Part shown: positions 1 through 64,000 of the stretch, one piece after another
How positions within the stretch are numbered: position 1 is the first letter of the stretch
Layout: each line of letters begins with the position of its first letter
NCBI GenBank assembly: GCA_040754075.1
Contig: JBFMDH010000009.1
Location: 124,001-188,000, forward strand
Direction: 5' to 3'
Origin: Acidobacteriota bacterium
GTDB taxonomy: Bacteria; Acidobacteriota; Blastocatellia; UBA7656
Length of the DNA stretch: 64,000 bases
Translations under genes and position numbers: made by a program
Notes under the pieces: generated by a model
The model's input: only the letters and a program-made list of their open reading frames with translations
Databases searched by the model: none
Told to the model about the DNA's origin: nothing

Positions 1-2
1 AA

Positions 3-692
3 CCGCAACAAGCGGCGGTGCCGTCAATTTTCGGCGGACAGGCGCGTGAACGCGCGGTGTCGCTGTTTGACCGCACCCATCGCGCTTCATTCACTTATGT
101 GTATGAACTGCCGTGGATGCGCGAACAGCATGGCGTTCTTGGTCGTGTGGTGGGCGGATGGCAAGTTGCCGGTGTCACCACGTTTGAATCCGGTGTGCCG
201 TTGAATGTCTCGAACGGACAGGATGCCGACAGCATTGGCGGCAATCTGGATCGCCCGGACTTTAATCCCAACGGACAGTTCGGGGTTCGCGCTGTACCGA
301 ACGCCGCAAGCCCGACGGGGTACATCAACCCGGATAACAACAACGCGCCGATTGACCCCAGTCAGGCGATGTTCATCGGCATTGCTGCGAATTCCGGTCG
401 CACAGGCAATCTCGGACGCAACACTTTGCGCACGCCGGGACTCAACAACACCAACCTGACACTGACCAAACGGGTATTGATTACCGAAGGCCAGCGCATT
501 GAATTCCGCACGGAATTCTTCAACGTTTTCAATCATCCGCAATTTACGAGTTTGAGTTCGAGTGCTTTTGCCTCCGGCTCAACGACGATTTCAGCAAGCG
601 TTTTCAGCTCACCCGCCGGACGTTTTCTGAGATCGGATTTTGCAGATGGCGGCGGACGTGTGGTGCGCTTCCAGTTGAAATACTTGTTCTAA
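3..692 (+). CDS. TonB-dependent receptor, Oar-like, C-terminal part (5' end outside window)
   Basis: The reading frame is open from base 3 to the TAA at 690-692, so this is the 3' end of a longer gene. The visible 230 residues look like the last beta-barrel strands of an Oar-type TonB-dependent outer-membrane receptor. They contain the phrase RTEFFNVFNHPQF, typical of this family, and end in the aromatic FQLKYLF expected of an outer-membrane barrel. The complete receptor at 49225-52431 has a matching end (RVDFFNLFNHANF ... IQVRYAF), which supports the call. Such proteins import oligomeric nutrients or act as surface proteins; the substrate cannot be told. A hairpin follows 50 bp downstream. 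Confidence 0.85.
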   Translation, partial: PQQAAVPSIFGGQARERAVSLFDRTHRASFTYVYELPWMREQHGVLGRVVGGWQVAGVTTFESGVPLNVSNGQDADSIGGNLDRPDFNPNGQFGVRAVPNAASPTGYINPDNNNAPIDPSQAMFIGIAANSGRTGNLGRNTLRTPGLNNTNLTLTKRVLITEGQRIEFRTEFFNVFNHPQFTSLSSSAFASGSTTISASVFSSPAGRFLRSDFADGGGRVVRFQLKYLF

Positions 693-742
693 GTAATAAG
701 GCGTGTCAGTAACCCGACCGTGAGGGAGGGCGTTCAATGAGT

Positions 743-773
743 AAAGGGCGAAGAATTTTCTTCGCCCTTTTTA
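743..773 (+). terminator. Bidirectional hairpin terminator between convergent genes
   Basis: Bases 743-755 and 758-770 are perfect 13-bp reverse complements, running straight into a T-rich tract (TTTTTATTT) on the plus strand. The site lies between the stop of the TonB receptor (692) and the stop of ispG (775, minus strand), so it probably serves both transcripts. The minus-strand side has only a short U tract. Confidence 0.8.
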
Positions 774-774
774 T

Positions 775-2025
775 TTACCCTTGAAAAGTCGCTGGTTGGA
801 TTCCTTGAATGGTCGCGTAATGCGAATCAATATACTCATCGAGAATCCGAATAAATTCGGGAACAATCGTTGCCCCTTGCAGAGTTTTAAACATTCGCCC
901 GTCAACATAGACGGGAGCGCGCGGCTCTTCACCCGTACCCGGAAGCGAGATGCCGAGATTCGCGTGTTTCGATTCGCCGGGACCATTGACCACGCAACCC
1001 ATCACCGCAACTTTTAATTCTTCAACGCCGACGTAAGTTTCACGCCACTCAGTCATTTTTTCGCGAATGTAATTTTGAATGTCTTCAGCCATCTCCTGAA
1101 AGAGCGTGCTGGTGGTGCGCCCGCAACCCGGACACGCGGTGACGAGCGGCATAAAACTTCTCAGTCCCATGGTCTGCAAAATCTGCTGCGCGACTAAGAC
1201 CTCTTCGCTGCGGTCGCCGTTGGGTTTTGGTGTAAGCGATACGCGAATGGTGTCACCGATGCCGCGTTGCAGTAAGACGCCCATCGCCGCAGTTGAAGCG
1301 ACAATGCCTTTGCTGCCCATCCCGGCTTCCGTGAGTCCCAGATGCAATGGATAGTCACAACGCGCCGCAAGGTTTGTGTAGATGGCAATCAAATCCTGAA
1401 CTTCGGAAACTTTGGCGCTGAGGATTATCCGGTCGTGACCAAGACCGCATTCTTCTGCAAGTTCGGCGGATTCAAGGGCACTTATGACAACCGCTTCGTG
1501 CATGACTTCGCGGGCATCTTTGGGACTGGCGCTGGCGGCATTTTCATCCATCAAGCGGGTGAGCAAGGTTTGGTCGAGCGAACCCCAATTGACGCCGATG
1601 CGCACCGGCTTATTATTTTCGATAGCGACTTCAATCATTGATTGAAAATTTTTGTCGTGATGTTTGCCTGCGCCGACGTTGCCGGGGTTGATGCGATACT
1701 TGGCAAGCGCACGGGCGCATTCGGGATACTCTTTTAAAAGAATGTGTCCGTTGTAATGAAAATCGCCGATGATGGGAACCGGGCAGCCGCGCTCTGCAAG
1801 GCGTTCGACGATGTGCGGCACGGCGGCGGCAGCCTGTCTGGTGTTGACCGTGATGCGGACGAGTTCGGAACCGGCGCGAGAGAGTTGTTCACATTGCAAA
1901 GCGGTGGCTTCTATATCGACAGTGTCGGTGTTGGTCATCGATTGCACGACGATTGGATGACCGCTGCCAACTTGAATGCCGCCGACATCAACGGCAACCG
2001 AATTTCTTCTTTGAATAAATGACAA
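775..2025 (-). CDS. ispG: 4-hydroxy-3-methylbut-2-en-1-yl diphosphate synthase
   Basis: This is IspG/GcpE, the penultimate enzyme of the MEP isoprenoid pathway. It reduces MEcPP to HMBPP using a [4Fe-4S] cluster in the cytoplasm. The 416-residue protein has the TIM-barrel N-terminus ([23 protein letters not shown], in part) and the C-terminal cluster cysteines in [13 protein letters not shown] and [10 protein letters not shown]. Length fits the family. It stands alone here, but its product feeds the squalene enzymes HpnCDE at 40-43 kb. The upstream region carries a short 7-bp tandem repeat. Confidence 0.96.
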
Positions 2026-2044
2026 GCGTTTGACTCCTCAAACA

Positions 2045-2072
2045 GGATTCAGGATTCGGGATTCAGGATTCA
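2045..2072. repeat. Four-copy 7-bp tandem repeat (GGATTCA/GGATTCG)
   Basis: Four consecutive heptamers, GGATTCA GGATTCG GGATTCA GGATTCA, lie just upstream of ispG. They are visible directly. Function is unknown. They may be a slipped-strand array or part of a dispersed spacer motif. Confidence 0.8.
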
Positions 2073-2268
2073 GGTTTTAATTTAACCGAATCGCAAATCG
2101 CCTATTCCATCGAATGCAAAATTGTAACGGCTCGGATGCTGTGTGGCAAAGTTGGGTTTTCTCATTCGTCAGATGTAAAAATCATTTGCGTCAGCACGAT
2201 GCGCAACGCGACAGCAATAACAGTTCGTGATAAAGTTGCGAAAAACAGACAGCGAAAGGGAATTGAAA

Positions 2269-2685
2269 ATGAACGATAGATTACAACACCTGGACAAAGC
2301 CCAACAAAGTGTCACCCCTGAAACCCCCTATTCAGTAGCTCAAGGCTACAGGCTTTCACACCACATGGTCACCACGGCATTTAACCTTGAAGGATTTCGC
2401 ATCGTCAGACAATTAGGTGTGGTGCGCGGCATCACTGTGCGTTCGCGTTCGATTTTCGGAACGCTTGGCGGCTCACTGCAAACCATCGTTGGCGGCAATA
2501 TCACCGCGTTTACGAAATTGTGCGAACAGGCGCGCGCCGAAGCCTTTGAAATTTTGATTCAACACGCTAGCGAAATCGGTGCCAATGCAATAGTCGGCAT
2601 GCGTTATGACGCGACGGAACTGATGAGCGGCGTGAGTGAGGTTTTAGCTTACGGTACGGCTGTGGTTGTTGAGCCGATTGAATGA
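2269..2685 (+). CDS. YbjQ/UPF0145 family protein
   Basis: The 138-residue product matches the YbjQ (UPF0145) family of small proteins assigned to a heavy-metal-binding-like fold, whose biochemical role is unsettled. Recognisable features are the [20 protein letters not shown] start, [11 protein letters not shown] in the middle and the [15 protein letters not shown] stretch near the end. The ATG at 2269 is preferred over the in-frame GTG at 2227 because it has an AAAGGG ribosome site 8-12 bases ahead. No operon partner is close: a repeat-rich gap follows. Confidence 0.8.
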
Positions 2686-2739
2686 GCGCAGGTTTTGTAT
2701 AGCTTTATGATTTGCGATGGATGTTATCTATCAAAGTTG

Positions 2740-2975
2740 CCATTGCCGAAGGGGCAAAGGAAGTTAGCCTGTGGTAAAGCCACAGGTTAATGAGCAAGGC
2801 AAATCTTTCGCGCCCCCCTTCAGAGCCAATGCCATTAAGTTAAGGAGAATTACTTACCGGGAGCGCGGACGTCCACGTCCGCTGGTGGGAGAATGCGGAC
2901 GTGGACGTCCGCGCTCCCAGTCTTAACTTAATGGCATTGCCCTTCAGGGCGCGGGTGCGATGACGACGATGGCTT
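2740..2975. repeat. Dispersed intergenic repeat, copy 1 (interrupted)
   Basis: This stretch aligns by eye with 25719-25855. Both contain CATTGC, AAGGGGCAAA, the hairpin TTAGCCTGTGG-n5-CCACAGG, then AATGAG, and a tail CTTCAGGGCGCGG-TGCGATG. Copy 1 is split by the inverted-repeat element at 2816-2947. The shared core hairpin is at 2768-2786. The repeat is non-coding and of unknown role. Confidence 0.7.
2816..2947. mobile_element. MITE-like element with 18-bp terminal inverted repeats
   Basis: Terminal inverted repeats at 2827-2844 and 2922-2939 are perfect over 18 bp (CAATGCCATTAAGTTAAG). Inside, 2859-2882 and 2895-2918 form a second perfect 24-bp inverted repeat made of GCGGACGT-type palindromes. 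CCCTTCAG occurs on both sides (2816-2823 and 2940-2947), consistent with an 8-bp target duplication made inside the dispersed repeat. It has no ORF, so any movement would need a transposase in trans. Confidence 0.65.
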
Positions 2976-3180
2976 CATTGAAAGAGATTGCGGCAAGCAA
3001 AGATATGTCTTACGAAGCATTGTTGAAATTTTATATTGGACAAGGGCTGAGAAAAGACATCGCCAAACATTTTTCCGAACGAGTGTTAAAGAAGACCGAA
3101 AAGTTTTAACAAAACATCTGCAATCGCAGGAATAAGTCGCCGCGATTTGGCGAGAGATTCGTGATGAAGCAGTTGCATGA
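2960..3180 (+). pseudogene. Degraded CopG/ribbon-helix-helix-like antitoxin gene
   Basis: The ATG at 2960 opens a 49-codon frame ending at 3109 whose product resembles small CopG-like antitoxins (MSYEALLKFYIGQGLRKD, then HFSERVLKKTEK). After the stop, the other frames carry apparent continuations: LTKHLQSQE, then ISRR, then REIRDEAVA and a stop at 3180. At least two small indels seem to have broken the gene. No toxin gene is adjacent. Family assignment is from recalled sequence resemblance only; the broken-frame reading is an inference. Confidence 0.5.
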
Positions 3181-3219
3181 AATGCGTTGACTGAAAATGA
3201 AATCAAGAACAGTTTTAAT

Positions 3220-3684
3220 TCAATCTCCGAATTTTGGCTTGCGGCGGTTCTTCAAAATATAAGTGCCGTCGCAAATTACCCCGTGACCAAAACCGCACGC
3301 GAAATCTGCGCCGCTTTGTCTGACTATCACTTTGTTGGCTTGAAAAGTAAAAGTAATTTCACAACCCTCTTCACTGTATTCAGTGGTTTTGAAAACCGCT
3401 ACGCCATTTTTGACTAGGATAGTGCCGCCCGCTACACCTGAATTGTATGAGGGCGCGCCGCGATTGAATTCAATCTCAAATTCGATTTCATCAGCCGATT
3501 TTTGCAAGACTTTAAGCAAGCCGCCCGCGCCGCGTTTATAAGTAACTTCATAGGTGCCCGTGACATTTTTCGGCGGTATATTTGATTTTTGAAATCCCGC
3601 AAAGGCGAGCACCATAAAAATCAATATCGGAACAAGCGTATAAATTTTCAGATGGCGAACCTCTTTTCCAATGCGCGAATTCAT
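3220..3684 (-). CDS. Hypothetical membrane-anchored or secreted protein
   Basis: This 154-residue protein starts at the ATG at 3684, which has AAAGGA in front. The longer upstream frame runs through a terminator and is not believable. Residues 12-31 are a hydrophobic signal or anchor segment ending near FAGFQ. The rest is a small beta-rich domain (VTGTYEVTYKRGAGGLL, then KTTEYSEEGCEITFTFQ) with cysteines at 108, 130 and 138. I do not recognise the family. It lies downstream of the M24 peptidase but is separated from it by a strong terminator. Confidence 0.65.
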   Translation of the reverse strand: MNSRIGKEVRHLKIYTLVPILIFMVLAFAGFQKSNIPPKNVTGTYEVTYKRGAGGLLKVLQKSADEIEFEIEFNRGAPSYNSGVAGGTILVKNGVAVFKTTEYSEEGCEITFTFQANKVIVRQSGADFACGFGHGVICDGTYILKNRRKPKFGD

Positions 3685-3753
3685 AACCGATTCCTTTATT
3701 TGAAGTGGAGTGATTATGATTGCTTTGAAAGAAATTTCCAAACCCAAGGCATG

Positions 3754-3800
3754 AAAAAAACGAGCCTTGCGAAATATCAAAGAGATACTCGCAAGGCTCG
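3754..3800 (-). terminator. Rho-independent terminator after the M24 peptidase
   Basis: On the minus strand a perfect 12-bp stem (3789-3800 with 3761-3772, CGAGCCTTGCGA) with a 16-nt loop is followed directly by a run of seven Ts. It sits 45 bp after the stop codon of the minus-strand peptidase gene. Confidence 0.88.
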
Positions 3801-3844
3801 TTAAACTCGCAAGACTGGCTAGACTCGCCGGACTCGCCAGACGA

Positions 3845-5104
3845 TTACGCCAAAATCGCGACGACTGCGGTTTGCGGATGATCGCCGGTGACGCGGGCTT
3901 CGCCTTCGGCAACATACATATCGATTTCGCTGCGCACGCCGAATTTGCCTTCCTGATAAACCCCCGGCTCAATTGAAAAACAGGTGCGCGGAATCAACAC
4001 GCGGCTATCCTGCGTTTCGAGATTGTCAATGTTTGCGCCGTTGCCGTGAACTTCTGTGTGAATGTTATGCCCTGTGCGATGAATGAAGTAGTCGCCATAA
4101 CCCGCTTCCCGAATGGTGTTGCGGCAGACATCATCAACTTCCCAACCATGAATCGTGCGCCCTTCGGCAAAGGCTTGTTTGACGAAATCAATTGCCGCGT
4201 CGCGACCGCTGCGCACCACCTGAAAAACTTTGTTGACTTCATCAGGAATCGTTTCACCAACGAACCCCGTCCAGGTGATGTCTGCATACACCGAACCGGG
4301 TTTATCCAATTTCGCCCACAAATCAATCAACACGAAATCGCCTTTATTGATTGGCGAGCAGTGGTCTTTTTCGGGTCCATAATGCGGCATGGCGCTGTTG
4401 GCATTGACGGCGACAATCGGCGGGTCGTTGGTAATCATGCCGCGCGAAGCGAACCTGTCCATAATGAATTGCTGGATGTCGTATTCGGTGGTCGGAATAT
4501 TTTCTTTCATGCGGCGTCCGATTTCCGCGAAGGCTTCTTTGACGCTGGCATAGAGACCGCGCGCCGACTCTTCGTGCATGGCGAGTTGTTCATCATCCCA
4601 CGCGGCTTCAAATTGTTGAACGAGGTTTGCCGAGGTAATTGGTTCGACGCCGAAAGAGCGGATGAGTTCGATGGTTCCCGCATCAATGCGCGAAAGATAG
4701 GGAATCGCTGCATCGGGCGAATACTGCATGGCGACGCGCGGTTTGCCATTGGGATTTAAAGCGAGCAAGGCTTCTTTCAAGGTAGCGTGCAGTTGTTGCC
4801 AGGGCAAATAAATTTTTTTGCTGCCCGGCAGATGGTCAAGCGTGCCGCGTTCGATGGAATGCACGATTTTTGTCGGTTCACCTTTGGCGGGTACAACATA
4901 AAACCAGCGACGAGTGGCGAGGTGCCCGCCGGTTGGAAAGCGCAGGATGTTTGCGGCAATCGGGTCGCTGCCTCTGAAACTGTAAAACAACCAACCGTCG
5001 AGACCTGCTTCCTGCAAAGCGTTTTGAATTTTCTCTATCAAGTTTTTTGCCTCCGAGTGGAATGTGTATAAATGCTGATGCGGTTCAGACTTTTCGATTA
5101 ACAT
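3845..5104 (-). CDS. M24 family metallopeptidase (Xaa-Pro peptidase-like)
   Basis: This 419-residue protein has a creatinase-type N-terminal domain and a C-terminal pita-bread M24 domain. Likely metal ligands are visible: the aspartates in VLIDLWAK and YADITWTGF, the histidine in HRTGHNIHTEVHG, and glutamates in FSIEPGVY and VRSEIDMYV. The expected activity is removal of residues next to proline in peptides in the cytoplasm; there is no signal peptide. The start is uncertain: the ATG at 5104 is used, with an in-frame TTG at 5131. Neither has a good ribosome site. Confidence 0.88.
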   Translation of the reverse strand: MLIEKSEPHQHLYTFHSEAKNLIEKIQNALQEAGLDGWLFYSFRGSDPIAANILRFPTGGHLATRRWFYVVPAKGEPTKIVHSIERGTLDHLPGSKKIYLPWQQLHATLKEALLALNPNGKPRVAMQYSPDAAIPYLSRIDAGTIELIRSFGVEPITSANLVQQFEAAWDDEQLAMHEESARGLYASVKEAFAEIGRRMKENIPTTEYDIQQFIMDRFASRGMITNDPPIVAVNANSAMPHYGPEKDHCSPINKGDFVLIDLWAKLDKPGSVYADITWTGFVGETIPDEVNKVFQVVRSGRDAAIDFVKQAFAEGRTIHGWEVDDVCRNTIREAGYGDYFIHRTGHNIHTEVHGNGANIDNLETQDSRVLIPRTCFSIEPGVYQEGKFGVRSEIDMYVAEGEARVTGDHPQTAVVAILA

Positions 5105-5235
5105 AGTAAGCAGGAAAAATTTCTTTGACAAAAAACTACTGGAATTTCTTAGGAAATCCGCTATCTCGTGTCAAGGAATTTTTTCGGTTCTACTTAATTC
5201 AATATGCCTTTAAGTTCTCCTTGCCTTGGCTCTTT

Positions 5236-5272
5236 CACCGCAGAGGCGCAGAGAAGGCGGAGATGGCGCAGA
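5236..5272. repeat. CACCGCAGAGGCGCAGAGA-type intergenic motif
   Basis: The intergenic gap before the M24 gene contains CACCGCAGAGGCGCAGAG followed by AAGGCGGAGATGGCGCAGAG. From memory, very similar strings recur in intergenic DNA of several bacterial groups. Only one copy is in this window, so repeat status cannot be shown here. Confidence 0.4.
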
Positions 5273-5329
5273 GCAACCTGAGTTATTTCTCTGCCCGAAG
5301 TCGGTTTTTCAAAAAGCCTGTCGAATAAA

Positions 5330-7036
5330 TTAAAATCTGCGCGTGAAACTGAACGCGGTTGAGCGCGCGCCGGTGTTGGGATTAAATGCCGTAATATTTA
5401 CAGGCGTCCCGACCGGAAAAGTCGCTGCTACACCGGCTTTCCCAAGTTTCACAGCAATGCGTGTGAATGAACCATTTGCTAATGTAAAAGCCGAATCGAA
5501 ACGGCTGCGACCAATCTGCACGCCGTTGACTTCGATGACGGTTTGCGAATCGACAAATCCAAGCCCATCGATGAAAACGAATTTGCCGCTGAGGGTCACG
5601 CCGCCCACTCCCAGAGAAGGAACCGACGGGATGTGATTCATCAACGCATTAAAGGCATTGGCGCGACCCGATGATTTGATCTTTGAAGCCAATGGCAAAG
5701 TCGGTTCGGCTGTGGTGATGATGCGTTGTTTGATTTGTTCGGGCGTCAGCGACGGTTCGCGTGTGGCTAAGAGCGCCACGATGCCTGTCACATGCGGCGC
5801 GGAAAACGAAGTGCCGCTTTGCGCGCTATAAGCCAACGCCTCAGGTAAACCTGCAAAGCCACGCGGCACGGTTGTCAGTACGGCAACCCCGGGCGCGGCA
5901 ACGCTCACGCTTTCGTGTCCGAAATTTGAAAAAGTCGGAAAGGTGTCGGTGATATCGACCGCCGCAACCGACAGGGCATTCGGCAGCGAACCGCCCCACG
6001 AGGCAGGGTATTCCGGCGCGGCATCGAGGTCATCACCGTTGCGATTGGCGCCGCAATCGCCGTTTCCGGCTGAACTCACAAAAACGATTCCGGCGTTACC
6101 GGCTTTATTGATGGCTTTTTTCAAACTCTTGGAAAAACTGTCATTGCAACTCGCCCCGGTCGGTCCCCAACTGGCATTGATGGCGCGGACATTGACGCCT
6201 TTATTTTTTTGCGCGATGGCGTAATTGATGGCTTTGACCGCGCCCGCGGTATCGCCCGAACCGTTGCTGATAAATTTGAGCGGCATCAGTTTCACATTCC
6301 ACGACACCCCGGTGATTCCTGCGCCGTTGTTGCCGACTGCGCCGATGACTCCCGCAACCGCTGTACCGTGCGCATCAAAGGTGACGCTATCGAATACGCG
6401 GTTGTTGTTATCGAAAAAATTCCAGCCGTTCACATCATCAACAAAACCGTTGTTGTCATCATCAAGGTTGTTGCCGGGAATTTCGGCGACATTCGTCCAG
6501 ATATTTCCTGCAAGGTCAGGGTGTTGAATATCCACGCCGGTGTCGGTGATGCCAACGACGACATTATTGCTGCCGGTGGTTAAATCCCAGGCGCGGGTTG
6601 CAGAAATATCTGCGCCTGAAACCGTTTGGTTGAACAGTCCCCACATTTCGTTAAAGCGTAAATCGTTGGGAACGGTTTCCGAAGGTTTGAGAATGAAATT
6701 GGGTTCGGCATATTCGACACGCGGGTCGCTTTCCGCCTGACGAATCGCCTCATCAATCGAAAGGCTGTCGTCGAATTCGACTTTAACAATACCGAGGCGT
6801 GGTTGCCGCTCAACATCAAGCGATTCGGTGCGCAAGCGTTGGTTATTAAAAATCTGTTCGGGAATCACCGAATCATTGACGGACTGGGCAAAAACATCTT
6901 TGAACTTAATCAGGATTTGATTTGCCACATAACCGCTATCGGCTTGACTCAACTTTTTAGAATAGGCGGATTTTTGCGGAATGAGCAAAAGGACACAAAG
7001 CGCAAGGCTCAGGAATAACAATGCGTACTTCTTCAT
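5330..7036 (-). CDS. Secreted subtilisin-like (S8) serine protease
   Basis: This is a 568-residue pre-pro-protease. Residues 1-26 form a signal peptide. Residues about 37-117 resemble a fervidolysin-type propeptide (NQILIKFKD to YAEPNFILKP). The catalytic domain has Asp165 (GITDTGVDIQHPDL), His223 (DAHGTAVAGV), oxyanion Asn325 (SSAGNGDCG) and Ser410 (SGTSFSAPHVTG). The C-terminal 90 residues look like a small IPT/TIG-type beta domain ending FSFTRRF. It lies 55 bp downstream of rseP on the same strand and may be co-transcribed. It probably degrades extracellular protein. Confidence 0.93.
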   Translation of the reverse strand: MKKYALLFLSLALCVLLLIPQKSAYSKKLSQADSGYVANQILIKFKDVFAQSVNDSVIPEQIFNNQRLRTESLDVERQPRLGIVKVEFDDSLSIDEAIRQAESDPRVEYAEPNFILKPSETVPNDLRFNEMWGLFNQTVSGADISATRAWDLTTGSNNVVVGITDTGVDIQHPDLAGNIWTNVAEIPGNNLDDDNNGFVDDVNGWNFFDNNNRVFDSVTFDAHGTAVAGVIGAVGNNGAGITGVSWNVKLMPLKFISNGSGDTAGAVKAINYAIAQKNKGVNVRAINASWGPTGASCNDSFSKSLKKAINKAGNAGIVFVSSAGNGDCGANRNGDDLDAAPEYPASWGGSLPNALSVAAVDITDTFPTFSNFGHESVSVAAPGVAVLTTVPRGFAGLPEALAYSAQSGTSFSAPHVTGIVALLATREPSLTPEQIKQRIITTAEPTLPLASKIKSSGRANAFNALMNHIPSVPSLGVGGVTLSGKFVFIDGLGFVDSQTVIEVNGVQIGRSRFDSAFTLANGSFTRIAVKLGKAGVAATFPVGTPVNITAFNPNTGARSTAFSFTRRF

Positions 7037-7091
7037 TGAAAGAAAACCTCAGACAGAATAAAGATGCGTGTGGGAGAAATTGCCTGCGGAG

Positions 7092-8492
7092 TTATTTCTC
7101 CGCAGGCTTCGGTTGTTCAACTTGTTGCTGCACAGCAGGCGCTTTTTTGCTGCTGATCTTTTTGGAAATATCGTTGTAGATGATAAAGCCCATCAATAAC
7201 ATCAATGCCACGAAGCCGACTTGAATCATCTTTTCTTTGATTTTGATGGTGAGCGGCAATCCGAAAAACCCGAGCACTGCTTCAAGTCCGAGCATGAAAA
7301 TCAATCCGCCGTCGAGCACCGGGATCGGGAAGAGATTGAAGATGCCGAGATTGAGCGAGAGCAGCGCCATCAGCGAAAAGAGCACGATGGGTCCGGCTTT
7401 TACCGCCTGGCTGGAAAGTTCGGCGATGCCGACGGGACCAGAGAAGGTTTCGCCGACTTTGCGTTTGCCTTCAAATATCTGACCGATGGCGGTTGCCGTG
7501 AGTTTCACCATTCGCCAGTTTTCTTCAAACGAATAGGGAATGGCTTCGGTGAGTGATTTGGTTTTGACGATTTTGTCGAATTGCGGCGACGGCGCAAACC
7601 CGATTTTAAATTTGCCGTCCATCATTTGCGGTGTGGGGGTGATTTCAACTTCGCTGCCGTTACGCTCAACGGTTAATTGAACCGGTTGCCCGTTGCTGTT
7701 GTTAATCGTGGCAATCAATCGTTCAACCCCTTGACGACTCTGTTCAAGCGGTTGCCCGTTGGCGCTTAAAATCACATCGCCTTCTGCCAGACCGGCTTGA
7801 GCGGCAGGGCTTCCGGGCGCAATACTGGTTGCAGTAATTTTCGCTTTATCCTGAATGAAACCGTGAATGCCGATTTTATCCGACCCCACATCTACAGTTT
7901 TAATTTCCAGGTTTAAGTCTTTGGTTTGGTCGCCGCGTTTGACGGTCACCGGAACCGTTTGCCCGGGACGGACAATCGCGTATTCATCAACATCGCGCCA
8001 GGTGGGATTCGTCAGGTCGCCTATTTTCATAATGGTATCGCCGGATTGAAATCCTGCGGCGGCAGCCGGTGAACTGGCTTCGACCGAATAAATCTGTGCG
8101 GGTTGGTTGCGGAAGGCTTCCTCTTCAAAATAGAACATCGAAACCACAGCCGGAATCAGTAAGGCAAAAAGAATATTGACCGCAGGTCCGGCAACCGCGA
8201 CAAAAAACCGTTGCCATTTCGGCTTCGACATGAATTCATAAGGTGCGCCGGTGACCTGTTCATCCAGATTTTCACCCGACATCTTTACATAACCGCCGAG
8301 CGGAATCAGGCTCACCCGATAATCGGTATCCCCACGTTTAAATCCGAACAGACGTTTACCGAAACCAACACTGAATACTTCCACGCGAATGCCGAAATAT
8401 TTTGCCACAATAAAATGTCCGAACTCGTGTATGACCACCAACGGTCCCAAAACGAGCACGAACGCCAGCGCCATCATAAAATAATCGCCCAA
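7092..8492 (-). CDS. rseP: RseP-family site-2 intramembrane metalloprotease
   Basis: This 466-residue membrane protease carries the zinc motif HEFGH (residues 22-26) in the first transmembrane segment. Two tandem PDZ domains span roughly 115-295, and the second metal-site motif NLFPIPVLDGG lies in a C-terminal membrane segment. RseP enzymes cut membrane-bound anti-sigma factors after a first cleavage by another protease; an HtrA-family protein is encoded at 44788-46338. The C-terminal tail is rich in K, P and Q. No dxr or bamA neighbour is present, unlike the classical cluster. Confidence 0.93.
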   Translation of the reverse strand: MGDYFMMALAFVLVLGPLVVIHEFGHFIVAKYFGIRVEVFSVGFGKRLFGFKRGDTDYRVSLIPLGGYVKMSGENLDEQVTGAPYEFMSKPKWQRFFVAVAGPAVNILFALLIPAVVSMFYFEEEAFRNQPAQIYSVEASSPAAAAGFQSGDTIMKIGDLTNPTWRDVDEYAIVRPGQTVPVTVKRGDQTKDLNLEIKTVDVGSDKIGIHGFIQDKAKITATSIAPGSPAAQAGLAEGDVILSANGQPLEQSRQGVERLIATINNSNGQPVQLTVERNGSEVEITPTPQMMDGKFKIGFAPSPQFDKIVKTKSLTEAIPYSFEENWRMVKLTATAIGQIFEGKRKVGETFSGPVGIAELSSQAVKAGPIVLFSLMALLSLNLGIFNLFPIPVLDGGLIFMLGLEAVLGFFGLPLTIKIKEKMIQVGFVALMLLMGFIIYNDISKKISSKKAPAVQQQVEQPKPAEK

Positions 8493-8752
8493 AATAAGCT
8501 CTCCTTTATAATCCTGTTCAATACTTGCTAATAATTATCTCCAGCCCACATAAGCAGAGATGCCTAATTCACCCGTTAAGTTTATCGTAGCCGCAAACCC
8601 ATGTCTATAGGTTCGTGCGTTAAAGCTTGACACTGCTTGCAGGTGTCCCTTTTAATACGGCGCAAATTTAAGCCAGTGGTTTGAAGGTAAAAATTCTTGT
8701 TCCGTATAAGCTTGAGCGGTGCTTTTAAAATTAATGAACTTGAGGTGAAGAC

Positions 8753-10003
8753 ATGCGACAAAATAGCGACCGGCAAAACCGCCTGATGAAACCAGGCAAG
8801 ACAATGAGTTGGTTCCTTAATCGTTTGTCGGGTGCAATACTGGTTGCGCTTATTTGCTGCCTGAAAGCTATGGCGCAGGCGACCCCACAACCATCTGCCA
8901 GCGAACCGTTTTCTCCGCCTACAGGGAAGTTTGCGGTCGGCACCCACGAGTATTTATGGATTGACCGGAAACGCGAAGAACCCTTCACCCAAGACCCCGC
9001 TGACCGCCGTCGCCTGATTGTGCGCGTCTGGTATCCCGCCGAAAAGGTCGAGGGCAAAGAGACTTCGCGATATGTGCTCAGCGCCGATGAATTTCCCGAA
9101 AAAAGCATCTACCGGCGCGGCGTCAATCTGAAAACCAACGCCGTGACCGATGCGCCGATAGCCAAAGGGAATACCCGGTTCCCGGTGTTGGTTTATCAAC
9201 CCGGCGGCGGCACAGCGCGATTCGTCGGCACTTTTCAAGCCGAACACCTCGCCAGTCATGGCTATATCGTCATCAGTGCAGACCATCCGGGGTTCAGCGA
9301 TACCATCCTTTTTCCTGATGGCACCCGGTTTCAAGCCGATATGATGTTGATGCCGAAAGAGACCGGCAATTTCCGCGATGATGTGCTGAAAAATTGGGAG
9401 TGGCTGGATAAACAGGTTTTTCCGATCTGGGTTGCCGATGCGAAATATGTGTTGGATAAACTCGAAGAACTCGACAAAGCTACAGGGCAACTGTTTTATA
9501 AACGATTGGATTTATCGCGCATCGGCATGATGGGCTGGTCTTTTGGCGGCGCAACCGCAATTCAGATGAGCCGGGATGACCCTCGCGTCAAAGCGGTAGT
9601 TGACCAGGATGGACAACTTTTTGGCGATGTGCGCGATAAAGGAACCCATCGCCCGGTTATGTTGATGCATCATGGGCTTGAAGACAAACCCCCGAAACCC
9701 GAACAGTCCGAGGTGATGAAAGAACTCATCGCCATGACAAAAACTCAAACCACCACCTTCATCAATCGGTCAACCAATGATTGGTACGAGATTACCATTG
9801 ATAAGACCCAACACGGACATTTCTCGGATTTTCTGCTCTTTTTTCCGCGTAGTCCGTCTCAGCTAGACCCGCGCCGCGCGCACGAAATTATCATCGCTTA
9901 CACTATGGCATTTTTCGATAAGCACCTGCGCGGGAAAGATAGCGAATTGCTCAAAGCGCCATCATCGCTTTACGGAGAAGTGACTTTCAAGAAGAAAAAA
10001 TAA
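8753..10003 (+). CDS. Secreted alpha/beta hydrolase, PAF-acetylhydrolase-like
   Basis: This 416-residue protein has an N-terminal hydrophobic segment ending LKAMAQA, taken as a signal peptide. The hydrolase core shows an oxyanion-loop region (PVLVYQPGGG), a nucleophile elbow GWSFGG with Ser263 and a late His in QHGHFSDF. Overall it resembles the platelet-activating-factor acetylhydrolase/dienelactone hydrolase group. The start ATG follows GAGGTGA. The gene diverges from rseP across a 260-bp gap. Substrate is unknown. Confidence 0.82.
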   Translation: MRQNSDRQNRLMKPGKTMSWFLNRLSGAILVALICCLKAMAQATPQPSASEPFSPPTGKFAVGTHEYLWIDRKREEPFTQDPADRRRLIVRVWYPAEKVEGKETSRYVLSADEFPEKSIYRRGVNLKTNAVTDAPIAKGNTRFPVLVYQPGGGTARFVGTFQAEHLASHGYIVISADHPGFSDTILFPDGTRFQADMMLMPKETGNFRDDVLKNWEWLDKQVFPIWVADAKYVLDKLEELDKATGQLFYKRLDLSRIGMMGWSFGGATAIQMSRDDPRVKAVVDQDGQLFGDVRDKGTHRPVMLMHHGLEDKPPKPEQSEVMKELIAMTKTQTTTFINRSTNDWYEITIDKTQHGHFSDFLLFFPRSPSQLDPRRAHEIIIAYTMAFFDKHLRGKDSELLKAPSSLYGEVTFKKKK

Positions 10004-10044
10004 CCTCACAAATTACCAATCAAAAAACTGCCAGCGCGCGAGCA

Positions 10045-10059
10045 GCGGTCTCTGACCGC
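10045..10059. repeat. GCGGTC-n3-GACCGC palindrome
   Basis: A perfect 6-bp palindrome with a 3-nt loop lies between two convergent genes. The same core recurs inside the larger inverted repeats at 30906-30968 and 37326-37421, which suggests a dispersed palindromic family. Confidence 0.55.
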
Positions 10060-10125
10060 GCCATTCGCCAATCCGATGCCGCTGTTCAATGCTGCCCCAA
10101 TTTGTTTGAGGCACACTGCCATTCG

Positions 10126-12603
10126 TTACCTGGTGCTTGCGGCTTTCAATTGATTAATCGCATTGGTGATGAATTGATTGGCAAAGGGTGGAAGCCCCGG
10201 CGATTTCGCCAACTCTTCGATTGCCGGAATGGCGCGCGCGTCGCCTAAGGTAATCAAAGCTTGTAGCGCGGTGAATTTGATTTGTGGCGAAGGGTCTTTA
10301 AGCGCGCCGGTCAAGAGTTCAAGCGCCGGGTCTTTGCCTTTGCCGATTGCGGCTAAAAGCATCATGGCTTCGGCGCGCGTTTCCGTAAGATTTCCGGGCG
10401 CGGCAAACTGCAAAGCTACGTCGAAGGAACGCGAATCTTTAAGCGCCGCAAGCCCTTTGACGGCTCCTGCCTGAATCGTGCCTTGCCACGATTTCAGCTT
10501 TGCGGCGTTCGTCAATTGGTCATAGGCTTTCGGGGATGCCGTTTGCCCAAGGGCTTCTGCTGCGTCGGCAACCGCAAAATAACTCGCATCATGGTTGATA
10601 ATGTTGATAAATCGGTCTGCCAGTTTTTCATCTTTGAATTTCGCCAAGCCTTTGACGGCAGCGCGCCGCACGCTCGATTCTTTATCGTTCAACGCTTCAA
10701 TGAAAACGGCTTTGGTCGCTTCGCTTTGGATTTCCGCGAGCGCATTTGCCGCTTCGACGCGCACACCTGCGAATTTGTCTTTCAGCATCGCTTCGCTCAA
10801 CGCTTTGATTGCGACATCGCTGGTTTTGCCCTTCAACTCATTTGCCGCCAGCACCCGCCCCATCACATCTGTATCGTTTAAAAGTTGGGTTGCCAGTTCC
10901 GCGTCTGTGCGGGTGAATTTAATTTTTTTAATCAGGTAATTGCCTTTGTCGAAATTGATAAACTGCGGTTTTCCATCAACCGCAAAAATGAATTCTTCTT
11001 CTTTCCGGTCAATCCAGACGCGATGAACTTTTTCACCTGTGGCGGTGGTGATGGCGATGTCTACAGGCATGGTGAAAAATTCCGTTGACGCAAAACCCTT
11101 GCGCTGCTCATCGGGTTTTTGCGTTTGGTTGACGACGAGTTTCACCTGCTTTGCGGCTTCATCGTAACTCGAGGTGATTTCAAATTCAGGATGTCCCATT
11201 TTGTACAACCATTCATCGAAAAACCATTGCAGGTTTTGCCCTGTGGTTTCTTCGATGGCGACCACCAGTTGTTGAGTTTCGACATTTTGATATTGATGTT
11301 TTTTGACGTAATGCTGAATGGCTTTCCAGAAATTCTCTTCACCTAAAACGAATCGCAACATATTGACGACGGCTGCGCCGCGCGGATAAACATAGGTGTC
11401 AAACAGCGCATCCGGGTCGTTATAGAATTTGGTGACGATGGGGCGGCGAATGCCTGCCTCCCAGGTTTGGAAATAGGCTTTTTGATTGCCGTACATTTCA
11501 TAGAGGTAATCGTCGCGGCTTTTGTCATGTTCGGTCCAGGTGGCTTCCATAAAGGTTGCGAACGATTCGTTCAACCACAATTCACCCCAATCGCGACAGG
11601 TCAGCAGATTGCCAAACCATGAATGTGCAAGTTCATGGGCGGTGATGCCATCGGATGAAACATCCAGGTGTGCGCGGTGGTCATGAACCGCTGTATCGGT
11701 CATGGTTGTGGCGGTGATGTTTTCCATCGCGCCGCCGAAATCGCGCACAGTGGTTTGCGCGTATTTGGAAAAGGGATAGTCGTAGCCGGTTTTCTTCGAG
11801 AAAAATGCCACCATTCGCGCGAGTTTGCCAAATGAGATGCGAGCATTTTCAACCTGATCCTTGTACACGTAGGAACTGACCGGAATGTTTTTGAAACGGT
11901 CTTTGACTTCGGTGAATTCGCCGACGATGAAAGAAACCAGATAGCTCGAAAACGGTTGCGTCATCTTCCAGTGATAGGTTTTGGTTTTGGTTGCCGGATG
12001 ATTTTGCACAGCAATCAAGGTTCCGTTTGAGATGACCTGATATTTATTCTCAACCGTGGCGATAAGCTCGCTTGTGGCTTTGTCATTGGGATAGTCATAA
12101 CAGGGAAACCAGTAGTGATTGGTTTGCGCTTCGCCTTGCGACCAGATTTGGTAAGGGCGATTAGGGTCTGTATTGGTCGGAGTGATGAAGGTGACGCCTT
12201 TGCCTTCCGGCGGATTGGCGGTGTAGTTAATAACCACCGCGACACTGCTGCCAACCGCGTAAGGTTTATTGAGAGTGACGAAAAGTTTTTCGTTATTGAC
12301 GTAGCGAAAATTGAGGTCAGTGCCTTGTGCCAGCTTTACTGATTTAATGGTCAGGTTGCCGGCATCAAGTTCAATGGCGCTGATAGCCTCTGAAAATGGT
12401 TTGAAGTACACAGTGGTTTCGCCATCAATTGATTTTTCCTGCCAGTTAAAAGCAAGTTTGATGCGGTAATGTTGTACATCATAGTTATGGCTGCGGGGCC
12501 AGTTCACGGGCGGCGCGGCAGGCGTTTGCGCGAAAGCAAATAACAGATTGCCGGTAAAAAGTACGGCGGCAAATAGAGGAGTAAAAACAAAACGCTTCTT
12601 CAT
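10126..12603 (-). CDS. Secreted M1 family aminopeptidase with HEAT-like C-terminus
   Basis: This 825-residue protein begins with a signal peptide (residues 1-25, ending FAFAQ). The M1 peptidase core has the exopeptidase motif GGAMEN, the zinc site HELAHSWFGN and the third ligand in WLNESFATFMEATW. The last 230 or so residues are alanine-rich helical repeats with phrases such as VRRAAVKGLAKFKD and VRVEAANALAEIQSE, typical of HEAT/PBS-lyase repeats. It probably removes N-terminal residues from peptides outside the cytoplasm. The repeat tail may bind substrate or a partner. Confidence 0.92.
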   Translation of the reverse strand: MKKRFVFTPLFAAVLFTGNLLFAFAQTPAAPPVNWPRSHNYDVQHYRIKLAFNWQEKSIDGETTVYFKPFSEAISAIELDAGNLTIKSVKLAQGTDLNFRYVNNEKLFVTLNKPYAVGSSVAVVINYTANPPEGKGVTFITPTNTDPNRPYQIWSQGEAQTNHYWFPCYDYPNDKATSELIATVENKYQVISNGTLIAVQNHPATKTKTYHWKMTQPFSSYLVSFIVGEFTEVKDRFKNIPVSSYVYKDQVENARISFGKLARMVAFFSKKTGYDYPFSKYAQTTVRDFGGAMENITATTMTDTAVHDHRAHLDVSSDGITAHELAHSWFGNLLTCRDWGELWLNESFATFMEATWTEHDKSRDDYLYEMYGNQKAYFQTWEAGIRRPIVTKFYNDPDALFDTYVYPRGAAVVNMLRFVLGEENFWKAIQHYVKKHQYQNVETQQLVVAIEETTGQNLQWFFDEWLYKMGHPEFEITSSYDEAAKQVKLVVNQTQKPDEQRKGFASTEFFTMPVDIAITTATGEKVHRVWIDRKEEEFIFAVDGKPQFINFDKGNYLIKKIKFTRTDAELATQLLNDTDVMGRVLAANELKGKTSDVAIKALSEAMLKDKFAGVRVEAANALAEIQSEATKAVFIEALNDKESSVRRAAVKGLAKFKDEKLADRFINIINHDASYFAVADAAEALGQTASPKAYDQLTNAAKLKSWQGTIQAGAVKGLAALKDSRSFDVALQFAAPGNLTETRAEAMMLLAAIGKGKDPALELLTGALKDPSPQIKFTALQALITLGDARAIPAIEELAKSPGLPPFANQFITNAINQLKAASTR

Positions 12604-12766
12604 AGAATCTGATTCAGGTGATAAACGAAATTGGCGGCTGGCAGGAAATAAGCTACCGGGATGAAAGCAGCAAAGATGTGCTGAGCGATTCGCTTAAAAT
12701 CATCAGCACATCTTTGGTTCAATGACTTCCCCTGTTGATTAAAAGATAAACTTTGTAGACTGCGAA

Positions 12767-13315
12767 CTAATTCTTCTTTTCAGCCGGATGATTGTGGTCA
12801 GCCAGATAGGGCACTTGAAATTCAGAAGTGCAACGGAAATTGCCGCCGCGCCCTTCGATGGTGAACACATCGGCTTTATCGGTCGGACGAAAATCGAAAG
12901 TTAAATAGTTGACCAGGGCAGCATCTTTAACCGTGGTCAAATCAATTTTCATATCTTTGCCGCCTGCGCCGAGAACAATTTTAAAATTGTCGTTGGCGTC
13001 AAACCACAAGCCGAAATCATAAGTGCCTTTGGGCACATTGACGCCGGAAATCACGACATCGAACTCGGTTTGCAAAGTGCCGATTTTTTTCCACAATGAA
13101 CCGACCACGCGCTCGCGAAGCTGGTCGTTTTTCTTGAATCCCAGATATGCCGGTTCATTCCAATGCATGGATTTATAAGTAAGGGTGAGGGTGCCTGCGC
13201 CCTCCACCTTCATGGAGTGGGAAAACTCTTTGGCGACGGTGCGCGGGTCATGCGCCGAAGCGCCGACGGCGAGCGCAAAGACCATCGCCAACGCCGGAAA
13301 TAAAAATTTTTTCAT
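12767..13315 (-). CDS. Secreted DUF2911-like protein
   Basis: This 182-residue protein starts at the ATG at 13315, with AAGGAG in front. It has a signal peptide cut near VGASAHD. The body contains the phrases VNVPKGTYDFGLWFDANDNFK (in part) and LTFDFRPTDKADVFTIE, like the DUF2911 family of exported beta-sandwich proteins of unknown function. A clearer DUF2911 domain is fused to a hydrolase at 23677-25452. The C-terminus is histidine/lysine-rich (DHNHPAEKKN). The longer upstream frame is rejected. Confidence 0.7.
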   Translation of the reverse strand: MKKFLFPALAMVFALAVGASAHDPRTVAKEFSHSMKVEGAGTLTLTYKSMHWNEPAYLGFKKNDQLRERVVGSLWKKIGTLQTEFDVVISGVNVPKGTYDFGLWFDANDNFKIVLGAGGKDMKIDLTTVKDAALVNYLTFDFRPTDKADVFTIEGRGGNFRCTSEFQVPYLADHNHPAEKKN

Positions 13316-13519
13316 GGTGACTTTCTCCTTAGATTTGAAAATGAATGCTGGAACTGAAAGGCAGATTATAGCCGCTGGAGATTGGCAGGACAATGTAAGA
13401 AGTTGTGAAGTTCGGTCAGCTATCGCCTGACGAACAAGCGATGGTTTAATGATGAATCGGGTATGAACGAATTGAGCGCGATCAGCCATTTCGCGCGACT
13501 GAATTGCCGGAAGAAGGTG

Positions 13520-13545
13520 AGCCAGAGCAACTGCTTACTCTGGCT
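13520..13545. terminator. Possible hairpin terminator
   Basis: AGCCAGAG (13520-13527) pairs with CTCTGGCT (13538-13545). The plus-strand side runs to a nearby ATTTTTATT. It lies 40 bp beyond the minus-strand stop at 13587, but the minus-strand side lacks a U tract, so its direction is doubtful. Confidence 0.4.
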
Positions 13546-13586
13546 TGAGGCATTTTTATTGCTCCAAAAACTGACCACCTGCCGGA

Positions 13587-14015
13587 TTATTGCGTGATGC
13601 AAACCGCCTGATTGTTGCGGGCTTCAATGGGTAATCTGTCCCAATCCTGCACGATTTGCGCCAATTGCTGGGCGATTTCATCATTCGCATTGCGATTGAT
13701 GAGCATCCATTTGAGCCGGGATAACAATTCGCTGATTAACGCCGGGTCTTGCGTGGCGAAGATAATTTTTTTGTTGACTTCAAGTTTTAAAGCCGGAACA
13801 TCGATGGTTTCAAAACCGATGGGAAATTCGGGTTTGCGTAATTCTCTGTCCCAATTGGGAGAAATGATGTTCATCCGCCAGTGTTTTGAATCATCGCCGC
13901 GCACGATTCCCGAGGCGTGATAAACATCAGTAATTTTACTCTTAATCCACATACAATCTGTGCAGTAGGTATGCTGGACGATGGTGAGAACAAATTCAGG
14001 ATTTCTAGGTTGCAT
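13587..14015 (-). CDS. Hypothetical protein
   Basis: This is a 142-residue cytoplasmic-type protein beginning MQPRNPEFVLT at the ATG at 14015; the longer frame to 14078 lacks support. It contains a CTDCMW pair near residue 19 and otherwise shows no motif I recognise. A hydrophobic-charged helical segment (ISELLSRLKWMLI) lies in the middle. It is a stand-alone minus-strand gene between the DUF2911-like gene and the zinc-ribbon pair. Confidence 0.55.
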   Translation of the reverse strand: MQPRNPEFVLTIVQHTYCTDCMWIKSKITDVYHASGIVRGDDSKHWRMNIISPNWDRELRKPEFPIGFETIDVPALKLEVNKKIIFATQDPALISELLSRLKWMLINRNANDEIAQQLAQIVQDWDRLPIEARNNQAVCITQ

Positions 14016-14194
14016 ATAGACTCTAATTTTTACCGGGATGAGAAAAACTCGAACTTGTAAAAGCTTTGGTAAAACCACAAGGGGACATCAAGACAGAGCC
14101 TTTATAAAAGCATAACCCGGGTTCGTCAACACTTTTATTGAACCAAGAGGTCGTTTATCAGTTTTCATTGAATCGAAATACCGCAGGCGTAAAG

Positions 14195-14824
14195 CTATTT
14201 CGATTTGTGCATAGCCATTGCTAGTTCTGATTGCGGCACAAAAACACTTTGCACCGGGTCAGCAACCCATTCGGCAGATTTCAAACCCGCCTTTTCTTCA
14301 TATGAAAAGCTGATGAGAAACTGATTCGGATTATAAGGTTTGACAGACCACCCGGTATAACTGACGAGTTGCCCGCTTTCTCGCGACTTTTTAACCTCAT
14401 CCATCATGCATTGGTCTAAAGTCATACCCTCTTTTTTAGAAGGCATATTCCGTAACCGGGTCATCAAACCGGCGGTGGCTTTGGCTTCTTCCAGGCTTAT
14501 TTCTTTGGGTTGCACATAGCGATAGGCAAAGTACGCACTGACGCAAAGAATAACCAGGGTCACAGCCCACAGCGCCCAACTCGGAATCAGCGATTTAAAA
14601 GGGATGGTTCGCCAGTTTTTCCAATCAATGGATTTCCAGTCAACTTTTTGACGGTTGGCTTTCCAAACAACTTTTCCTTTTTGTTTTCGTCGGTCAGCCA
14701 CCAGCTTTTGCTTTTCAACAGAGGCTTTCTTTTCAGCCGCCTTGCCTTTCGGCGTGACCAGATTGCACCCCGGACATTGCATGGCTTCTGGCGGCGTTTC
14801 CGTAAAACATTTCGGACATCGCAT
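14195..14824 (-). CDS. Zinc-ribbon membrane protein, paralogue A
   Basis: This 209-residue protein has an N-terminal four-cysteine zinc ribbon (CPKCFTETPPEAMQCPGC), a long basic linker (residues 28-75), one transmembrane segment about 82-103 and a C-terminal domain outside. The C-terminal domain includes a stretch with MTLDQCMMDEVKKSRESGQL and ends in a small beta region. Paralogue B (15048-15611) has the same architecture and similar phrases. Function is unknown. Tandem placement and the pilin gene next door suggest a cell-envelope role, but that is inference. Confidence 0.75.
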   Translation of the reverse strand: MRCPKCFTETPPEAMQCPGCNLVTPKGKAAEKKASVEKQKLVADRRKQKGKVVWKANRQKVDWKSIDWKNWRTIPFKSLIPSWALWAVTLVILCVSAYFAYRYVQPKEISLEEAKATAGLMTRLRNMPSKKEGMTLDQCMMDEVKKSRESGQLVSYTGWSVKPYNPNQFLISFSYEEKAGLKSAEWVADPVQSVFVPQSELAMAMHKSK

Positions 14825-15047
14825 AGTTTTTCTTCCTGAAGTTTAATTTCTCTCTCAAAATACATTGACCTGCAAAGCATTTGTAATGCCAAACTTTCTA
14901 GCACTTCGTTTCAATGAACAAACCACTTTTGAAACAATAAATAACCTGAATTCAGCGATTCAAATTTAGAAGCTGAACCCCCAAGCCTCCCAATTTTTGT
15001 CAGCGAATGAAAAATTTAATGACAAAACCCGTTAACCAGAACTGACA

Positions 15048-15611
15048 TTAAGGTTTATAAACAAAGTTTGCCAAATCGGTTTGTGGTTTATAGGTATTTT
15101 CAAAAGCATTAAACAGCCAGACGGCTTTTTGCTGCTTATCTTTTTCCTGAAAGGAGAAGGTAATGGAAAAGCCGCCCTCAATCGCTTCGACATTCCAGCC
15201 TTCCGACTCCATCAGGTTCTCTGCCTTGCGCGATTTTTCAACTTCATTGTTCAAGGCTTCATCAACCGTCAAATAAGAGTTATTGGCAGTTTGCGATTGC
15301 AATCGTTCGAGGACTTCCTGGTGCGGAATGCGTTCGGCGGGTTTTGGCGGGTCGCCGAAATAAGTGAAACTGAGATATGCCCCCAAGGCACAAATGCTCA
15401 CAGACGCGACAATAATTAGCGTAGAGACCAGCGGGCTGATGCTGAGCTTTTTTGCCCCGCCGGAGATGCTTTTATCGAAACGGCTTTTTTCAGAAGCTTT
15501 CTTCTCTTCTGCTAATTCGGCTTCTAAACGCCCTCTTGGGGTCTTCAATTTACAGCTTGGACAAGATAGCGCGCCAATCGTGGTTTGGGTGCGACATTTC
15601 GGACAGATCAT
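15048..15611 (-). CDS. Zinc-ribbon membrane protein, paralogue B
   Basis: This 187-residue paralogue of the preceding protein has the zinc ribbon CPKCRTQTTIGALSCPSC, a basic/acidic linker, a transmembrane segment about 60-85 and an outer domain with LTVDEALNNEVEKSRKAE. It shares the order of the parts, the PxGR/K phrase after the ribbon and the L-(T/D)-(V/Q)-(D/E)-(E/Q) plus EVKKSR/EVEKSR pattern with paralogue A. The two genes probably arose by tandem duplication. A hydrophobic-rich start follows a GGAGGT-type site (TGGAGGTG). Confidence 0.75.
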   Translation of the reverse strand: MICPKCRTQTTIGALSCPSCKLKTPRGRLEAELAEEKKASEKSRFDKSISGGAKKLSISPLVSTLIIVASVSICALGAYLSFTYFGDPPKPAERIPHQEVLERLQSQTANNSYLTVDEALNNEVEKSRKAENLMESEGWNVEAIEGGFSITFSFQEKDKQQKAVWLFNAFENTYKPQTDLANFVYKP

Positions 15612-15897
15612 AAATACACCTCCAGTGCAGCATGATTTTTAGCATTTTACAGACCACAACTAACCGCTTGCGTGAAGACTTGCAAATTGCACACAACGCA
15701 AAAGTTAAGTTTTTTCCAAGACCGCAATTTGGCGGCGGCATTACACTATTTGTCATTTGCTGAATCCCGGCTAGTGACAAAATATGGAATTGAAAAATCG
15801 GGAGGGGCAACATTTGTTGACGTGATGCAGAGCATATCGCGCTTGATTTGAAGATTTACAGATTTCTATCAGCTACCGATTGAAATAGGGAATGCAC

Positions 15898-15911
15898 GGT
15901 CTTTGAATTGC
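15898..15911 (+). promoter_or_regulatory. Possible sigma-54 (-24/-12) promoter of the pilin gene
   Basis: The GG at 15898-15899 and GC at 15910-15911 are exactly 10 bases apart (GG-TCTTTGAATT-GC), with TTGCA context at -12, as in sigma-54 promoters. The predicted start would be near 15923, about 30 bases before the pilin ATG. Type IV pilin genes are often sigma-54 dependent. The -24 half (CGGTC rather than TGGCA) is weak. Confidence 0.4.
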
Positions 15912-15953
15912 AAGAAAACTAAGGATTATTTTTTCTGATAAAGGGGCACAATC

Positions 15954-16403
15954 ATGAAAGAAGCCGGTTTTTCCTTGGTAGAAATATTAATTGTGGTGGC
16001 GATACTGGGAATATTATCGGCGATTGCAGTTCCGAATTTATTGCGTTCCCGCCAGGCTGCCTTTGAAGCCAATGCTTTAAGGTATGTGAAAACCTGGCTA
16101 CCGGGTCAGGAAATGTATAAACGCGCCCACGGTCGTTATGCCGATAGCGATGAAATCATGGTATCGGAAAAATTCATCAATAAAAGCATGCGTTCGGGCA
16201 ACGCCGACGACACCGCTTATACCTATTCCATAGATTCCCAATCAACCAACGCGAACGGCACTCCCAACACCACCCGGTGGTGGGGAACTGCCAGACGGCG
16301 ATTCGGCTATAACAAAATTCAATCTTTTTACATTGACCAGACGGGCGTCATCCGCAGCGCTTTTGCCAATACGGCGACTTCACTCGATAAACCAATAGAA
16401 TAA
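15954..16403 (+). CDS. Type IV pilin-like protein
   Basis: This 149-residue prepilin has a very short leader MKEAG followed by the class III cleavage site and the hydrophobic helix FSLVEILIVVAILGILSAIA. The conserved Glu is at position 5 of the mature chain. The remainder is a small globular domain with Tyr- and Arg-rich phrases. It could be a major pilin, minor pilin or pseudopilin; no pilus assembly genes are adjacent, so this cannot be decided. An AAAGGGG ribosome site precedes the ATG. It converges on hom with only 4 bp between stops. Confidence 0.9.
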   Translation: MKEAGFSLVEILIVVAILGILSAIAVPNLLRSRQAAFEANALRYVKTWLPGQEMYKRAHGRYADSDEIMVSEKFINKSMRSGNADDTAYTYSIDSQSTNANGTPNTTRWWGTARRRFGYNKIQSFYIDQTGVIRSAFANTATSLDKPIE

Positions 16404-16407
16404 ATTT

Positions 16408-17448
16408 TTAAAATTTGCCCGATAGTTGTCGGTGAATGCTGAGCATATCGCTTAACAAGGCATAAGCGGTTTGCCTGAGCTTCGGGTGATGTTCGACAAG
16501 GCTGATTTCACCCATCAAATCGGTGGTTATGGAAAGCGCGCTTGAGGTGCCTTGCAGGGTAGCAAACAGCGAGCCGACATTTGTGATTTCCGGCGCAACC
16601 TGAATTTCTACCTTCTCACCTCGACGCTCGGCGCGGGCGATTAAGCGAATCGTTTTACCGGCGGCACGCGCCGACTGAACAGCTTTCAAAGTCACCTCGC
16701 GAATGCCCGTGGGTGACAGATTGCGTGGATGCAACTCAGCATTCATTAAGACATTGGCTAAAGCGATAGCCTTTACTCCCGCATCCCATCCGTCAATATC
16801 GTAATCGGCGTTGGCTTCGGCAACCCCCAGTTGTTGCGCTTCCAGAAGTCCTTCGGCAAATGTGCTGCCTGCTTCCATCGCGCTCAGGATGACATTGGTG
16901 GTGCTGTTTAAAACGCCTGAGAAACCGAGAATCTCGGTTGCCGGTAAACCGAACCGATGCAGGTTGAAAATTGGTGTGCCATCCATCACTGTGCCTTCAA
17001 AGTGAAATTTCGCTGCCTGCTTTTCGGCAAGCGATTGCAACTCGTGATAGGCACAGGCAATCGGCCCTTTGTTTGCCGTAATGACATGGATACCGAGCCT
17101 TAGGGCTGCGCGAATATAAGTCGTCGCCGGTTCGCCATCCAAGGGGCTGAGCGGGGTGGTCTCAAAAATGATGTCGGCATCAGCGCGTTGAATCAACTCT
17201 TCGGCGTCGGTGATTTCCGTTATATCGGAAATGCCGGAAAGTTGATGGTGACGTTCGACCCGCTCGGTTGCTTCCATCAGGTCAATATCCGAATCGGTGA
17301 TGATTGAGCCGTGGCGATGTGTGGCAATCCCTGTGGTTCGCCACTGAACGCCATAGATTTCATTGAGCAAGGTTTGACGGCTGGCAAGCAGTCGCGCGAA
17401 TTCACGCGCCACGTTTCCGAACCCGATGAAGGCGAGTTTTAATTGCAT
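16408..17448 (-). CDS. hom: Homoserine dehydrogenase
   Basis: This 346-residue protein begins with a Rossmann NAD(P) motif (LAFIGFGNVAREFARLL). It carries the family signatures TANKGPIACAYHEL and ADYDIDGWDAGVKA, which include the substrate-binding Asp and catalytic Lys. It reduces aspartate semialdehyde to homoserine for threonine and methionine synthesis in the cytoplasm. It is the short form without a C-terminal ACT domain, so threonine feedback through ACT is not expected. It starts 18 bp after the hpt stop, suggesting an hpt-hom operon. Confidence 0.92.
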   Translation of the reverse strand: MQLKLAFIGFGNVAREFARLLASRQTLLNEIYGVQWRTTGIATHRHGSIITDSDIDLMEATERVERHHQLSGISDITEITDAEELIQRADADIIFETTPLSPLDGEPATTYIRAALRLGIHVITANKGPIACAYHELQSLAEKQAAKFHFEGTVMDGTPIFNLHRFGLPATEILGFSGVLNSTTNVILSAMEAGSTFAEGLLEAQQLGVAEANADYDIDGWDAGVKAIALANVLMNAELHPRNLSPTGIREVTLKAVQSARAAGKTIRLIARAERRGEKVEIQVAPEITNVGSLFATLQGTSSALSITTDLMGEISLVEHHPKLRQTAYALLSDMLSIHRQLSGKF

Positions 17449-17466
17449 CGTTTAACCTTAATCCTG

Positions 17467-18003
17467 TTAAGCCGTTGTTGGATTGAGTACGGCGATATGT
17501 GGCAGGTTGCGGTAACGCTGTTGATAATCCATTCCGTAACCGACGACGAACACATCTGGAATGTCGAACCCGCGATAAGCAATCGGCAAATTAATCAGGC
17601 GTCGGGCGGATTTATCGAGCAGCGTGCAGAGTTCAAGGCTCGCCGGATTACGCTCTCTGAGAACTCTTCGCAGATAGTTTGCCGTAAGCCCTGTGTCGAT
17701 GATGTCTTCAACCAGAAGGACATTGCGTCCGGTGATACTCTCTTCCAAATCCTTGGTGATGCGAACGACTCCCGATTGCGGTTGATTGGCGTAAGAAGAG
17801 ATCGCCATAAAATCGATTGTGGTGTGAATCGTGATGGTGCGCAGCAAATCGGCAGCAAAAATAAATGAGCCTTTGAGAATCGCGATGATTGCCAGGTCTT
17901 TACCGGTATAAGCCGCTGAAATTTCCGCGCCCAACTCTGAAACCCGCTCCTGTAGCCGATTCTGTGGTATGAGAACTTTTCCTAACATGATTTCTTTGGT
18001 CAT
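17467..18003 (-). CDS. hpt: Hypoxanthine phosphoribosyltransferase
   Basis: This 178-residue purine-salvage enzyme transfers phosphoribose from PRPP to hypoxanthine or guanine. The PRPP-binding loop VLLVEDIIDTGLTANYL is intact, and the flexible-loop and base-binding regions (AISSYANQPQSG; FVVGYGMDYQQRYRNLP) are present. Length is normal. Its upstream region holds a structured RNA candidate pointing the other way and then a nuclease-like gene on the same strand as hpt. Confidence 0.95.
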   Translation of the reverse strand: MTKEIMLGKVLIPQNRLQERVSELGAEISAAYTGKDLAIIAILKGSFIFAADLLRTITIHTTIDFMAISSYANQPQSGVVRITKDLEESITGRNVLLVEDIIDTGLTANYLRRVLRERNPASLELCTLLDKSARRLINLPIAYRGFDIPDVFVVGYGMDYQQRYRNLPHIAVLNPTTA

Positions 18004-18023
18004 AAACTTTTTAAGAAAAATTT

Positions 18024-18045
18024 ATTGCCTGATAGCAATTTTTTT
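18024..18045. terminator. Small hairpin with T run upstream of hpt
   Basis: ATTGC (18024-18028) pairs with GCAAT (18035-18039) and is followed by six Ts on the plus strand. On the minus strand it is followed by AAATTTTT just ahead of the hpt start. It could insulate the plus-strand RNA promoter, or end minus-strand read-through before hpt. The stem is only 5 bp. Confidence 0.35.
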
Positions 18046-18046
18046 A

Positions 18047-18074
18047 TTGACATAATTTTTCAGTGTGATAGTAT
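18047..18074 (+). promoter_or_regulatory. Sigma-70-type promoter for the structured RNA
   Basis: TTGACA at 18047-18052 is a perfect -35 hexamer. After 16 bases comes TAGTAT (18069-18074), a 4/6 match to the -10. Transcription would begin near 18081, exactly where the first long hairpin of the RNA candidate starts. Confidence 0.6.
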
Positions 18075-18080
18075 CACCGC

Positions 18081-18507
18081 CACTTGGTTGGTAACAACTA
18101 AGTGCAGATCCCGAGAGGTTGAAATTGAAATCTTCTGAATCGTAAGTGAACCAAAGCTTCGCAAGAAGTGGCGGGGAACATACGAAACCTCTAGTACGGA
18201 TACCGACGTTTGAAAGCTGAGGGAAGCGGAAACTCGCAAGAGTGGAAGCCGACCAAGGTTAGAGAGTAGAGGGAAGCGGAAGCCGACGAAAACGGCGGGC
18301 AACCAAAGTTTTTGAAAGCGGAAGATGACTGAAGCTCAAAGGACGAAGGGGAGCGGAAACTCGCAAGAGCGGAAGCGAACCGGAGTTCAGAAAACGTGGG
18401 CTGTTAGGATTCTTCGGAATCTTAACAGGTAAGATTTCGCAAGGAATCTGAACTATGTACAGAGGCTCGGAGGAGGACAACGTAGGTCACTCGGGATCAC
18501 TGCTTTT
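18081..18507 (+). ncRNA. Large structured non-coding RNA candidate (about 430 nt)
   Basis: No believable ORF fills this gap, but many nested complementary segments do. Hairpins: 18081-18090 with 18095-18104 (10 bp, GTAA loop); a stem around GCAA at 18161-18164; ACTC-GCAA-GAGT at 18232-18243; CTC-GCAA-GAG at 18360-18369 inside 18329-18337/18383-18390; 18401-18412 with 18417-18428 (12 bp, TTCG loop); 18432-18438 with 18443-18449 (GCAA loop). Long-range: 18104-18115 pairs with 18490-18503 (12 bp, 2-nt bulge) and closes the whole fold. Five loops are GNRA on the plus strand only, which fixes the strand. It does not show RNase P, tmRNA, SRP or group II intron signatures. HEARO/omega-RNA-like or lineage-specific RNA are the alternatives. 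Confidence 0.75.
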
Positions 18508-18574
18508 CAGGCAACAATTTTTCAGCAAACCGCATACATCACATTCAAATTTTATTATCAATTAATCTTGAGCC

Positions 18575-19168
18575 TTACCTTCTGCCGCCGCTTGCTGAGA
18601 ACTTTTCCAGCAATTTGTGGTAATCCGAAGCGTAGAGCAGTTTGATATTCACATCCGGGTAGTGTTCGCGCAGCAACCGCACTTTGCGATTTTTCTTGGT
18701 CACCAGCGACTGTTTGAGCGTGGTAAGTTCGATGTAGAGGTCGTGGTCGGGCAGATAAAAATCGGGTGTAAAACTGGTGGCGACATTGCCCGCTTCATCG
18801 CGTTCGAGCACGAAGGTGCGCGGTTCGTACTGCCAGTGAATATGATAAAAATCGAGTATGCGGGCAAATTCGGCTTCGGAATCGTGAGCAAATTGAATGA
18901 GGCTTTCGGAGGCAATGGATTCATCCCTCTCGAAAGCGCTTTGGGAACGCTCTTCATCCGGTTGTTTTTGGACAAGGGCTTCAACCGCGCGTTGCAGTTC
19001 GGGTAAAAGTGATGCCGGAATCTCCACGGCATATTCAGCGGTTTGATTGAGCGGGTGCTGGTCTTTGATGACGAGGAATTGTTCTCCGTCGCGTTCGGCA
19101 ATTTGAATATCAATGTCAGCAGGTTTGGTCAAACGTTCAGTTGATGCGTCTACAAATTTTGTCGTCAT
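18575..19168 (-). CDS. Conserved protein with PD-(D/E)xK-nuclease-like domain
   Basis: This 197-residue protein starts at the ATG at 19168. The C-terminal half contains EFARILDFYHIHWQYEP, then SFTPDFYLPDHDLYIELTT and KNRKVRLLREHYPD. The order PD...(E)xT-KNRK resembles the PD-(D/E)xK fold, with Lys replaced or displaced. From memory, this domain is often found next to or fused with hypoxanthine phosphoribosyltransferase in various phyla; here hpt is the next minus-strand gene, 570 bp away. Enzyme activity is unproven. The N-terminal half (ADIDIQIAERDGEQFLVIK) is a separate small domain. Confidence 0.7.
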   Translation of the reverse strand: MTTKFVDASTERLTKPADIDIQIAERDGEQFLVIKDQHPLNQTAEYAVEIPASLLPELQRAVEALVQKQPDEERSQSAFERDESIASESLIQFAHDSEAEFARILDFYHIHWQYEPRTFVLERDEAGNVATSFTPDFYLPDHDLYIELTTLKQSLVTKKNRKVRLLREHYPDVNIKLLYASDYHKLLEKFSASGGRR

Positions 19169-19315
19169 AAGAAACCTATGCTTGTGCCTCACAGGGTTCC
19201 TGCCTGCGTAAAACGCAACTGAAAAGAGGGCTTAGGGTTGCGTTGCGCCCCTCGTTCGGTTGGGTTTAATTGCTCAGCAGGTTTATGTCCCTCAGCTCAA
19301 GCAATTGTCTCAACA

Positions 19316-19360
19316 AAAAATCCCCTGTTATGCAGTACGTTTGTGTCAGCAAAACAGGGG
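19316..19360 (-). terminator. Rho-independent-like terminator
   Basis: AACAGGGG (19353-19360) pairs with CCCCTGTT (19322-19329) across a 23-nt loop. On the minus strand it is followed by ATTTTTTG. It would end transcripts from the truncated regulator frame at 19441-19680. Confidence 0.55.
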
Positions 19361-19440
19361 CGTCTCACGACCTCAGTCTAACCCAATAAAATCATTTCAC
19401 ACAAGCAACATAAAATACTTTGCAGAAACTTCAGATAGAT

Positions 19441-19680
19441 TTACGCGCAAGGTAACCTGACCCGCGCCAGATTGGACTCTTCAACGAAAGTGTCCTGCCA
19501 CACGAGTTGCACTAACTCTTCTTTTTCGAGAATCCGACCCCGGTTGTTTACCAGCGCCAGAAGCACATCGAAAGTTTTCGGTGGCAGCAGCAAATCCTTG
19601 CCATCGCGCAACAGCACCCGTTCTGTCGCATCCAGACGAAAGTCACCGAAATCATAAAATTTGTTGCTTTGACTGGACAT
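19441..19680 (-). pseudogene. Truncated winged-helix transcriptional regulator (N-terminal fragment)
   Basis: The 79 residues form most of an OmpR/CadC-type winged-helix domain: FGDFRLDATERVLLRDGK, PPKTFDVLLALVNNRG and QLVWQDTFVEESNLAR. The frame then ends abruptly after NLAR-VRLPCA, before the recognition helix is complete. In intact homologues (compare the N-terminus of 55869-58907) the domain continues into further sensor or ATPase/TPR modules. No continuation is visible downstream in any frame. It is read as a deletion remnant, although a tiny expressed fragment is not excluded. Confidence 0.65.
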
Positions 19681-20009
19681 AACGGTTTGCGAAACTTTTT
19701 TAGAACTTCCTCAAAACTTTTTCATCTTTTCCGAAAGACTTTTGTTGGGTTACTGGTGTATTTTATGCAACGAAAATAATGAATATACGCGAAACCTCTT
19801 CCTGAAAGCGTTTGTCATCGCCCATTTTAGCCCAAAGCGACGTATCGGACAAAATTATTGGTAATCACGTCAGAGTTTTTCCATCGACGGCGTGTACAGG
19901 CGGGATTTTTATGAGTAACAGGTTGAGCGCGCGCCACACAAGAGTGGTTCACGACATTTATACTATGCACAGCTTACTGTCACGGCGATGTAATTTGTTA
20001 ACCCATTAA
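19681..20009. other. Intergenic, no gene seen
   Basis: This 329-bp stretch is flanked by two broken genes. It has short ORFs without family resemblance, and I see no repeat or RNA structure. Confidence 0.5.
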
Positions 20010-20720
20010 CTTGAAAATTATTTCTGCGCCCAACTCAAAAAGGATGCCTGGACGGGGAACTTCGGCGTTTATCCGCCAATTGCCCTTGAACCGGGACGCG
20101 CTGAGGGGGAGTTCATCGATGCAGGGCAGAAGAAACGCCTGAACTATGTTCGTGCCCGCATGAATGAAGCTCTTGAATACCTCTTTCTGACCTTTACCGA
20201 GCAACCGTTTTCGCAAGACACGCCCGGCAAAGAACACACACCCTATCTACAGATTCGCATCAATCCCAAGCGGATGGCAGTGTCGGGCGTTGATGTGATG
20301 CGGGCAAACGGCAATATCAGCGCCAGCAGCAGCATGGATAACCAATTCGCCATCCGCAACGGCAATCTGCTCGAAGGGCGATTTGTTTACGAAGGCAGCT
20401 ACAACGTTGCCTGCAAAGTGTTGATTGAAGCCGACCCGGATGCGCCGGTCACGGCGCGCGATGGCACGTCCCTACCTGCGGGCGGCGGCGCAATTGCCAA
20501 AGCCTACTTCGATTCTAAAAAGCAGATGGATATGAGTAGCGTAAACCCGCGAGAAATGATTTATTTTACGAACCCTCGTGTCATTCGTGGTTTTCAACAG
20601 GGCAACCGCGCCACCCTTACCATTCAGGATAGAGATGTGATTTATACCATCAGGATGATTCTCGACGGCGGCAAATGGAAACCCGCGTCGGAAAAGCTCA
20701 CCGATTTGGTCGTTCGATGA
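20010..20720 (+). pseudogene. 5'-truncated protein fragment, unknown family
   Basis: The frame is open from 20010 to 20720, but the first ATG is at 20160. The residues ahead of it (WTGNFGVYPPIALEPGRAEG, then EFIDAGQKKRLNYVRAR) look like real protein, so the natural start has probably been lost. The 186-residue part after the ATG contains ALEYLFLTFTEQPF and a regular beta-rich region to the end (AKAYFDSKKQMDM; DGGKWKPASEKL). I do not recognise the family. If translated, the product would start at 20160. Confidence 0.45.
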
Positions 20721-20781
20721 ACCTTCGCCGTTCAAATTATGTGATCTGAGTAACGCCAGGGCGAAAGCATAAGCGAAAACG

Positions 20782-20997
20782 ATGCGACGACGTAAACAAG
20801 CCGAGCAAGCCTTAGCTCCTTCTGCCCGAAAAGCCGGAAACCTTTTGATGGGGCTGGCCACGCCGATTGTCAGCATGATGGTCATGAAATTTTTACCGGC
20901 AATCGATTTCGATACCTATTCGCGGGTGCTGCAAACCATCTTCATCGCCGCGCAGGTGCTGTTTATCGCGGGCATTCTGCCAGAGTGTAGAAAAAAG
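20782..20997 (+). pseudogene. Truncated small membrane protein
   Basis: The first 70 or so residues of a 183-residue frame look authentic: a basic start, then two hydrophobic segments (LLMGLATPIVSMMVMKF and VLQTIFIAAQVLFIAGI). At about residue 72 the sequence switches to transposase-like residues and then low-quality translation, so an insertion seems to have cut the gene. The original function is unknown. Confidence 0.45.
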
Positions 20998-21051
20998 AGT
21001 GGGAAAGCGCGACGCGAAGTGGTCTATGGGGTGACGAGTTTGAGCCGTGAG
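20998..21051 (+). mobile_element. Transposase fragment, ISAs1-like
   Basis: The codons for SGKARREVVYGVTSLSRE resemble the conserved REVVYGITSLSR stretch of ISAs1/H-repeat transposases. Only about 18 residues remain, and no terminal repeats or target duplication could be found. It is a relic. Confidence 0.45.
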
Positions 21052-21112
21052 CCAGATTCAACTCTGACGAAAGCTTCGGTAGTGACGTGCACTATTTGGT
21101 CATCGTCGGTTT

Positions 21113-21273
21113 GCGGCTGTGCCGCTTTGATGTGCGGAAAGTCTCTGACTTTCCGAGCGCCTTGCCACCTAACGCTTGCGGCTGTGCCGCCAATTTGGGG
21201 CGTAGCCCCGAACCGTTTGCTAATGGTCTCGGCGGGGCAACGCTCGCGCCGCACAGCAAAGCGGCATAGCCGC
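21113..21273. repeat. Cluster of five short perfect hairpins with 3-nt loops
   Basis: In 160 bp lie GCGGC-TGT-GCCGC (21113-21125), CGGAAAGTC-TCT-GACTTTCCG (21135-21155), GCGGC-TGT-GCCGC again (21178-21190), GGGGC-GTA-GCCCC (21197-21209) and GCGGC-ATA-GCCGC (21261-21273). All five have 3-nt loops. No gene is convincing here. The cluster follows the transposase relic. Confidence 0.7.
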
Positions 21274-21418
21274 CAGCAGTTTGATAACCTGTCATTGCAC
21301 GGCGGTAGAGAAACCTTGAGACACCAGGTCTAAAAAGGAATTTGCCCGCCTGAGTTATAACCAACAGCAGCGGCTTATCAACATTTCATCGTTGAAGAAA
21401 TTGCCCGCACCATGAATA

Positions 21419-22594
21419 ATGCAAAAGTCGAATGTCGATTTGCATAAAATGAAAACGCCACCTCTTATTGATAAAAAATTTCCCCGCGCCTTACGCCTGC
21501 ACCTTGCCATCATCCTGGGCGGGTGGCTGTTGCTGGCGCTCATCAGCACCGTGCAACGCTATGCCGATAGTATGCAGAAGGTTGCCAGCGAGAACTTTTT
21601 CTCCGTATTGTTTTGGTCTTTGGGAATGTGGCTTTATTGGGCGCTTGCCACGCCTCCGGTCTTTCAACTGGCGAAAAAAATCCCGCTCAATAAAAAGACT
21701 TTGGCTTATGCCACGCCGATTCATTTTTTGCTGGCGTTTCTTTTTGGACTCCTGCACATCACGGTTCTTGCCCTGATGGGCGTTTGGTTTAGCACCGCTC
21801 TGGCCGGCGCGCCGCCGACATTTCAACAGGAATTCGTAAGGGTTTTCAGCTACTTTCTCTATCTGGAGTTTGTGTTTTACTGGGCGATTTTAGGCGCCGG
21901 CATCGCCCAGGACAGCTATCAAAAATATCGTGAACGTGAGTTGCAGGCGAAAGAGTTTGAAATCCAACTGAGCCAAGCCCGTTTACAGGCGTTGAAGATG
22001 CAACTGCATCCGCATTTTCTGTTCAATGCCCTGAACACCGTCTCCATGTTGATTCGTAACCGCGAACCTGAACAAGCAGTGCAGATGATCGCCGGAATCG
22101 GCGATTTGCTCAGACATTCGCTCAATGACCATACCGCGCAGGAAGTTCCACTAGCCGCCGAATTAGCGTTCATTCGCCGCTATCTGGACATCGAACAATC
22201 GCGTTTTGCCGACCGCTTGCGTGTAGAAATTGACGCGCCCGGTGATTTGCTCACCGCGCAAACGCCTAACTTGATTTTGCAACCGTTGGTCGAAAACGCC
22301 ATTCGTCACGGCATTAATAAATCGTCTTCGGCAAATTTAATTCGCATTGCCGCGGCGCGGCAAAACGGCTGGCTTGAATTATCCGTGCAGGATAACGGCT
22401 GCGGGTTTGCAAAAGATTGGCAAGCGGATGAATCACAAGGCATCGGCATAAAGAACACGCGCGCCCGGTTGCAACAGCTTTATGGCAGCGAGCAGCAATT
22501 GATTATTGAAAACGCCGAACCGAACGGCGCGCGTGTGCGTTTGAAAATCCCTTATCATCAGGCGGGAGTCGAATGGAAATCATCAGAGCGTTAA
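21419..22594 (+). CDS. LytS/YehU-type sensor histidine kinase
   Basis: This 391-residue membrane kinase has about four hydrophobic segments in residues 25-165, a short coiled linker, and a His_kinase (PF06580-type) domain with QLHPHFLFNALNTVS, where the first His is the likely phospho-acceptor. An HATPase_c domain follows with VENAIRHGI, DNGCGF and GIGIKNTRARL. It overlaps the response regulator gene by 22 bp, so the two are translationally coupled partners. No sensor domain with a known ligand is visible. Confidence 0.92.
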   Translation: MQKSNVDLHKMKTPPLIDKKFPRALRLHLAIILGGWLLLALISTVQRYADSMQKVASENFFSVLFWSLGMWLYWALATPPVFQLAKKIPLNKKTLAYATPIHFLLAFLFGLLHITVLALMGVWFSTALAGAPPTFQQEFVRVFSYFLYLEFVFYWAILGAGIAQDSYQKYRERELQAKEFEIQLSQARLQALKMQLHPHFLFNALNTVSMLIRNREPEQAVQMIAGIGDLLRHSLNDHTAQEVPLAAELAFIRRYLDIEQSRFADRLRVEIDAPGDLLTAQTPNLILQPLVENAIRHGINKSSSANLIRIAAARQNGWLELSVQDNGCGFAKDWQADESQGIGIKNTRARLQQLYGSEQQLIIENAEPNGARVRLKIPYHQAGVEWKSSER

Positions 22595-23379
22595 TCGTGG
22601 ATGACGAAGTGCAAGCCAGAAAAGGCATTCGCGCGTTGCTGGCGAGAGATGCGGAGATCAAAGTTATCGGCGAATGCAGCGATGGCGGGCAGGCGATTGC
22701 AGAAATTGAACAAACCAACCCCGACCTGATTTTTCTTGATATACAGATGCCCGAAAAAAACGGTTTCGAGGTTTTGCGCGCTCTGGATTTACAACGCCCA
22801 CCCACCGTAATTTTCATTACCGCGTATGACAACTTTGCTTTGCAAGCCTTTGAAGTTTGCGCCTTGGATTATCTGCTCAAACCATTTTCCGATGAGCGGT
22901 TTTATCAGGCTCTAGCGCGCGCCAAAGCGGTTCATCGTCAACGCCATGCGCATCAATTCAGCGAACGATTGCTGTCGCTCATCGAAAATTATCGCCGTCT
23001 TGAATCACCCACCAAACCTGAGACTTTGCCGCAAGCCGCAGAGTCATTGAAACGCTTCTTTGTGAAGACCGGCGGCGAAGTTCATTTTGTCGCCGTGGAC
23101 GAAGTGGATTGGCTGGAAGCCCTGGGTTATTACACCAAAATTCATACAGGTAAAAAATCGCATCTGCTGCGCGGCAATCTCGGAAGCCTCGAAGCCCAAC
23201 TTGACGCGAAAAAATTTGTCAGGATTCATCGTTCGATGGTGGTGAATTTGAGCCGCGTGAAATCTTTGAAGAACTGGTTTCACGGCGAATGTTTCGTGGT
23301 GCTCGAAGACGGCACGGAACTCAAAGTCAGCCGCAGTCATCGCAAAGAACTGGAAGCGCGGCTCGAAAAATTCGCTTGA
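22573..23379 (+). CDS. LytTR-family response regulator
   Basis: This 268-residue regulator has a receiver domain with VDDE near residues 10-13, phospho-acceptor Asp in LIFLDIQMP and Lys in LLKPFSDERF. A LytTR DNA-binding domain occupies about 160-265 (DEVDWLEALGYYTKIHTG, then FVRIHRSMVVNLSRVKSL). It is coupled to the kinase upstream. The next gene downstream, the hydrolase-DUF2911 fusion, is preceded by an inverted repeat that could be its target, but that is speculation. Confidence 0.93.
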   Translation: MEIIRALIVDDEVQARKGIRALLARDAEIKVIGECSDGGQAIAEIEQTNPDLIFLDIQMPEKNGFEVLRALDLQRPPTVIFITAYDNFALQAFEVCALDYLLKPFSDERFYQALARAKAVHRQRHAHQFSERLLSLIENYRRLESPTKPETLPQAAESLKRFFVKTGGEVHFVAVDEVDWLEALGYYTKIHTGKKSHLLRGNLGSLEAQLDAKKFVRIHRSMVVNLSRVKSLKNWFHGECFVVLEDGTELKVSRSHRKELEARLEKFA

Positions 23380-23508
23380 GTTCGGAAACGCCTCATTAAA
23401 TTTTCCCTCGCTTCGTTGCAAAATTTCCCGCCTTCGTAGCCTTACCGCAAGCCTTCATTGCATAACTTTTGCCCTTGCAAATTTTTTTTTCGTACCCTGT
23501 GCGGGTCA

Positions 23509-23633
23509 ATGCTTCGGATACTTTTCGGCTGAGATACGGGAAAAGTTTCTTGAAATCAAATGGCGGTAGCTTCACTCATTTTTCCGCGTTGCTTACCGGG
23601 TTTCAGAAACTTACACAAAAGTGTCCGAAGCAT
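23509..23633. repeat. 125-bp imperfect inverted repeat
   Basis: ATGCTTCGGATACTTTT (23509-23525) is matched at 16 of 17 positions by the reverse complement of 23617-23633. A second inner pair (AAGTTTCTTGAAA with TTTCAGAAACTT) is nearly complementary. It lies 44-168 bp upstream of the hydrolase start. It could be a small palindromic element or a leader structure. Confidence 0.6.
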
Positions 23634-23676
23634 CGCGCCTAAAATAAAAGATTTTTTTTCGCAGAGGAGTTAAGGA

Positions 23677-25452
23677 ATGAGACCAGTTATCCGAGCGGTT
23701 TGCCTGGTGATTACAAGCCTGATTTTTATCTTGCCATTGCCGATAATTGCTTCAGCGCAAGAGCCGCCTGCAAAAGAAACGACCCGCGCGCAGATGGCGG
23801 AGTTTTTGCGTTATGTCGAACTTGACCAAAAGACCACTCCGGCAGAGGTTGATAAGTTGACGGACTTGTGGATAAGAGCCGGGCAAGCGGGGCTTTCATC
23901 GCCCGACCGCCAAACCGCTTTTCGGGATTTGTACCTGGCATATCTCAAGTTGACCGGGTTTGACCTGAGCAGCAACCCGCAACGACTCACGGGACTGGTG
24001 CAATTCGCGGTTTCAACTTTTGAAAAAGGTGGGCGGATGGATTTACGTTTGCCGGAACGGCGCGGAAAAATTGACGGCGATTACATTCAGGTTGAAACCC
24101 AGGGGCGCGGACCAACGCCTGTGTTGCTCATTGCCGACGGCGGCATGGATGGCGTAGAACTCTATCGCTCATTCATTGAACGCAACAAAACCCGTTACAC
24201 CATGCAGGTCGTCACTTTGCCGGGCATAGGCAAAGGCAGACCGCTTCCGCATCCCGAAGTTTATGACCCGACCCGCAAACCCTGGTTGAACAGCATAGAA
24301 CAATCTTTAGTTAAACTGCTCGACAAACAAAAAGAGAAAATGGTGGTCATCGGAACCGCGATGGGCGGTTATTTCGCGGCTCGTCTGGCAGCTGTGAAAC
24401 CTGAAAAAATTCGCGCCGTGATTTTAGTCGATGCGTTAGTCAATATGCCCATGCGTTCGCGTGTCACGCCTGACCAACCGGCTTCGCTACAAGAACGTCT
24501 CGCCATTGTGAAAACGATTACCCCGGCGCCATTCATGTTTCCGATGGGTACGGTGCCCGGACCGGACGAGATCAAAAAGCTTCTTGATGACCCGAAAAAT
24601 GCGCATCCGGCGGTGCAGAACTGGATGAGTTTTGCGGTGAAAGATGACGCCGTGTCTAAGCGTTGGTCGTTTCAAACTTTGTCCGCCGGTTTTTTTGCCA
24701 ACGGCGCGCGTTACACTCCCGAATTGCAAGCTACGGATTTAACCGACGACCTGAAAAACCTCAGCGTGCCGATGCTTGCCATGTGCGCTTTGGTTGATGA
24801 TAAATCGCCACGCGCCCCTTTGGCAGCCATCACGCAATGGGAAACGATGAAGATGCTTTATCCGACGATTCCGCTAACCGTCATCACCTTTGCCGACACA
24901 CGTTCATATATCAGCGAAGAAAGACCCGCTGAATTCGACAAAGCCTTGAGCGATTTTCTCGCGGGCAAACCGGTGGTTAGAAATGACCTGCCCGCCTGGT
25001 ATTCACGCCCAAGCCCGCGCGCTTCCATAGCGCAAGAAATCGGCGCAACCCGCGTCACCATCACTTACGGGCGACCGAATTTGCAAGGGCGGGAACTCAA
25101 TCAATTGCCCAAAGGTCGCGTGTGGCGCGCAGGCGCAAACGAAGCGACCAGCATTACTTTCAGCACAGACGTAAACATCGAAGGGCAAAAACTCGCGGCG
25201 GGAACCTATACCTTTTTTGCCATTCCGAATGAACAAGACTGGACGATTATTTTCAACAAAGTGAAATTGCAATGGGGCGCGTTCGATTATAACTCGACAT
25301 TTGATGCGTTGCGCGTCAAGGTTCAATCGCAGATGGCAGAACCGCAGGAGTGGTTGAATTATTCATTCGAGCCGACCAATGAGAAGACGGCTAAACTGGT
25401 TTTGCATTGGGGGAAACTGAAGTTGTTGATCAACCTGGAAAGTCTTGTCTGA
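23677..25452 (+). CDS. Secreted alpha/beta-hydrolase-fold protein fused to DUF2911
   Basis: This 591-residue protein has a signal peptide (residues 1-27, ending ASAQ) and an alpha/beta-hydrolase fold at about 125-430. A C-terminal DUF2911 domain covers about 450-590 (QEIGATRVTITYGRPNLQGR; LAAGTYTFFAIPNEQDWTIIF, in part). The expected nucleophile elbow reads IGTAMGG, with Ala228 where the serine of GHSxGG should be. The fold may therefore be catalytically dead, or may use another residue. A GGAG-type ribosome site precedes the ATG. Confidence 0.8.
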   Translation: MRPVIRAVCLVITSLIFILPLPIIASAQEPPAKETTRAQMAEFLRYVELDQKTTPAEVDKLTDLWIRAGQAGLSSPDRQTAFRDLYLAYLKLTGFDLSSNPQRLTGLVQFAVSTFEKGGRMDLRLPERRGKIDGDYIQVETQGRGPTPVLLIADGGMDGVELYRSFIERNKTRYTMQVVTLPGIGKGRPLPHPEVYDPTRKPWLNSIEQSLVKLLDKQKEKMVVIGTAMGGYFAARLAAVKPEKIRAVILVDALVNMPMRSRVTPDQPASLQERLAIVKTITPAPFMFPMGTVPGPDEIKKLLDDPKNAHPAVQNWMSFAVKDDAVSKRWSFQTLSAGFFANGARYTPELQATDLTDDLKNLSVPMLAMCALVDDKSPRAPLAAITQWETMKMLYPTIPLTVITFADTRSYISEERPAEFDKALSDFLAGKPVVRNDLPAWYSRPSPRASIAQEIGATRVTITYGRPNLQGRELNQLPKGRVWRAGANEATSITFSTDVNIEGQKLAAGTYTFFAIPNEQDWTIIFNKVKLQWGAFDYNSTFDALRVKVQSQMAEPQEWLNYSFEPTNEKTAKLVLHWGKLKLLINLESLV

Positions 25453-25472
25453 CGGAAAATTCTTAAAGTGAG

Positions 25473-25499
25473 CGGGCAAGCAACCGATAAGCTTGCCCG
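25473..25499 (+). terminator. Hairpin after the hydrolase-DUF2911 gene
   Basis: CGGGCAAGC (25473-25481) pairs perfectly with GCTTGCCCG (25491-25499) across a 9-nt loop, 20 bp after the stop. There is no clear U tract, so termination efficiency is doubtful. Confidence 0.5.
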
Positions 25500-25718
25500 A
25501 CAATCATTGGCAAGTCGCTTCAAAGCCCAAGACATAATTAATCCAAGTTGCCAGTTGCTCAATGCCCGAAGGGGTAATGGTATGAAGTTAAGCGGCGCGG
25601 ATGGAGCGCCGGTTGTTTAAGACCGTCTTGGTCGCAGACCCCTTGAAATTTCGAGGACAGACTTTCATAAATCGGCGCAGACTCGACCGTTGGCGCTACA
25701 ATTTTCCTTAACTTCAGG

Positions 25719-25870
25719 TCATTGCTCCAAAGGGGCAAAAGAAATTAGCCTGTGGTGCAGCCACAGGTCAATGAGTAAATTAAAGCTCGAGCGCCCTGAA
25801 GGGGCGCAGGACTCAGGCAGCCCTGCGCCCCTTCAGGGCGCGGTTGCGATGGCGACCAATGCATTCCAGC
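25719..25870. repeat. Dispersed intergenic repeat, copy 2, with 20-bp palindrome
   Basis: This matches copy 1 (2740-2975) through the CCTGTGG-n5-CCACAGG hairpin (25749-25767) and the GGGCGCGG-TTGCGATG tail. It also holds a perfect 20-bp inverted repeat, 25791-25810 with 25822-25841 (GCGCCCTGAAGGGGCGCAGG). No interruption is present, so this copy shows the uninterrupted form. The rest of the gap 25500-25718 contains no gene I can support. Confidence 0.7.
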
Positions 25871-25958
25871 GGCTGCACCGCTGGCTAATATCCGTCGCGC
25901 CTCCAGCGCAGTTCAATGAACTGGCAACGTGGATTAATTAGCGTAGTTTGACGAGATT

Positions 25959-26180
25959 CTATTTGATTTCCGGTGAATCTTTATAAATTTTCTTAGGGGT
26001 CGTCGAGGGCGGCAAGGTTTCCAAAACCATGTAATCGGCAATTTGAATGTAAATTATATCGCCGAGGGAATTGACACGAGGAATTTCCCAGCGAATCCCG
26101 TTCCAGGTCGCCAGGTCGAAAGATTCAGGGTCGTCCGGCGTGCCTCTGAGTCTGATCCATGCTTGCTGCCCTTTGATCAT
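25959..26180 (-). CDS. Small hypothetical protein
   Basis: This 73-residue frame (starting MIKGQQAWIRLRGTPDD) has balanced composition and codon use like its neighbours, with a WNGIRWEIPRVNSLGDIIYI core. No family is recognised. It lies 93 bp downstream of the CbbQ/NorQ-like ATPase on the same strand, and a weak ribosome site precedes it. It may be a downstream member of that transcript. Confidence 0.45.
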   Translation of the reverse strand: MIKGQQAWIRLRGTPDDPESFDLATWNGIRWEIPRVNSLGDIIYIQIADYMVLETLPPSTTPKKIYKDSPEIK

Positions 26181-26273
26181 TGCTTTCGTCCGATGTTCGT
26201 GAACCTTCGTCCGTTGTTATCATCGCTCACGGCTACTAACAACATACAACGAACTACGAACAACAAACAATAA

Positions 26274-27077
26274 TCAAATTACCGTGGTGACGATTTCGCG
26301 TATGCTGCGTTGCAATTCGCTGTCGTCGGTAATCGGGCTGCTGATGGCGACCGTGCAGGCGGTATGCGGGTGAATGCCTTCGCTAATGAGTTGCGCTGCG
26401 TAAACCAATAGCCGCGTTGATACGCCTTCTTCGAGTCCATGCCCTTTCAGGTTACGAACCTTTTCGCCAATCAATACCAGGTCTTTTGCGGTCTGTTCAT
26501 CGACGCCGCCTTCGTGCATGACAATGTCTTTTTCAAGGGCAGCGGGCGGATAATCAAATTCCATTGCCACGAAACGCTGCCGGGTCGATTGCTTCAAATC
26601 CTTCAGAACGCTTTGATAGCCGGGGTTGTAAGAGACGACCAATAAGAATTCATCGGGTGCCTGTAAAATCGTGCCGCGTTTTTCAATCGGTAAAATGCGC
26701 CGGTCATCCGTCAAAGGGTGAATCAACACCAGCGTATCTTTGCGGGCTTCGACCACTTCATCGAGATAACAAATCGCCCCGTGTTTAACCGCGGTCGTCA
26801 GCGGTCCGTCATGCCAGATGGTATCGTCGCCTTCCAATAAGAAGCGTCCGACCAGGTCGGTTGCCGATAAATCTTCGTGACAGGCGACGGTAATCAGCGG
26901 GCGGTTCAACCTGTATGCCATGTGTTCGATGAAGCGCGTCTTGCCGCACCCCGTCGGCCCTTTGAGCATCACCGGCAGTTTGGCTTTATACGCGGCTTCA
27001 AAAAATTCCACTTCGTGGTCAACCGGCAAATAATAAGGCTCTTTTTTCAGAATATATTTTTCGATTGCTTGTTCCAT
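26274..27077 (-). CDS. CbbQ/NirQ/NorQ-family MoxR-like AAA ATPase
   Basis: This 267-residue ATPase has Walker [14 protein letters not shown], Walker [12 protein letters not shown], and the family phrase [17 protein letters not shown]-terminal region ([17 protein letters not shown]) is typical of the CbbQ/NirQ/NorQ/GpvN group. These ATPases activate metalloenzymes such as rubisco or NO reductase together with a VWA-domain partner. No such partner lies next to it here. The start is set at ATG 27077; a TTG at 27095 is possible. Confidence 0.85.
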
Positions 27078-27191
27078 TTCCCTCTCGGAATTCAAATTTC
27101 AGATTACTGAGCGAGTTCGCTATAATTCTAAGTTTCAAACTAAAGAATTGATGATAACATCTGGCTTTCGCGTGAGCCAATGAGGAGTAGG

Positions 27192-28304
27192 ATGAGAATC
27201 GCAGTAGCCATGAGCGGCGGCGTCGATAGTTCGGTTGCCTCCGCAATTTTAAAAGAACAAGGGTACGACGTCGTCGGTTTCACCATGCAACTGTGGAATC
27301 AACGTCGTAAGCTTGCGCCCGATGCCGAACCGCAGCCGTCGCGCTGTTGTTCGCTCGATGATGTCTACGATGCGCGGCGCGTCGCCACCGAAATGGGCTT
27401 TCCGTTTTATGTGCTCAATCTCGAAGACGAATTCGAGCGCGGCGTGGTGCGCCCGTTTGTTGAAGATTATCTGGCCGGTCGCACGCCGATTCCCTGTGTG
27501 TCGTGCAATACGAAATTGAAATTTGCCAGGCTGGTAAAAGTCGCAAGCGATGTCGGCGCAACCCAAGTCGCCACCGGACATTATGCCCGCGTGGAATATA
27601 ACCAGGCGCGAGAGCGATATATTTTGCGAAAGGGGCGCGACCTGGCAAAAGACCAGTCGTACTTTTTATTCGAGATGACGCAACGGCAACTTGCAGCGGC
27701 GGTCTTTCCACTGGGAGAGATGACCAAACTTGAGGTGCGCGAGATTGCCCGTCGCCTCAATCTCGACACCGCGGAAAAGGCGGAAAGCCAGGAAATCTGT
27801 TTTGTGCCCGATGGCAACTACGCGAAGTTTGTCGAAGATTATGCGAAGTACGAAATGCAGGTAGACGACGCCAAGACGCCCGCGATGAGCGAAGGCGAAA
27901 TCGTCACCACCGAAGGCGAAGTGGTTGGCGAACACGCGGGACTTCACAGGTTCACCATCGGACAGCGTCGCGGGATTGGTATTGCCGCGCCGGAACCGTT
28001 GTATGTCGTCAAAATCGATGTGCCGCGCAGTCAACTCATCGTCGGCAAAAAGCAGGATTTGTATGGCAAATCGTTTATTGCAAATGGCGTCAACTGGCTG
28101 TCATTAGCGCCACCCGATGCGCCGGTTCGCGCCAGCGTCCGCATACGCTATCGCGCACAGGAAGCGCCGGCAACAATTACGCCACTCGCAAGCGGCGAAG
28201 TGCGGGTTGAATTCGACGCGCCGCAGGCGGCGATTACCCCCGGTCAGGCGGCAGTCTTTTATGACGGCGATATGGTAGTCGGCGGCGGCTGGATTAAAGA
28301 ATAA
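27192..28304 (+). CDS. mnmA: tRNA-specific 2-thiouridylase
   Basis: This 370-residue enzyme adds the 2-thio group to wobble uridine 34 of Lys, Glu and Gln tRNAs. The PP-loop [13 protein letters not shown] opens the protein. The first catalytic cysteine lies in [11 protein letters not shown] and the second in [14 protein letters not shown]. The C-terminal region has [11 protein letters not shown]. The second ATG (27192) is chosen because GAGGAG lies 5 bases ahead; the first ATG at 27180 sits before that site. It diverges from the ATPase gene. Confidence 0.95.
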
Positions 28305-28356
28305 CTTTTGGGAATTTAATCTGGCGAAATCGAATTTACTGGTATTGGGTATTAAA

Positions 28357-28493
28357 TTCACCACAGGGTTTTTGAAGAAGGGGAGAAAGGGAGAAAAATT
28401 TTTCGCTGTTTCTTTTACATGAATTATCAAAATTCGGGTTTCACAAATTAAAAGGTTATTGTCTCCCCTTCTTCTTACAGTTTCTGTGGTGAA
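28357..28493. repeat. 137-bp palindromic intergenic element
   Basis: Outer arms TTCACCACAG (28357-28366) and CTGTGGTGAA (28484-28493) are perfect. Inner arms AAGAAGGGGAGA (28375-28386) and TCTCCCCTTCTT (28462-28473) are perfect over 12 bp. The element fills the gap between mnmA and dsbD and ends 20 bp before the dsbD ATG, so it may affect dsbD expression. Confidence 0.65.
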
Positions 28494-28512
28494 AAATTAA
28501 AATGAGGCTCCT

Positions 28513-30888
28513 ATGCAAAAAAGATTGATGATTGTGGTTGGTTTATTATTCGCGGTTGTATTCAGCGCGTCTCAGGTATCGGCGCAAATCGGGCAGGGCA
28601 GCGCCAGCGTTGTCAAAGCCAAAGGGTATATTTCACAGGACGGAGTAGCGGCGGGCAAAAAATTTAAACTCGCAGTTGAACTCGAAATTGCCGAAGGCTA
28701 TCACATCAATGGTCACATTCCATCCGAAGATTATCTGGTCGCCACCAATCTTAAATTGGAGCCGGTCGCCGGATTAAAATTTTCCGAGCCGAAATATCAA
28801 AAGCCCAAGTTGCAGAAATTTGACTTTTCGGAAAAAGAGTTGGCAGTGCTCGAAGGTAAATCCTTCATCATCGTTGAAGGCGAAGCCGAAAATAATTTGA
28901 AACCCGGCGATGCGACGCTTCGCGCAACCGTCACCGTGCAATCGTGCAATAACAATCTCTGTTTGCAGCCTGCGGATTTGAAACTTGAAATTCCGGTTAA
29001 ATTGGTTGCGGCTTCGCAAATCGCCAAAGAAATCAACGCCGAAGTTTTTGCCCAAGCTGCCACGCAGCAGGTTGATGATGGTTCGGTAGTGGCTTCTGCG
29101 ACGGCGACGAAACTCACGCAATTTGGCGGCGCGGAAAATAAAAACGAGATTGCCGCGAACCTCGAAAAATATGGCTTATTGCCCACACTATTCGTGATTT
29201 TCTGGGCGGGTGTGCTCTTGAATCTTACGCCCTGCGTTTATCCCATCATTCCCATCACCATCAGCTTTTTTGCCAATCAAGGCGGCGCACAAAAGCCAAG
29301 CCTCAAACGCACGTTTGCGATGTCGTCGCTTTACGTGTTGGGTATGGCGTTGACCTATTCGGTGCTTGGCGTGATTGCTTCACTCACCGGCGGACTGTTT
29401 GGCGCGCTCTTGCAAAGCCCAATCGTTTTAATCGGCATCGCGCTGTTGATGGTCGCATTGTCGCTTTCGATGTTCGGCGTTTATGAATTCAAACTGCCGG
29501 ACTCGCTCAACCGTTTAGCCAACAGCGGGCAACAATCAAAAAGCAGTCTCTTTTCGGCGCTGATGATGGGACTGACGATGGGCATTGTCGCTGCGCCTTG
29601 CATCGGTCCTTTCGTGGTTGCGTTGCTTGCTTTTGTCAGTTCAAAAGGCGACCCGTTTTTCGGCTTTTTACTGTTCTTCGTTTTGGCGCTCGGACTCGGC
29701 TTTCCGTTTATTTTCCTCGGCGCGTTTTCGGGTTCGCTGAAAGCATTGCCGCGTTCGGGGGTGTGGATGGTGACGGTTCGCAAAGTTTTTGGGTTGGTGT
29801 TAATCGGCATGGCTTTGTACTTCTTAAACCCGTTGATGGGCAAATGGGCAAGTTATGTGTTCGTCGCCTTCTTTGCGATTTCGGCTTTGTATCTATTGTT
29901 CGTTGAAGCCGGAAAAGCCCGTCCGGTGCAATTCGCCTGGGTGCTTCGCGCCTTGGGTGTTGCGGCAATCGGACTCGCGGTCTGGTTTGCCATTCCCGTA
30001 AAAGTCGGTGAAAGCATCAAGTGGCAACCCTACAGCGAACAGGCTCTGCTTGATGCGCAAAAGCAGGGCAAAGGCGTCATCATCGACACCTTTGCCGATT
30101 GGTGTATCCCCTGCAAAGAACTTGACCAACTCACTTTCACTGATGTGAATGTAAAAAGCGAAGCCGAAAAATTCATCACTTTGAAATTGGATTTGACCAC
30201 CGCCGATGAGGCTTCGGAAGCCGGACGCGCGAAAAATAAATTTGCCATTCGCGGCGTGCCGACGGTGTTGTTTCTGGATGCCAGAGGCGCGGAAATCCCG
30301 AACCTTAGACTCGAAGGTTTTGAGAAGCCCGATAAATTTTTGGCGCGCATGAAACAACTCGGTTCTGCGCCTGCGAACACCGAAGTCGCCAAAAACACGA
30401 CAACCGAAATGAAACCGGTGAGCGATGCCGCGCCCAATGGCGCATCGGGTGAAAGCGCAGGCGAACCCGCGCCGACACTTTCATTGAACGTGCTTGATGG
30501 CGGCAAAGTGGATTTGGCATCGCTCAAAGGCAAAGTGGTGCTTGTGGATTTCTGGGCGACCTGGTGTGTGCCATGTCTTTCGCAAATTCCTATCTTCAAT
30601 GATTTTTCGACGAATTATAAATCGCAAGGTTTCGAGATGCTCGGCATTTCGCTTGATGAAGAAGGCGCGGAAATCGTTAAGCCTTTTGTGAAAAAACAGA
30701 AGATGAATTACACCATCGCGGTTGGTGATGCGAAAGTTGCCGAAGCCTTTAAATTATCATCTGAAACCCCGCTGCCGGTGGCATTCCTGATTGATAAACA
30801 GGGGCGCATACGCTACACCCACAAAGGCACCAGCCCGAATGTGCGAGCCGAATTTGAAGCGCAAATCAAACAATTGCTCAGCGAATAA
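28513..30888 (+). CDS. dsbD: DsbD-type thiol:disulfide interchange protein with extra TlpA-like domain
   Basis: This 791-residue membrane protein moves electrons from cytoplasmic thioredoxin to the periplasm. Signal peptide 1-24; an N-terminal DsbD-alpha domain with Cys145 and Cys150; a CcdA-like core (about 220-495) with Cys241 (LTPCVYP) and Cys363 (APCIGP); a thioredoxin domain with DWCIPC (Cys531/534); and, beyond a disordered linker at 617-652, a second redoxin/TlpA domain with WATWCVPC (Cys685/688). E. coli DsbD ends after the first thioredoxin domain, so the final module is an addition that may reduce a dedicated client. Confidence 0.9.
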   Translation: MQKRLMIVVGLLFAVVFSASQVSAQIGQGSASVVKAKGYISQDGVAAGKKFKLAVELEIAEGYHINGHIPSEDYLVATNLKLEPVAGLKFSEPKYQKPKLQKFDFSEKELAVLEGKSFIIVEGEAENNLKPGDATLRATVTVQSCNNNLCLQPADLKLEIPVKLVAASQIAKEINAEVFAQAATQQVDDGSVVASATATKLTQFGGAENKNEIAANLEKYGLLPTLFVIFWAGVLLNLTPCVYPIIPITISFFANQGGAQKPSLKRTFAMSSLYVLGMALTYSVLGVIASLTGGLFGALLQSPIVLIGIALLMVALSLSMFGVYEFKLPDSLNRLANSGQQSKSSLFSALMMGLTMGIVAAPCIGPFVVALLAFVSSKGDPFFGFLLFFVLALGLGFPFIFLGAFSGSLKALPRSGVWMVTVRKVFGLVLIGMALYFLNPLMGKWASYVFVAFFAISALYLLFVEAGKARPVQFAWVLRALGVAAIGLAVWFAIPVKVGESIKWQPYSEQALLDAQKQGKGVIIDTFADWCIPCKELDQLTFTDVNVKSEAEKFITLKLDLTTADEASEAGRAKNKFAIRGVPTVLFLDARGAEIPNLRLEGFEKPDKFLARMKQLGSAPANTEVAKNTTTEMKPVSDAAPNGASGESAGEPAPTLSLNVLDGGKVDLASLKGKVVLVDFWATWCVPCLSQIPIFNDFSTNYKSQGFEMLGISLDEEGAEIVKPFVKKQKMNYTIAVGDAKVAEAFKLSSETPLPVAFLIDKQGRIRYTHKGTSPNVRAEFEAQIKQLLSE

Positions 30889-30905
30889 GCAGCGTTGGGA
30901 AGTAA

Positions 30906-30968
30906 GTTGAGGAAGCGGTCTTTGACCGCGACATTTAATGAAACGCGGTCAAAGACCGCTTCCTCAAC
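30906..30968. repeat. 25-bp perfect inverted repeat with GCGGTC-TTT-GACCGC arms
   Basis: 30906-30930 and 30944-30968 are perfect reverse complements over 25 bp with a 13-nt loop. Each arm itself contains the GCGGTC-n3-GACCGC palindrome. It sits between the convergent dsbD and methyltransferase genes and probably also stops transcription in both directions. Confidence 0.85.
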
Positions 30969-30993
30969 GGTTGCTTAATCATCAATCCGATAA

Positions 30994-31692
30994 TTATCGT
31001 TCCATACAGTTCGCGTCCGCTTCATTCAATGATGAAGCACTCTTTGCGGGCTTCTCGAAAATCAGAAAGTACATCTGCTTGCCATACTCCGCATCGTAAA
31101 AACCGGGGCGGCTCTCTTTAAAAACGAATCCGTTGCGGGCAATCTCTTCGCGCACTAACCGTTCGGGAATCACATGCAACCGGTGATATTCGGTTCGCGC
31201 TCTGCCTTCGGGTCCTTGACCATCAATCAATACCAGACGCCCACCGGGTTTTAAGGCGCGAAACACCGCCTGCATGGTCTGATGGTATTCGCGAAATTCG
31301 TGATAGGTGTCAACAATCAAAACCGCGTCGAGGTCACCCGGCAATCGCGGGTCGGCGCTTTCGCCGAGAACCGGTTCCACCTGTTCGAGTTTTTCCTGGG
31401 CTTTGCGTTCGCGCACTTTTTCAAGCGCCTCCGCGTCGATATCTACTGCATAAACTTTGCCGGTTGCGCCAACCCGCGCCGCCAGCCGGAAGGTAAAATA
31501 ACCGCGACCGCAACCGATATCGGCAACGCGACTTCCGGCTTTGACGCCCATCGCGTCCATAACTTCACCGGGTCTTTGCCAGGTGTCGCGTTTGCGGCTG
31601 CGTTCGGTTTCCTGCGAACCCGCGACGGACATTGACACAACGCTAACGCTTATCAAAAAGCAGACGATGAGAATCAGTTTTTGAACCTTCAT
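30994..31692 (-). CDS. Exported SAM-dependent methyltransferase-like protein
   Basis: This 232-residue protein has a class I methyltransferase fold: motif I VADIGCGRGYFTFRLA, acidic motif II VYAVDIDAEAL, and LKPGGRLVLIDGQGPEG. It begins with a convincing signal peptide (residues 1-25, ending SVAGSQ). The ATG at 31692 follows GGAGGT. An exported methyltransferase is unusual, because SAM is cytoplasmic. Similar proteins with signal peptides are known from Acidobacteria and Planctomycetes, but their substrates are unknown. Confidence 0.82.
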   Translation of the reverse strand: MKVQKLILIVCFLISVSVVSMSVAGSQETERSRKRDTWQRPGEVMDAMGVKAGSRVADIGCGRGYFTFRLAARVGATGKVYAVDIDAEALEKVRERKAQEKLEQVEPVLGESADPRLPGDLDAVLIVDTYHEFREYHQTMQAVFRALKPGGRLVLIDGQGPEGRARTEYHRLHVIPERLVREEIARNGFVFKESRPGFYDAEYGKQMYFLIFEKPAKSASSLNEADANCMER

Positions 31693-31755
31693 CTGAAATG
31701 ACCTCCGATTGGAAAGGCTGGGTCGGGAATTGGTTTGAGTCGGGTGACTCCTGAG

Positions 31756-32442
31756 TTACCCGATAAATTTATATCCGACACGATGAACGGTCAAAATATA
31801 TTCGGGTTCATTTGGGACGGTTTCAATTTTATGACGCAAACGGGCGATGTGATTATCGACGGTTCGCGTAATCGGATAGTTTTCATAGCCCCAGATTTTA
31901 TCCAGCAATTCATCGCGGGTGATGGTTTCGCCGCGATGGCGAATGAAATATTTCATCAACTCAAATTCGCGCGGCGACAGCTCAAGGGGTTCGCCTTTTT
32001 TTGAGGCGAGATATTTTTTGAAATTCAATTCGATGTCGCCAAACCGGTAGGTTTCCAAATCGCTCACCAGTTTGGCGGCGCGTCTGAGATGCGCCCGCAC
32101 CCGCGCCAGCAGTTCATTGATGCTGAACGGTTTGGTCACATAATCATCGGCGCCGATTTCAAGACCTAAAATTTTATCAATCTCCTGCCCGCGCGCCGTG
32201 AGCATCAGGATGGGCGTATCCATGCCGAGACTGCGTAGTTCGCGACAAACATCCAAACCGCTTTTTTTCGGCAACATCACATCGAGCAAAATCAAATTCG
32301 GTTTATCTTTTAAGGCGCGAGAGACGCCCGCTTCGCCATCAACTGCCGAGATGACTTCATACCCTTCGTATTCAAGATTGTCCTGCAATCCTAAAATCAT
32401 GCTCGGTTCATCTTCGATGATTAAAATTTTTTGCGTAGTCAT
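31756..32442 (-). CDS. OmpR/PhoB-family response regulator
   Basis: This 228-residue regulator has an N-terminal receiver (IIEDEPSM; phospho-Asp in LILLDVMLP; Lys in YVTKPFSINEL). The C-terminal winged-helix DNA-binding domain has LSPREFELMKYFIRHRGE and TRTVDNHIARLRHKIE. It follows the histidine kinase gene on the same strand. The ATG at 32442 is used; a GTG at 32454 overlaps the kinase stop (TAGTG), so coupled translation from there is also possible. Confidence 0.92.
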   Translation of the reverse strand: MTTQKILIIEDEPSMILGLQDNLEYEGYEVISAVDGEAGVSRALKDKPNLILLDVMLPKKSGLDVCRELRSLGMDTPILMLTARGQEIDKILGLEIGADDYVTKPFSINELLARVRAHLRRAAKLVSDLETYRFGDIELNFKKYLASKKGEPLELSPREFELMKYFIRHRGETITRDELLDKIWGYENYPITRTVDNHIARLRHKIETVPNEPEYILTVHRVGYKFIG

Positions 32443-32453
32443 AGGGTTTCTCA

Positions 32454-34283
32454 CTACACGGTTATTTTTTCAGCCGGTTCGTTCACCACCTGGTTGTCTG
32501 GAAGCGTTGCAGATTCGCTTCGTTTGATTGGAATGGCGATGATAAAGCGGCTGCCTTTGCCCAGGGCGCTTTCAACACGAATCTCGCCGCCGTGCGCTTC
32601 GACGATATGTTTGACGATGGACAGTCCGAGTCCGCTGCCTTTGGTGTCATGCACCAGACCATCACTGACGCGATAAAATTTTTCAAAAATCTTTTTCTGT
32701 TCGTTGCGGGCAATGCCGATGCCACTATCGCGGACTTCGATGATGATGGAATCGTCCTGCCGGTAAGCCCGTACCGCTATATGTTTGGTTTCGGGCGAAT
32801 ATTTAACCGCGTTGTTCAATAGATTGAGTAATGCCTGAGCCATCGCGTCGCGGTCAATCAGCGTAACCGGCAGGTTCGTTTGAATATCGGTCTGGAGTTC
32901 AAATCCCGCGCTGATGATTTGATATTCATAACTGCTGATGACTTCGTTGATGATGTCTGCGAGATTGCCTTCGACAAAATTATAGTCGCGTTTGCCCGCT
33001 TCGATTTTGGAAAAGTCCAGAATGTTATTGATGAGTTGGGTGAGTCTGCGGCTTTCATTGTTGATAATTCGGTAATATTCCTTAGCTTTTTCGGGGCTTT
33101 TAAGGCGTCCGAGTTCGAGGGTCTCGGCAAACAATCGAATGAGCGAGAGCGGCGTTTTGAGTTCGTGCGAGACATTCGAGACGAATGCCGATTTTGCCTG
33201 CGCCAGTCTGATTTCGCGGGTGATGGCGCGCAAAGTCAAAACGATGCCACACACCAGCAGCGCAAAAACGAAGGCGTTGATGATGAGGTTTTGCCGGAAA
33301 TTATTTTTTGCCAGTTCATCGAGAGTGATGTTTTTATAGCTGATGACCAGTTCGTATTTCGGCACGATGGGCGCAAAGGGAATGGCGACCTCGTAATTTT
33401 TTACCTCATCGCGACTGCTATAAAGCGCCTTGCCGTTTTCATCAAAGAGCATCAATGCCAGTTCATATTCTTTTTCAACTTCATCGGAATCGCGTTTCAT
33501 TTCGGCGACCACTTCGGGAAAAATAATGTCGGTGAGGTAGGAAAAATTCACGGTTAAGCCTGCAAAGCCATACTCTCTGGTTTCCAAAAGAGTCATGCCG
33601 CATTCCGGGCAATGCCCCGGTTTATCGAACGGTTTATCGTGTTGATTGCAATAACAGGGCGGGCAGGCGTAATACTTTTTGAGTTCCGTTCCGTCAAATA
33701 AAGGGGCGACCAAAACCACCGACGACGGTTTTCGGGGAGTGGATTGCAGACATTCGGCTTCGGCTACATAAGCGCGGGTTTTGCTGTTGAGGGCTTTTTG
33801 CGTGGCAAAGCCTTCGGTGAAATAGCGGTTGATGCAACCGGTCGCCGAATTGCTGACGAAATGCCCGCCTATCCAGTAACCTGAACCGTTGGTGGTGTGC
33901 AGCACTGAAAAGGCGTTGGTTTGCGAAGGGCGATAGATTTGCGCGAACAGGTTGTCGATTTCCTTATGGGTTTCGAGCAGCGCGATGAAGCGTTTATCGA
34001 GTTGTTCCCAGTTCTGTTGTTTGAGTTCTTCGGGCGGGATTTGTTTGGCAAGAGTGACCGCGTAATCTTCGAGTTTCTCTTTGACCCGTTTGGTAAAGCG
34101 TTGCAGGGTTTGTCGCAGATTTTCACTGACGGCAGCTTTGGTCTTTTTCTGCAATTCATTGAGCGAGCGGTATTGAATCAGCGAAATCAGGATAGTCGGC
34201 AACAAAATGGCAGTGATGGCAATGGTCGTGAGTTTCACCCACGTCCATCTTGACGCATCTTTATGCAGACGATTCCACAACAT
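32454..34283 (-). CDS. Sensor histidine kinase with cysteine-rich heavy-metal-binding motif
   Basis: This 609-residue kinase starts at the ATG at 34283; a TTG at 34367 would add 28 residues. A transmembrane segment lies near 18-37 and another near 334-351, leaving a large outer sensor region between. At residues 205-234 that region holds CPPCxC and then PGxCPxCxM (Cys207, 210, 212, 225, 228), resembling the heavy-metal-binding domain seen in copper efflux proteins. The kinase core has SHELKTPLSLIRLF (His373), an N box, DSGIGI and GSGLGLSIVKHIVEAHGG. It is followed by its regulator. The cue is probably a metal, but this is inferred. Confidence 0.88.
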   Translation of the reverse strand: MLWNRLHKDASRWTWVKLTTIAITAILLPTILISLIQYRSLNELQKKTKAAVSENLRQTLQRFTKRVKEKLEDYAVTLAKQIPPEELKQQNWEQLDKRFIALLETHKEIDNLFAQIYRPSQTNAFSVLHTTNGSGYWIGGHFVSNSATGCINRYFTEGFATQKALNSKTRAYVAEAECLQSTPRKPSSVVLVAPLFDGTELKKYYACPPCYCNQHDKPFDKPGHCPECGMTLLETREYGFAGLTVNFSYLTDIIFPEVVAEMKRDSDEVEKEYELALMLFDENGKALYSSRDEVKNYEVAIPFAPIVPKYELVISYKNITLDELAKNNFRQNLIINAFVFALLVCGIVLTLRAITREIRLAQAKSAFVSNVSHELKTPLSLIRLFAETLELGRLKSPEKAKEYYRIINNESRRLTQLINNILDFSKIEAGKRDYNFVEGNLADIINEVISSYEYQIISAGFELQTDIQTNLPVTLIDRDAMAQALLNLLNNAVKYSPETKHIAVRAYRQDDSIIIEVRDSGIGIARNEQKKIFEKFYRVSDGLVHDTKGSGLGLSIVKHIVEAHGGEIRVESALGKGSRFIIAIPIKRSESATLPDNQVVNEPAEKITV

Positions 34284-34367
34284 CCGCCCCAGTATATAAC
34301 CAAATCGCCGGAAAATATGTACACAAGCGGTAAGGAGTTGTAAAAAATTGTATCGGGATTTGAGCAA

Positions 34368-34727
34368 TTGCTAACAGATGATAATTTGACGAACCCGGAG
34401 CAATTGCATATAACCCAAAGTATAATTTTGTGGCTTATTGCAATCGTTAGATTTGATAAATATTTTGATTGGTTTTCAGAGCAGACGTCATTGATGATCT
34501 TACCTTTATTAATCGCGGTTACGTTTATCGTCGCGGGAGGCATTTTAATCCGCAGTGCCAGAAAATCGCTGTCAACCGGAAAAGCCGAAACTGATGAAAA
34601 TGATATCTTTTACAAAGCACATCAACCTATTCGCTTTTTCATATTCATCATTGCGCAAATAGTTTTTGGTTGTCTTCTGGTTCTTGCGGGCTTGGCGCTC
34701 ATTGTCGCATCATTTCACGTCCGCTAA
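34368..34727 (+). CDS. Hypothetical membrane protein
   Basis: This frame of up to 119 codons encodes three hydrophobic segments (SIILWLIAIV; LMILPLLIAVTFIVAGGIL; FFIFIIAQIVFGCLLVLAGL), with the motif RSARKSLSTGKAETDEND between the second and third. The annotated start is a TTG; the first ATG is at 34494 and would give a two-segment protein. No family is recognised. It diverges from the metal-motif kinase. Confidence 0.5.
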   Translation: MLTDDNLTNPEQLHITQSIILWLIAIVRFDKYFDWFSEQTSLMILPLLIAVTFIVAGGILIRSARKSLSTGKAETDENDIFYKAHQPIRFFIFIIAQIVFGCLLVLAGLALIVASFHVR

Positions 34728-34961
34728 ATCGGTAAGCTTTCAACCGCGCGACTGCGACAGTAGAGGAAGCGGTATGGAACTACGGGAGGGAATGCTTCAG
34801 TTTTGCAACACACCTGTTAGAGAAGGTGATTGCCTGAACGCGATTTCGCTTGGTTCAGTATTCAACTGTAGCCGATATGAATGGCAGCAGATTTTGGCGT
34901 AGTCGAGGCTATCGTTCGACGTAGAAATAATCGGTTTATGAAATTAGCAAATGGAGGATTG

Positions 34962-35726
34962 ATGAAAAAGGGTTTAATGATAACGATAATGTTAGTGGTC
35001 GGCTTAGTGTTACTCTTGCCGCTCAATCATCTCGCGCAGCAGCAACAACCGCAGGGCGACCCGAAGCTCACAGAAGTCTGGAAGCCGGTGCCGCCAATCA
35101 TCACGCCGGGCGTCGGAACCGCTCCACCATCTGATGCCATCGTCTTATTTTCTGGAAAAGACCTCTCCGAATGGCAACATGTAGAGGGCGGCGCGCCTGC
35201 GAAATGGCGAGTCGCGGGAGGCGCTTTTACGGTCGTCAAAGGCACCGGCAATATTCGCACCAAACGTGGATTCGGTGATTGCCAACTGCACATCGAATGG
35301 CGTACCCCTGCAAAAGTTGAAAGCGAAGGGCAGGGACGAGGCAACAGCGGCGTTTTTCTGCAAAGCCGTTATGAAGTTCAGGTCTTGGATTCTTACAACA
35401 ACGTCACCTACTCGAACGGGCAGGCGGCAAGCATTTACAAACAACACATTCCGCTCGTCAACGCCAGCCGCAAACCGGGCGACTGGCAAACCTATGACAT
35501 TTTCTTCCGCGCTCCGCGCTTTGCCGAAAACGGCACGGTGGCAACTCCGGGATACATCACCGTGATACATAACGGCGTGCTCGTTCAAGACCACGTTGAG
35601 TTGAAAGGCAACACCGTTTACATCGGTCAACCGGCATATGAAAAACACAGTCTCAAGGAACCCATTGAACTTCAGGATCACGGCAATCCCCTCAGCTATC
35701 GCAACATCTGGATACGCGAGTTGTAA
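34962..35726 (+). CDS. Secreted DUF1080 (3-keto-disaccharide hydrolase-like) protein
   Basis: This 254-residue protein starts at the ATG at 34962, which follows GGAGG. It has a hydrophobic signal segment (about residues 5-24). The concanavalin-like DUF1080 fold is recognised from VLFSGKDLSEWQHVEGG, GFGDCQLHIEWRTP, GNSGVFLQSRYEVQVLDSY (in part) and the ending YRNIWIREL. Family members bind or hydrolyse 3-keto-glycosides outside the cytoplasm. A strong hairpin follows the stop. Confidence 0.87.
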   Translation: MKKGLMITIMLVVGLVLLLPLNHLAQQQQPQGDPKLTEVWKPVPPIITPGVGTAPPSDAIVLFSGKDLSEWQHVEGGAPAKWRVAGGAFTVVKGTGNIRTKRGFGDCQLHIEWRTPAKVESEGQGRGNSGVFLQSRYEVQVLDSYNNVTYSNGQAASIYKQHIPLVNASRKPGDWQTYDIFFRAPRFAENGTVATPGYITVIHNGVLVQDHVELKGNTVYIGQPAYEKHSLKEPIELQDHGNPLSYRNIWIREL

Positions 35727-35813
35727 CCGGTAGCCGGTTAAACAGAGCGTCCCGGAGACGCAAGGGAAATATGTTCATCCTTCGCCCTTTCAAGAGAAGG
35801 GCATGAAATTAAG

Positions 35814-35880
35814 ACCGAAAGCGCCGACATCGAGGTTGGCAATCGTGAAATCTGCGATGTCGGCGCTTTCGGTAAAATTT
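35814..35880 (+). terminator. Strong hairpin terminator after the DUF1080 gene
   Basis: 35814-35832 and 35855-35873 are perfect 19-bp reverse complements with a 22-nt loop, followed by AAAATTTTTTTC. It ends 24 bp before the next gene. Confidence 0.75.
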
Positions 35881-35896
35881 TTTTCTTTACCACGCT

Positions 35897-36355
35897 ATGG
35901 AGATTAAACTTGATGACCTGCGTCACCCCGCGATTCACGCGCTGTTGAACGAACATCTGCAAAATATGTATGAGCTTTCACCGCCTGAAAGCGTTCACGC
36001 GCTAGACCTGGATAAACTGCGCGCGCCCGACATCACCTTCTGGACAGTTTGGGAAGCAACTGTGCTACTGGGTTGCGGGGCGCTTAAAGAACTTGACCCT
36101 AAACACGGCGAAATCAAATCCATGCGCACGCCCGTCGCCCATCGTCGCAAAGGCGCAGGTCGCGCTATCCTCGCGCATATTATCGAAGTGGCACGAGAGC
36201 GAGGTTATGAATGGCTCAGTTTAGAGACTGGTTCGGCAGCGGCTTTTGAACCCGCGCGAAAACTTTATGAAAGTTTCGGCTTCACCTACTGTGAGCCGTT
36301 CGGCGATTACCCGGATGATCCCAACAGCACATTTATGACCTTGCGGCTGGCATAG
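35897..36355 (+). CDS. GNAT-family N-acetyltransferase
   Basis: This 152-residue acetyl-CoA-dependent transferase has the GNAT motif A in VAHRRKGAGRAILAHIIEVA and motif B in ARKLYESFGF. It uses acetyl-CoA to acetylate an amine, and the substrate is unknown. Length is typical. It is directly followed by the relic of a glycosidase gene. Confidence 0.9.
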   Translation: MEIKLDDLRHPAIHALLNEHLQNMYELSPPESVHALDLDKLRAPDITFWTVWEATVLLGCGALKELDPKHGEIKSMRTPVAHRRKGAGRAILAHIIEVARERGYEWLSLETGSAAAFEPARKLYESFGFTYCEPFGDYPDDPNSTFMTLRLA

Positions 36356-36356
36356 G

Positions 36357-36584
36357 ATTGCGATTGCGCCGGATGAATTCGTGATTGCCGGTACAGGCAT
36401 CACCGTCACTTTTGATGCAGCGATACCGGGCGAACCCATCGTCGGCATCCTTTCGGTTCAGGAAGGCAAATACACAAACGGGCAGTGGATACCGGGTCGT
36501 TGGCTGAATGGCGATCAGACCCATCAAGGGCGTCATCTGCGCCTGCCAACGGACAAATTCGGCATCCGGCGCATCAAGCTTTAG
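36357..36584 (+). pseudogene. 3' fragment of a beta-galactosidase-like gene (DUF5597 region)
   Basis: The 75 residues before the stop at 36584 read APDEFVIAGTGITVTFD, PGEPIVGILSVQEGKY, GRWLNGDQTHQGRHLRL and FGIRRIKL. From memory, this closely matches the very C-terminus (DUF5597) of GH35-type glycosidases. The rest of such a gene (well over 400 codons) is missing, and the frame joins the GNAT gene directly. It appears to be a deletion relic. Confidence 0.6.
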
Positions 36585-36624
36585 GATTATCGTTAATCTA
36601 TCAAGCGATGAAATCTCAGGCTAT

Positions 36625-37119
36625 TCAAGGGGATGAGTGTTCGGATTGCGATGATTTTGGCGGAATTTTTTCACCCAATCGGGCTGTGGTTTTTTCAGTG
36701 ACGCTTGGTGGCATAGTGACGCTCGCATCCGGCTCTTTTAATAGTTCTCGGGTTTTGACGGATGCGCTGTTTTGCGCCGGGTTTGCAGATTTTTTGTTTA
36801 ATCCCGGAAACTGTTTTTTTAGGAGCAGAGTTCGCCAGAAAATCTGCACCTGCCAGAAAAAGATTGCGGTCAAAAAACCTGCGGTCAGGTAAATGACCAC
36901 AGGTGTTTCCGCTTTGCCGAGAAATATCACATAAAGAGTAATCGCCAAAGCCAAACTGACCACTGCGGTCATGGCATTCAAGGTGATGTTGGCGGTGAAA
37001 TGTTGTTCGGGTGAAATTTGACGACTGCTGATTTTGTCAAAGTCAGGCAAAAAGGTGCCGCATTGTCGGCAAAACGATTCCGCCTGTTGTTCGGCTTTTC
37101 CGCAATTTGGACAAAACAT
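36625..37119 (-). CDS. Zinc-ribbon membrane protein
   Basis: This 164-residue protein begins MFCPNCGKAEQQAESFCRQCG, a two-pair zinc ribbon. Two transmembrane segments follow (about 50-70 and 75-100) and then a polar Lys/Ser/Pro tail. The start is the ATG at 37119, with AGAG ahead; the longer frame is not supported. It differs in topology from the two single-span ribbon proteins at 14-15.6 kb. Function is unknown. Confidence 0.65.
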   Translation of the reverse strand: MFCPNCGKAEQQAESFCRQCGTFLPDFDKISSRQISPEQHFTANITLNAMTAVVSLALAITLYVIFLGKAETPVVIYLTAGFLTAIFFWQVQIFWRTLLLKKQFPGLNKKSANPAQNSASVKTRELLKEPDASVTMPPSVTEKTTARLGEKIPPKSSQSEHSSP

Positions 37120-37206
37120 ATTTTTCTCTACGAATGAACGTGGCAACCGGGTTCCTTTTTATCAGCTTGTTTAGCATATCGCCAGATGATGCGGTCAGGT
37201 GATAGA

Positions 37207-37290
37207 TTGAACCCCCAGGACACCAAGGACACGAAAATTAAAAAGACAAAAGGTTATTCATCTCCTTCGTGCCGCTTCGTGTTCAATGCT
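37207..37290. repeat. ACACCAAGGACACGAA-type intergenic palindrome
   Basis: A TTGAAC...GGACACCAAGGACACGAA segment is partly complementary to TTCGTGTTCAA at 37276-37286. It resembles palindromic intergenic repeats common in this kind of genome, and only one copy is seen here. Confidence 0.4.
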
Positions 37291-37301
37291 TCTTTAGCTT
37301 G

Positions 37302-37447
37302 GGAGTAATGCGCTGGCTGAGTTTTTATAGCAGTTTGCAATACGATTTACTGAGGTTGAATAAGCGGTCGTTGACCGCTCTCTCAACAGAGACTGCGTAA
37401 ACGCTTTTGCAAACTGCTATAGGAGTAATGCGCTGGCTGAGCTTTTA
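37302..37447. repeat. Palindromic element flanked by long direct repeats
   Basis: GGAGTAATGCGCTGGCTGAG occurs at 37302-37321 and again at 37422-37441. Between them, 37326-37340 and 37407-37421 form a perfect 15-bp inverted repeat (TATAGCAGTTTGCAA). Its interior holds GTTGA...AGCGGTC-GTT-GACCGCT...TCAAC. The remaining gap to 37600 has no gene I can support. Confidence 0.75.
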
Positions 37448-37600
37448 AAGGTTCCATTCTCTTCAATTGCCTGCCCACCTTTTCCTGATACAACTTGATA
37501 CAACTTATTACAAGCTGGTGAGGACTTGCCTCACACCATTTTCGTAAAGTGCGGTTAGATTCGATAGCTTTGAAATTTCACAGATGAATTGGAGATAAAA

Positions 37601-38242
37601 ATGAAACGGAGTTTCAGTTTATTCCTGATAATTTTGCTTGCTTCAGTTGCAACTTTTTCCGCTGTACAGACGACCGCAACAAAGCCTTATGTTTGTCCAC
37701 CGTGTGGTTGTAAACAGGATGACGAAGTTTTTGAACAACCGGGAAATTGTCCTGATTGCCATATGGTACTGGTTGAAAAAACTCCCGAAATGGATGAAGT
37801 GACTTCCATCCGCCGGTTCCTGCGCGTTGATAAAGACATTTGTACAGGCGGACAACCGCGTCTCGTGCAACTTGCGAAACTCAAAGCCGAAGGCATCAAA
37901 ACCATCATCAATTTGCGCCCGCCCGATGAACACGCGGGTGCGAAAGAAGAGGCTAAAGCCAAAGAACTCGGCTTGCGCTATTTCAATATCCCTGTGAGTT
38001 TCGCCAATCCCCAAGATGAACAGGTCGAAGCGTTTTTGAAACTCACGGATGATGCAGCCAATCGCCCCATGTTTATTCATTGCGCGGCAGCAATTCGCGT
38101 CGGCGCGTTCTGGATGATTCGTCGCGTGATGCGCGATGGCTGGACGGTTGAAAAGGCGCAGGAAGAGGCAAAAAAAATCGGCTTGACCAATCAGGACTGG
38201 ATTGATTTCGCGATGGATTATCTCGAACGACATAAGAAGTGA
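37601..38242 (+). CDS. Secreted phosphatase-like protein with heavy-metal-binding motif
   Basis: This 213-residue protein has a signal peptide (residues 1-25) and then CPPCxC...PGxCPxCxM (Cys32, 35, 37, 50, 53) with the same spacing as in the sensor kinase at 32454-34283. The rest is a tyrosine/dual-specificity phosphatase fold of the DUF442 type, with the catalytic loop HCAAAIR (Cys161, Arg166) and a general-acid region near NLRPPDE. The ATG at 37601 follows GGAG. The fusion suggests a metal-responsive envelope phosphatase, but no substrate is known. Confidence 0.8.
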   Translation: MKRSFSLFLIILLASVATFSAVQTTATKPYVCPPCGCKQDDEVFEQPGNCPDCHMVLVEKTPEMDEVTSIRRFLRVDKDICTGGQPRLVQLAKLKAEGIKTIINLRPPDEHAGAKEEAKAKELGLRYFNIPVSFANPQDEQVEAFLKLTDDAANRPMFIHCAAAIRVGAFWMIRRVMRDGWTVEKAQEEAKKIGLTNQDWIDFAMDYLERHKK

Positions 38243-38337
38243 AAAAGACAAAAGGCAAAAATCAAAAGGCAAAAGTAAGAGAGACCGGCAGGTGACTCTC
38301 TTTTTGGTAATGATGAGTTGAAAAGAGTGAGAGGCAT

Positions 38338-39600
38338 ATGAAACTGCAAGGCAAAATACGGCTCTGGTTTTTCGCAGGGATGTTGCTGGAACTGTTGATT
38401 GGCGGAAGCCCTATCGTCTTTGCGCAATCGGCGGATTGGTATCAATGGGGCGGCGCGACCCGCAATTTCAAATCTCCGGCAAAAGGGCTTGCAACAAATT
38501 GGCCTGCGACGGGACCGAAAAAATTATGGCAACGCGCGCTTGGCGATGGCTATTCGGCGATTGCCGCAACCGACGGCAAACTCTTCACCATGTATCGCAA
38601 AGGTGAAACCGAAATCGTCGCGGCGCTCGATGCCGCAAGCGGAAAAACCTTGTGGGAATATGCCTACAGCGCGCCGTTTACGAAAGACTATGATATGTCG
38701 AACGGCGAAGGTCCACACGCGACCCCTTTGGTTATCGGCAATTTGATTTTTACCGCAGGCGCGACCAGCAAATTTCATTGCCTGAATAAACAGACAGGCA
38801 AACCTGTCTGGTCGCATGACCTGATTAAAGAATTCAATGGCACAACCCGCGTCAATGGCTATTCCTGTAGCCCGTTGGCTTATAAACATATGGTCATCAT
38901 GCAGGTCGGCGGACAAGGCAGTGCCATCATCGCTTTCAATCAAAAAGATGGCGCGGTGGTCTGGAAAAAACATGATTTTAAAAATTCTACTTCGTCGCCC
39001 CTCATCATCAACGTCGGCGGCGAAGAACAACTCATCGCCTTCATGTTCGATGACATCGTTGGCGTCAATCCCACGACCGGCGACCTGCTTTGGAGTTATA
39101 AACACACAACGGACTTTGGTCTCAACACCAGCACACCGGTCTGGGGCGATGACGATTTGCTGTTCGTGTCGTCGGGTTATAACGGCGGCAGTCGCGTGAT
39201 CAAACTTATAAAAAACGGCGCGAAAACCACACCGGAAGAGGTCTGGTTTTCGCGCTCCATGCGCATACATTTCAGTAACTGCATTCGCCTTGGTGACATT
39301 GTCTACGGGTCAAGCGGCGATTTCGGTCCGGCATTTTTTACGGCGGTGAATGTTAAAACCGGCAAGGTGCTCTGGCGCGACCGCAACATCGCGCGTTCGA
39401 GTTTCATTTATGCCGACGGGCATTTCATTCTGCTGGATGAAGACGGCAACTTGAGTTTAGCGACGCCGACCGACCAGGGCGTGAATGTGCTATCAAAAGT
39501 TTCGTTGACCTCGACCAACTCATGGACAGTGCCAACGCTTATCGGCACCACGCTTTATGTGCGTGACCGGAAAAATATTATGGCGCTGGATTTGAAATAA
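38338..39600 (+). CDS. Secreted PQQ-like beta-propeller protein
   Basis: This 420-residue protein has a signal peptide ending near FAQSADW and repeated propeller blades with phrases such as ALDAASGKTLWEYAY, CLNKQTGKPVWSHD, AFNQKDGAVVWKK and GVNPTTGDLLWSY. No complete quinoprotein dehydrogenase active site was recognised, so a binding or scaffolding role is as likely as catalysis. It sits 26 bp ahead of the DJ-1/PfpI gene on the same strand, suggesting co-transcription. Confidence 0.87.
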   Translation: MKLQGKIRLWFFAGMLLELLIGGSPIVFAQSADWYQWGGATRNFKSPAKGLATNWPATGPKKLWQRALGDGYSAIAATDGKLFTMYRKGETEIVAALDAASGKTLWEYAYSAPFTKDYDMSNGEGPHATPLVIGNLIFTAGATSKFHCLNKQTGKPVWSHDLIKEFNGTTRVNGYSCSPLAYKHMVIMQVGGQGSAIIAFNQKDGAVVWKKHDFKNSTSSPLIINVGGEEQLIAFMFDDIVGVNPTTGDLLWSYKHTTDFGLNTSTPVWGDDDLLFVSSGYNGGSRVIKLIKNGAKTTPEEVWFSRSMRIHFSNCIRLGDIVYGSSGDFGPAFFTAVNVKTGKVLWRDRNIARSSFIYADGHFILLDEDGNLSLATPTDQGVNVLSKVSLTSTNSWTVPTLIGTTLYVRDRKNIMALDLK

Positions 39601-39626
39601 TCCCCAAATTTAAAGGAGAAAACCAA

Positions 39627-40364
39627 ATGGAGCGAAGAAAATTTTTAGCAAATACAACTGTCGCCGGTATCGCGCTGGCATCTGCGGGCATTCAAGAAGT
39701 GGTGGCAAGACCACCGAAAGAAAAAAAATCTGCGCAGCAGATTACCACCAAAAATTATAAAATCACGGTTCCCGAAGATGGGGTTATCCCGGTTGCGGTT
39801 GCGGTTTCGCAAGGCGTGACGGTGATTGATTTCGCCGGACCCTGGGAAGTTTTTCAGGATGTCTTTTTCGATAAGAATGGCAAACATCATATGCCGTTTA
39901 AACTTTATACGGTTTCCGAAAAGACCGAGCCGCTCAGAGGCTCTGCGGGACTGAGAATCGTTCCCGATTACACCTTTGAAAATGCGCCCGCGCCGAAAGT
40001 CATCGTCATTCCGGCACAGGTGGGTTCGACGGCGCTGCACGACTGGCTGCGCAAAGTTGTACCCGGTACGGATGTCACCATGTCTGTTTGCACGGGCGCC
40101 TTTCAACTCGCCAAAGCCGGACTCCTGACCGGTAAAACCGTGACCACGCATCACAAATTTACCGACCGTCTCGCACAACAATATCCCGACATCATTGTGA
40201 AGACCGGTTTGCGCTTTGTTGAAGGCGAAAAAATTTCAACCGCCGGAGGACTGACGTCAGGAATTGATTTGGCGCTTCGAGTGGTCGAGCGTTATTTCGG
40301 CAGAGACATCGCTGAAAAAACCGCTGTCTATATGGAATATCAAAGCAAAGGCTGGATAGCTTAA
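39627..40364 (+). CDS. Exported DJ-1/PfpI-family protein
   Basis: This 245-residue protein starts MERRKFLANTTVAGIALASAG, a Tat-like leader with RRKFL. The DJ-1/PfpI (GlxA-type amidotransferase-like) domain has VTVIDFAGPWEVFQDV near the start and the nucleophile-elbow cysteine in MSVCTGAFQLAKAGLL. No AraC DNA-binding domain is attached, unlike GlxA regulators. An AAAGGAG site precedes the ATG. It overlaps the end of hpnE by 4 bp in convergent orientation. Confidence 0.85.
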   Translation: MERRKFLANTTVAGIALASAGIQEVVARPPKEKKSAQQITTKNYKITVPEDGVIPVAVAVSQGVTVIDFAGPWEVFQDVFFDKNGKHHMPFKLYTVSEKTEPLRGSAGLRIVPDYTFENAPAPKVIVIPAQVGSTALHDWLRKVVPGTDVTMSVCTGAFQLAKAGLLTGKTVTTHHKFTDRLAQQYPDIIVKTGLRFVEGEKISTAGGLTSGIDLALRVVERYFGRDIAEKTAVYMEYQSKGWIA

Positions 40365-41677
40365 ACAATCAATTGCGCAGCCGTGTTGCCGCTGAGCACG
40401 GCGCTTTCGATGGTTGCCGGAAAGCCGGTGTTCGTCCAGTCACCGGCTAAGAAAAAATTCGCAATCGGGGTTTGCGCATCGGGTCTGAGCCTATCGCTTT
40501 CGACGGTGTGAGCGATGGTCGCTTCGCGCTCTTTCACAATCGTCGCATGCAACAATTTGGCTTCATGGCTTTGCGGGATGAGCGCCTGCAAATCCCGCAT
40601 CGCCATTTCAACCAGTTGATGTTTCGTCCAGTTGGTATATTGATTGGCGGCGCTGATAATCAATGCCAGATGATTGGAAGGTTTGGTCGTCAAAGCAATC
40701 GCGTCTTTATTAAAGAGCCATTGAGTCTCGGTGCCAATCAAGCCGATGAATTGACGGTCGGTGAGCGGTCTATCGAACCACAGATTGATTGAAACGATTG
40801 CCGAGGACTTTAATTTCGCGAGATAGGCGAAATGCTTTTCCCGTAAATCATCATCGAGCATTTCAAACAAGACATTGGGCGGCACGGCGCTGATGACATA
40901 ATCGGCGTTGATGATTTCACCGCCGGTTAATTCAACGCCTACAACTTGATCATCCCGAATTAAAATTTTATGCGCGCGAGCAAGCACTTGGATTTTGCCG
41001 CCGCGTGATTCGATGAAATGTTTGGCGTCTTGCGTGTAGAGGTCGCTCAGTCCCACGCTTGAAATGCCGATTGCCGAAGCCGCGCGCCCGCCGCCAAACG
41101 CCTCTTGCAAAACCTTAATCAACATTTTTGCCGAAGCGACATCGGGGCTTTCATTCAACGTCGCGACGACTAAAGGCGTCCAGAAACGCTTGCTGATATT
41201 GGCGGACTGCTTGAGCTTTTTTAACCACTCGGCAACCGTCAATGCGCCGTTTGTTGTCGCTTTGCCGCGCAGCGTGCTGCTTAAATTGAAGGCGCGCAAT
41301 TTATCGCCAATCGTTAAACCTTTCAGTTTGAATAACCCTGCGAGCACGTGAAGCGGCGCAGGAAGCTTTGGGCACGCAAACGAATCAAGTCCGTTTTTGG
41401 CATCGAGAAAATCGACCCGCGTGCGCTCTTGAAATTTTAATTTTTCGAGGGTGCCGAGCTTTTTTAAGAAAGCGATGGTGTGATGGTAACAGCCCATAAA
41501 CAGGTGCTGTCCATTATCAACGATGTCGCCGGTCGTTGGGTCTCGGAAAGAATAAGCGCGCCCGCCAAGGTGATTGCGACGTTCGACAATCACTACCTCG
41601 AAGCCGCGTTCGCTGAGCCGAACGCCCGCTGCAAGTCCTGCAAAACCGCCTCCAATGATGATGACGCGCTTTGCCAA
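40361..41677 (-). CDS. hpnE: Hydroxysqualene dehydroxylase
   Basis: This 438-residue FAD-dependent enzyme performs the last step of the HpnCDE route, reducing hydroxysqualene to squalene. The dinucleotide-binding motif VIIIGGGFAGLAAGVRLSER and the ERRNHLGGRAYSF phrase open the protein. The C-terminal FLAGDWTNTGFPATIESAV is the usual flavin-binding end of this amine-oxidase-like family. It is the third gene of the minus-strand operon hpnC-hpnD-hpnE, starting 5 bp after hpnD. Confidence 0.93.
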   Translation of the reverse strand: MAKRVIIIGGGFAGLAAGVRLSERGFEVVIVERRNHLGGRAYSFRDPTTGDIVDNGQHLFMGCYHHTIAFLKKLGTLEKLKFQERTRVDFLDAKNGLDSFACPKLPAPLHVLAGLFKLKGLTIGDKLRAFNLSSTLRGKATTNGALTVAEWLKKLKQSANISKRFWTPLVVATLNESPDVASAKMLIKVLQEAFGGGRAASAIGISSVGLSDLYTQDAKHFIESRGGKIQVLARAHKILIRDDQVVGVELTGGEIINADYVISAVPPNVLFEMLDDDLREKHFAYLAKLKSSAIVSINLWFDRPLTDRQFIGLIGTETQWLFNKDAIALTTKPSNHLALIISAANQYTNWTKHQLVEMAMRDLQALIPQSHEAKLLHATIVKEREATIAHTVESDRLRPDAQTPIANFFLAGDWTNTGFPATIESAVLSGNTAAQLIV

Positions 41678-41682
41678 TCCCC

Positions 41683-42549
41683 TTACCTCTTGAATTTATT
41701 TTTGAACCAGACCTGCAAAGCGATTTCCAGGCGGCGGAATTTTGAAAGACTGACGCGATTGTGAAAGACGTTGTACTCGACCGCCTGAATTTTGTTGAGA
41801 ATTTCCCGGTAAATCGCGCCCATGATTTCGGCGGCAAACATCGTCTGGCGGTCTTGTTCGGGCAGGGAACTCGCGGCGCGGTTGAAATAATATTCGGCGC
41901 GTCGGTGTTCGTATTTCATGAGTTCGATAAATGGCGCATTGTAACGATTGGCTTTCAAATCCTGTTCGCTGTAACCGAAACGCTCCATGTCTTCGAGCGG
42001 AATGTAGATGCGCCCGCGCTCTGCATCCTCTTTTAAATCGCGCAGGATATTCGTCAGTTGCAAAGCCAGACCTAAATTGACCGCGTATTCGCGTGTGCCC
42101 GGCGAATCGTAGCCGAAAATTTCAATACAGATCAGCCCGACCGCCGACGCCACGCGATAACAATATTCGCGCAGGTCTGCAAAGCTCTGATAGCTCGTCC
42201 ACTCTAAATCCATCTCCATGCCTTCGATTAAATCAATGAAGGGTTGTTCGGGAATATCGAAATCATCGATGACTTCAGAGAGTTCTTCACCGAACTCGGT
42301 ATTCGGGAAGCCTCGGAAACAAGCGGCAATCTCTTCGCGCCAGTGAGTTAATTCGCCTAAAGGATCGCGTCCGGTTTTGTCGTTATCCACAATGTCATCG
42401 AGGATGCGGCAGAATTTATAGACGGTGGTGATTGCCCGGCGTTTTTTTGTAGGCAGGAACAGGAACGAATAATAAAAATTCGAGCCGGTGGCTTTCACAA
42501 GACGAGTCGGCGCGCTGATGACTTTTGAAAAGGCGGATTCGGTTGGCAT
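41683..42549 (-). CDS. hpnD: Presqualene diphosphate synthase
   Basis: This 288-residue prenyltransferase condenses two farnesyl diphosphates into presqualene diphosphate. The two aspartate-rich Mg-binding motifs are DDIVDN and NILRDLKEDAERGRIYIP. The early SNFYYSFLFLPTKKRRA is typical of HpnD. Its ATG overlaps the hpnC stop (TGATG), so the two are translationally coupled. The likely source of farnesyl precursors is the MEP pathway, of which ispG is encoded at 775-2025. Confidence 0.94.
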   Translation of the reverse strand: MPTESAFSKVISAPTRLVKATGSNFYYSFLFLPTKKRRAITTVYKFCRILDDIVDNDKTGRDPLGELTHWREEIAACFRGFPNTEFGEELSEVIDDFDIPEQPFIDLIEGMEMDLEWTSYQSFADLREYCYRVASAVGLICIEIFGYDSPGTREYAVNLGLALQLTNILRDLKEDAERGRIYIPLEDMERFGYSEQDLKANRYNAPFIELMKYEHRRAEYYFNRAASSLPEQDRQTMFAAEIMGAIYREILNKIQAVEYNVFHNRVSLSKFRRLEIALQVWFKNKFKR

Positions 42550-43493
42550 CAGTCGCGTTTGAACGCCTCCTTGCGCAAGGCTTTGATGAGGATTTGTAAT
42601 TTGTCGCGTTTCGTAATCATCGGTCTAAAGCGAAACACATCGTAACCGTTTTCTTCGATAGCCTTCAAGATTTTTGTGCCGCCCAGCCAGACGACGCGAA
42701 GTTCAATGCCGAGTCTTCCGGTGACGGTTGTGCATAAGGCTTTGCCTTCATTGAACAATTCGCGGGCACGGGTGATTTCAAACTGCATCAACTCACAAAA
42801 TTCTTTTGAGAGCGTCCGGGTGTTTAAGCCCTCATAGCTTAAACCGAATCGACGCAAATCCGCTTCGGGCAGATAGACGCGGTCTTTGCCTAAATCAATT
42901 GCCACGTCCTGCCAGTGATTGGCGAGTTGCAAGCCGGTGCAGATGGCATCAGACATTTCGTGCAACCTCGCATCGCGATAACCGAAAAGCAGGAGAATCA
43001 AACGCCCGATAGGGTTTGCCGAGCGGCGACAATAATCCGCAAGTTCCGTGAACGTTTGATAGCGGCGTTTTTCGACATCCTGCGCAAAAGCGGAAAGCAA
43101 ATCTTCAAACAGCGTGAGTGGCAAAGCAAATTGTTTTTGGGTATCGGCAAGCGCCACAAACACCGGATGCCAGGCGCGACCCGCAAATGCTTCACCCAAC
43201 ATCACGCGCCATTCTTCGATTAATTCGAGTCGCGCCGCCGCGCTATAATTTTCTTCGTAACCTTCGTCGGCAAAATCATCGGCAATGCGCGCAAAAGCGT
43301 AAATCGAATAAAAATATTTCCGCAAGGGTTTGGGGACAAGCACCGAACCGACAGGAAAATTTTCATAATGCGAACGGGCTAATTTTTCGCAGTAATCGTA
43401 AGCTTCATCAAGCGACCAGGTTTTGGTTTTGAGGCGTGGCGCGTCAATAGCGGTTGCCAGCGCGATTCGGTTTTGCCGGATTGAGGTTGTCAT
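42549..43493 (-). CDS. hpnC: Hydroxysqualene synthase
   Basis: This 314-residue paralogue of HpnD converts presqualene diphosphate to hydroxysqualene. The motifs DDFADEG and ANHWQDVAIDLGKDRVYLP provide the aspartate-rich sites. The start is set at ATG 43493 (MTTSIRQNRIALA); the frame upstream to 43595 looks non-coding. Being first in the cassette, it should carry the operon promoter in 43494-43692. No squalene-hopene cyclase gene is in the window. Confidence 0.93.
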   Translation of the reverse strand: MTTSIRQNRIALATAIDAPRLKTKTWSLDEAYDYCEKLARSHYENFPVGSVLVPKPLRKYFYSIYAFARIADDFADEGYEENYSAAARLELIEEWRVMLGEAFAGRAWHPVFVALADTQKQFALPLTLFEDLLSAFAQDVEKRRYQTFTELADYCRRSANPIGRLILLLFGYRDARLHEMSDAICTGLQLANHWQDVAIDLGKDRVYLPEADLRRFGLSYEGLNTRTLSKEFCELMQFEITRARELFNEGKALCTTVTGRLGIELRVVWLGGTKILKAIEENGYDVFRFRPMITKRDKLQILIKALRKEAFKRD

Positions 43494-43692
43494 GGGTGTT
43501 GGTTTAAAGGGTGGATTATAAAAGAAACACACCGATACTGTCAGGGCAACTTGGGTGTCGTGACGATAGAAGACCGCGCGAAAAACCGCAGACAACTATT
43601 CTGACGACGTGAGGGACTCGCCTGCTGAATAATGAATTGCGTTTATGATGAGGGCAGAGTTGCGGGGATGAACCTGCCCTGAAAAGAACTGT

Positions 43693-44250
43693 TTAGTGAA
43701 CCGTTGCGGCTCGTAAATTTCTCACCCCCGGTTTGGCGGTGCCAATTACCGTGGTGTGTTTGGCGCAGCAGCGCCCCAGGGCTTCATCAACCTGGGCTTC
43801 GACTGTGCAATCGGTTTTGCGACAAACGGTCGCCAGTTCGCTGACCACCAGATAACGCGCTCTTTCAAGCATGCGTTTTTCGCGAAACGAGAGCGGTTTC
43901 AGGTGATTGAGATAGGTAAGGGTTTTCAAAACTTCGGCAACATGAAAAATATCGCCGGTTTTCATCTTTTCTGTGAATTCTTTGTAGCGGTCTTTCCAAT
44001 CAACCGGGGGACTGCTGAAATCTTCTGAAAGTGCTTGTAGGAGTTTATCGCATTGGACGGCTTTGATGGGAGAGCGGAGACCGATGTCCGAAGCGTTTTT
44101 GATGGGAACCATGACGGTCGATTCGGTCGCTTTCAGTCTCAGCAGGTAGAAACTGTTATTGATTCCACCGATTTCCGTAGAGGTGATGTTTTCGATTACA
44201 CCAATTCCATGATTTGGATATACAACCTTTTCTCCTATTTTGAAGTTCAC
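43693..44250 (-). CDS. carD: CarD-family transcriptional regulator
   Basis: This 185-residue protein has the CarD RNA-polymerase-interacting domain (FKIGEKVVYPNHGIGVIE; SFYLLRLKATESTVMVP) and a helical C-terminal DNA-binding region (LTYLNHLKPLSFREKRMLERAR, in part). CarD binds RNA polymerase beta and stabilises promoter open complexes. The start is the GTG at 44250, because AAGGAGG lies 7 bases ahead; the frame continuing to 44313 is not supported. A short tail (residues about 160-185) includes CRKTDCTVEA and CCAK. Confidence 0.92.
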   Translation of the reverse strand: MNFKIGEKVVYPNHGIGVIENITSTEIGGINNSFYLLRLKATESTVMVPIKNASDIGLRSPIKAVQCDKLLQALSEDFSSPPVDWKDRYKEFTEKMKTGDIFHVAEVLKTLTYLNHLKPLSFREKRMLERARYLVVSELATVCRKTDCTVEAQVDEALGRCCAKHTTVIGTAKPGVRNLRAATVH

Positions 44251-44313
44251 AGACGCCTCCTTTGTCAAAGTAAAGCAGAGCCAGACTTTTTGATAATGGA
44301 TGTAACAGGGCAA

Positions 44314-44749
44314 TACCCTTGAACATTTTATTTACTCTTGATTGATTTGCGAGATGCGAATCTTGTGGATGTTTTTTTGAATGATTGTTTGTCTCAGGAA
44401 TAAGCGCAATTTTTGAATCAGCAACTTTACTCTCGGACAATCGTTTCAATGATTCGCAAATCCAATGTACAACAGGCTTCAACCGACGGTCAAGCGGATT
44501 AGGCAAAAGTTTGTGAACCGCTCTTAGGCTATTCGTCATGGGTCATTTGCTTTTTCAAATTTTTATAACCTACCTTGAAACTGGCTCCCCTAGCCGATTT
44601 CGAGGTTGGTGGCTATTTATTGATTGAGGTTGAAACGATAGTCAACCAATGCCGTCGCGAAAACTGAACGGTTGGTCGAGGCATATGCTTTGAACTTCAG
44701 GTGATGATAAAGAGCGAGCCTATGGCTGTTGATAGATAAAAAGTTTTGT
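44314..44749. other. Intergenic, no gene seen
   Basis: This 436-bp gap lies between carD (divergent side) and the terminator of the HtrA gene. Short frames here lack family features. It presumably holds the carD promoter, but no clear promoter pair was picked out. Confidence 0.5.
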
Positions 44750-44779
44750 CAGTAGCGCCTGCTATCAACGGCGCTACTG
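44750..44779 (-). terminator. Hairpin terminator after the HtrA gene
   Basis: CAGTAGCGCC (44750-44759) and GGCGCTACTG (44770-44779) pair perfectly over 10 bp. On the minus strand the stem is followed by ACAAAACTTTTT. It sits 8 bp after the HtrA stop. Confidence 0.65.
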
Positions 44780-44787
44780 CTGTTTGT

Positions 44788-46338
44788 TTAGGGCATGGTA
44801 AACGAAATGATGTAAGAGACGCGCACCAGTGATTTGGTATCGCGGCGATAAATTTTCAACACCACATCATCGCCGCTCTTTAATTGACTGGTGAGCAATT
44901 GATAATCTTCGAGCGAGCGCACCATCAGGTAATTGATTTCACTGATGACATCATCGGTCATCACCCCGCCCAGATTGGCGACACCCGCCGGGTCAACGCC
45001 TGCGACATAAACGCCGCGCAGCCCTTCCATGCCGAATTGTCTGGCGAGTTCGCCGGTCAAAAATTTCACATTCAGACCGAGTGAGGGTTGGAATTTTGGT
45101 TTCCCGGAAGTGGTTTCTCCCGGAACGATTTTAGGGACGGCAGGGGAAAGCCCTTTGGGGTTTCGCGGGTCAAACAGGGGTGGCGTTGCAACCGGAGCAT
45201 TGGTGGTACGCTCTTCGAGTTTGACTTGCGCCGTCATATTTTTGCCGCCGCGCACATAAGCGATATTGGCGGTTGAACCGATGGGTTGCGCGGCAATCAA
45301 ACGAATCACTTCGCGAAAATTTTTCACCTTCTGATTGTTGACGCTGACAATCACATCGCCGCCGGTTAGTCCCGCGCGCGCCGCTGGACTCGCATCATCC
45401 GTCGGTCGTTCAACCAGCACGCCTTGGTTATCAGGCAGCCGATTGATGCGGGCAATTTGCGACGAAATATCTTTGGGTACGATACCTAAAAACGCCCGCC
45501 GGACTCGACCATTGGCGACCAGTTGATTGTAAACATCGACTGCCGTCGAGGTCGGAATCGACAAGCTGATGCCGATGTAACGATCAATGTTCGGATTGTT
45601 GGTGATGATTTGTGTATTGATGCCGATGACTTCACCCGCGAGATTGACTAAGGGACCGCCGGAATTGCCCGGATTAATGGCGGCGTCGGTTTGAATGAAT
45701 TGCTGGAACGCCGATTGATTGCGTTCGGCAATGCGGTCTTTGGCGCTGACAATACCCGCAGTCACGGTCTGTTCGAGTCCTAGTGGTGAACCAATGGCGA
45801 GCACCCATTCGCCAACCGCTAATCTATCCGAATCACCAATTTTAGCGACCGGAAGCGAAGCGCGCGACTCGATTTTAATCACCGCCAGATCGGTTTCCGG
45901 GTCTTGCCCGACAACTTTGGCTTGGTACTCCGTGCCATCCGACAACCTCACGCGCAATCGCACAGCATTTTTGACCACATGTTCATTGGTCAAGATGTAA
46001 CCTTGCGAATTGACAATCACCCCTGAACCCTGCCCCTCGCGTCCGTAGTTGGCTTCGGTGTAAGCGACTTTGATATGAACCACAGAAGGTTCAACCTGCG
46101 CCGCTACTCGGGCAAACGAAGCCGACAGGGAATCGGGCGTGAAGGTTGCATTGCTGATGGTCAAGCGATTATCGGTTGCCCCGGCGATACCGTGAACCAC
46201 TGCGCCCACGGCAATGCCGATGGATAAACAACACACCGCGACCAAAATTAAAATGATGCGGTTGTAGCGCGTGACTACCAGTTGTTCAAATCGCGTATGG
46301 TTTGGTTCTTCGTTGCTGTTCGGCTTTTCGTTAATCAT
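44788..46338 (-). CDS. HtrA/DegP-family serine protease
   Basis: This 516-residue envelope protease has an N-terminal transmembrane anchor (about 27-50) and a trypsin-like domain with His120 (LTNEHVV), Asp150 (DPETDLAVIKI) and Ser226 (NPGNSGGPL). Two PDZ domains follow (about 285-385 and 415-505). It degrades or refolds damaged envelope proteins and may make the first cut in RseP-type signalling, which is inferred. An unusually long Pro/Lys-rich linker separates the two PDZ domains. Confidence 0.94.
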   Translation of the reverse strand: MINEKPNSNEEPNHTRFEQLVVTRYNRIILILVAVCCLSIGIAVGAVVHGIAGATDNRLTISNATFTPDSLSASFARVAAQVEPSVVHIKVAYTEANYGREGQGSGVIVNSQGYILTNEHVVKNAVRLRVRLSDGTEYQAKVVGQDPETDLAVIKIESRASLPVAKIGDSDRLAVGEWVLAIGSPLGLEQTVTAGIVSAKDRIAERNQSAFQQFIQTDAAINPGNSGGPLVNLAGEVIGINTQIITNNPNIDRYIGISLSIPTSTAVDVYNQLVANGRVRRAFLGIVPKDISSQIARINRLPDNQGVLVERPTDDASPAARAGLTGGDVIVSVNNQKVKNFREVIRLIAAQPIGSTANIAYVRGGKNMTAQVKLEERTTNAPVATPPLFDPRNPKGLSPAVPKIVPGETTSGKPKFQPSLGLNVKFLTGELARQFGMEGLRGVYVAGVDPAGVANLGGVMTDDVISEINYLMVRSLEDYQLLTSQLKSGDDVVLKIYRRDTKSLVRVSYIISFTMP

Positions 46339-46523
46339 GGGAGCATCTCCAAACTGTCAAATCGGTTCAGAAATTATGAGGTGATGAAATTATAACAAAG
46401 CGTGTAGGTTTGCCACAGCCTGGAAGTGCATTCTGAAAAGATGAGAAGCAGGGAAGAGGTGAAAAGGTGATGTGGGGTTTAGCGAGGCAAGCGAGCGCGC
46501 GCTGAAGTGGGACATCGCTATTA

Positions 46524-46610
46524 TAAAAAAAACGACCCCAAGCCCTTAGGCTAAGCTCAGGGTCGTCAACGGCGGGTATGGAGGACCCCGCCGTATCCGA
46601 GTGAGGCGGA
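46524..46610 (-). terminator. Double hairpin with strong terminator; possible small RNA
   Basis: On the minus strand CGGCGGG/CCCGCCG (46587-46593 with 46570-46576) is followed by ACGACCC/GGGTCGT (46560-46566 with 46532-46538) and then at least seven Ts. The terminator is clear. It lies about 210 bp after the nearest minus-strand gene (46782), so either that transcript has a long 3' tail or a small RNA ends here. Nothing else is seen in 46339-46781 apart from the small palindrome GATGGC-ATT-GCCATC. Confidence 0.7.
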
Positions 46611-46781
46611 ATTATTATTGATTCTTTTACTGCCGAGAGCGGTCTCGCGATTTTTTCACCATAGAGCAGGATGGCATTGCCATCTGAAATTTCGGTCTAT
46701 ACTGGTTCATTGAGCTTTCTGCTTTTTTCAGTCTTTCACTGAAAATGTTATTGCCATCACCTGCTCCGGGTTTTGTGGTCG

Positions 46782-47111
46782 TTATTCCTGATTAAAGAGT
46801 CTCAACGCCATCGCGCCGTGGGTGGCTGCTCCGCCAGCGCGTAACGCCGCCGCCAAAAAGGCGGTTTCCGATAACTCTTCACGGCTTACGCCTGCGCGTT
46901 TCGCCGCTTTCGTATGTGCTTCGATACAGTAGGGGCACTGAGTTGTGAATGCCACGGCGAGGGCGATGAGTTCGCGGTACTTTCTCGGAATCTTCCCGTC
47001 TTCTCTGCTGACAATGTTGTCCAGATTCAGCCAGGCAGTAAATTCTTCGGGAGACAACTTGGACATCTCCTTGAACTGTTGCAGATCGTTTTCATTATAA
47101 TAATGAGTCAT
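46782..47111 (-). CDS. AhpD-like/carboxymuconolactone decarboxylase-family protein
   Basis: This 109-residue protein has the AhpD/CMD fold signature ALAVAFTTQCPYCIEAHTKAA, with the CxxC pair and the proton-relay His. Family members are thiol peroxidase partners or decarboxylases. The CPYC-n3-H pattern favours a redox role. The ATG at 47111 has AAGGAG ahead. It lies 13 bp downstream of the 132-residue secreted protein gene and probably shares its transcript. Confidence 0.9.
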   Translation of the reverse strand: MTHYYNENDLQQFKEMSKLSPEEFTAWLNLDNIVSREDGKIPRKYRELIALAVAFTTQCPYCIEAHTKAAKRAGVSREELSETAFLAAALRAGGAATHGAMALRLFNQE

Positions 47112-47124
47112 AAGCAAATCTCCT

Positions 47125-47523
47125 TTAAATATCCGTCAGGTTGGTAATTTTTACGGTTAGAGTGAAGGGAACCGGTCGGTTGTTGTTCGAGCCGATAAAG
47201 AGGGTGTAATCGCCACCTTCTTCTAAAATAATTTCGTAGGTTCCACCTCTGGCTTTTTTCAGCAATACCTGCTCTGCGTCGGTGCCTTCGGTTGCTACCT
47301 TGATGCCCACCTTAGCGGTGGGCGTGAGGGTGACAACCATTTTTTGTGCCGGGCTGACTCTGACCACATAGGTAGCGCCATAACTTCCGGTATTGGCTTT
47401 GAGCGTGGCGGAACTTTTCCCTTTGGCAAACTGAATGCGGGTTGCCGCCTGGGCTTTGGTTTGAACTGCGCCTATCAACACAAAAGTGATGAACAGCGCC
47501 GAAATAATCACTAAGTTTTTCAT
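47125..47523 (-). CDS. Small secreted protein, PPC-domain-like
   Basis: This 132-residue exported protein has a signal peptide ending TKAQAA. The remaining 100 residues look like a single bacterial pre-peptidase C-terminal (PPC)-like beta-sandwich, with YVVRVSPAQKMVVTLTPT, EGGDYTLFIGSNNNRPVPF and a closing TLTVKITNL. Such domains are usually attached to peptidases, but here it stands alone. The AGGAGA site precedes the ATG. Confidence 0.7.
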   Translation of the reverse strand: MKNLVIISALFITFVLIGAVQTKAQAATRIQFAKGKSSATLKANTGSYGATYVVRVSPAQKMVVTLTPTAKVGIKVATEGTDAEQVLLKKARGGTYEIILEEGGDYTLFIGSNNNRPVPFTLTVKITNLTDI

Positions 47524-47525
47524 CG

Positions 47526-47732
47526 TTACGATTCTCCTTTTCTGTTTTGCTTCTTCTCGTTCAATATGGCTTCCGGTGAAGTGATGATTCCGGTGTTCAG
47601 GTGGACGGGGTCACGGATGCCGACCATTGCAGAATCGCGCTTGAGGACACCGCATTCATCGTGAAGTCGCCGGTACTTGCCACCGCGCGTGGGGTTGCAA
47701 CCACAACCCCACCGGCGCGGCTGTTTCCCCAT
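47526..47732 (-). CDS. Doubtful small ORF
   Basis: This 68-residue frame fits tightly between the neighbouring minus-strand genes, but its product (Gly/Arg/Cys-rich at first, then PVHLNTGIITSPEAIL) resembles no family. A second minus-strand frame in the same interval reads GGVVVATPRAVASTGDFTMN, then AVSSSAILQWSASVTPST and a stop. That looks more protein-like and could be a remnant of a surface protein. Neither frame has a convincing start. Confidence 0.2.
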   Translation of the reverse strand: MGKQPRRWGCGCNPTRGGKYRRLHDECGVLKRDSAMVGIRDPVHLNTGIITSPEAILNEKKQNRKGES

Positions 47733-48634
47733 TAACGAAGGGGCTGGGGTTCACCATAGATAAAGTCATCCATCATGACGATGTCTTGTTTCTCGTCAGC
47801 CGTTCCCGGAATGCCGTCGCCGCTGGTGATTCGGACACGGGCGATACGCGCATCCTCAAACACGATGCCGAGGAAAGAAAGGCTGCCGTCGCCCGGCGAT
47901 GCCGGAACGAAACTGCTGAACAACAACTCGCCATTGGCGGCAAAATACTCGACCAGGGTGCTGGCTTTACGATTTCCACGCTTCTTGCTAGACCCGCTCC
48001 CGTCCGGTTGGTCAACATCCGTGAAGACCGCACTAAAACCAGTGACCGCCGCCGGCTTATTGCCGTTGTTGGGACCGGGTACGAAGAACTCGACGTCGGT
48101 AATCCTGCCGCCAATGGCGCTGAACAGGCGCGAGGAACTGAACGCAGTGAAGATGGTGGCGTAAGCCGGATTGTTGAACTGACCAGCCATTCCCCCCGGC
48201 GGAAACAGCGCTGAATCGGCGGTGGCTGGCGCCTGAACGAATCCTGTGCCATCCGGCGTGGTGAAGAGCGCGCCGCGCGTGAACTGAAAGCCAGTGAACG
48301 GATTTGCGCTGACCACGGTGTTCTGATTAGTGGTGCTCCCGCCATCCCAGTTGATTTCGCGGCGACCGTGTTTGTCACGAGGACCCTGTTCATTACCATT
48401 GTTTGCCCCGAGTGCCGCGCGGTAGGCATCAACTGAACTCTGAATCGAAGCGACCGTTGGTCCTGCCGCCTGAAATACGATGGGGGGAACAAAATCCTTC
48501 GGTGATGATGAGGATGATGAGGAGGATGATGATTGATTCCCCTGCGCTTTTGCGACTGGGGGAACCGGGGGTAACATAATAACCGACAGCAAGCCAACGA
48601 TGGCGGTGACGGTCAAAATTATTAGCGTTTTCAT
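47732..48634 (-). CDS. Secreted protein with polyserine linker
   Basis: This 300-residue exported protein has a signal peptide (residues 1-30, ending VAKAQ), an immediate run of ten serines (about 35-44) and a large beta-rich domain. The domain ends DIVMMDDFIYGEP, a phrase I associate with exported proteins having MYXO-CTERM-like or lectin-like folds. No sorting signal is visible. The serine run is encoded by an imperfect TCA/TCC repeat. Function is unknown. Confidence 0.7.
   Translation of the reverse strand: MKTLIILTVTAIVGLLSVIMLPPVPPVAKAQGNQSSSSSSSSSSPKDFVPPIVFQAAGPTVASIQSSVDAYRAALGANNGNEQGPRDKHGRREINWDGGSTTNQNTVVSANPFTGFQFTRGALFTTPDGTGFVQAPATADSALFPPGGMAGQFNNPAYATIFTAFSSSRLFSAIGGRITDVEFFVPGPNNGNKPAAVTGFSAVFTDVDQPDGSGSSKKRGNRKASTLVEYFAANGELLFSSFVPASPGDGSLSFLGIVFEDARIARVRITSGDGIPGTADEKQDIVMMDDFIYGEPQPLR
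48493..48536. repeat. GAT/GAG trinucleotide microsatellite
   Basis: A run of GATGATGAGGATGATGAGG-type triplets encodes the polyserine linker of the secreted protein on the other strand. In-frame length variation is plausible. Confidence 0.7.
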
Positions 48635-48722
48635 TGTTGTATTTTCCTTTCAAGAGGATTTGAATTGTGAATTTTCATTCAAGTGAATTTCCTACCTGTG
48701 CATCAATTGAATTGTGGATACT

Positions 48723-49046
48723 TCACTTTGAGATGAGTATTTCATTAATCTGAATCACGGGTATTACATCGGTGTAGTAAGGCATATCGCCCTGCAATGC
48801 CGTGGCATGTGGCGTAAAAGCCGCCATGAATGCCTCGACTGACTCAAACAAAAAATGGCATATGGCAACATATGCCGCTTCCGAACCGGGAGGGGCGCAG
48901 CCAAGTCCCTTGTCAACCGAGACGCCTTTAAAGCCTGGATGGGTGCTCAGCAGGTCTATTGCCAGAGGAATATGCGTCTCGATGTAGTAGTCCATATCAA
49001 AGCGGGAACCCGGCTCGTTCGGGTAAAAGACACTGATTCTGACCAT
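48723..49046 (-). CDS. EthD-family protein
   Basis: This 107-residue protein starts MVRISVFYPNEPGSRFDMDYY and continues THIPLAIDLL, the hallmark of the EthD ferredoxin-like dimeric alpha/beta-barrel family. Members are linked to ether degradation, but many act as small reductases or are uncharacterised. AAAGGA lies before the ATG. It sits downstream of the large TonB receptor. Confidence 0.88.
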   Translation of the reverse strand: MVRISVFYPNEPGSRFDMDYYIETHIPLAIDLLSTHPGFKGVSVDKGLGCAPPGSEAAYVAICHFLFESVEAFMAAFTPHATALQGDMPYYTDVIPVIQINEILISK

Positions 49047-49224
49047 AAGTTTTTCCTTTCAGCAGGCGCGGAGGATCATCCCCCGCTGCCTGCTTTTCTC
49101 ATTCATCTGTTCTGTAAAAACTGCTCCGATAATCACCTTGGGTGTGGTGTCGCTGCGCCTTGACGATGAATGAACCAGACGCCGGCGAACCCTGAGGCTT
49201 ACCGGATAATTGCATCAAAGAACC

Positions 49225-52200
49225 TCAGAAGGCGTAGCGTACCTGGATGCGCCCTGTGCGATTGCCGCCATCGTTGAGGCGCACGTTGTTGAAGAACGGG
49301 TTGGTTACATCGCCGTTGCTCAGGTCGCTTGAAATACCCGGATTGGCAAAGCTGAAATTCGCATGATTGAACAGGTTGAAGAAATCAACGCGAATCTCAA
49401 GCCGGTGTCCTTCAAATGGCAGATGGAAGGCTTTGTTGACGCTTGCATCGAAGCTGTTGACGCGATTCCCTCGTAAGGTGTTGCGTCCTGCGAGGTGCAC
49501 GCGATTTGCCGGGTCAACCAGAAAGCGGGCGTTTGCCGGATCAATAGGCTTGCCGTCGAGGTCAACAAAACCATTGCCAAGAAACCCGAACAGCGAATTG
49601 GCGAACGCCACCGACGTAGCTGGCGCGTTGGGGTTACCGAGCGTCGGGCGGTCGTTGAAAGAATTCAAATCGCCGTTCAAATCGATGCCACCCACAAACG
49701 GACTCTCCACCGCCCCGGATTGAATGCGGTAGATTCCTGAAAGCGTCCAGCCGCCGGCGACCTCGCCAAGCAGCCCTCGCGCCGGACCCGGCACATCCCA
49801 GATGAATGACCACACCGCAGAATGCGGAACGTCGAACGAGGCGACGCTACGGTCTACGCTGCGGTCGAACGGGTTTGACCCCACGCTGCTGCCGCCCGTG
49901 GTGACGAAGACTTCACTGTTGACGTTGTCAATGGTTTTTGAATAGGTATAGGCAAAGCGGGCGAGCACGCCTTTGTGCAAGCCGCGTTCGACGCGCGTCT
50001 GTAGAGAATGATAGAGAGAGTCGCCGCCGTTGGTGCGCAAAGTCACCGGTCCGCGAGTCGAAAAAATGCGCACGCCATCAACGCCGGGATTCAACTGTTC
50101 ATTGATTAACAGTCGCGTCCCGCGTGAACCAACATAAGCAACATCAACGATGACATTACCCGGTGCCTGACGCTGCACCCCCAGATTCCATAAATGGGTC
50201 AGCGGGTTCACCAGATTGGCATCGACGCTGGTGATACCGGCAAACGGGTTCGGAGCTCCGGTTGTCGGCAGAGAATTCTCCCCGGCGTTTGCAAAGCCAC
50301 GACCACCGGCTGTTGACCCCAGCGTAGTAACGCCGAAAGCGTTCGGCGAAGAAGCCGCCGTGTTATCCAGAATGTTGTTGAAGAACACGTCATAGCTGAT
50401 GCCGTAGCCGCCACGTATCACCGTCTTGTCTGCGCCAAACAGCCAGGTGGCAAAGCGTGGTGTGTAAGCAAAGCTGAAGCGCGGCGCAAAGTTGTTATTA
50501 TCGCGCTGCTGCCGGACAACTGTGTCAAGTGGGGCATCGAAACCCGCGAATGCCGGGAATTGAATCACGTTAAACGGCGTGCCGTAGTTCTCATAGCGCA
50601 AGCCTAAATTCAAAGTTAAATTCGCGGTCACCCGCCAACTGTCGTTGACAAAATAGGACTGCTGGAAAGCGTCCGGGAAAATCACCGGATTCCCAAATAC
50701 CCGCGAAGCGAAAACCCCCTGGGTGCCTGAAAAGCCATCCACGAAATTGCCAAAGGCAGGGAATCCACCACCGGTTGAAAAAGTCAAACTCCCTCTGCCG
50801 TTGAAGGGCACGTTTTCTTTTGCAATCTGGCGCAACAAATCCACCCCCGCGCGAATCGTGTGGTCGCCAATCGTGTAGGTGATGGTGTCCTGAAACTGGT
50901 AGTTGTTAAAGATGCGCGATTGCGGGAAGGTTGCGGAAAGCCCCACACTGGCGATGTTGGTCGCGCCGAAAACGAATTGCGGGCTGTTGAGGGTTGCCGG
51001 GTCTTGAGGATTGAATGCCGCATTGAATCGCCCGTAAGAAAACCGGAACTCATTCAACAGCTTCGGCGACAGGGTACGGGTGTGGCTGGCATAGAAATTC
51101 TGCACACGACTCGGCGCATCAATCCCGAACCCTTGAAATGCCGACGGAATCTGGTTTTTGAAGAGTTGGTCATCAAACACGTAACGGAATGCCAGGACAT
51201 CCTTCGCGCCCAGCGCCCAATCAACCCGCGTCAGAAATTGATAATCGTCTACGCGCTGACTGATGCCCGTGAGGGTTGCCGTTGCGAAGGGGATGTTCTG
51301 GCGATTGCCCCCAAGCGGAATTTGAATGACGTTGGTGATGCCGCGCAAATCACCTACGATACCCAGATAGCGGTCGAGATTCGCGCTACTGCCCTGCGGA
51401 AACAGCGACCGCAATGTCGCAAACCCTTCGGCTGTTGGCACCACGGCTGAAGCGGTCGTCGTAGAGCGAAATGGCGATGCCTGAAAAGTGCCAAAGAAGA
51501 ACAAGCGGTCTTTTTTAATGGGTCCGCCAATTGAGAAACCATAATTGTTCGCAATCGAAACCGGCACCGAGGTCAAACCCTCATTGACTTTCTGACCGTT
51601 GCTCAAAGAAGCCAGGGCGCTTGAAGTAATGACATCATAAACCGACCCATGAAATTGATTGGTTCCATTGCGAGTCACCAGGTTGACGACCGCGCCGCCT
51701 GCCCGTCCATATTCGGCAGAGTTGTTTGCCCCGAGAACCGAGACTTCGCGATAGCCATCACGCAGAATTGGCAGGTAGAACTGACCGGTAATCGCATTGT
51801 CATTATTGTCGGTTCCATCGAGTAATTGGTTGTTGGCGCGCGGGCGTAGCCCGTTGATGGAAAATTCTGTTCCTTGCACGAACCCGCCTGCCAGCACCCC
51901 AGGCGCAACCACGCCCGGCAGGGTGAAGACCAGATTCGCCGGATTGAGAGCGCCCACCGGCAAATCAACAATCTGGCGCGGGTCAAGGGTATTGGCGCGC
52001 GTGCCATCCTGTTTTTGCAAGATTACTCCGCTGTCGGTATTGACGTTGACCACTTCGCTGGAACCGCCGACTTCGAGAGTGAAGGAAGTGTCAGTGGTTT
52101 GCGCTGCGGCGATGGTCACATTTTCCTTTACAGCGGTTTTAAAACCATCGGCTTTGATTTCTATTTTGTAAGTGCCGGGGTCAACCGCATCAAGGCGGAA

Positions 52201-52431
52201 TGTGCCCTCAGGGGTTAAAGCCGTCTCACGTGAGACATTGGTTGAGATATTAGTAATTTTGATAGTGCCGCCGGAGATGGCTGCACCGGTAGGATCCGTG
52301 ACGGTTCCCACCACAATACCTTTGCTGGATTGGGCAATGACCACAGGGGTCGTAAATGGCAATACCAGCGTAATGATGAATAGTAAGCTTGCGGATATTG
52401 CCAGCCCTTTCATCCTAGAGAATCGGTTCAT
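49225..52431 (-). CDS. Oar-like TonB-dependent outer-membrane receptor
   Basis: This 1068-residue protein has a signal peptide (about 1-33, ending VVIAQ) and an N-terminal carboxypeptidase-regulatory-like beta-sandwich (40-120, GTVTDPTGAAISGGTIKI to GGSSEVVNV). The plug domain contains NGLRPRANNQLLDGTDNNDN (partial) and AEYGRAGGAVVNLVTRNGTN, and a long barrel ends IQVRYAF. The outer-membrane insertion signal (terminal Phe) is present. Such receptors move large substrates using TonB energy, or act as adhesins. No TonB/ExbBD genes are in the window. Confidence 0.95.
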   Translation of the reverse strand: MNRFSRMKGLAISASLLFIITLVLPFTTPVVIAQSSKGIVVGTVTDPTGAAISGGTIKITNISTNVSRETALTPEGTFRLDAVDPGTYKIEIKADGFKTAVKENVTIAAAQTTDTSFTLEVGGSSEVVNVNTDSGVILQKQDGTRANTLDPRQIVDLPVGALNPANLVFTLPGVVAPGVLAGGFVQGTEFSINGLRPRANNQLLDGTDNNDNAITGQFYLPILRDGYREVSVLGANNSAEYGRAGGAVVNLVTRNGTNQFHGSVYDVITSSALASLSNGQKVNEGLTSVPVSIANNYGFSIGGPIKKDRLFFFGTFQASPFRSTTTASAVVPTAEGFATLRSLFPQGSSANLDRYLGIVGDLRGITNVIQIPLGGNRQNIPFATATLTGISQRVDDYQFLTRVDWALGAKDVLAFRYVFDDQLFKNQIPSAFQGFGIDAPSRVQNFYASHTRTLSPKLLNEFRFSYGRFNAAFNPQDPATLNSPQFVFGATNIASVGLSATFPQSRIFNNYQFQDTITYTIGDHTIRAGVDLLRQIAKENVPFNGRGSLTFSTGGGFPAFGNFVDGFSGTQGVFASRVFGNPVIFPDAFQQSYFVNDSWRVTANLTLNLGLRYENYGTPFNVIQFPAFAGFDAPLDTVVRQQRDNNNFAPRFSFAYTPRFATWLFGADKTVIRGGYGISYDVFFNNILDNTAASSPNAFGVTTLGSTAGGRGFANAGENSLPTTGAPNPFAGITSVDANLVNPLTHLWNLGVQRQAPGNVIVDVAYVGSRGTRLLINEQLNPGVDGVRIFSTRGPVTLRTNGGDSLYHSLQTRVERGLHKGVLARFAYTYSKTIDNVNSEVFVTTGGSSVGSNPFDRSVDRSVASFDVPHSAVWSFIWDVPGPARGLLGEVAGGWTLSGIYRIQSGAVESPFVGGIDLNGDLNSFNDRPTLGNPNAPATSVAFANSLFGFLGNGFVDLDGKPIDPANARFLVDPANRVHLAGRNTLRGNRVNSFDASVNKAFHLPFEGHRLEIRVDFFNLFNHANFSFANPGISSDLSNGDVTNPFFNNVRLNDGGNRTGRIQVRYAF

Positions 52432-52476
52432 TATTTGCCTCCGTAGGTTTTGGTATCCACCTGACTGTGAGGTGGT

Positions 52477-53178
52477 TTATTGATGTTGCTTGCCATCTGC
52501 GGCAGCAACATCTTTCGGGTTACAGGAATCAAGAATTCGATGCCGGGAATTGACGAGATTCCCAAGCCATTTCTGTAATCCCTCCGGGTAGGTTGAATGG
52601 TCAAGCCAATCGAGATCGTTCAGCACCTTGCTGGTCTGTCTGATGGCAGGGTCGTACATATACATGCCCTTGATGGTAATCGTGAAAATCGGAATCCCAT
52701 ATTTGTCAGCAACACGCCGGTCTTGCTCTGAGGGTTTTGGCTCACAGTTATTCGGATGCGTATGAATGATTGCCAGCGTCGCCGGATTCCAGGTGAAAGT
52801 GACCTTTTGATACTCGTTGGTGCGACCCTGCGATTTGCCGATGTAACTGCCATCTTCCATCCGAAAGATCAACACCGCGCCCTCATAGCCATTCATCCCG
52901 TAACCCGACACAATCCACGCTCTTTTAAATTCGTTTAATAGCTCTTTGTCAGTATCAGCAGGCGCGCGAGTAACCGACAGGGAACGCGCGCCTGAAGGGA
53001 TGAATGAGTTATTACACAGGGGTGCGAGCATCTGCCCGCTTTTCACATCACCTCGGTCATTATTTGTCGGGGCGATGGGTTGTCTCTGACCGTAAGTCGC
53101 GGTCGCGACCCATAAGGTCAATAATCCAATTGAGCAAAGTTTGATTGCCTGCAAAAATTTTTTTTCGGACTGGTTCAT
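52477..53178 (-). CDS. Secreted JAB/MPN-like (DUF4329-type) protein
   Basis: This 233-residue exported protein (signal peptide ending near TATYGQ) contains a JAMM-like segment: Glu in YEGAVLIFR, then IIHTHPNN and PKPSEQD. This is the HxH...S-x-x-D arrangement of JAB1/MPN metalloproteases and RadC, with 8 rather than 7 residues between HxH and Ser. Zinc-dependent isopeptidase-like activity is possible. The DUF4329 family is another match. It lies upstream of the TonB receptor on the same strand, 45 bp apart. Confidence 0.65.
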   Translation of the reverse strand: MNQSEKKFLQAIKLCSIGLLTLWVATATYGQRQPIAPTNNDRGDVKSGQMLAPLCNNSFIPSGARSLSVTRAPADTDKELLNEFKRAWIVSGYGMNGYEGAVLIFRMEDGSYIGKSQGRTNEYQKVTFTWNPATLAIIHTHPNNCEPKPSEQDRRVADKYGIPIFTITIKGMYMYDPAIRQTSKVLNDLDWLDHSTYPEGLQKWLGNLVNSRHRILDSCNPKDVAAADGKQHQ

Positions 53179-53749
53179 TGATTTTCTCCTTCACTTCTTT
53201 TGAAAACTTATTTCAATCCCAGACCGCTTGCGTTGTTGTTTTCAGTTATTGTTTTTTTAAGTATTCGGGTATTCGTTCGTGTTGTAATCGCCATAACCCG
53301 GCAACCGGACGTACCCGCGCAACTACCAACTTCGTCGAGTTCAATCTTCAGCGAGCAAATGTTTTTTGTCCGCACCGCAAAGCGTAAGTTATCGGTTTGG
53401 CAATCGCGGTAATGAATCTATTGCCGCGATTGTCCGTCCACTGTGAAACAATGGATGGGCATTCCCAATGGCAGCGCGTCGCTGACAGATGCTTCGCGGT
53501 TTTCTATGGCTTATGCCAGGCGAGCATTTTTCGGTTTATGCCAGGCGAGTATTCTTCATCGGTAAGCTTTGAGGAATTCATTATGGTTTCTCCTAAAAAA
53601 TGTGGGTTAAGCTGGTTCACTCAACGGCAACCCCGAATTGATAATGAAATAATTCATCGGCTGGCTTTAAGGTTTGGGCTGCTTTCATTAATGGAAGCAG
53701 CCCATTCGCGGGCTGACGAGAAAGCGAGGCGAAACCCGCGCCCAGCCAA
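53179..53749. other. Intergenic with small repeats, no gene supported
   Basis: This 571-bp gap holds a near-perfect inverted repeat (53401-53413 with 53420-53432) and a direct repeat of TATGCCAGGCGAG near 53512 and 53538. A hairpin (below) lies near its end. A 126-residue plus-strand frame has no believable features. Confidence 0.5.
53676..53703 (-). terminator. Hairpin after the tail-fibre-like gene
   Basis: GGGCTGCTT (53676-53684) pairs with AAGCAGCCC (53695-53703), extended by ATT/AAT inside. It lies about 50 bp past the minus-strand stop at 53750. There is no U tract. Confidence 0.45.
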
Positions 53750-55165
53750 TTATTGTTGTTTCGCTCGCTCGCTTTGAGGAGCCAGCTTGGTAAACATCAC
53801 ACCCTTCTCTGCGGATTGATTGAAGGCATCGGGGTGCAGCAGCAGTCCCCGTTCGTTATCCGGTTTCTGTTCTTCGACAGGAATGCGATGTTTGTTGGCA
53901 TAAGCATCGTGACGAATACCGGTCACTTGCCAGGAGACCTTGACGTTGGGCGCGTTGGTTTTGACAACGAAACGATTGTCTTTGATTTCTTCGCCAACGA
54001 TGGCTTGAGCGAAAGTGCCGATAACCGTGAGTTGATAGCGAAAATCCTGATTGAGCGCCTCGAACCAATTGGGCAGCGTGACCGTCGCCTCGCCGTTGGC
54101 ATCGGTGGTGATCGTGCCGTTATAGATGTTCATCATGTCGGGCGATTCGACGAACGAGTGGTAGAGGTATTTGTTTTCAGGGTCGAGCGGGTGATCGATT
54201 TTGAATGAGCCACCGGCTTTCGACAAATTGCCGGTGACTTGAACATTGCCAGCGAATTTTCCAGCCAGTCCGTCTGTTGCACCTTCAAGTCCGAGTCCTC
54301 CAACAGCGAACACGCCAATCCCGCCTTCATTTCCTTCGCCTCTGCCAATTCCGCCCTCCGCATTCAAGCCATCTCCGCCGAATTGTTTGAGTCCGTCCCC
54401 GCCTTTCACGAAAATACCAACACCGCCATCGATGCCGGCACCGCCTTTGACAAGGAATCCCTTGCCTCCGGCAGACGCCATGCTACTTCCGCCCGAACTC
54501 TCTATTCCATTGCCGCCGACGCCGACGTTGTTGGCGCCGTGGACGCTAATTGCCGCATTGTTTCCAGTGATTGCTCTCACAGCAATCACCGCCCCATTAT
54601 TACTTGGAGCGGTTAAGCTCAGAGGCAAGCGTATGCCCAACGGATTTGCTGCCGTGCCGTCGCCGGTGAGGGTTAAGTCGCGCGCCACCGTACCCAAGGC
54701 ATTTGGCGCGTCAATCGTCAAGGTGTTGCCATTGGGGGTAATCTTAATGTTGGTGCCTGCGACTAGCGTCACATCGCCTTTCAAACCGTTCAAACTGCTG
54801 ACAACTTGTCCCGCAGAGAGTGCGGTCTTCTGCACTGTGCCGTCGGGAAATTTGTAGCCGCCCAAAGTCGTTTCAATCATGCCCTGCACAGTCAGCGGCG
54901 AAGTCGGTGTGGTTGTGCCGATGCCGATTTTGCCGCTCTTGTCTTCGGTGATGATGGAATTGCCAAGCGTAAAACTGATGCCGTCAAACCCCACCCATTT
55001 GCTGAGTTGTCCGGCGATGCCGCCGCCGCTGATGCCTGATACGGCGGCACCGTTAGCTTTTTTGGCGGTCGGTTGATTAGCTGTTGTAGTGGTCTGAGCG
55101 CGCGTGATGACGGCAAATGCCGTTAGCAGCAGCGCCCATAACAGTGTGTTAAACGTGTGTCTCAT
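53750..55165 (-). CDS. Secreted glycine-rich tail-fibre-like protein
   Basis: This 471-residue exported protein has a signal peptide (ending TRAQT). Its N-terminal part resembles phage tail-fibre/surface-fibre proteins (IGIGTTTPTSPLTVQG; YKFPDGTVQKTA). The middle is Gly/Val/Ala-rich with repeated GG-phrases (about residues 190-305), likely a beta-solenoid or collagen-like rod. The globular end includes GEATVTLPNWFEALNQDF and YQLTVIGTFAQA. Similar proteins are plentiful in Blastocatellia, though their role is unknown. Confidence 0.7.
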   Translation of the reverse strand: MRHTFNTLLWALLLTAFAVITRAQTTTTANQPTAKKANGAAVSGISGGGIAGQLSKWVGFDGISFTLGNSIITEDKSGKIGIGTTTPTSPLTVQGMIETTLGGYKFPDGTVQKTALSAGQVVSSLNGLKGDVTLVAGTNIKITPNGNTLTIDAPNALGTVARDLTLTGDGTAANPLGIRLPLSLTAPSNNGAVIAVRAITGNNAAISVHGANNVGVGGNGIESSGGSSMASAGGKGFLVKGGAGIDGGVGIFVKGGDGLKQFGGDGLNAEGGIGRGEGNEGGIGVFAVGGLGLEGATDGLAGKFAGNVQVTGNLSKAGGSFKIDHPLDPENKYLYHSFVESPDMMNIYNGTITTDANGEATVTLPNWFEALNQDFRYQLTVIGTFAQAIVGEEIKDNRFVVKTNAPNVKVSWQVTGIRHDAYANKHRIPVEEQKPDNERGLLLHPDAFNQSAEKGVMFTKLAPQSERAKQQ

Positions 55166-55578
55166 TGGTGTTTTTAAGATGGTTTCCTTCCTGAATTAAT
55201 ATTTCTATCCAATACTGAGCCAGCAGCAGCCGTGGCGTTCGGTTCGCGCCGGGGTTCAACTTCACAAGCGCGAACCGCCTGAGTTACCGCATCCGTTGAG
55301 GGTTGCGCTCACTCGATGGCGCGCTACTGCTGGACGCTCGATGCTGAGACCGCCGATGCGCTGGTCACTCTCATCATCAAAGTGAAAGCATAGTTGTGGT
55401 GAGGCAGGGAAGTCATAAACTTGTTGTAAAGGTGTGGTTATGTTTCGGTAATGCCCGCGACAGCGGCTCAGGCGGTGTCGCGCCTGCGACACGCAGCCAG
55501 GGGTCTCCTGTCTCACAAACTCTATAGCGAATGTCAGCCATTCGCTGTGATTGCCTATCGGCATCTGAGACGTTCGCG
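55166..55578. other. Intergenic, no gene supported
   Basis: This 413-bp gap contains the phrase GGAAGTCATAAAC-TTG near 55408, repeated as GGAAGTCATAAAC-CTG near 55833 just ahead of the winged-helix/AAA/TPR gene. The rest is low-scoring short frames. Confidence 0.5.
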
Positions 55579-55806
55579 TTATTTTCCTGATGATTGTTCT
55601 ATAACTGAGTGATTACCGTATTCGGGGTAATTGACTTCTGTGAGCATCATGGCAATAAAATCAAGTAATTCGTCGAGCGAGTGAAAGTGCGTTGCATGGT
55701 AGGAAGCCATATGTTCAACCCGTCCTTCAAATTGTCCGGTTGCCATATTGGTTTCCGGGCGAAATTGAATGACGAAAGCTGCTCTGTATTGCCATCTCCT
55801 CATCAA
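55579..55806 (-). CDS. Small conserved hypothetical protein
   Basis: The 75 residues read FVIQFRPETNMATGQFEGRVEH, then ATHFHSLDELLDFIAMMLTEV. From memory, this matches a widespread family of small cytoplasmic proteins of unknown function whose members share FxVQFR...GRVEH and a C-terminal helix SLxELLxF. Length is normal for that family. It diverges from the large regulator gene by 62 bp, so the two may be regulated together. Confidence 0.65.
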   Translation of the reverse strand: MMRRWQYRAAFVIQFRPETNMATGQFEGRVEHMASYHATHFHSLDELLDFIAMMLTEVNYPEYGNHSVIEQSSGK

Positions 55807-55868
55807 GAGTGGATAATAGTCGAGCGTGTCTTGGAAGTCATAAACCTGCCGTAACGTTTCGGTAACGT

Positions 55869-58800
55869 TTGGTGATTACTGTGGACTACGAAAAACGAAT
55901 AATCTTTGATTCCTTTTGCCTGGACTTAACCAATGAGTGTTTGTGGCGAGGTTCACAAACACTTAAACTCCGACCCAAAGCCTTCGCCGTACTCAACTAT
56001 CTCCTGAAGCGAGCGGGACAACTTGTGACCAAAGAGAAACTGCTTGAGGCGGTGTGGCCGGAAACCTTTGTCGGCGAAGCCGTCCTCAAAGTGGCGATTC
56101 GGCAGATTCGCGAAGTTCTCGACGATGATCCGAAGACCCCGCGCTTCATTGAAACCGCCCATCGGCGCGGCTATCGCTTCATCGGGCAGATTGCCGAGCG
56201 CCTCCTGGTGCCCACAATTGATGCCGAGAACCGCAATCCGAACCCCGTTTCCTCAACACCCCTGCGCGCCGCAGATGCCCATCAGGAATTTGTCGGACGC
56301 GAGCCGGCGCTGGCGCAAATGCAAAGCTGGTTTGAGAAGATGCTTGCCGGAGAGCGTCAAATCGTCTTTGTCACCGGAGAAGCCGGCATCGGCAAGACCA
56401 CTTTGGTTGATACCTTTGCGCACCACATCGCGGCTGATGAGAGCTTACGCATCGGTCGAGGGCAATGTCTGGAACAATACGGGACGAGTGAAGCTTTTCT
56501 GCCAATCCTCGACGCTATCGGGCAACTCAGTCGAAAACAGATAGGGGTGGTGGATGTGCTGCGCGCCCACGCGCCGATGTGGTTGTTGCAACTGCCGTCT
56601 TTGGTGAGCGCCACAGAGCGCGAGTCGTTGAGTCGACAACTGCTGGGCGCGACCCGCGAGCGTATGTTGCGGGAAATCGGTGAAGCTTTGGAGGCGCTCG
56701 CGGCAGAAGCCCCACTGGTGCTTATCCTGGAAGACCTGCATTGGAGCGATTACTCGACGCTTGACCTGATTTCCTATCTGGCAAGACAACGTCAGCAGGC
56801 GCGCTTGATGGTGATTGGCACCTACCGGATTGCCGAATTGATTGCCAGCCGGCATCCGCTCAAAGCTGTCAAGCGGGAGTTGCTTGCCCGGCAGCAATGC
56901 GAAGAGTTGCCAATTGAATACCTGAGCCGTGATGCTGTTGCCCAGTATTTATCCGGTCGATTTCCCGCCAATCGCTTTCCCGCAGCACTGGCGGGGTTAA
57001 TCCACGAACGCACCGATGGTATCCCGCTGTTTATGGTCAACGCCGTTGACTATCTTGTGGCAGAGGGGTTGATTGTCGAGTGTGAAGGGCGCTGGACATT
57101 AGCGGTAGAGATAGAGCGGGTTGAGGTGGGAGTTCCCGACAGCATCAAGCAGATGATCGAAAGGCAGATTGACCATCTCAACCCGGAAGAGCAACGAACA
57201 CTTGAGGCGGCAAGCGTCGCGGGAGCGGAGTTTTGTATGCTGGCTTTGGCGGCTGGATTGGAAGAGGAGCGCGCCGTTGTGGAAGCGCGATGCCGGGAGT
57301 TGGCGCGGCGGCATCAATTCATTCGCGATTGCGGCGTTCAAGAACTGCCAAACGGAGAAGCGGTGGCGCAGTACGGCTTCATCCATGCGTTGTATCAGAA
57401 TGTGCTGTATGAACGGGTGCCCGCTTCCAGGCGTGTGCAACTCCACCGCCGAATCGGGGAGGAGAAGGAAGCCCGTTCTGGCGAGCGCGCCGGGGAAATT
57501 GCCGCAGAGTTGGCGATGTACTTTGAGCAAGGCTGGGACTATAAGCGGGCAGTAAAATATTTTCAGCAGGCAGCCAACAATGCCATTCGCCGGTTTGCCT
57601 ATCGCGAAGCGGTCGGGATTGCGCGCCGGGGGCTGGAGGTGCTCAAAAGATTGCCGGATACCACAGAGCGCGCCGAGCAGGAACTCTGTCTGCAACTCAC
57701 CCTGGGCGTCCCCTTGATTGCCACCGAGGGTTATGCGTTTCCTGATGTAGGTCGCACCTACATGAGAGCCAGACAGCTATGTCAGCAGCTAGACCGGACG
57801 CCGGATATTGCTGAAGTCCTCTGGGGGCTTTGGACCTTTCATATATTGCGGGCAGCGTTAGATGCCGCCCGCGAGATCGCCGAAGAATTACTGGTTCTTG
57901 CTGAGCGTCTTCCGTATCCGGGGCTGGCGATGCGCGGTCACCTGATGATGGGAGTAACCTTCGCGCATATGGGGGAGTTTGCTCTTGCCCTCGGACACTC
58001 TGAGAAAGCCATCTCGCTCTACGACCCGGTGCGGCATCTTGAAGATGTCTTTTTGTATGCCCAGAATCCGGGAGTTGTGATGCGCTGCCATGCCGCCTGG
58101 GTGTTGTGGTTTCTCGGTCGGAGTGATCAGGCTGTGGCGCAGATACACGAAGCCCTGGCTCTGGCGCGCGGATTATCCGAACCTCACGGTCTGGCGCACA
58201 CCTGGTTCTTTGCGGCAATTCTTCATCAACTGCGTCGGGAAGCGCGGCTTGCCGAAGGGTGCGCCGAGGCGGCAATCACCGTTACCAGCGAACATGGGCT
58301 GGTGATGTATCACGCGCATGCCATGATTGCGCGCGGCTGGGCGCTGGTCGAGCAGGGACAACTGGAAGAGGGGATTGAACAGATACGCCAGGGGATTGCC
58401 GATCATCAGGCAACCGGCACCGAAGTGATGCGTCCGCACTATCTGGCTTTACTGGTTGAGGCGTTAATGAAATCAGGGCAAGTCGAGGAGGGGCTTCGCC
58501 TATTGGATGAAGGGTTGGCGATGATCCAGCGTAACGGAGAAGGCTACTACAAGGCGGAACTCTATCGTCTCAAAGGCGAACTCTACCTGATGCAGGCAAC
58601 CCGTCAAAACCTTTCTCTCGCCGCTCCGGGTGGAAAAGCGATGATTGAAGCCGGTCTGCCTACCCTTGCCGATGCCGAAATCTGTTTCAATCAGTCCATC
58701 AAGATTGCTCAACAGCAGCAGGCGAAGTTATGGGAATTACGCGCGGTGATGAGTCTCGCCCGTCTCTATCAAAAACAGCATAAACCGAAAGCCGCAAGGG

Positions 58801-58907
58801 AACTGCTGGCGCAAATCTATGACAGCTTCAGCGAAGGCTTCGAGACGGCGGACTTGCAGGAAGCGAAAGCCTTGCTTGATGAGTTATCGGGCAGTGATTT
58901 TGCATAG
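55869..58907 (+). CDS. Winged-helix/AAA-ATPase/TPR transcriptional regulator
   Basis: This is a 1012-residue STAND-type regulator. Residues about 8-105 form an OmpR/CadC-type winged helix (LRPKAFAVLNYLLKRAGQ; VAIRQIREVLDDDPKTPRFI; HRRGYRFIG). About 145-420 is an AAA ATPase with Walker A FVTGEAGIGKTTL and Walker B LVLILEDLHWSD. The C-terminal 550 residues are TPR-like helical pairs. Such proteins are kept off by ADP and activate transcription when the TPR part binds a signal or protein. Start codons are weak (TTG 55869, GTG 55872 or 55881). Confidence 0.88.
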   Translation: MVITVDYEKRIIFDSFCLDLTNECLWRGSQTLKLRPKAFAVLNYLLKRAGQLVTKEKLLEAVWPETFVGEAVLKVAIRQIREVLDDDPKTPRFIETAHRRGYRFIGQIAERLLVPTIDAENRNPNPVSSTPLRAADAHQEFVGREPALAQMQSWFEKMLAGERQIVFVTGEAGIGKTTLVDTFAHHIAADESLRIGRGQCLEQYGTSEAFLPILDAIGQLSRKQIGVVDVLRAHAPMWLLQLPSLVSATERESLSRQLLGATRERMLREIGEALEALAAEAPLVLILEDLHWSDYSTLDLISYLARQRQQARLMVIGTYRIAELIASRHPLKAVKRELLARQQCEELPIEYLSRDAVAQYLSGRFPANRFPAALAGLIHERTDGIPLFMVNAVDYLVAEGLIVECEGRWTLAVEIERVEVGVPDSIKQMIERQIDHLNPEEQRTLEAASVAGAEFCMLALAAGLEEERAVVEARCRELARRHQFIRDCGVQELPNGEAVAQYGFIHALYQNVLYERVPASRRVQLHRRIGEEKEARSGERAGEIAAELAMYFEQGWDYKRAVKYFQQAANNAIRRFAYREAVGIARRGLEVLKRLPDTTERAEQELCLQLTLGVPLIATEGYAFPDVGRTYMRARQLCQQLDRTPDIAEVLWGLWTFHILRAALDAAREIAEELLVLAERLPYPGLAMRGHLMMGVTFAHMGEFALALGHSEKAISLYDPVRHLEDVFLYAQNPGVVMRCHAAWVLWFLGRSDQAVAQIHEALALARGLSEPHGLAHTWFFAAILHQLRREARLAEGCAEAAITVTSEHGLVMYHAHAMIARGWALVEQGQLEEGIEQIRQGIADHQATGTEVMRPHYLALLVEALMKSGQVEEGLRLLDEGLAMIQRNGEGYYKAELYRLKGELYLMQATRQNLSLAAPGGKAMIEAGLPTLADAEICFNQSIKIAQQQQAKLWELRAVMSLARLYQKQHKPKAARELLAQIYDSFSEGFETADLQEAKALLDELSGSDFA

Positions 58908-59002
58908 TCACTCGCCCACTGTGAATGGCGTGTTAGCTTGAGCCGTGACGAAAATGCAATTATCAACCTCAAGTCGCTTTTTATCCTGCCGGTCAGGCAG
59001 GT

Positions 59003-60148
59003 TTATTCAACAAAGTAATCGTTGATTTTGATGTTGCGTTTTTCGAGTTCGCGAATGAAGCGTTCGGCAGGCACGCAAAGTTCTTGCGGAATCGCGCCTT
59101 TTTCTTCAATCACATTGCTTGCCATCATCTGCGCGATGATGGATGCGGGGAAAGCCGTGGCGCGCATCATGGCGCTCAAGCCGGTTGCCGCGTCGTGTTT
59201 ATCAATAATGTCATAACGCAAAGTCTGTTGAATCAAATCCATCGCGCCGCAAAATTCGACGCGAACCAACACCAGGTCGGGTTCATCGGCGGGCAACTGT
59301 TTTTTCAAGACTTCACCGAGCACACGACGCGGTTTGACTTGCGCGCCATCGACATCAATGGCTTCGCTGCTCGTCAGTCCCAAATCAATTAACAGTTTGA
59401 ATTTTTCCGCGTGCCCCGGATAACGAATGGTTTTGTAATCCAAATCCTGCACGCGACCCAGGAAGGTATCGGGCAAAGTCGAAGTGCCGCCCGAAGTTTG
59501 AAAGGCTTCGAGTTCTTCAAAAGCGGCAAACTCCAAAGTTTCGATTTCGCTCATCGAAGGCACTTCAATGATTTTCCCGCCGCGAATCACCCGCGCCGGT
59601 TCGATGTATTCGTTAATCAATCCTTCAACCGAAAAGATGAGTTGATAATCTAGCGGCGGCTTAGGCTGTTGCGGCAAACCGCCGACTCGTATGCGAATCG
59701 AATCAAGGCTATCGAACCGCGCCGCGCCGTGCGCCGCGAGAATCGACACGCAGCCGGGCGCAAGTCCGCAATCGGGAATGATATTGATGCCCGCCGATTG
59801 TGCCTCTTCGTGCAGCGCCAGTTCACGCGCCACCACCGTATTATTGCCGCCGAGGTCGCAGAAATTGACCCCTGCTTCGATAGCCGCGCGCGCCAGTTGT
59901 TCGTTGAAAAAATAGGTGACACAACTGATTGCCGCATCATGTCCGCGCATTAAATCGAGCGTCGCGTTGTAATCCGCAACATCGATTTCTCGCGGCGTGA
60001 TTTTCGGGCTTGCAATTTTTTCGGCAACCGAATGCGCTAAGCGGAAATCAACATCGGCAATGGTGATCGCTTTGACTTGAGAACTGTGGGCTAAATCATA
60101 AACTGCGCCGTAACCCATACGCCCTGCGCCGAGTACCAGTATGTTCAT
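59003..60148 (-). CDS. Saccharopine dehydrogenase-like oxidoreductase
   Basis: This 381-residue protein has a Rossmann motif at the start (ILVLGAGRMGYGAVYDLA) and the family phrases GVNFCDLGGNNTVV and GLAPGCVSILAAHGAARF. It belongs to the saccharopine dehydrogenase/homospermidine-synthase-like group, which handle lysine or related amino acid and polyamine substrates. The ATG at 60148 follows AAAGGA; the longer frame is rejected. The ends of this and the regulator gene converge across 95 bp. Confidence 0.87.
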   Translation of the reverse strand: MNILVLGAGRMGYGAVYDLAHSSQVKAITIADVDFRLAHSVAEKIASPKITPREIDVADYNATLDLMRGHDAAISCVTYFFNEQLARAAIEAGVNFCDLGGNNTVVARELALHEEAQSAGINIIPDCGLAPGCVSILAAHGAARFDSLDSIRIRVGGLPQQPKPPLDYQLIFSVEGLINEYIEPARVIRGGKIIEVPSMSEIETLEFAAFEELEAFQTSGGTSTLPDTFLGRVQDLDYKTIRYPGHAEKFKLLIDLGLTSSEAIDVDGAQVKPRRVLGEVLKKQLPADEPDLVLVRVEFCGAMDLIQQTLRYDIIDKHDAATGLSAMMRATAFPASIIAQMMASNVIEEKGAIPQELCVPAERFIRELEKRNIKINDYFVE

Positions 60149-60284
60149 AAATGTCCTTTCGCTTGAAACGATATTGTCTTTGTCAGGCTTGGTCAAGAAG
60201 CCGTGAGTAGCTTCTTACTCTGATTTTGCATAAAATCAGCGAGACCTCTTTAATTCATGCAGAAAAATAATTTGGAGAGGAAAG

Positions 60285-60671
60285 ATGACAAAACAGCTTG
60301 AGCAAAACAAAGCGAAGGTAATCGCTTTTTATGACCTGATGTTTAATCAATGCCAGCCGGTTGAAGCGATTGAGCGTTACGCCGGCGAGATTTACATTCA
60401 GCACAACCCGGCGGTGGCTGATGGTAAAGAAGCGTTCATCGAATATTTTATCCGCATGGCAAATGAATACCCGGGCAAGCGCGTCGAATTCAAACGGGCA
60501 ATTGCCGAAGGCAATTTTGTGGTGCTGCATTGCCATCAGTATTGGCCTGATGGTGACGATTGGGCGGGCATTGATATTTTCAGGCTGGATGATGACGGCA
60601 AAATTGTCGAGCACTGGGATGTGCTTCAGCGTGTGCCCGAAACTTCCGCAAACGCCAACACCATGTTCTAA
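60285..60671 (+). CDS. SnoaL-like/NTF2-fold protein
   Basis: This 128-residue protein has the SnoaL/NTF2-like cone fold, recognised from [38 protein letters not shown] and [19 protein letters not shown]. Members include polyketide cyclases and uncharacterised stress proteins; the His/Asp pair in QHNP and EHWD is the usual active-site set. A GGAGAGGAAAG site precedes the ATG. No pathway context is present. Confidence 0.9.
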
Positions 60672-60877
60672 CAGTTTTAAATATGAAATTAGAACGCGAC
60701 TAAACCACGCCCTAACTTGAATGGCGTATTTCAGGGGCGTATGATTGCCCTCCTGAAAGATAATTGCCGACGCAATCCAGTGGAATGAAAACCCGGTCGA
60801 ACGTCCATCACATTGCAATCACTAACTGAGGCTGGCAACCAGTTATCGCAATTCAACAATATTTTTGGAGGAAACCG

Positions 60878-63151
60878 ATGAATCCCTCGCTGATTATCAA
60901 CAAGAAATTTTCTGTGATTTTCTTTACCCTTCTGTTACTCGCCGCGAGCGCCGTGGCGCAACAGAAACGCCCGATGACTTTTATGGATGTGCAGGAAATC
61001 CGCAACGCCAGCGCCCCTGCCGTAAGCCCCGATGGCAAATGGGGACTCTACACCCTGAGCGTTCCCGATTGGAAAACTGCCAAACGCTTCACGGATATTT
61101 ATCTGGTATCACTTGAACGCGGCGTCGAATCGACGCGGCAGTTGACTTACACCAGAGACAAAAACGAAAACGCGCCGCGCTGGTCACGCGATGGTAAATT
61201 TTTTGTCTTCGCTTCAGACCGCGAAGCCCCGCCATCATCGTCTTCACAAAATCAACTCTATCTGATGCGACCCGATGGCGGTGAAGCGCGCAAAATCACC
61301 GACGCGAAAGATGGCGTCGGCAATTTCGGGTTCAGCAAAGATGGTAAATGGTTAGCCTTTTCCGCAGGCAAAGACGAGAATCAACAAATCTGGGTGTTGC
61401 CGGTGGCGGAAATTGAAACCGCAAAGCCCGTACAACTCACCAAACACGCAACCCCCATCACCTCGTGGCAATTTTCGCCCGATAGTCGGCGGATTTATTT
61501 CGTCTCGCCCGCTAGCCTTGACAAAGATAACAAAGAGCGCGTCGAACAAAAATTCACCGTGCGCATTCGCAATGAAGACTCGCCGCTTGCACACCTCTGG
61601 GCATTCGATATTGATAGCAAACAAGAGACGCGGCTCACTTCCAGTCAGGAATACAGCATCGGCAATGTGACGATTTCCAAAGACAGCAAATGGATTGCCT
61701 TCAGCGGCACTCCCAAAGACCGTTATAAACGCACTGTAACCGAAGCCGGAATTTACGCCGACGCTTATCTGTTGGAAGTGGCATCGGGGAAAATCGAACG
61801 CCTCACCGACAATAAAGAGATTGGCGAAAACGGACTCAGCTTTTCACCCGACAGCCAATGGATTGCTTTTGCCGCCGCCGATAATTTTGAATATTTCCGC
61901 AACAATCGCGTCTATATTCGTCCGGTGACCGGTGGGCAGTGGAAAAAGTTGGGCGATGGATTTGATGGTAATGTGACGGTCAGTTTCTGGTCGGAAGATA
62001 GTAAAACCATCTATTTCAATGAAGGCTGGCGCGCTACCACAGGTCTATTTTCAGTTGCAACCGATACCGGCAAAGTCACTCAACTCACCAAAGAAAATGC
62101 CACACTTTTCGTGGCGCAGGACGAAGACACCAAAACCCTGCTCGTAAATTATGCCGATTCAACCATGCCCAATGATACGTTTATCGCGCCGTCGCTTGCT
62201 GAAATCGGCAAACGTTCAAGCTGGAAACAACTGACGGCTGCCAACCCACAAATCAAAAAACTGGCGCTTGGTGAAACCGAAGCCATTCAATGGAAATCAT
62301 CGGATGGCAAGATGGTCGAGGGCGTCCTCGTAAAACCCGTGGGCTTCGAGAAAGGCAAACGCTATCCGCTGATTGTGCAGATTCACGGCGGACCCGCAGG
62401 CGCAGATGTGTTGCGATTCAATCCCGGTTACGGTTCGCAAATTTATGCGGGCGCAGGTTACGCGGTTTTGTGTCCGAATTATCGCGGTTCGACCAACTAT
62501 GGCGAACGCCACAAGATGGAAATCGGCGGCGATTATTTCCGCCAAGGTTACGATGACATCATGACCGGCGTCGATTTTCTCATCGCGCAGGGCATTGTTG
62601 ATGGTGACAAAATGGGCGCGATGGGATGGAGCGCCGGCGGGCACTGGTCGAATTGGATTTTGACCCATACCGACCGCTTCAAAGCGATTTCATCGGGCGC
62701 GGGCGCGGTCAACTGGATTTCGATGTACGCGCAAAGCGACATTCAACGCAATCGCGAATTCTATTATGGCGGCAAACCGCCTTATGAAGACTTCTCGAAA
62801 TACTGGGATGTATCGCCGCTCAAATACATCAAGAATGCCAAGACGCCGACCTTGATTCATGTGGTTGATGGCGACCCGCGTGTGCCGCGTCCACAAAGCG
62901 AAGAGTTGCACATGGCGTTAAAGAAACTTGGTGTGCCGACCGAGTTTATGGTCTATCCGGGCAATACGCATGGCATTCCCGACCCACGCAATCAATATGT
63001 CAAAGCGGTTGCCGAATTCAACTGGTTTGAAAAATGGATTCGCGGCAAACAGGGGTGGTTCGATTGGAAAGAAATCCTGCAAACCGTCAAAGACGAAAAA
63101 GCCGATGAGAAAAAGAAAGAACCCCTCGACCCCTCGAAAGATGATAATTGA
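60878..63151 (+). CDS. Secreted S9-family prolyl oligopeptidase-like peptidase
   Basis: This 757-residue exported peptidase has a signal peptide (about 1-27, ending AVAQQ) and a seven-bladed propeller built of DPP-IV/WD40-like repeats (SPDGKW, SRDGKFFVFASDR, SPDSQWIAF). A C-terminal alpha/beta-hydrolase has nucleophile elbow GWSAGG, a late Asp in HVVDGDPRVP and the His in NTHGIP. S9 enzymes cut short peptides; this type is common in acidobacterial protein degradation. GGAGG lies before the ATG. The tail is Lys/Glu/Asp-rich. Confidence 0.93.
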   Translation: MNPSLIINKKFSVIFFTLLLLAASAVAQQKRPMTFMDVQEIRNASAPAVSPDGKWGLYTLSVPDWKTAKRFTDIYLVSLERGVESTRQLTYTRDKNENAPRWSRDGKFFVFASDREAPPSSSSQNQLYLMRPDGGEARKITDAKDGVGNFGFSKDGKWLAFSAGKDENQQIWVLPVAEIETAKPVQLTKHATPITSWQFSPDSRRIYFVSPASLDKDNKERVEQKFTVRIRNEDSPLAHLWAFDIDSKQETRLTSSQEYSIGNVTISKDSKWIAFSGTPKDRYKRTVTEAGIYADAYLLEVASGKIERLTDNKEIGENGLSFSPDSQWIAFAAADNFEYFRNNRVYIRPVTGGQWKKLGDGFDGNVTVSFWSEDSKTIYFNEGWRATTGLFSVATDTGKVTQLTKENATLFVAQDEDTKTLLVNYADSTMPNDTFIAPSLAEIGKRSSWKQLTAANPQIKKLALGETEAIQWKSSDGKMVEGVLVKPVGFEKGKRYPLIVQIHGGPAGADVLRFNPGYGSQIYAGAGYAVLCPNYRGSTNYGERHKMEIGGDYFRQGYDDIMTGVDFLIAQGIVDGDKMGAMGWSAGGHWSNWILTHTDRFKAISSGAGAVNWISMYAQSDIQRNREFYYGGKPPYEDFSKYWDVSPLKYIKNAKTPTLIHVVDGDPRVPRPQSEELHMALKKLGVPTEFMVYPGNTHGIPDPRNQYVKAVAEFNWFEKWIRGKQGWFDWKEILQTVKDEKADEKKKEPLDPSKDDN

Positions 63152-63285
63152 TTCATCATTTTGGGTAGAAAAATTGAAAAAAACATCCAATAAACACAGG
63201 CAAAAGAAATAGTGAGGCATATTCTCGAAAGCGGCACAACCGCAAAACGGCGATTACCAAATACTGCACGCCACTATAGCGGTGG

Positions 63286-63327
63286 AATGAATTTAGCCAG
63301 GTCTTTCAAGGCACGGCTAAATTCATT
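63286..63327. repeat. 13-bp perfect inverted repeat AATGAATTTAGCC
   Basis: 63286-63298 and 63315-63327 pair perfectly over 13 bp with a 16-nt loop, between the S9 and M14 peptidase genes. There is no U tract, so it is more likely a palindromic repeat than a terminator. Confidence 0.65.
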
Positions 63328-63418
63328 TGGTCGCTGACCCGACCACAGAATAAAAGCCAATTTTTGATGATTTACGGTATTTCTCATTTTGATAACTCAC
63401 AGAAGGAGAACTTCATTC

Positions 63419-64000
63419 ATGCGATCAGGCTTTGCCCTAGTTGTCTTCATCATTTTTTGTTTAACTTCATTCACCCTAATCACCTTTGCACAGGACAATC
63501 AATTGAAATCACGCGCTGAACTCACGAACTTTGAAGAGACCAGTCGTTACGATGATGTCATGCGCTTTATCACCGAGCTGCAAAACCGCAGCGACCTCGC
63601 GCGCCTTGAAACTTTTGGCACTTCACAGGAAGGGCGCGCTCTGCCCTTAATGATTCTCGCTGACCCGCCGGTTGCCACGCCGCGTGAAGCGCGCGCGTCA
63701 GGTAAACCCGTCGTCTTCATTTTCGCCAACATTCACGCCGGCGAAGTCGAAGGCAAAGAAGCCGTACAACACCTCGCGCGCCGCATGCTCACGGGCGATT
63801 TACGCAGCTTGCTCAGCAAAACGATTATCTTGCTTGCGCCGATTTATAATGCCGATGGCAATGAAAAAATCAGTATGGATAATCGCACCGAGCAGTATGG
63901 TCCGGTGGCTGGCGTCGGGCGTCGCGAAAATGCCAAAGGCTTAGACCTCAACCGCGATTACATGAAATTGGATTCCCTCGAAGCACAATCACTCGTGCGC
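63419..64000 (+). CDS. M14-family zinc carboxypeptidase, N-terminal part (3' end outside window)
   Basis: The ATG at 63419, preceded by AGAAGGAG, opens a frame that runs off the right edge after 194 residues. A signal peptide covers about 1-24 (ending TFAQ). The carboxypeptidase domain shows [13 protein letters not shown] with zinc ligands His106 and Glu109, NADGNEK, and [10 protein letters not shown] with the substrate-binding Arg. The third zinc ligand and catalytic Glu lie beyond the window. It follows the S9 peptidase gene on the same strand. Confidence 0.92.

Follow-up and report, generated by a model that had tools for sequence, protein, structure and literature searches.

A predicted large structured RNA with an expandable arm array beside an extra hypoxanthine phosphoribosyltransferase gene in Blastocatellia

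Between an hpt gene and a nuclease-like gene of an Acidobacteriota bacterium lies a gap of about 430 nt, for which the initial annotation had proposed a large standalone structured RNA. What does this gap encode, and what could its product do? The gap was analysed within the window, i.e., the whole 64,000-nt stretch of DNA under study. The plus strand of 18070-18520 folded at a minimum free energy (MFE) of -142.6 kcal/mol, compared with -120.3 ± 5.6 kcal/mol for dinucleotide shuffles (z = -4.0; 0/100). The minus strand of the same segment was unremarkable (z = -1.25). No conserved ORF was found in 18081-18507, where the only frames are two TTG-started ones of 80 and 73 aa on the opposite strand. 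The length differences among the homologues described below are also not multiples of three, and the first impression that no believable ORF is present was thus borne out. A search of its own genome (G000) showed the RNA gene to be single-copy and chromosomal. With its own promoter, a covarying fold and no conserved ORF, it fits the descriptive kind "large structured ncRNA". As a prediction from sequence, it can hardly be doubted that 18081-18507 on the plus strand is a real structured RNA gene.

The sigma-70-type promoter of the RNA, TTGACA-16-TAGTAT, was located by consensus scan at 18047-18074 on the plus strand, where it had been noticed before. At all five homologous loci TTGACA is invariant and TARTAT is conserved. 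Because the promoter ends at 18074, the RNA should start at about 18081, inside the first hairpin, P1. The 5' end is therefore taken from the promoter, and the 3' end is uncertain, at about 18500-18510. The 3' end of the RNA showed no intrinsic terminator, and none was found between the RNA and the nuclease-like gene either. In the window, the -10 box of the RNA is overlapped by a 13-bp palindrome, GTGATAGTATCAC (18066-18078). Its counterpart in the related genome G001 is GTGATAATATCAC, and it is degraded in the other carriers. The palindrome is possibly an operator or a bidirectional -10. A weak divergent promoter, TTGTTA-16-GATACT, was also readable by inspection on the minus strand.

Among 58 relatives searched by blastn, homologues of the RNA turned up in four genomes, all of its own Blastocatellia family. 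The five carriers, window included, span four of the five genera of the family, and both family genomes of genus g3 lack the RNA. Two covariance models were used, i.e., R1 for the 5' half and R2 for the whole core. Outside the five family genomes, no R1 match was obtained in the class (162 genomes) or in the phylum (396 genomes drawn), and no R2 match in 37 near relatives under laxer filters. The pattern scan of GTDB r220 contigs gave 20 matches, but only three Blastocatellia loci scored with the RNA model, i.e., Acidobacteria bacterium NC_groundwater_983, Chloracidobacterium sp. UBA7656 (placed by NCBI in Blastocatellia, Acidobacteriota) and Blastocatellia bacterium Chersky_418. The remaining matches, including Selenomonas and Halobellus, received no score and were rejected as chance or coding. 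The 5' core pattern recurs in Selenomonas (L038, L040, and L043) and Halobellus (L042, L045, L046, and L047) without model support, probably as conserved coding sequence. Plasmids and phages gave no match in the DNA search. Viral contigs gave 0 matches to the 5' core pattern and four to the 3' core pattern, none with model support. No such RNA was found at hpt loci elsewhere in the phylum. An RNA limited to this lineage, one of the options first named, agrees with this distribution, since among the genomes searched the homologues occur only in five genomes of one Blastocatellia family.

The core consists of P1, the closing helix P2, the arm P3, and the multiloop stem P4 that encloses P5, P6, and P7. 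P1 (18079-18105) is a 5' hairpin with a GUAA loop, paired at 18082-18090/18095-18103 in the window fold and in 100% of cells across the five sequences. P2 contains 3x3 and 4x4 purine-rich loops, and its 5' strand (18107-18138) and 3' strand (18467-18498) carry the invariant segments GAUCCCGAGAGGUU and CACUCGGGAUC, respectively. In the window fold, P2 begins with a 9-bp outer part (18107-18115/18490-18498) and continues in short helices to 18138/18467. The initial annotation had drawn a 12-bp long-range stem here. Nine of its pairs stand, while the other three are only possible, lying past a 2-nt bulge and competing with P1. P3 (18140-18185) has two 3x3 loops and a GCAA tip, with both-side changes at seven pairs. 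P4 pairs 18188-18198, with both-side changes at four pairs, to 18456-18465, the latter strand being given by the consensus core and the window fold. P6 (18401-18428) is a 12-bp hairpin with a UUCG loop and P7 (18432-18449) a 7-bp hairpin with a GCAA loop, showing both-side changes at six and four pairs, respectively. All these elements lie on the plus strand. Seven terminal loops appear in the MFE fold, six GNRA and one C(UUCG)G, of which the GNRA loop GGCAAC in arm 2 is uncertain; the earlier count of five GNRA loops and one UUCG loop was fair.

The alignment for covariation held five sequences of one family, from which the variable P5 insert was taken out. Its consensus core has 81 pairs, 92.8% of the cells pair, and 27 of the 81 pairs have changed in both partners. 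The covariation score was 0.433 against 0.289 ± 0.018 in shuffles (0/500), which leave relatedness uncorrected and start from only five sequences, and controls with slid partners reached at most 0.144. The covariation that the initial annotation had named as a check is present. When each full RNA was folded singly, without the alignment, 71/72, 59/74, 77/78, 74/74, and 74/78 of the formable core pairs were recovered. Five independent folds agree, so chance is very unlikely despite the few and related sequences, and the fold, like the gene, is close to certain. In the outer helix of P2, P2a, both strands hardly vary, which leaves next to no covariation within it and indicates constraint on sequence as well as on pairing. 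The window RNA contains 15 symmetric interior loops, compared with 4.1 ± 2.2 in its shuffles, and the G001 RNA contains 11, compared with 3.9 ± 1.8. Unpaired runs in the core consensus do not exceed about 8 nt, a point against an antisense seed.

The P5 domain is where the homologues differ in size, its arm number changing from genus to genus. In the window it occupies 18199-18395 on the plus strand (196 nt) and contains three homologous modules at 18220-18254, 18270-18304, and 18347-18381. The modules are 35-nt copies with 66-89% identity, and the internal duplication suspected from a shared pattern in three modules was thereby recovered. The insert measures 27-28 nt with one short arm in G003, G004, and G006, 196 nt with at least three arms in the window, and 292 nt with five arms in G001. 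The five arms of G001 are GCAA-tipped and spaced by 55, 53, 52, and 52 nt, and TRF detected the last 2.9 copies of this array at 72% match. Total RNA size accordingly ranges from about 250 to 520 nt among the carriers, the short forms being about 250 nt. P5 grows through duplication of roughly 50-nt arms. The arm consensus in the window is 3 bp, 3x3 loop, 2 bp, 3x3 loop, 2 bp, 4x4 loop, 4 bp, and a tetraloop, arm 2 having the least certain fold. The arms are composed of symmetric purine loops and GNRA tips, and as modelled they would be rigid rods in which canonical pairs are combined with noncanonical ones.

The RNA was compared with known families. None of the 4227 Rfam models gave a relevant match to it, either at the gathering threshold or at E 10, and the family thus appears to be undescribed. 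This search included the models that had been suggested first, HEARO and the acidobacterial motifs. At the RNA locus the covariance models of HEARO, OLE, ROOL, GOLLD, Acido-1, and Acido-Lenti-1 found no match, and neither did those of 6S RNA (RF00013), RNase P RNA (RF00010) and tmRNA (RF00023). Single copy, chromosomal position, a constant neighbour and a conserved promoter would suit a divergent housekeeping RNA, i.e., 6S RNA, tmRNA or RNase P RNA. Identity with any of these three is nevertheless extremely improbable. RNase P RNA (G000:C37, 287 bits, RF00010) and tmRNA (G000:C42, RF00023) are encoded elsewhere in the genome over the Rfam cut-off, in accordance with the initial remark that landmarks of both are missing here, and ARAGORN found no tmRNA in the window. 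A 6S candidate also lies elsewhere in G000, at 39.4 bits below the cut-off of 46.4 (RF00013). Candidates for 6S RNA were found elsewhere in all seven family genomes, three of them, G000 included, below the cut-off. Furthermore, G002 and G005 live without the RNA.

On its 3' side the RNA faces a gene on the minus strand (18575-19192), whose product weakly resembles T7 endonuclease I. The protein keeps an invariant PD and an E-L-T, where PD-(D/E)XK enzymes usually have E-x-K, and shorter paralogues of it occur in G004 and G006. The gene is adjacent to and convergent with the RNA in four of the five carriers and is encoded by all five genomes. This association would be expected if the RNA were the guide or scaffold of a nuclease system, as in the HEARO/omega-RNA option of the initial annotation, and a structured RNA a few hundred nt long with a nuclease-like gene close by does recall the RNA of IscB. 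We consider this reading very unlikely, and the option found no support. The RNA has no HEARO match, no IscB/HNH-type ORF is adjacent, and the neighbour, a PD-(D/E)XK T7-endonuclease-I-like protein, is convergent. The nuclease-like gene is moreover unlinked in G001 and present in G054 (83% complete) without a detected RNA. It probably stands outside the RNA system. Two further features of the surroundings were observed. Neighbouring paralogous proteins encoded at 14195-14824 and 15048-15611 carry an N-terminal zinc-ribbon-like CPKC...CPxC motif. A 79-aa ORF at 19441-19680, whose sole match is a Trans_reg_C DNA-binding domain, is perhaps a truncated regulator.

Since the nuclease-like gene is convergent at four of five loci, the RNA leads no adjacent co-directional gene there. 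In G001 about 365 nt separate the RNA from a co-directional greA on its downstream side. A cis-regulatory leader or riboswitch was rejected on this arrangement. Together with the conserved promoter, the covarying standalone fold and the lack of a conserved ORF, it points to a trans-acting RNA, and we regard it as likely that the RNA acts in trans and is not a leader.

On its 5' side the RNA is divergent from hpt2 (17467-18003, minus strand), which encodes an extra hypoxanthine phosphoribosyltransferase (HGPRT). The protein passes the HGPRT equivalog cut-off (TIGR01203, 205.7 bits against 150) and keeps the PRPP-binding motif. It resembles an ordinary HGPRT, and nothing in it obviously suggests RNA binding. 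The initial annotation had treated hpt as a flank only. It is a flank, but it is also an extra HGPRT paralogue and the most constant neighbour of the RNA, being the sole one common to all five carrier loci. The RNA-linked copies (L056-L060) are 76-83% identical to that of the window and form their own clade (support 0.976), and a main hpt with about 50-55% identity is also carried by the family genomes. All five RNA carriers have hpt2, and G002 and G005, both without the RNA, lack it, a co-occurrence based on seven genomes. The outer neighbours vary, i.e., homoserine dehydrogenase in G000 and G001, Methyltransf_28 in G003 and G004, and an ABC transporter in G006. This variation between genera indicates that the hpt2-RNA pair was retained through rearrangement. 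Ahead of hpt2, both G000 (15954-17448) and G001 (L014:302-1871) have a pilin-like gene and homoserine dehydrogenase, so local synteny reaches past hpt2 in both genera.

The start of hpt2 lies only about 44 bp from the -35 box of the RNA. This proximity, the palindrome over the -10 box in the window and G001, the weak minus-strand promoter and the missing terminator before the nuclease-like gene are what one would expect if the RNA, or its transcription, controlled hpt2 or the convergent gene in cis by promoter interference or as antisense. Such local regulation is possible and rather unlikely. Simple interference needs no covarying core of 81 pairs, the nuclease-like gene is unlinked in G001, and complementarity to either mRNA is not established.

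We infer instead that the free-standing, single-copy gene would produce a structured RNA acting in trans. Its arms, read as GNRA-capped ladders made up of steps of 2-4 bp and of symmetric purine loops, could be repeated docking sites for protein or for tertiary contacts, which best explains repeated arms of variable number on a fixed base. The number of arms would then set the valency of docking sites, and the nearly invariant base of P1 and P2 may be what a dedicated partner recognises. The constant linkage makes HGPRT2 or purine salvage the foremost candidate, and the adjacent HGPRT, encoded divergently from overlapping promoter DNA, would be the likeliest partner or target of regulation. 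The best overall explanation, an RNA tied to hpt2 that acts in trans as a scaffold or docks protein, has in our judgement about an even chance. That the RNA is a protein-docking scaffold or sponge is slightly less probable than that, and its direct coupling to the HGPRT2 protein is doubtful. The fullest version, a modular RNA class whose valency evolves by tandem duplication of noncanonical arms of about 50 nt and which works together with a dedicated HGPRT2 as RNP or regulator, is improbable. If transcribed, the RNA is a compact natural example in which repeated arms are gained or lost on a conserved core and size varies accordingly. It also suggests a connection, open to testing, between a structured RNA and an enzyme of purine salvage. 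If the coupling to HGPRT2 is true, this enzyme would be a second RNA-linked phosphoribosyltransferase besides PyrR.

PyrR is itself a phosphoribosyltransferase, and its binding loops in pyr leaders have the consensus ARUCCNGNGAGGYU. The invariant GAUCCCGAGAGGUU / GATCCCGAGAGGTT (18107-18120) fits this consensus at 13 of 14 positions. However, the motif is paired in the P2 helix, is not in a leader and has no Rfam hit, and five one-mismatch matches occur in the window, so the likeness is a weak lead only. The GGA-rich repeated modules of variable copy number also resemble protein sponges of the CsrB/RsmY type. A CsrB-type sponge was rejected, as GGA lies here in symmetric internal loops, and the terminal loops of the core and most arms are GNRA or UUCG. 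Acido-1 and Acido-Lenti-1 (RF01686 and RF01687) are structured RNA candidates of Acidobacteria (PMC2864571), but their covariance models do not match this acidobacterial RNA. Among the papers searched, none paired Blastocatellia with noncoding RNA.

Large orphan structured ncRNAs are already known as a kind. OLE, ROOL, and GOLLD are likewise large and free-standing RNAs of bacteria, highly structured, with obscure functions and many possible GNRA-type contacts. They assemble without protein, and kissing-loop contacts are listed among their stabilising interactions (PMC12286853). By analogy, the present RNA could be an ornate RNA-only particle, perhaps a homo-oligomer held by GNRA and A-minor contacts, whose arms set its shape. 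Its large, highly structured form, the GNRA or UUCG nature of nearly all terminal loops and the noncanonical steps of the arms would fit. The larger terminal loops for kissing contacts are absent, and the short forms reach only about 250 nt. We hold such a particle to be a minor possibility; among functional readings we infer a protein scaffold or sponge first and the RNA-only particle second. The scaffold RNA proposed here is unrelated to OLE, ROOL, and GOLLD by sequence or covariance model, has tetraloop tips instead of kissing loops, and is shorter (250-520 nt). It is fixed beside an HGPRT gene and varies in arm number, and it is this expandable arm array, with the linkage to HGPRT2, that sets it apart.
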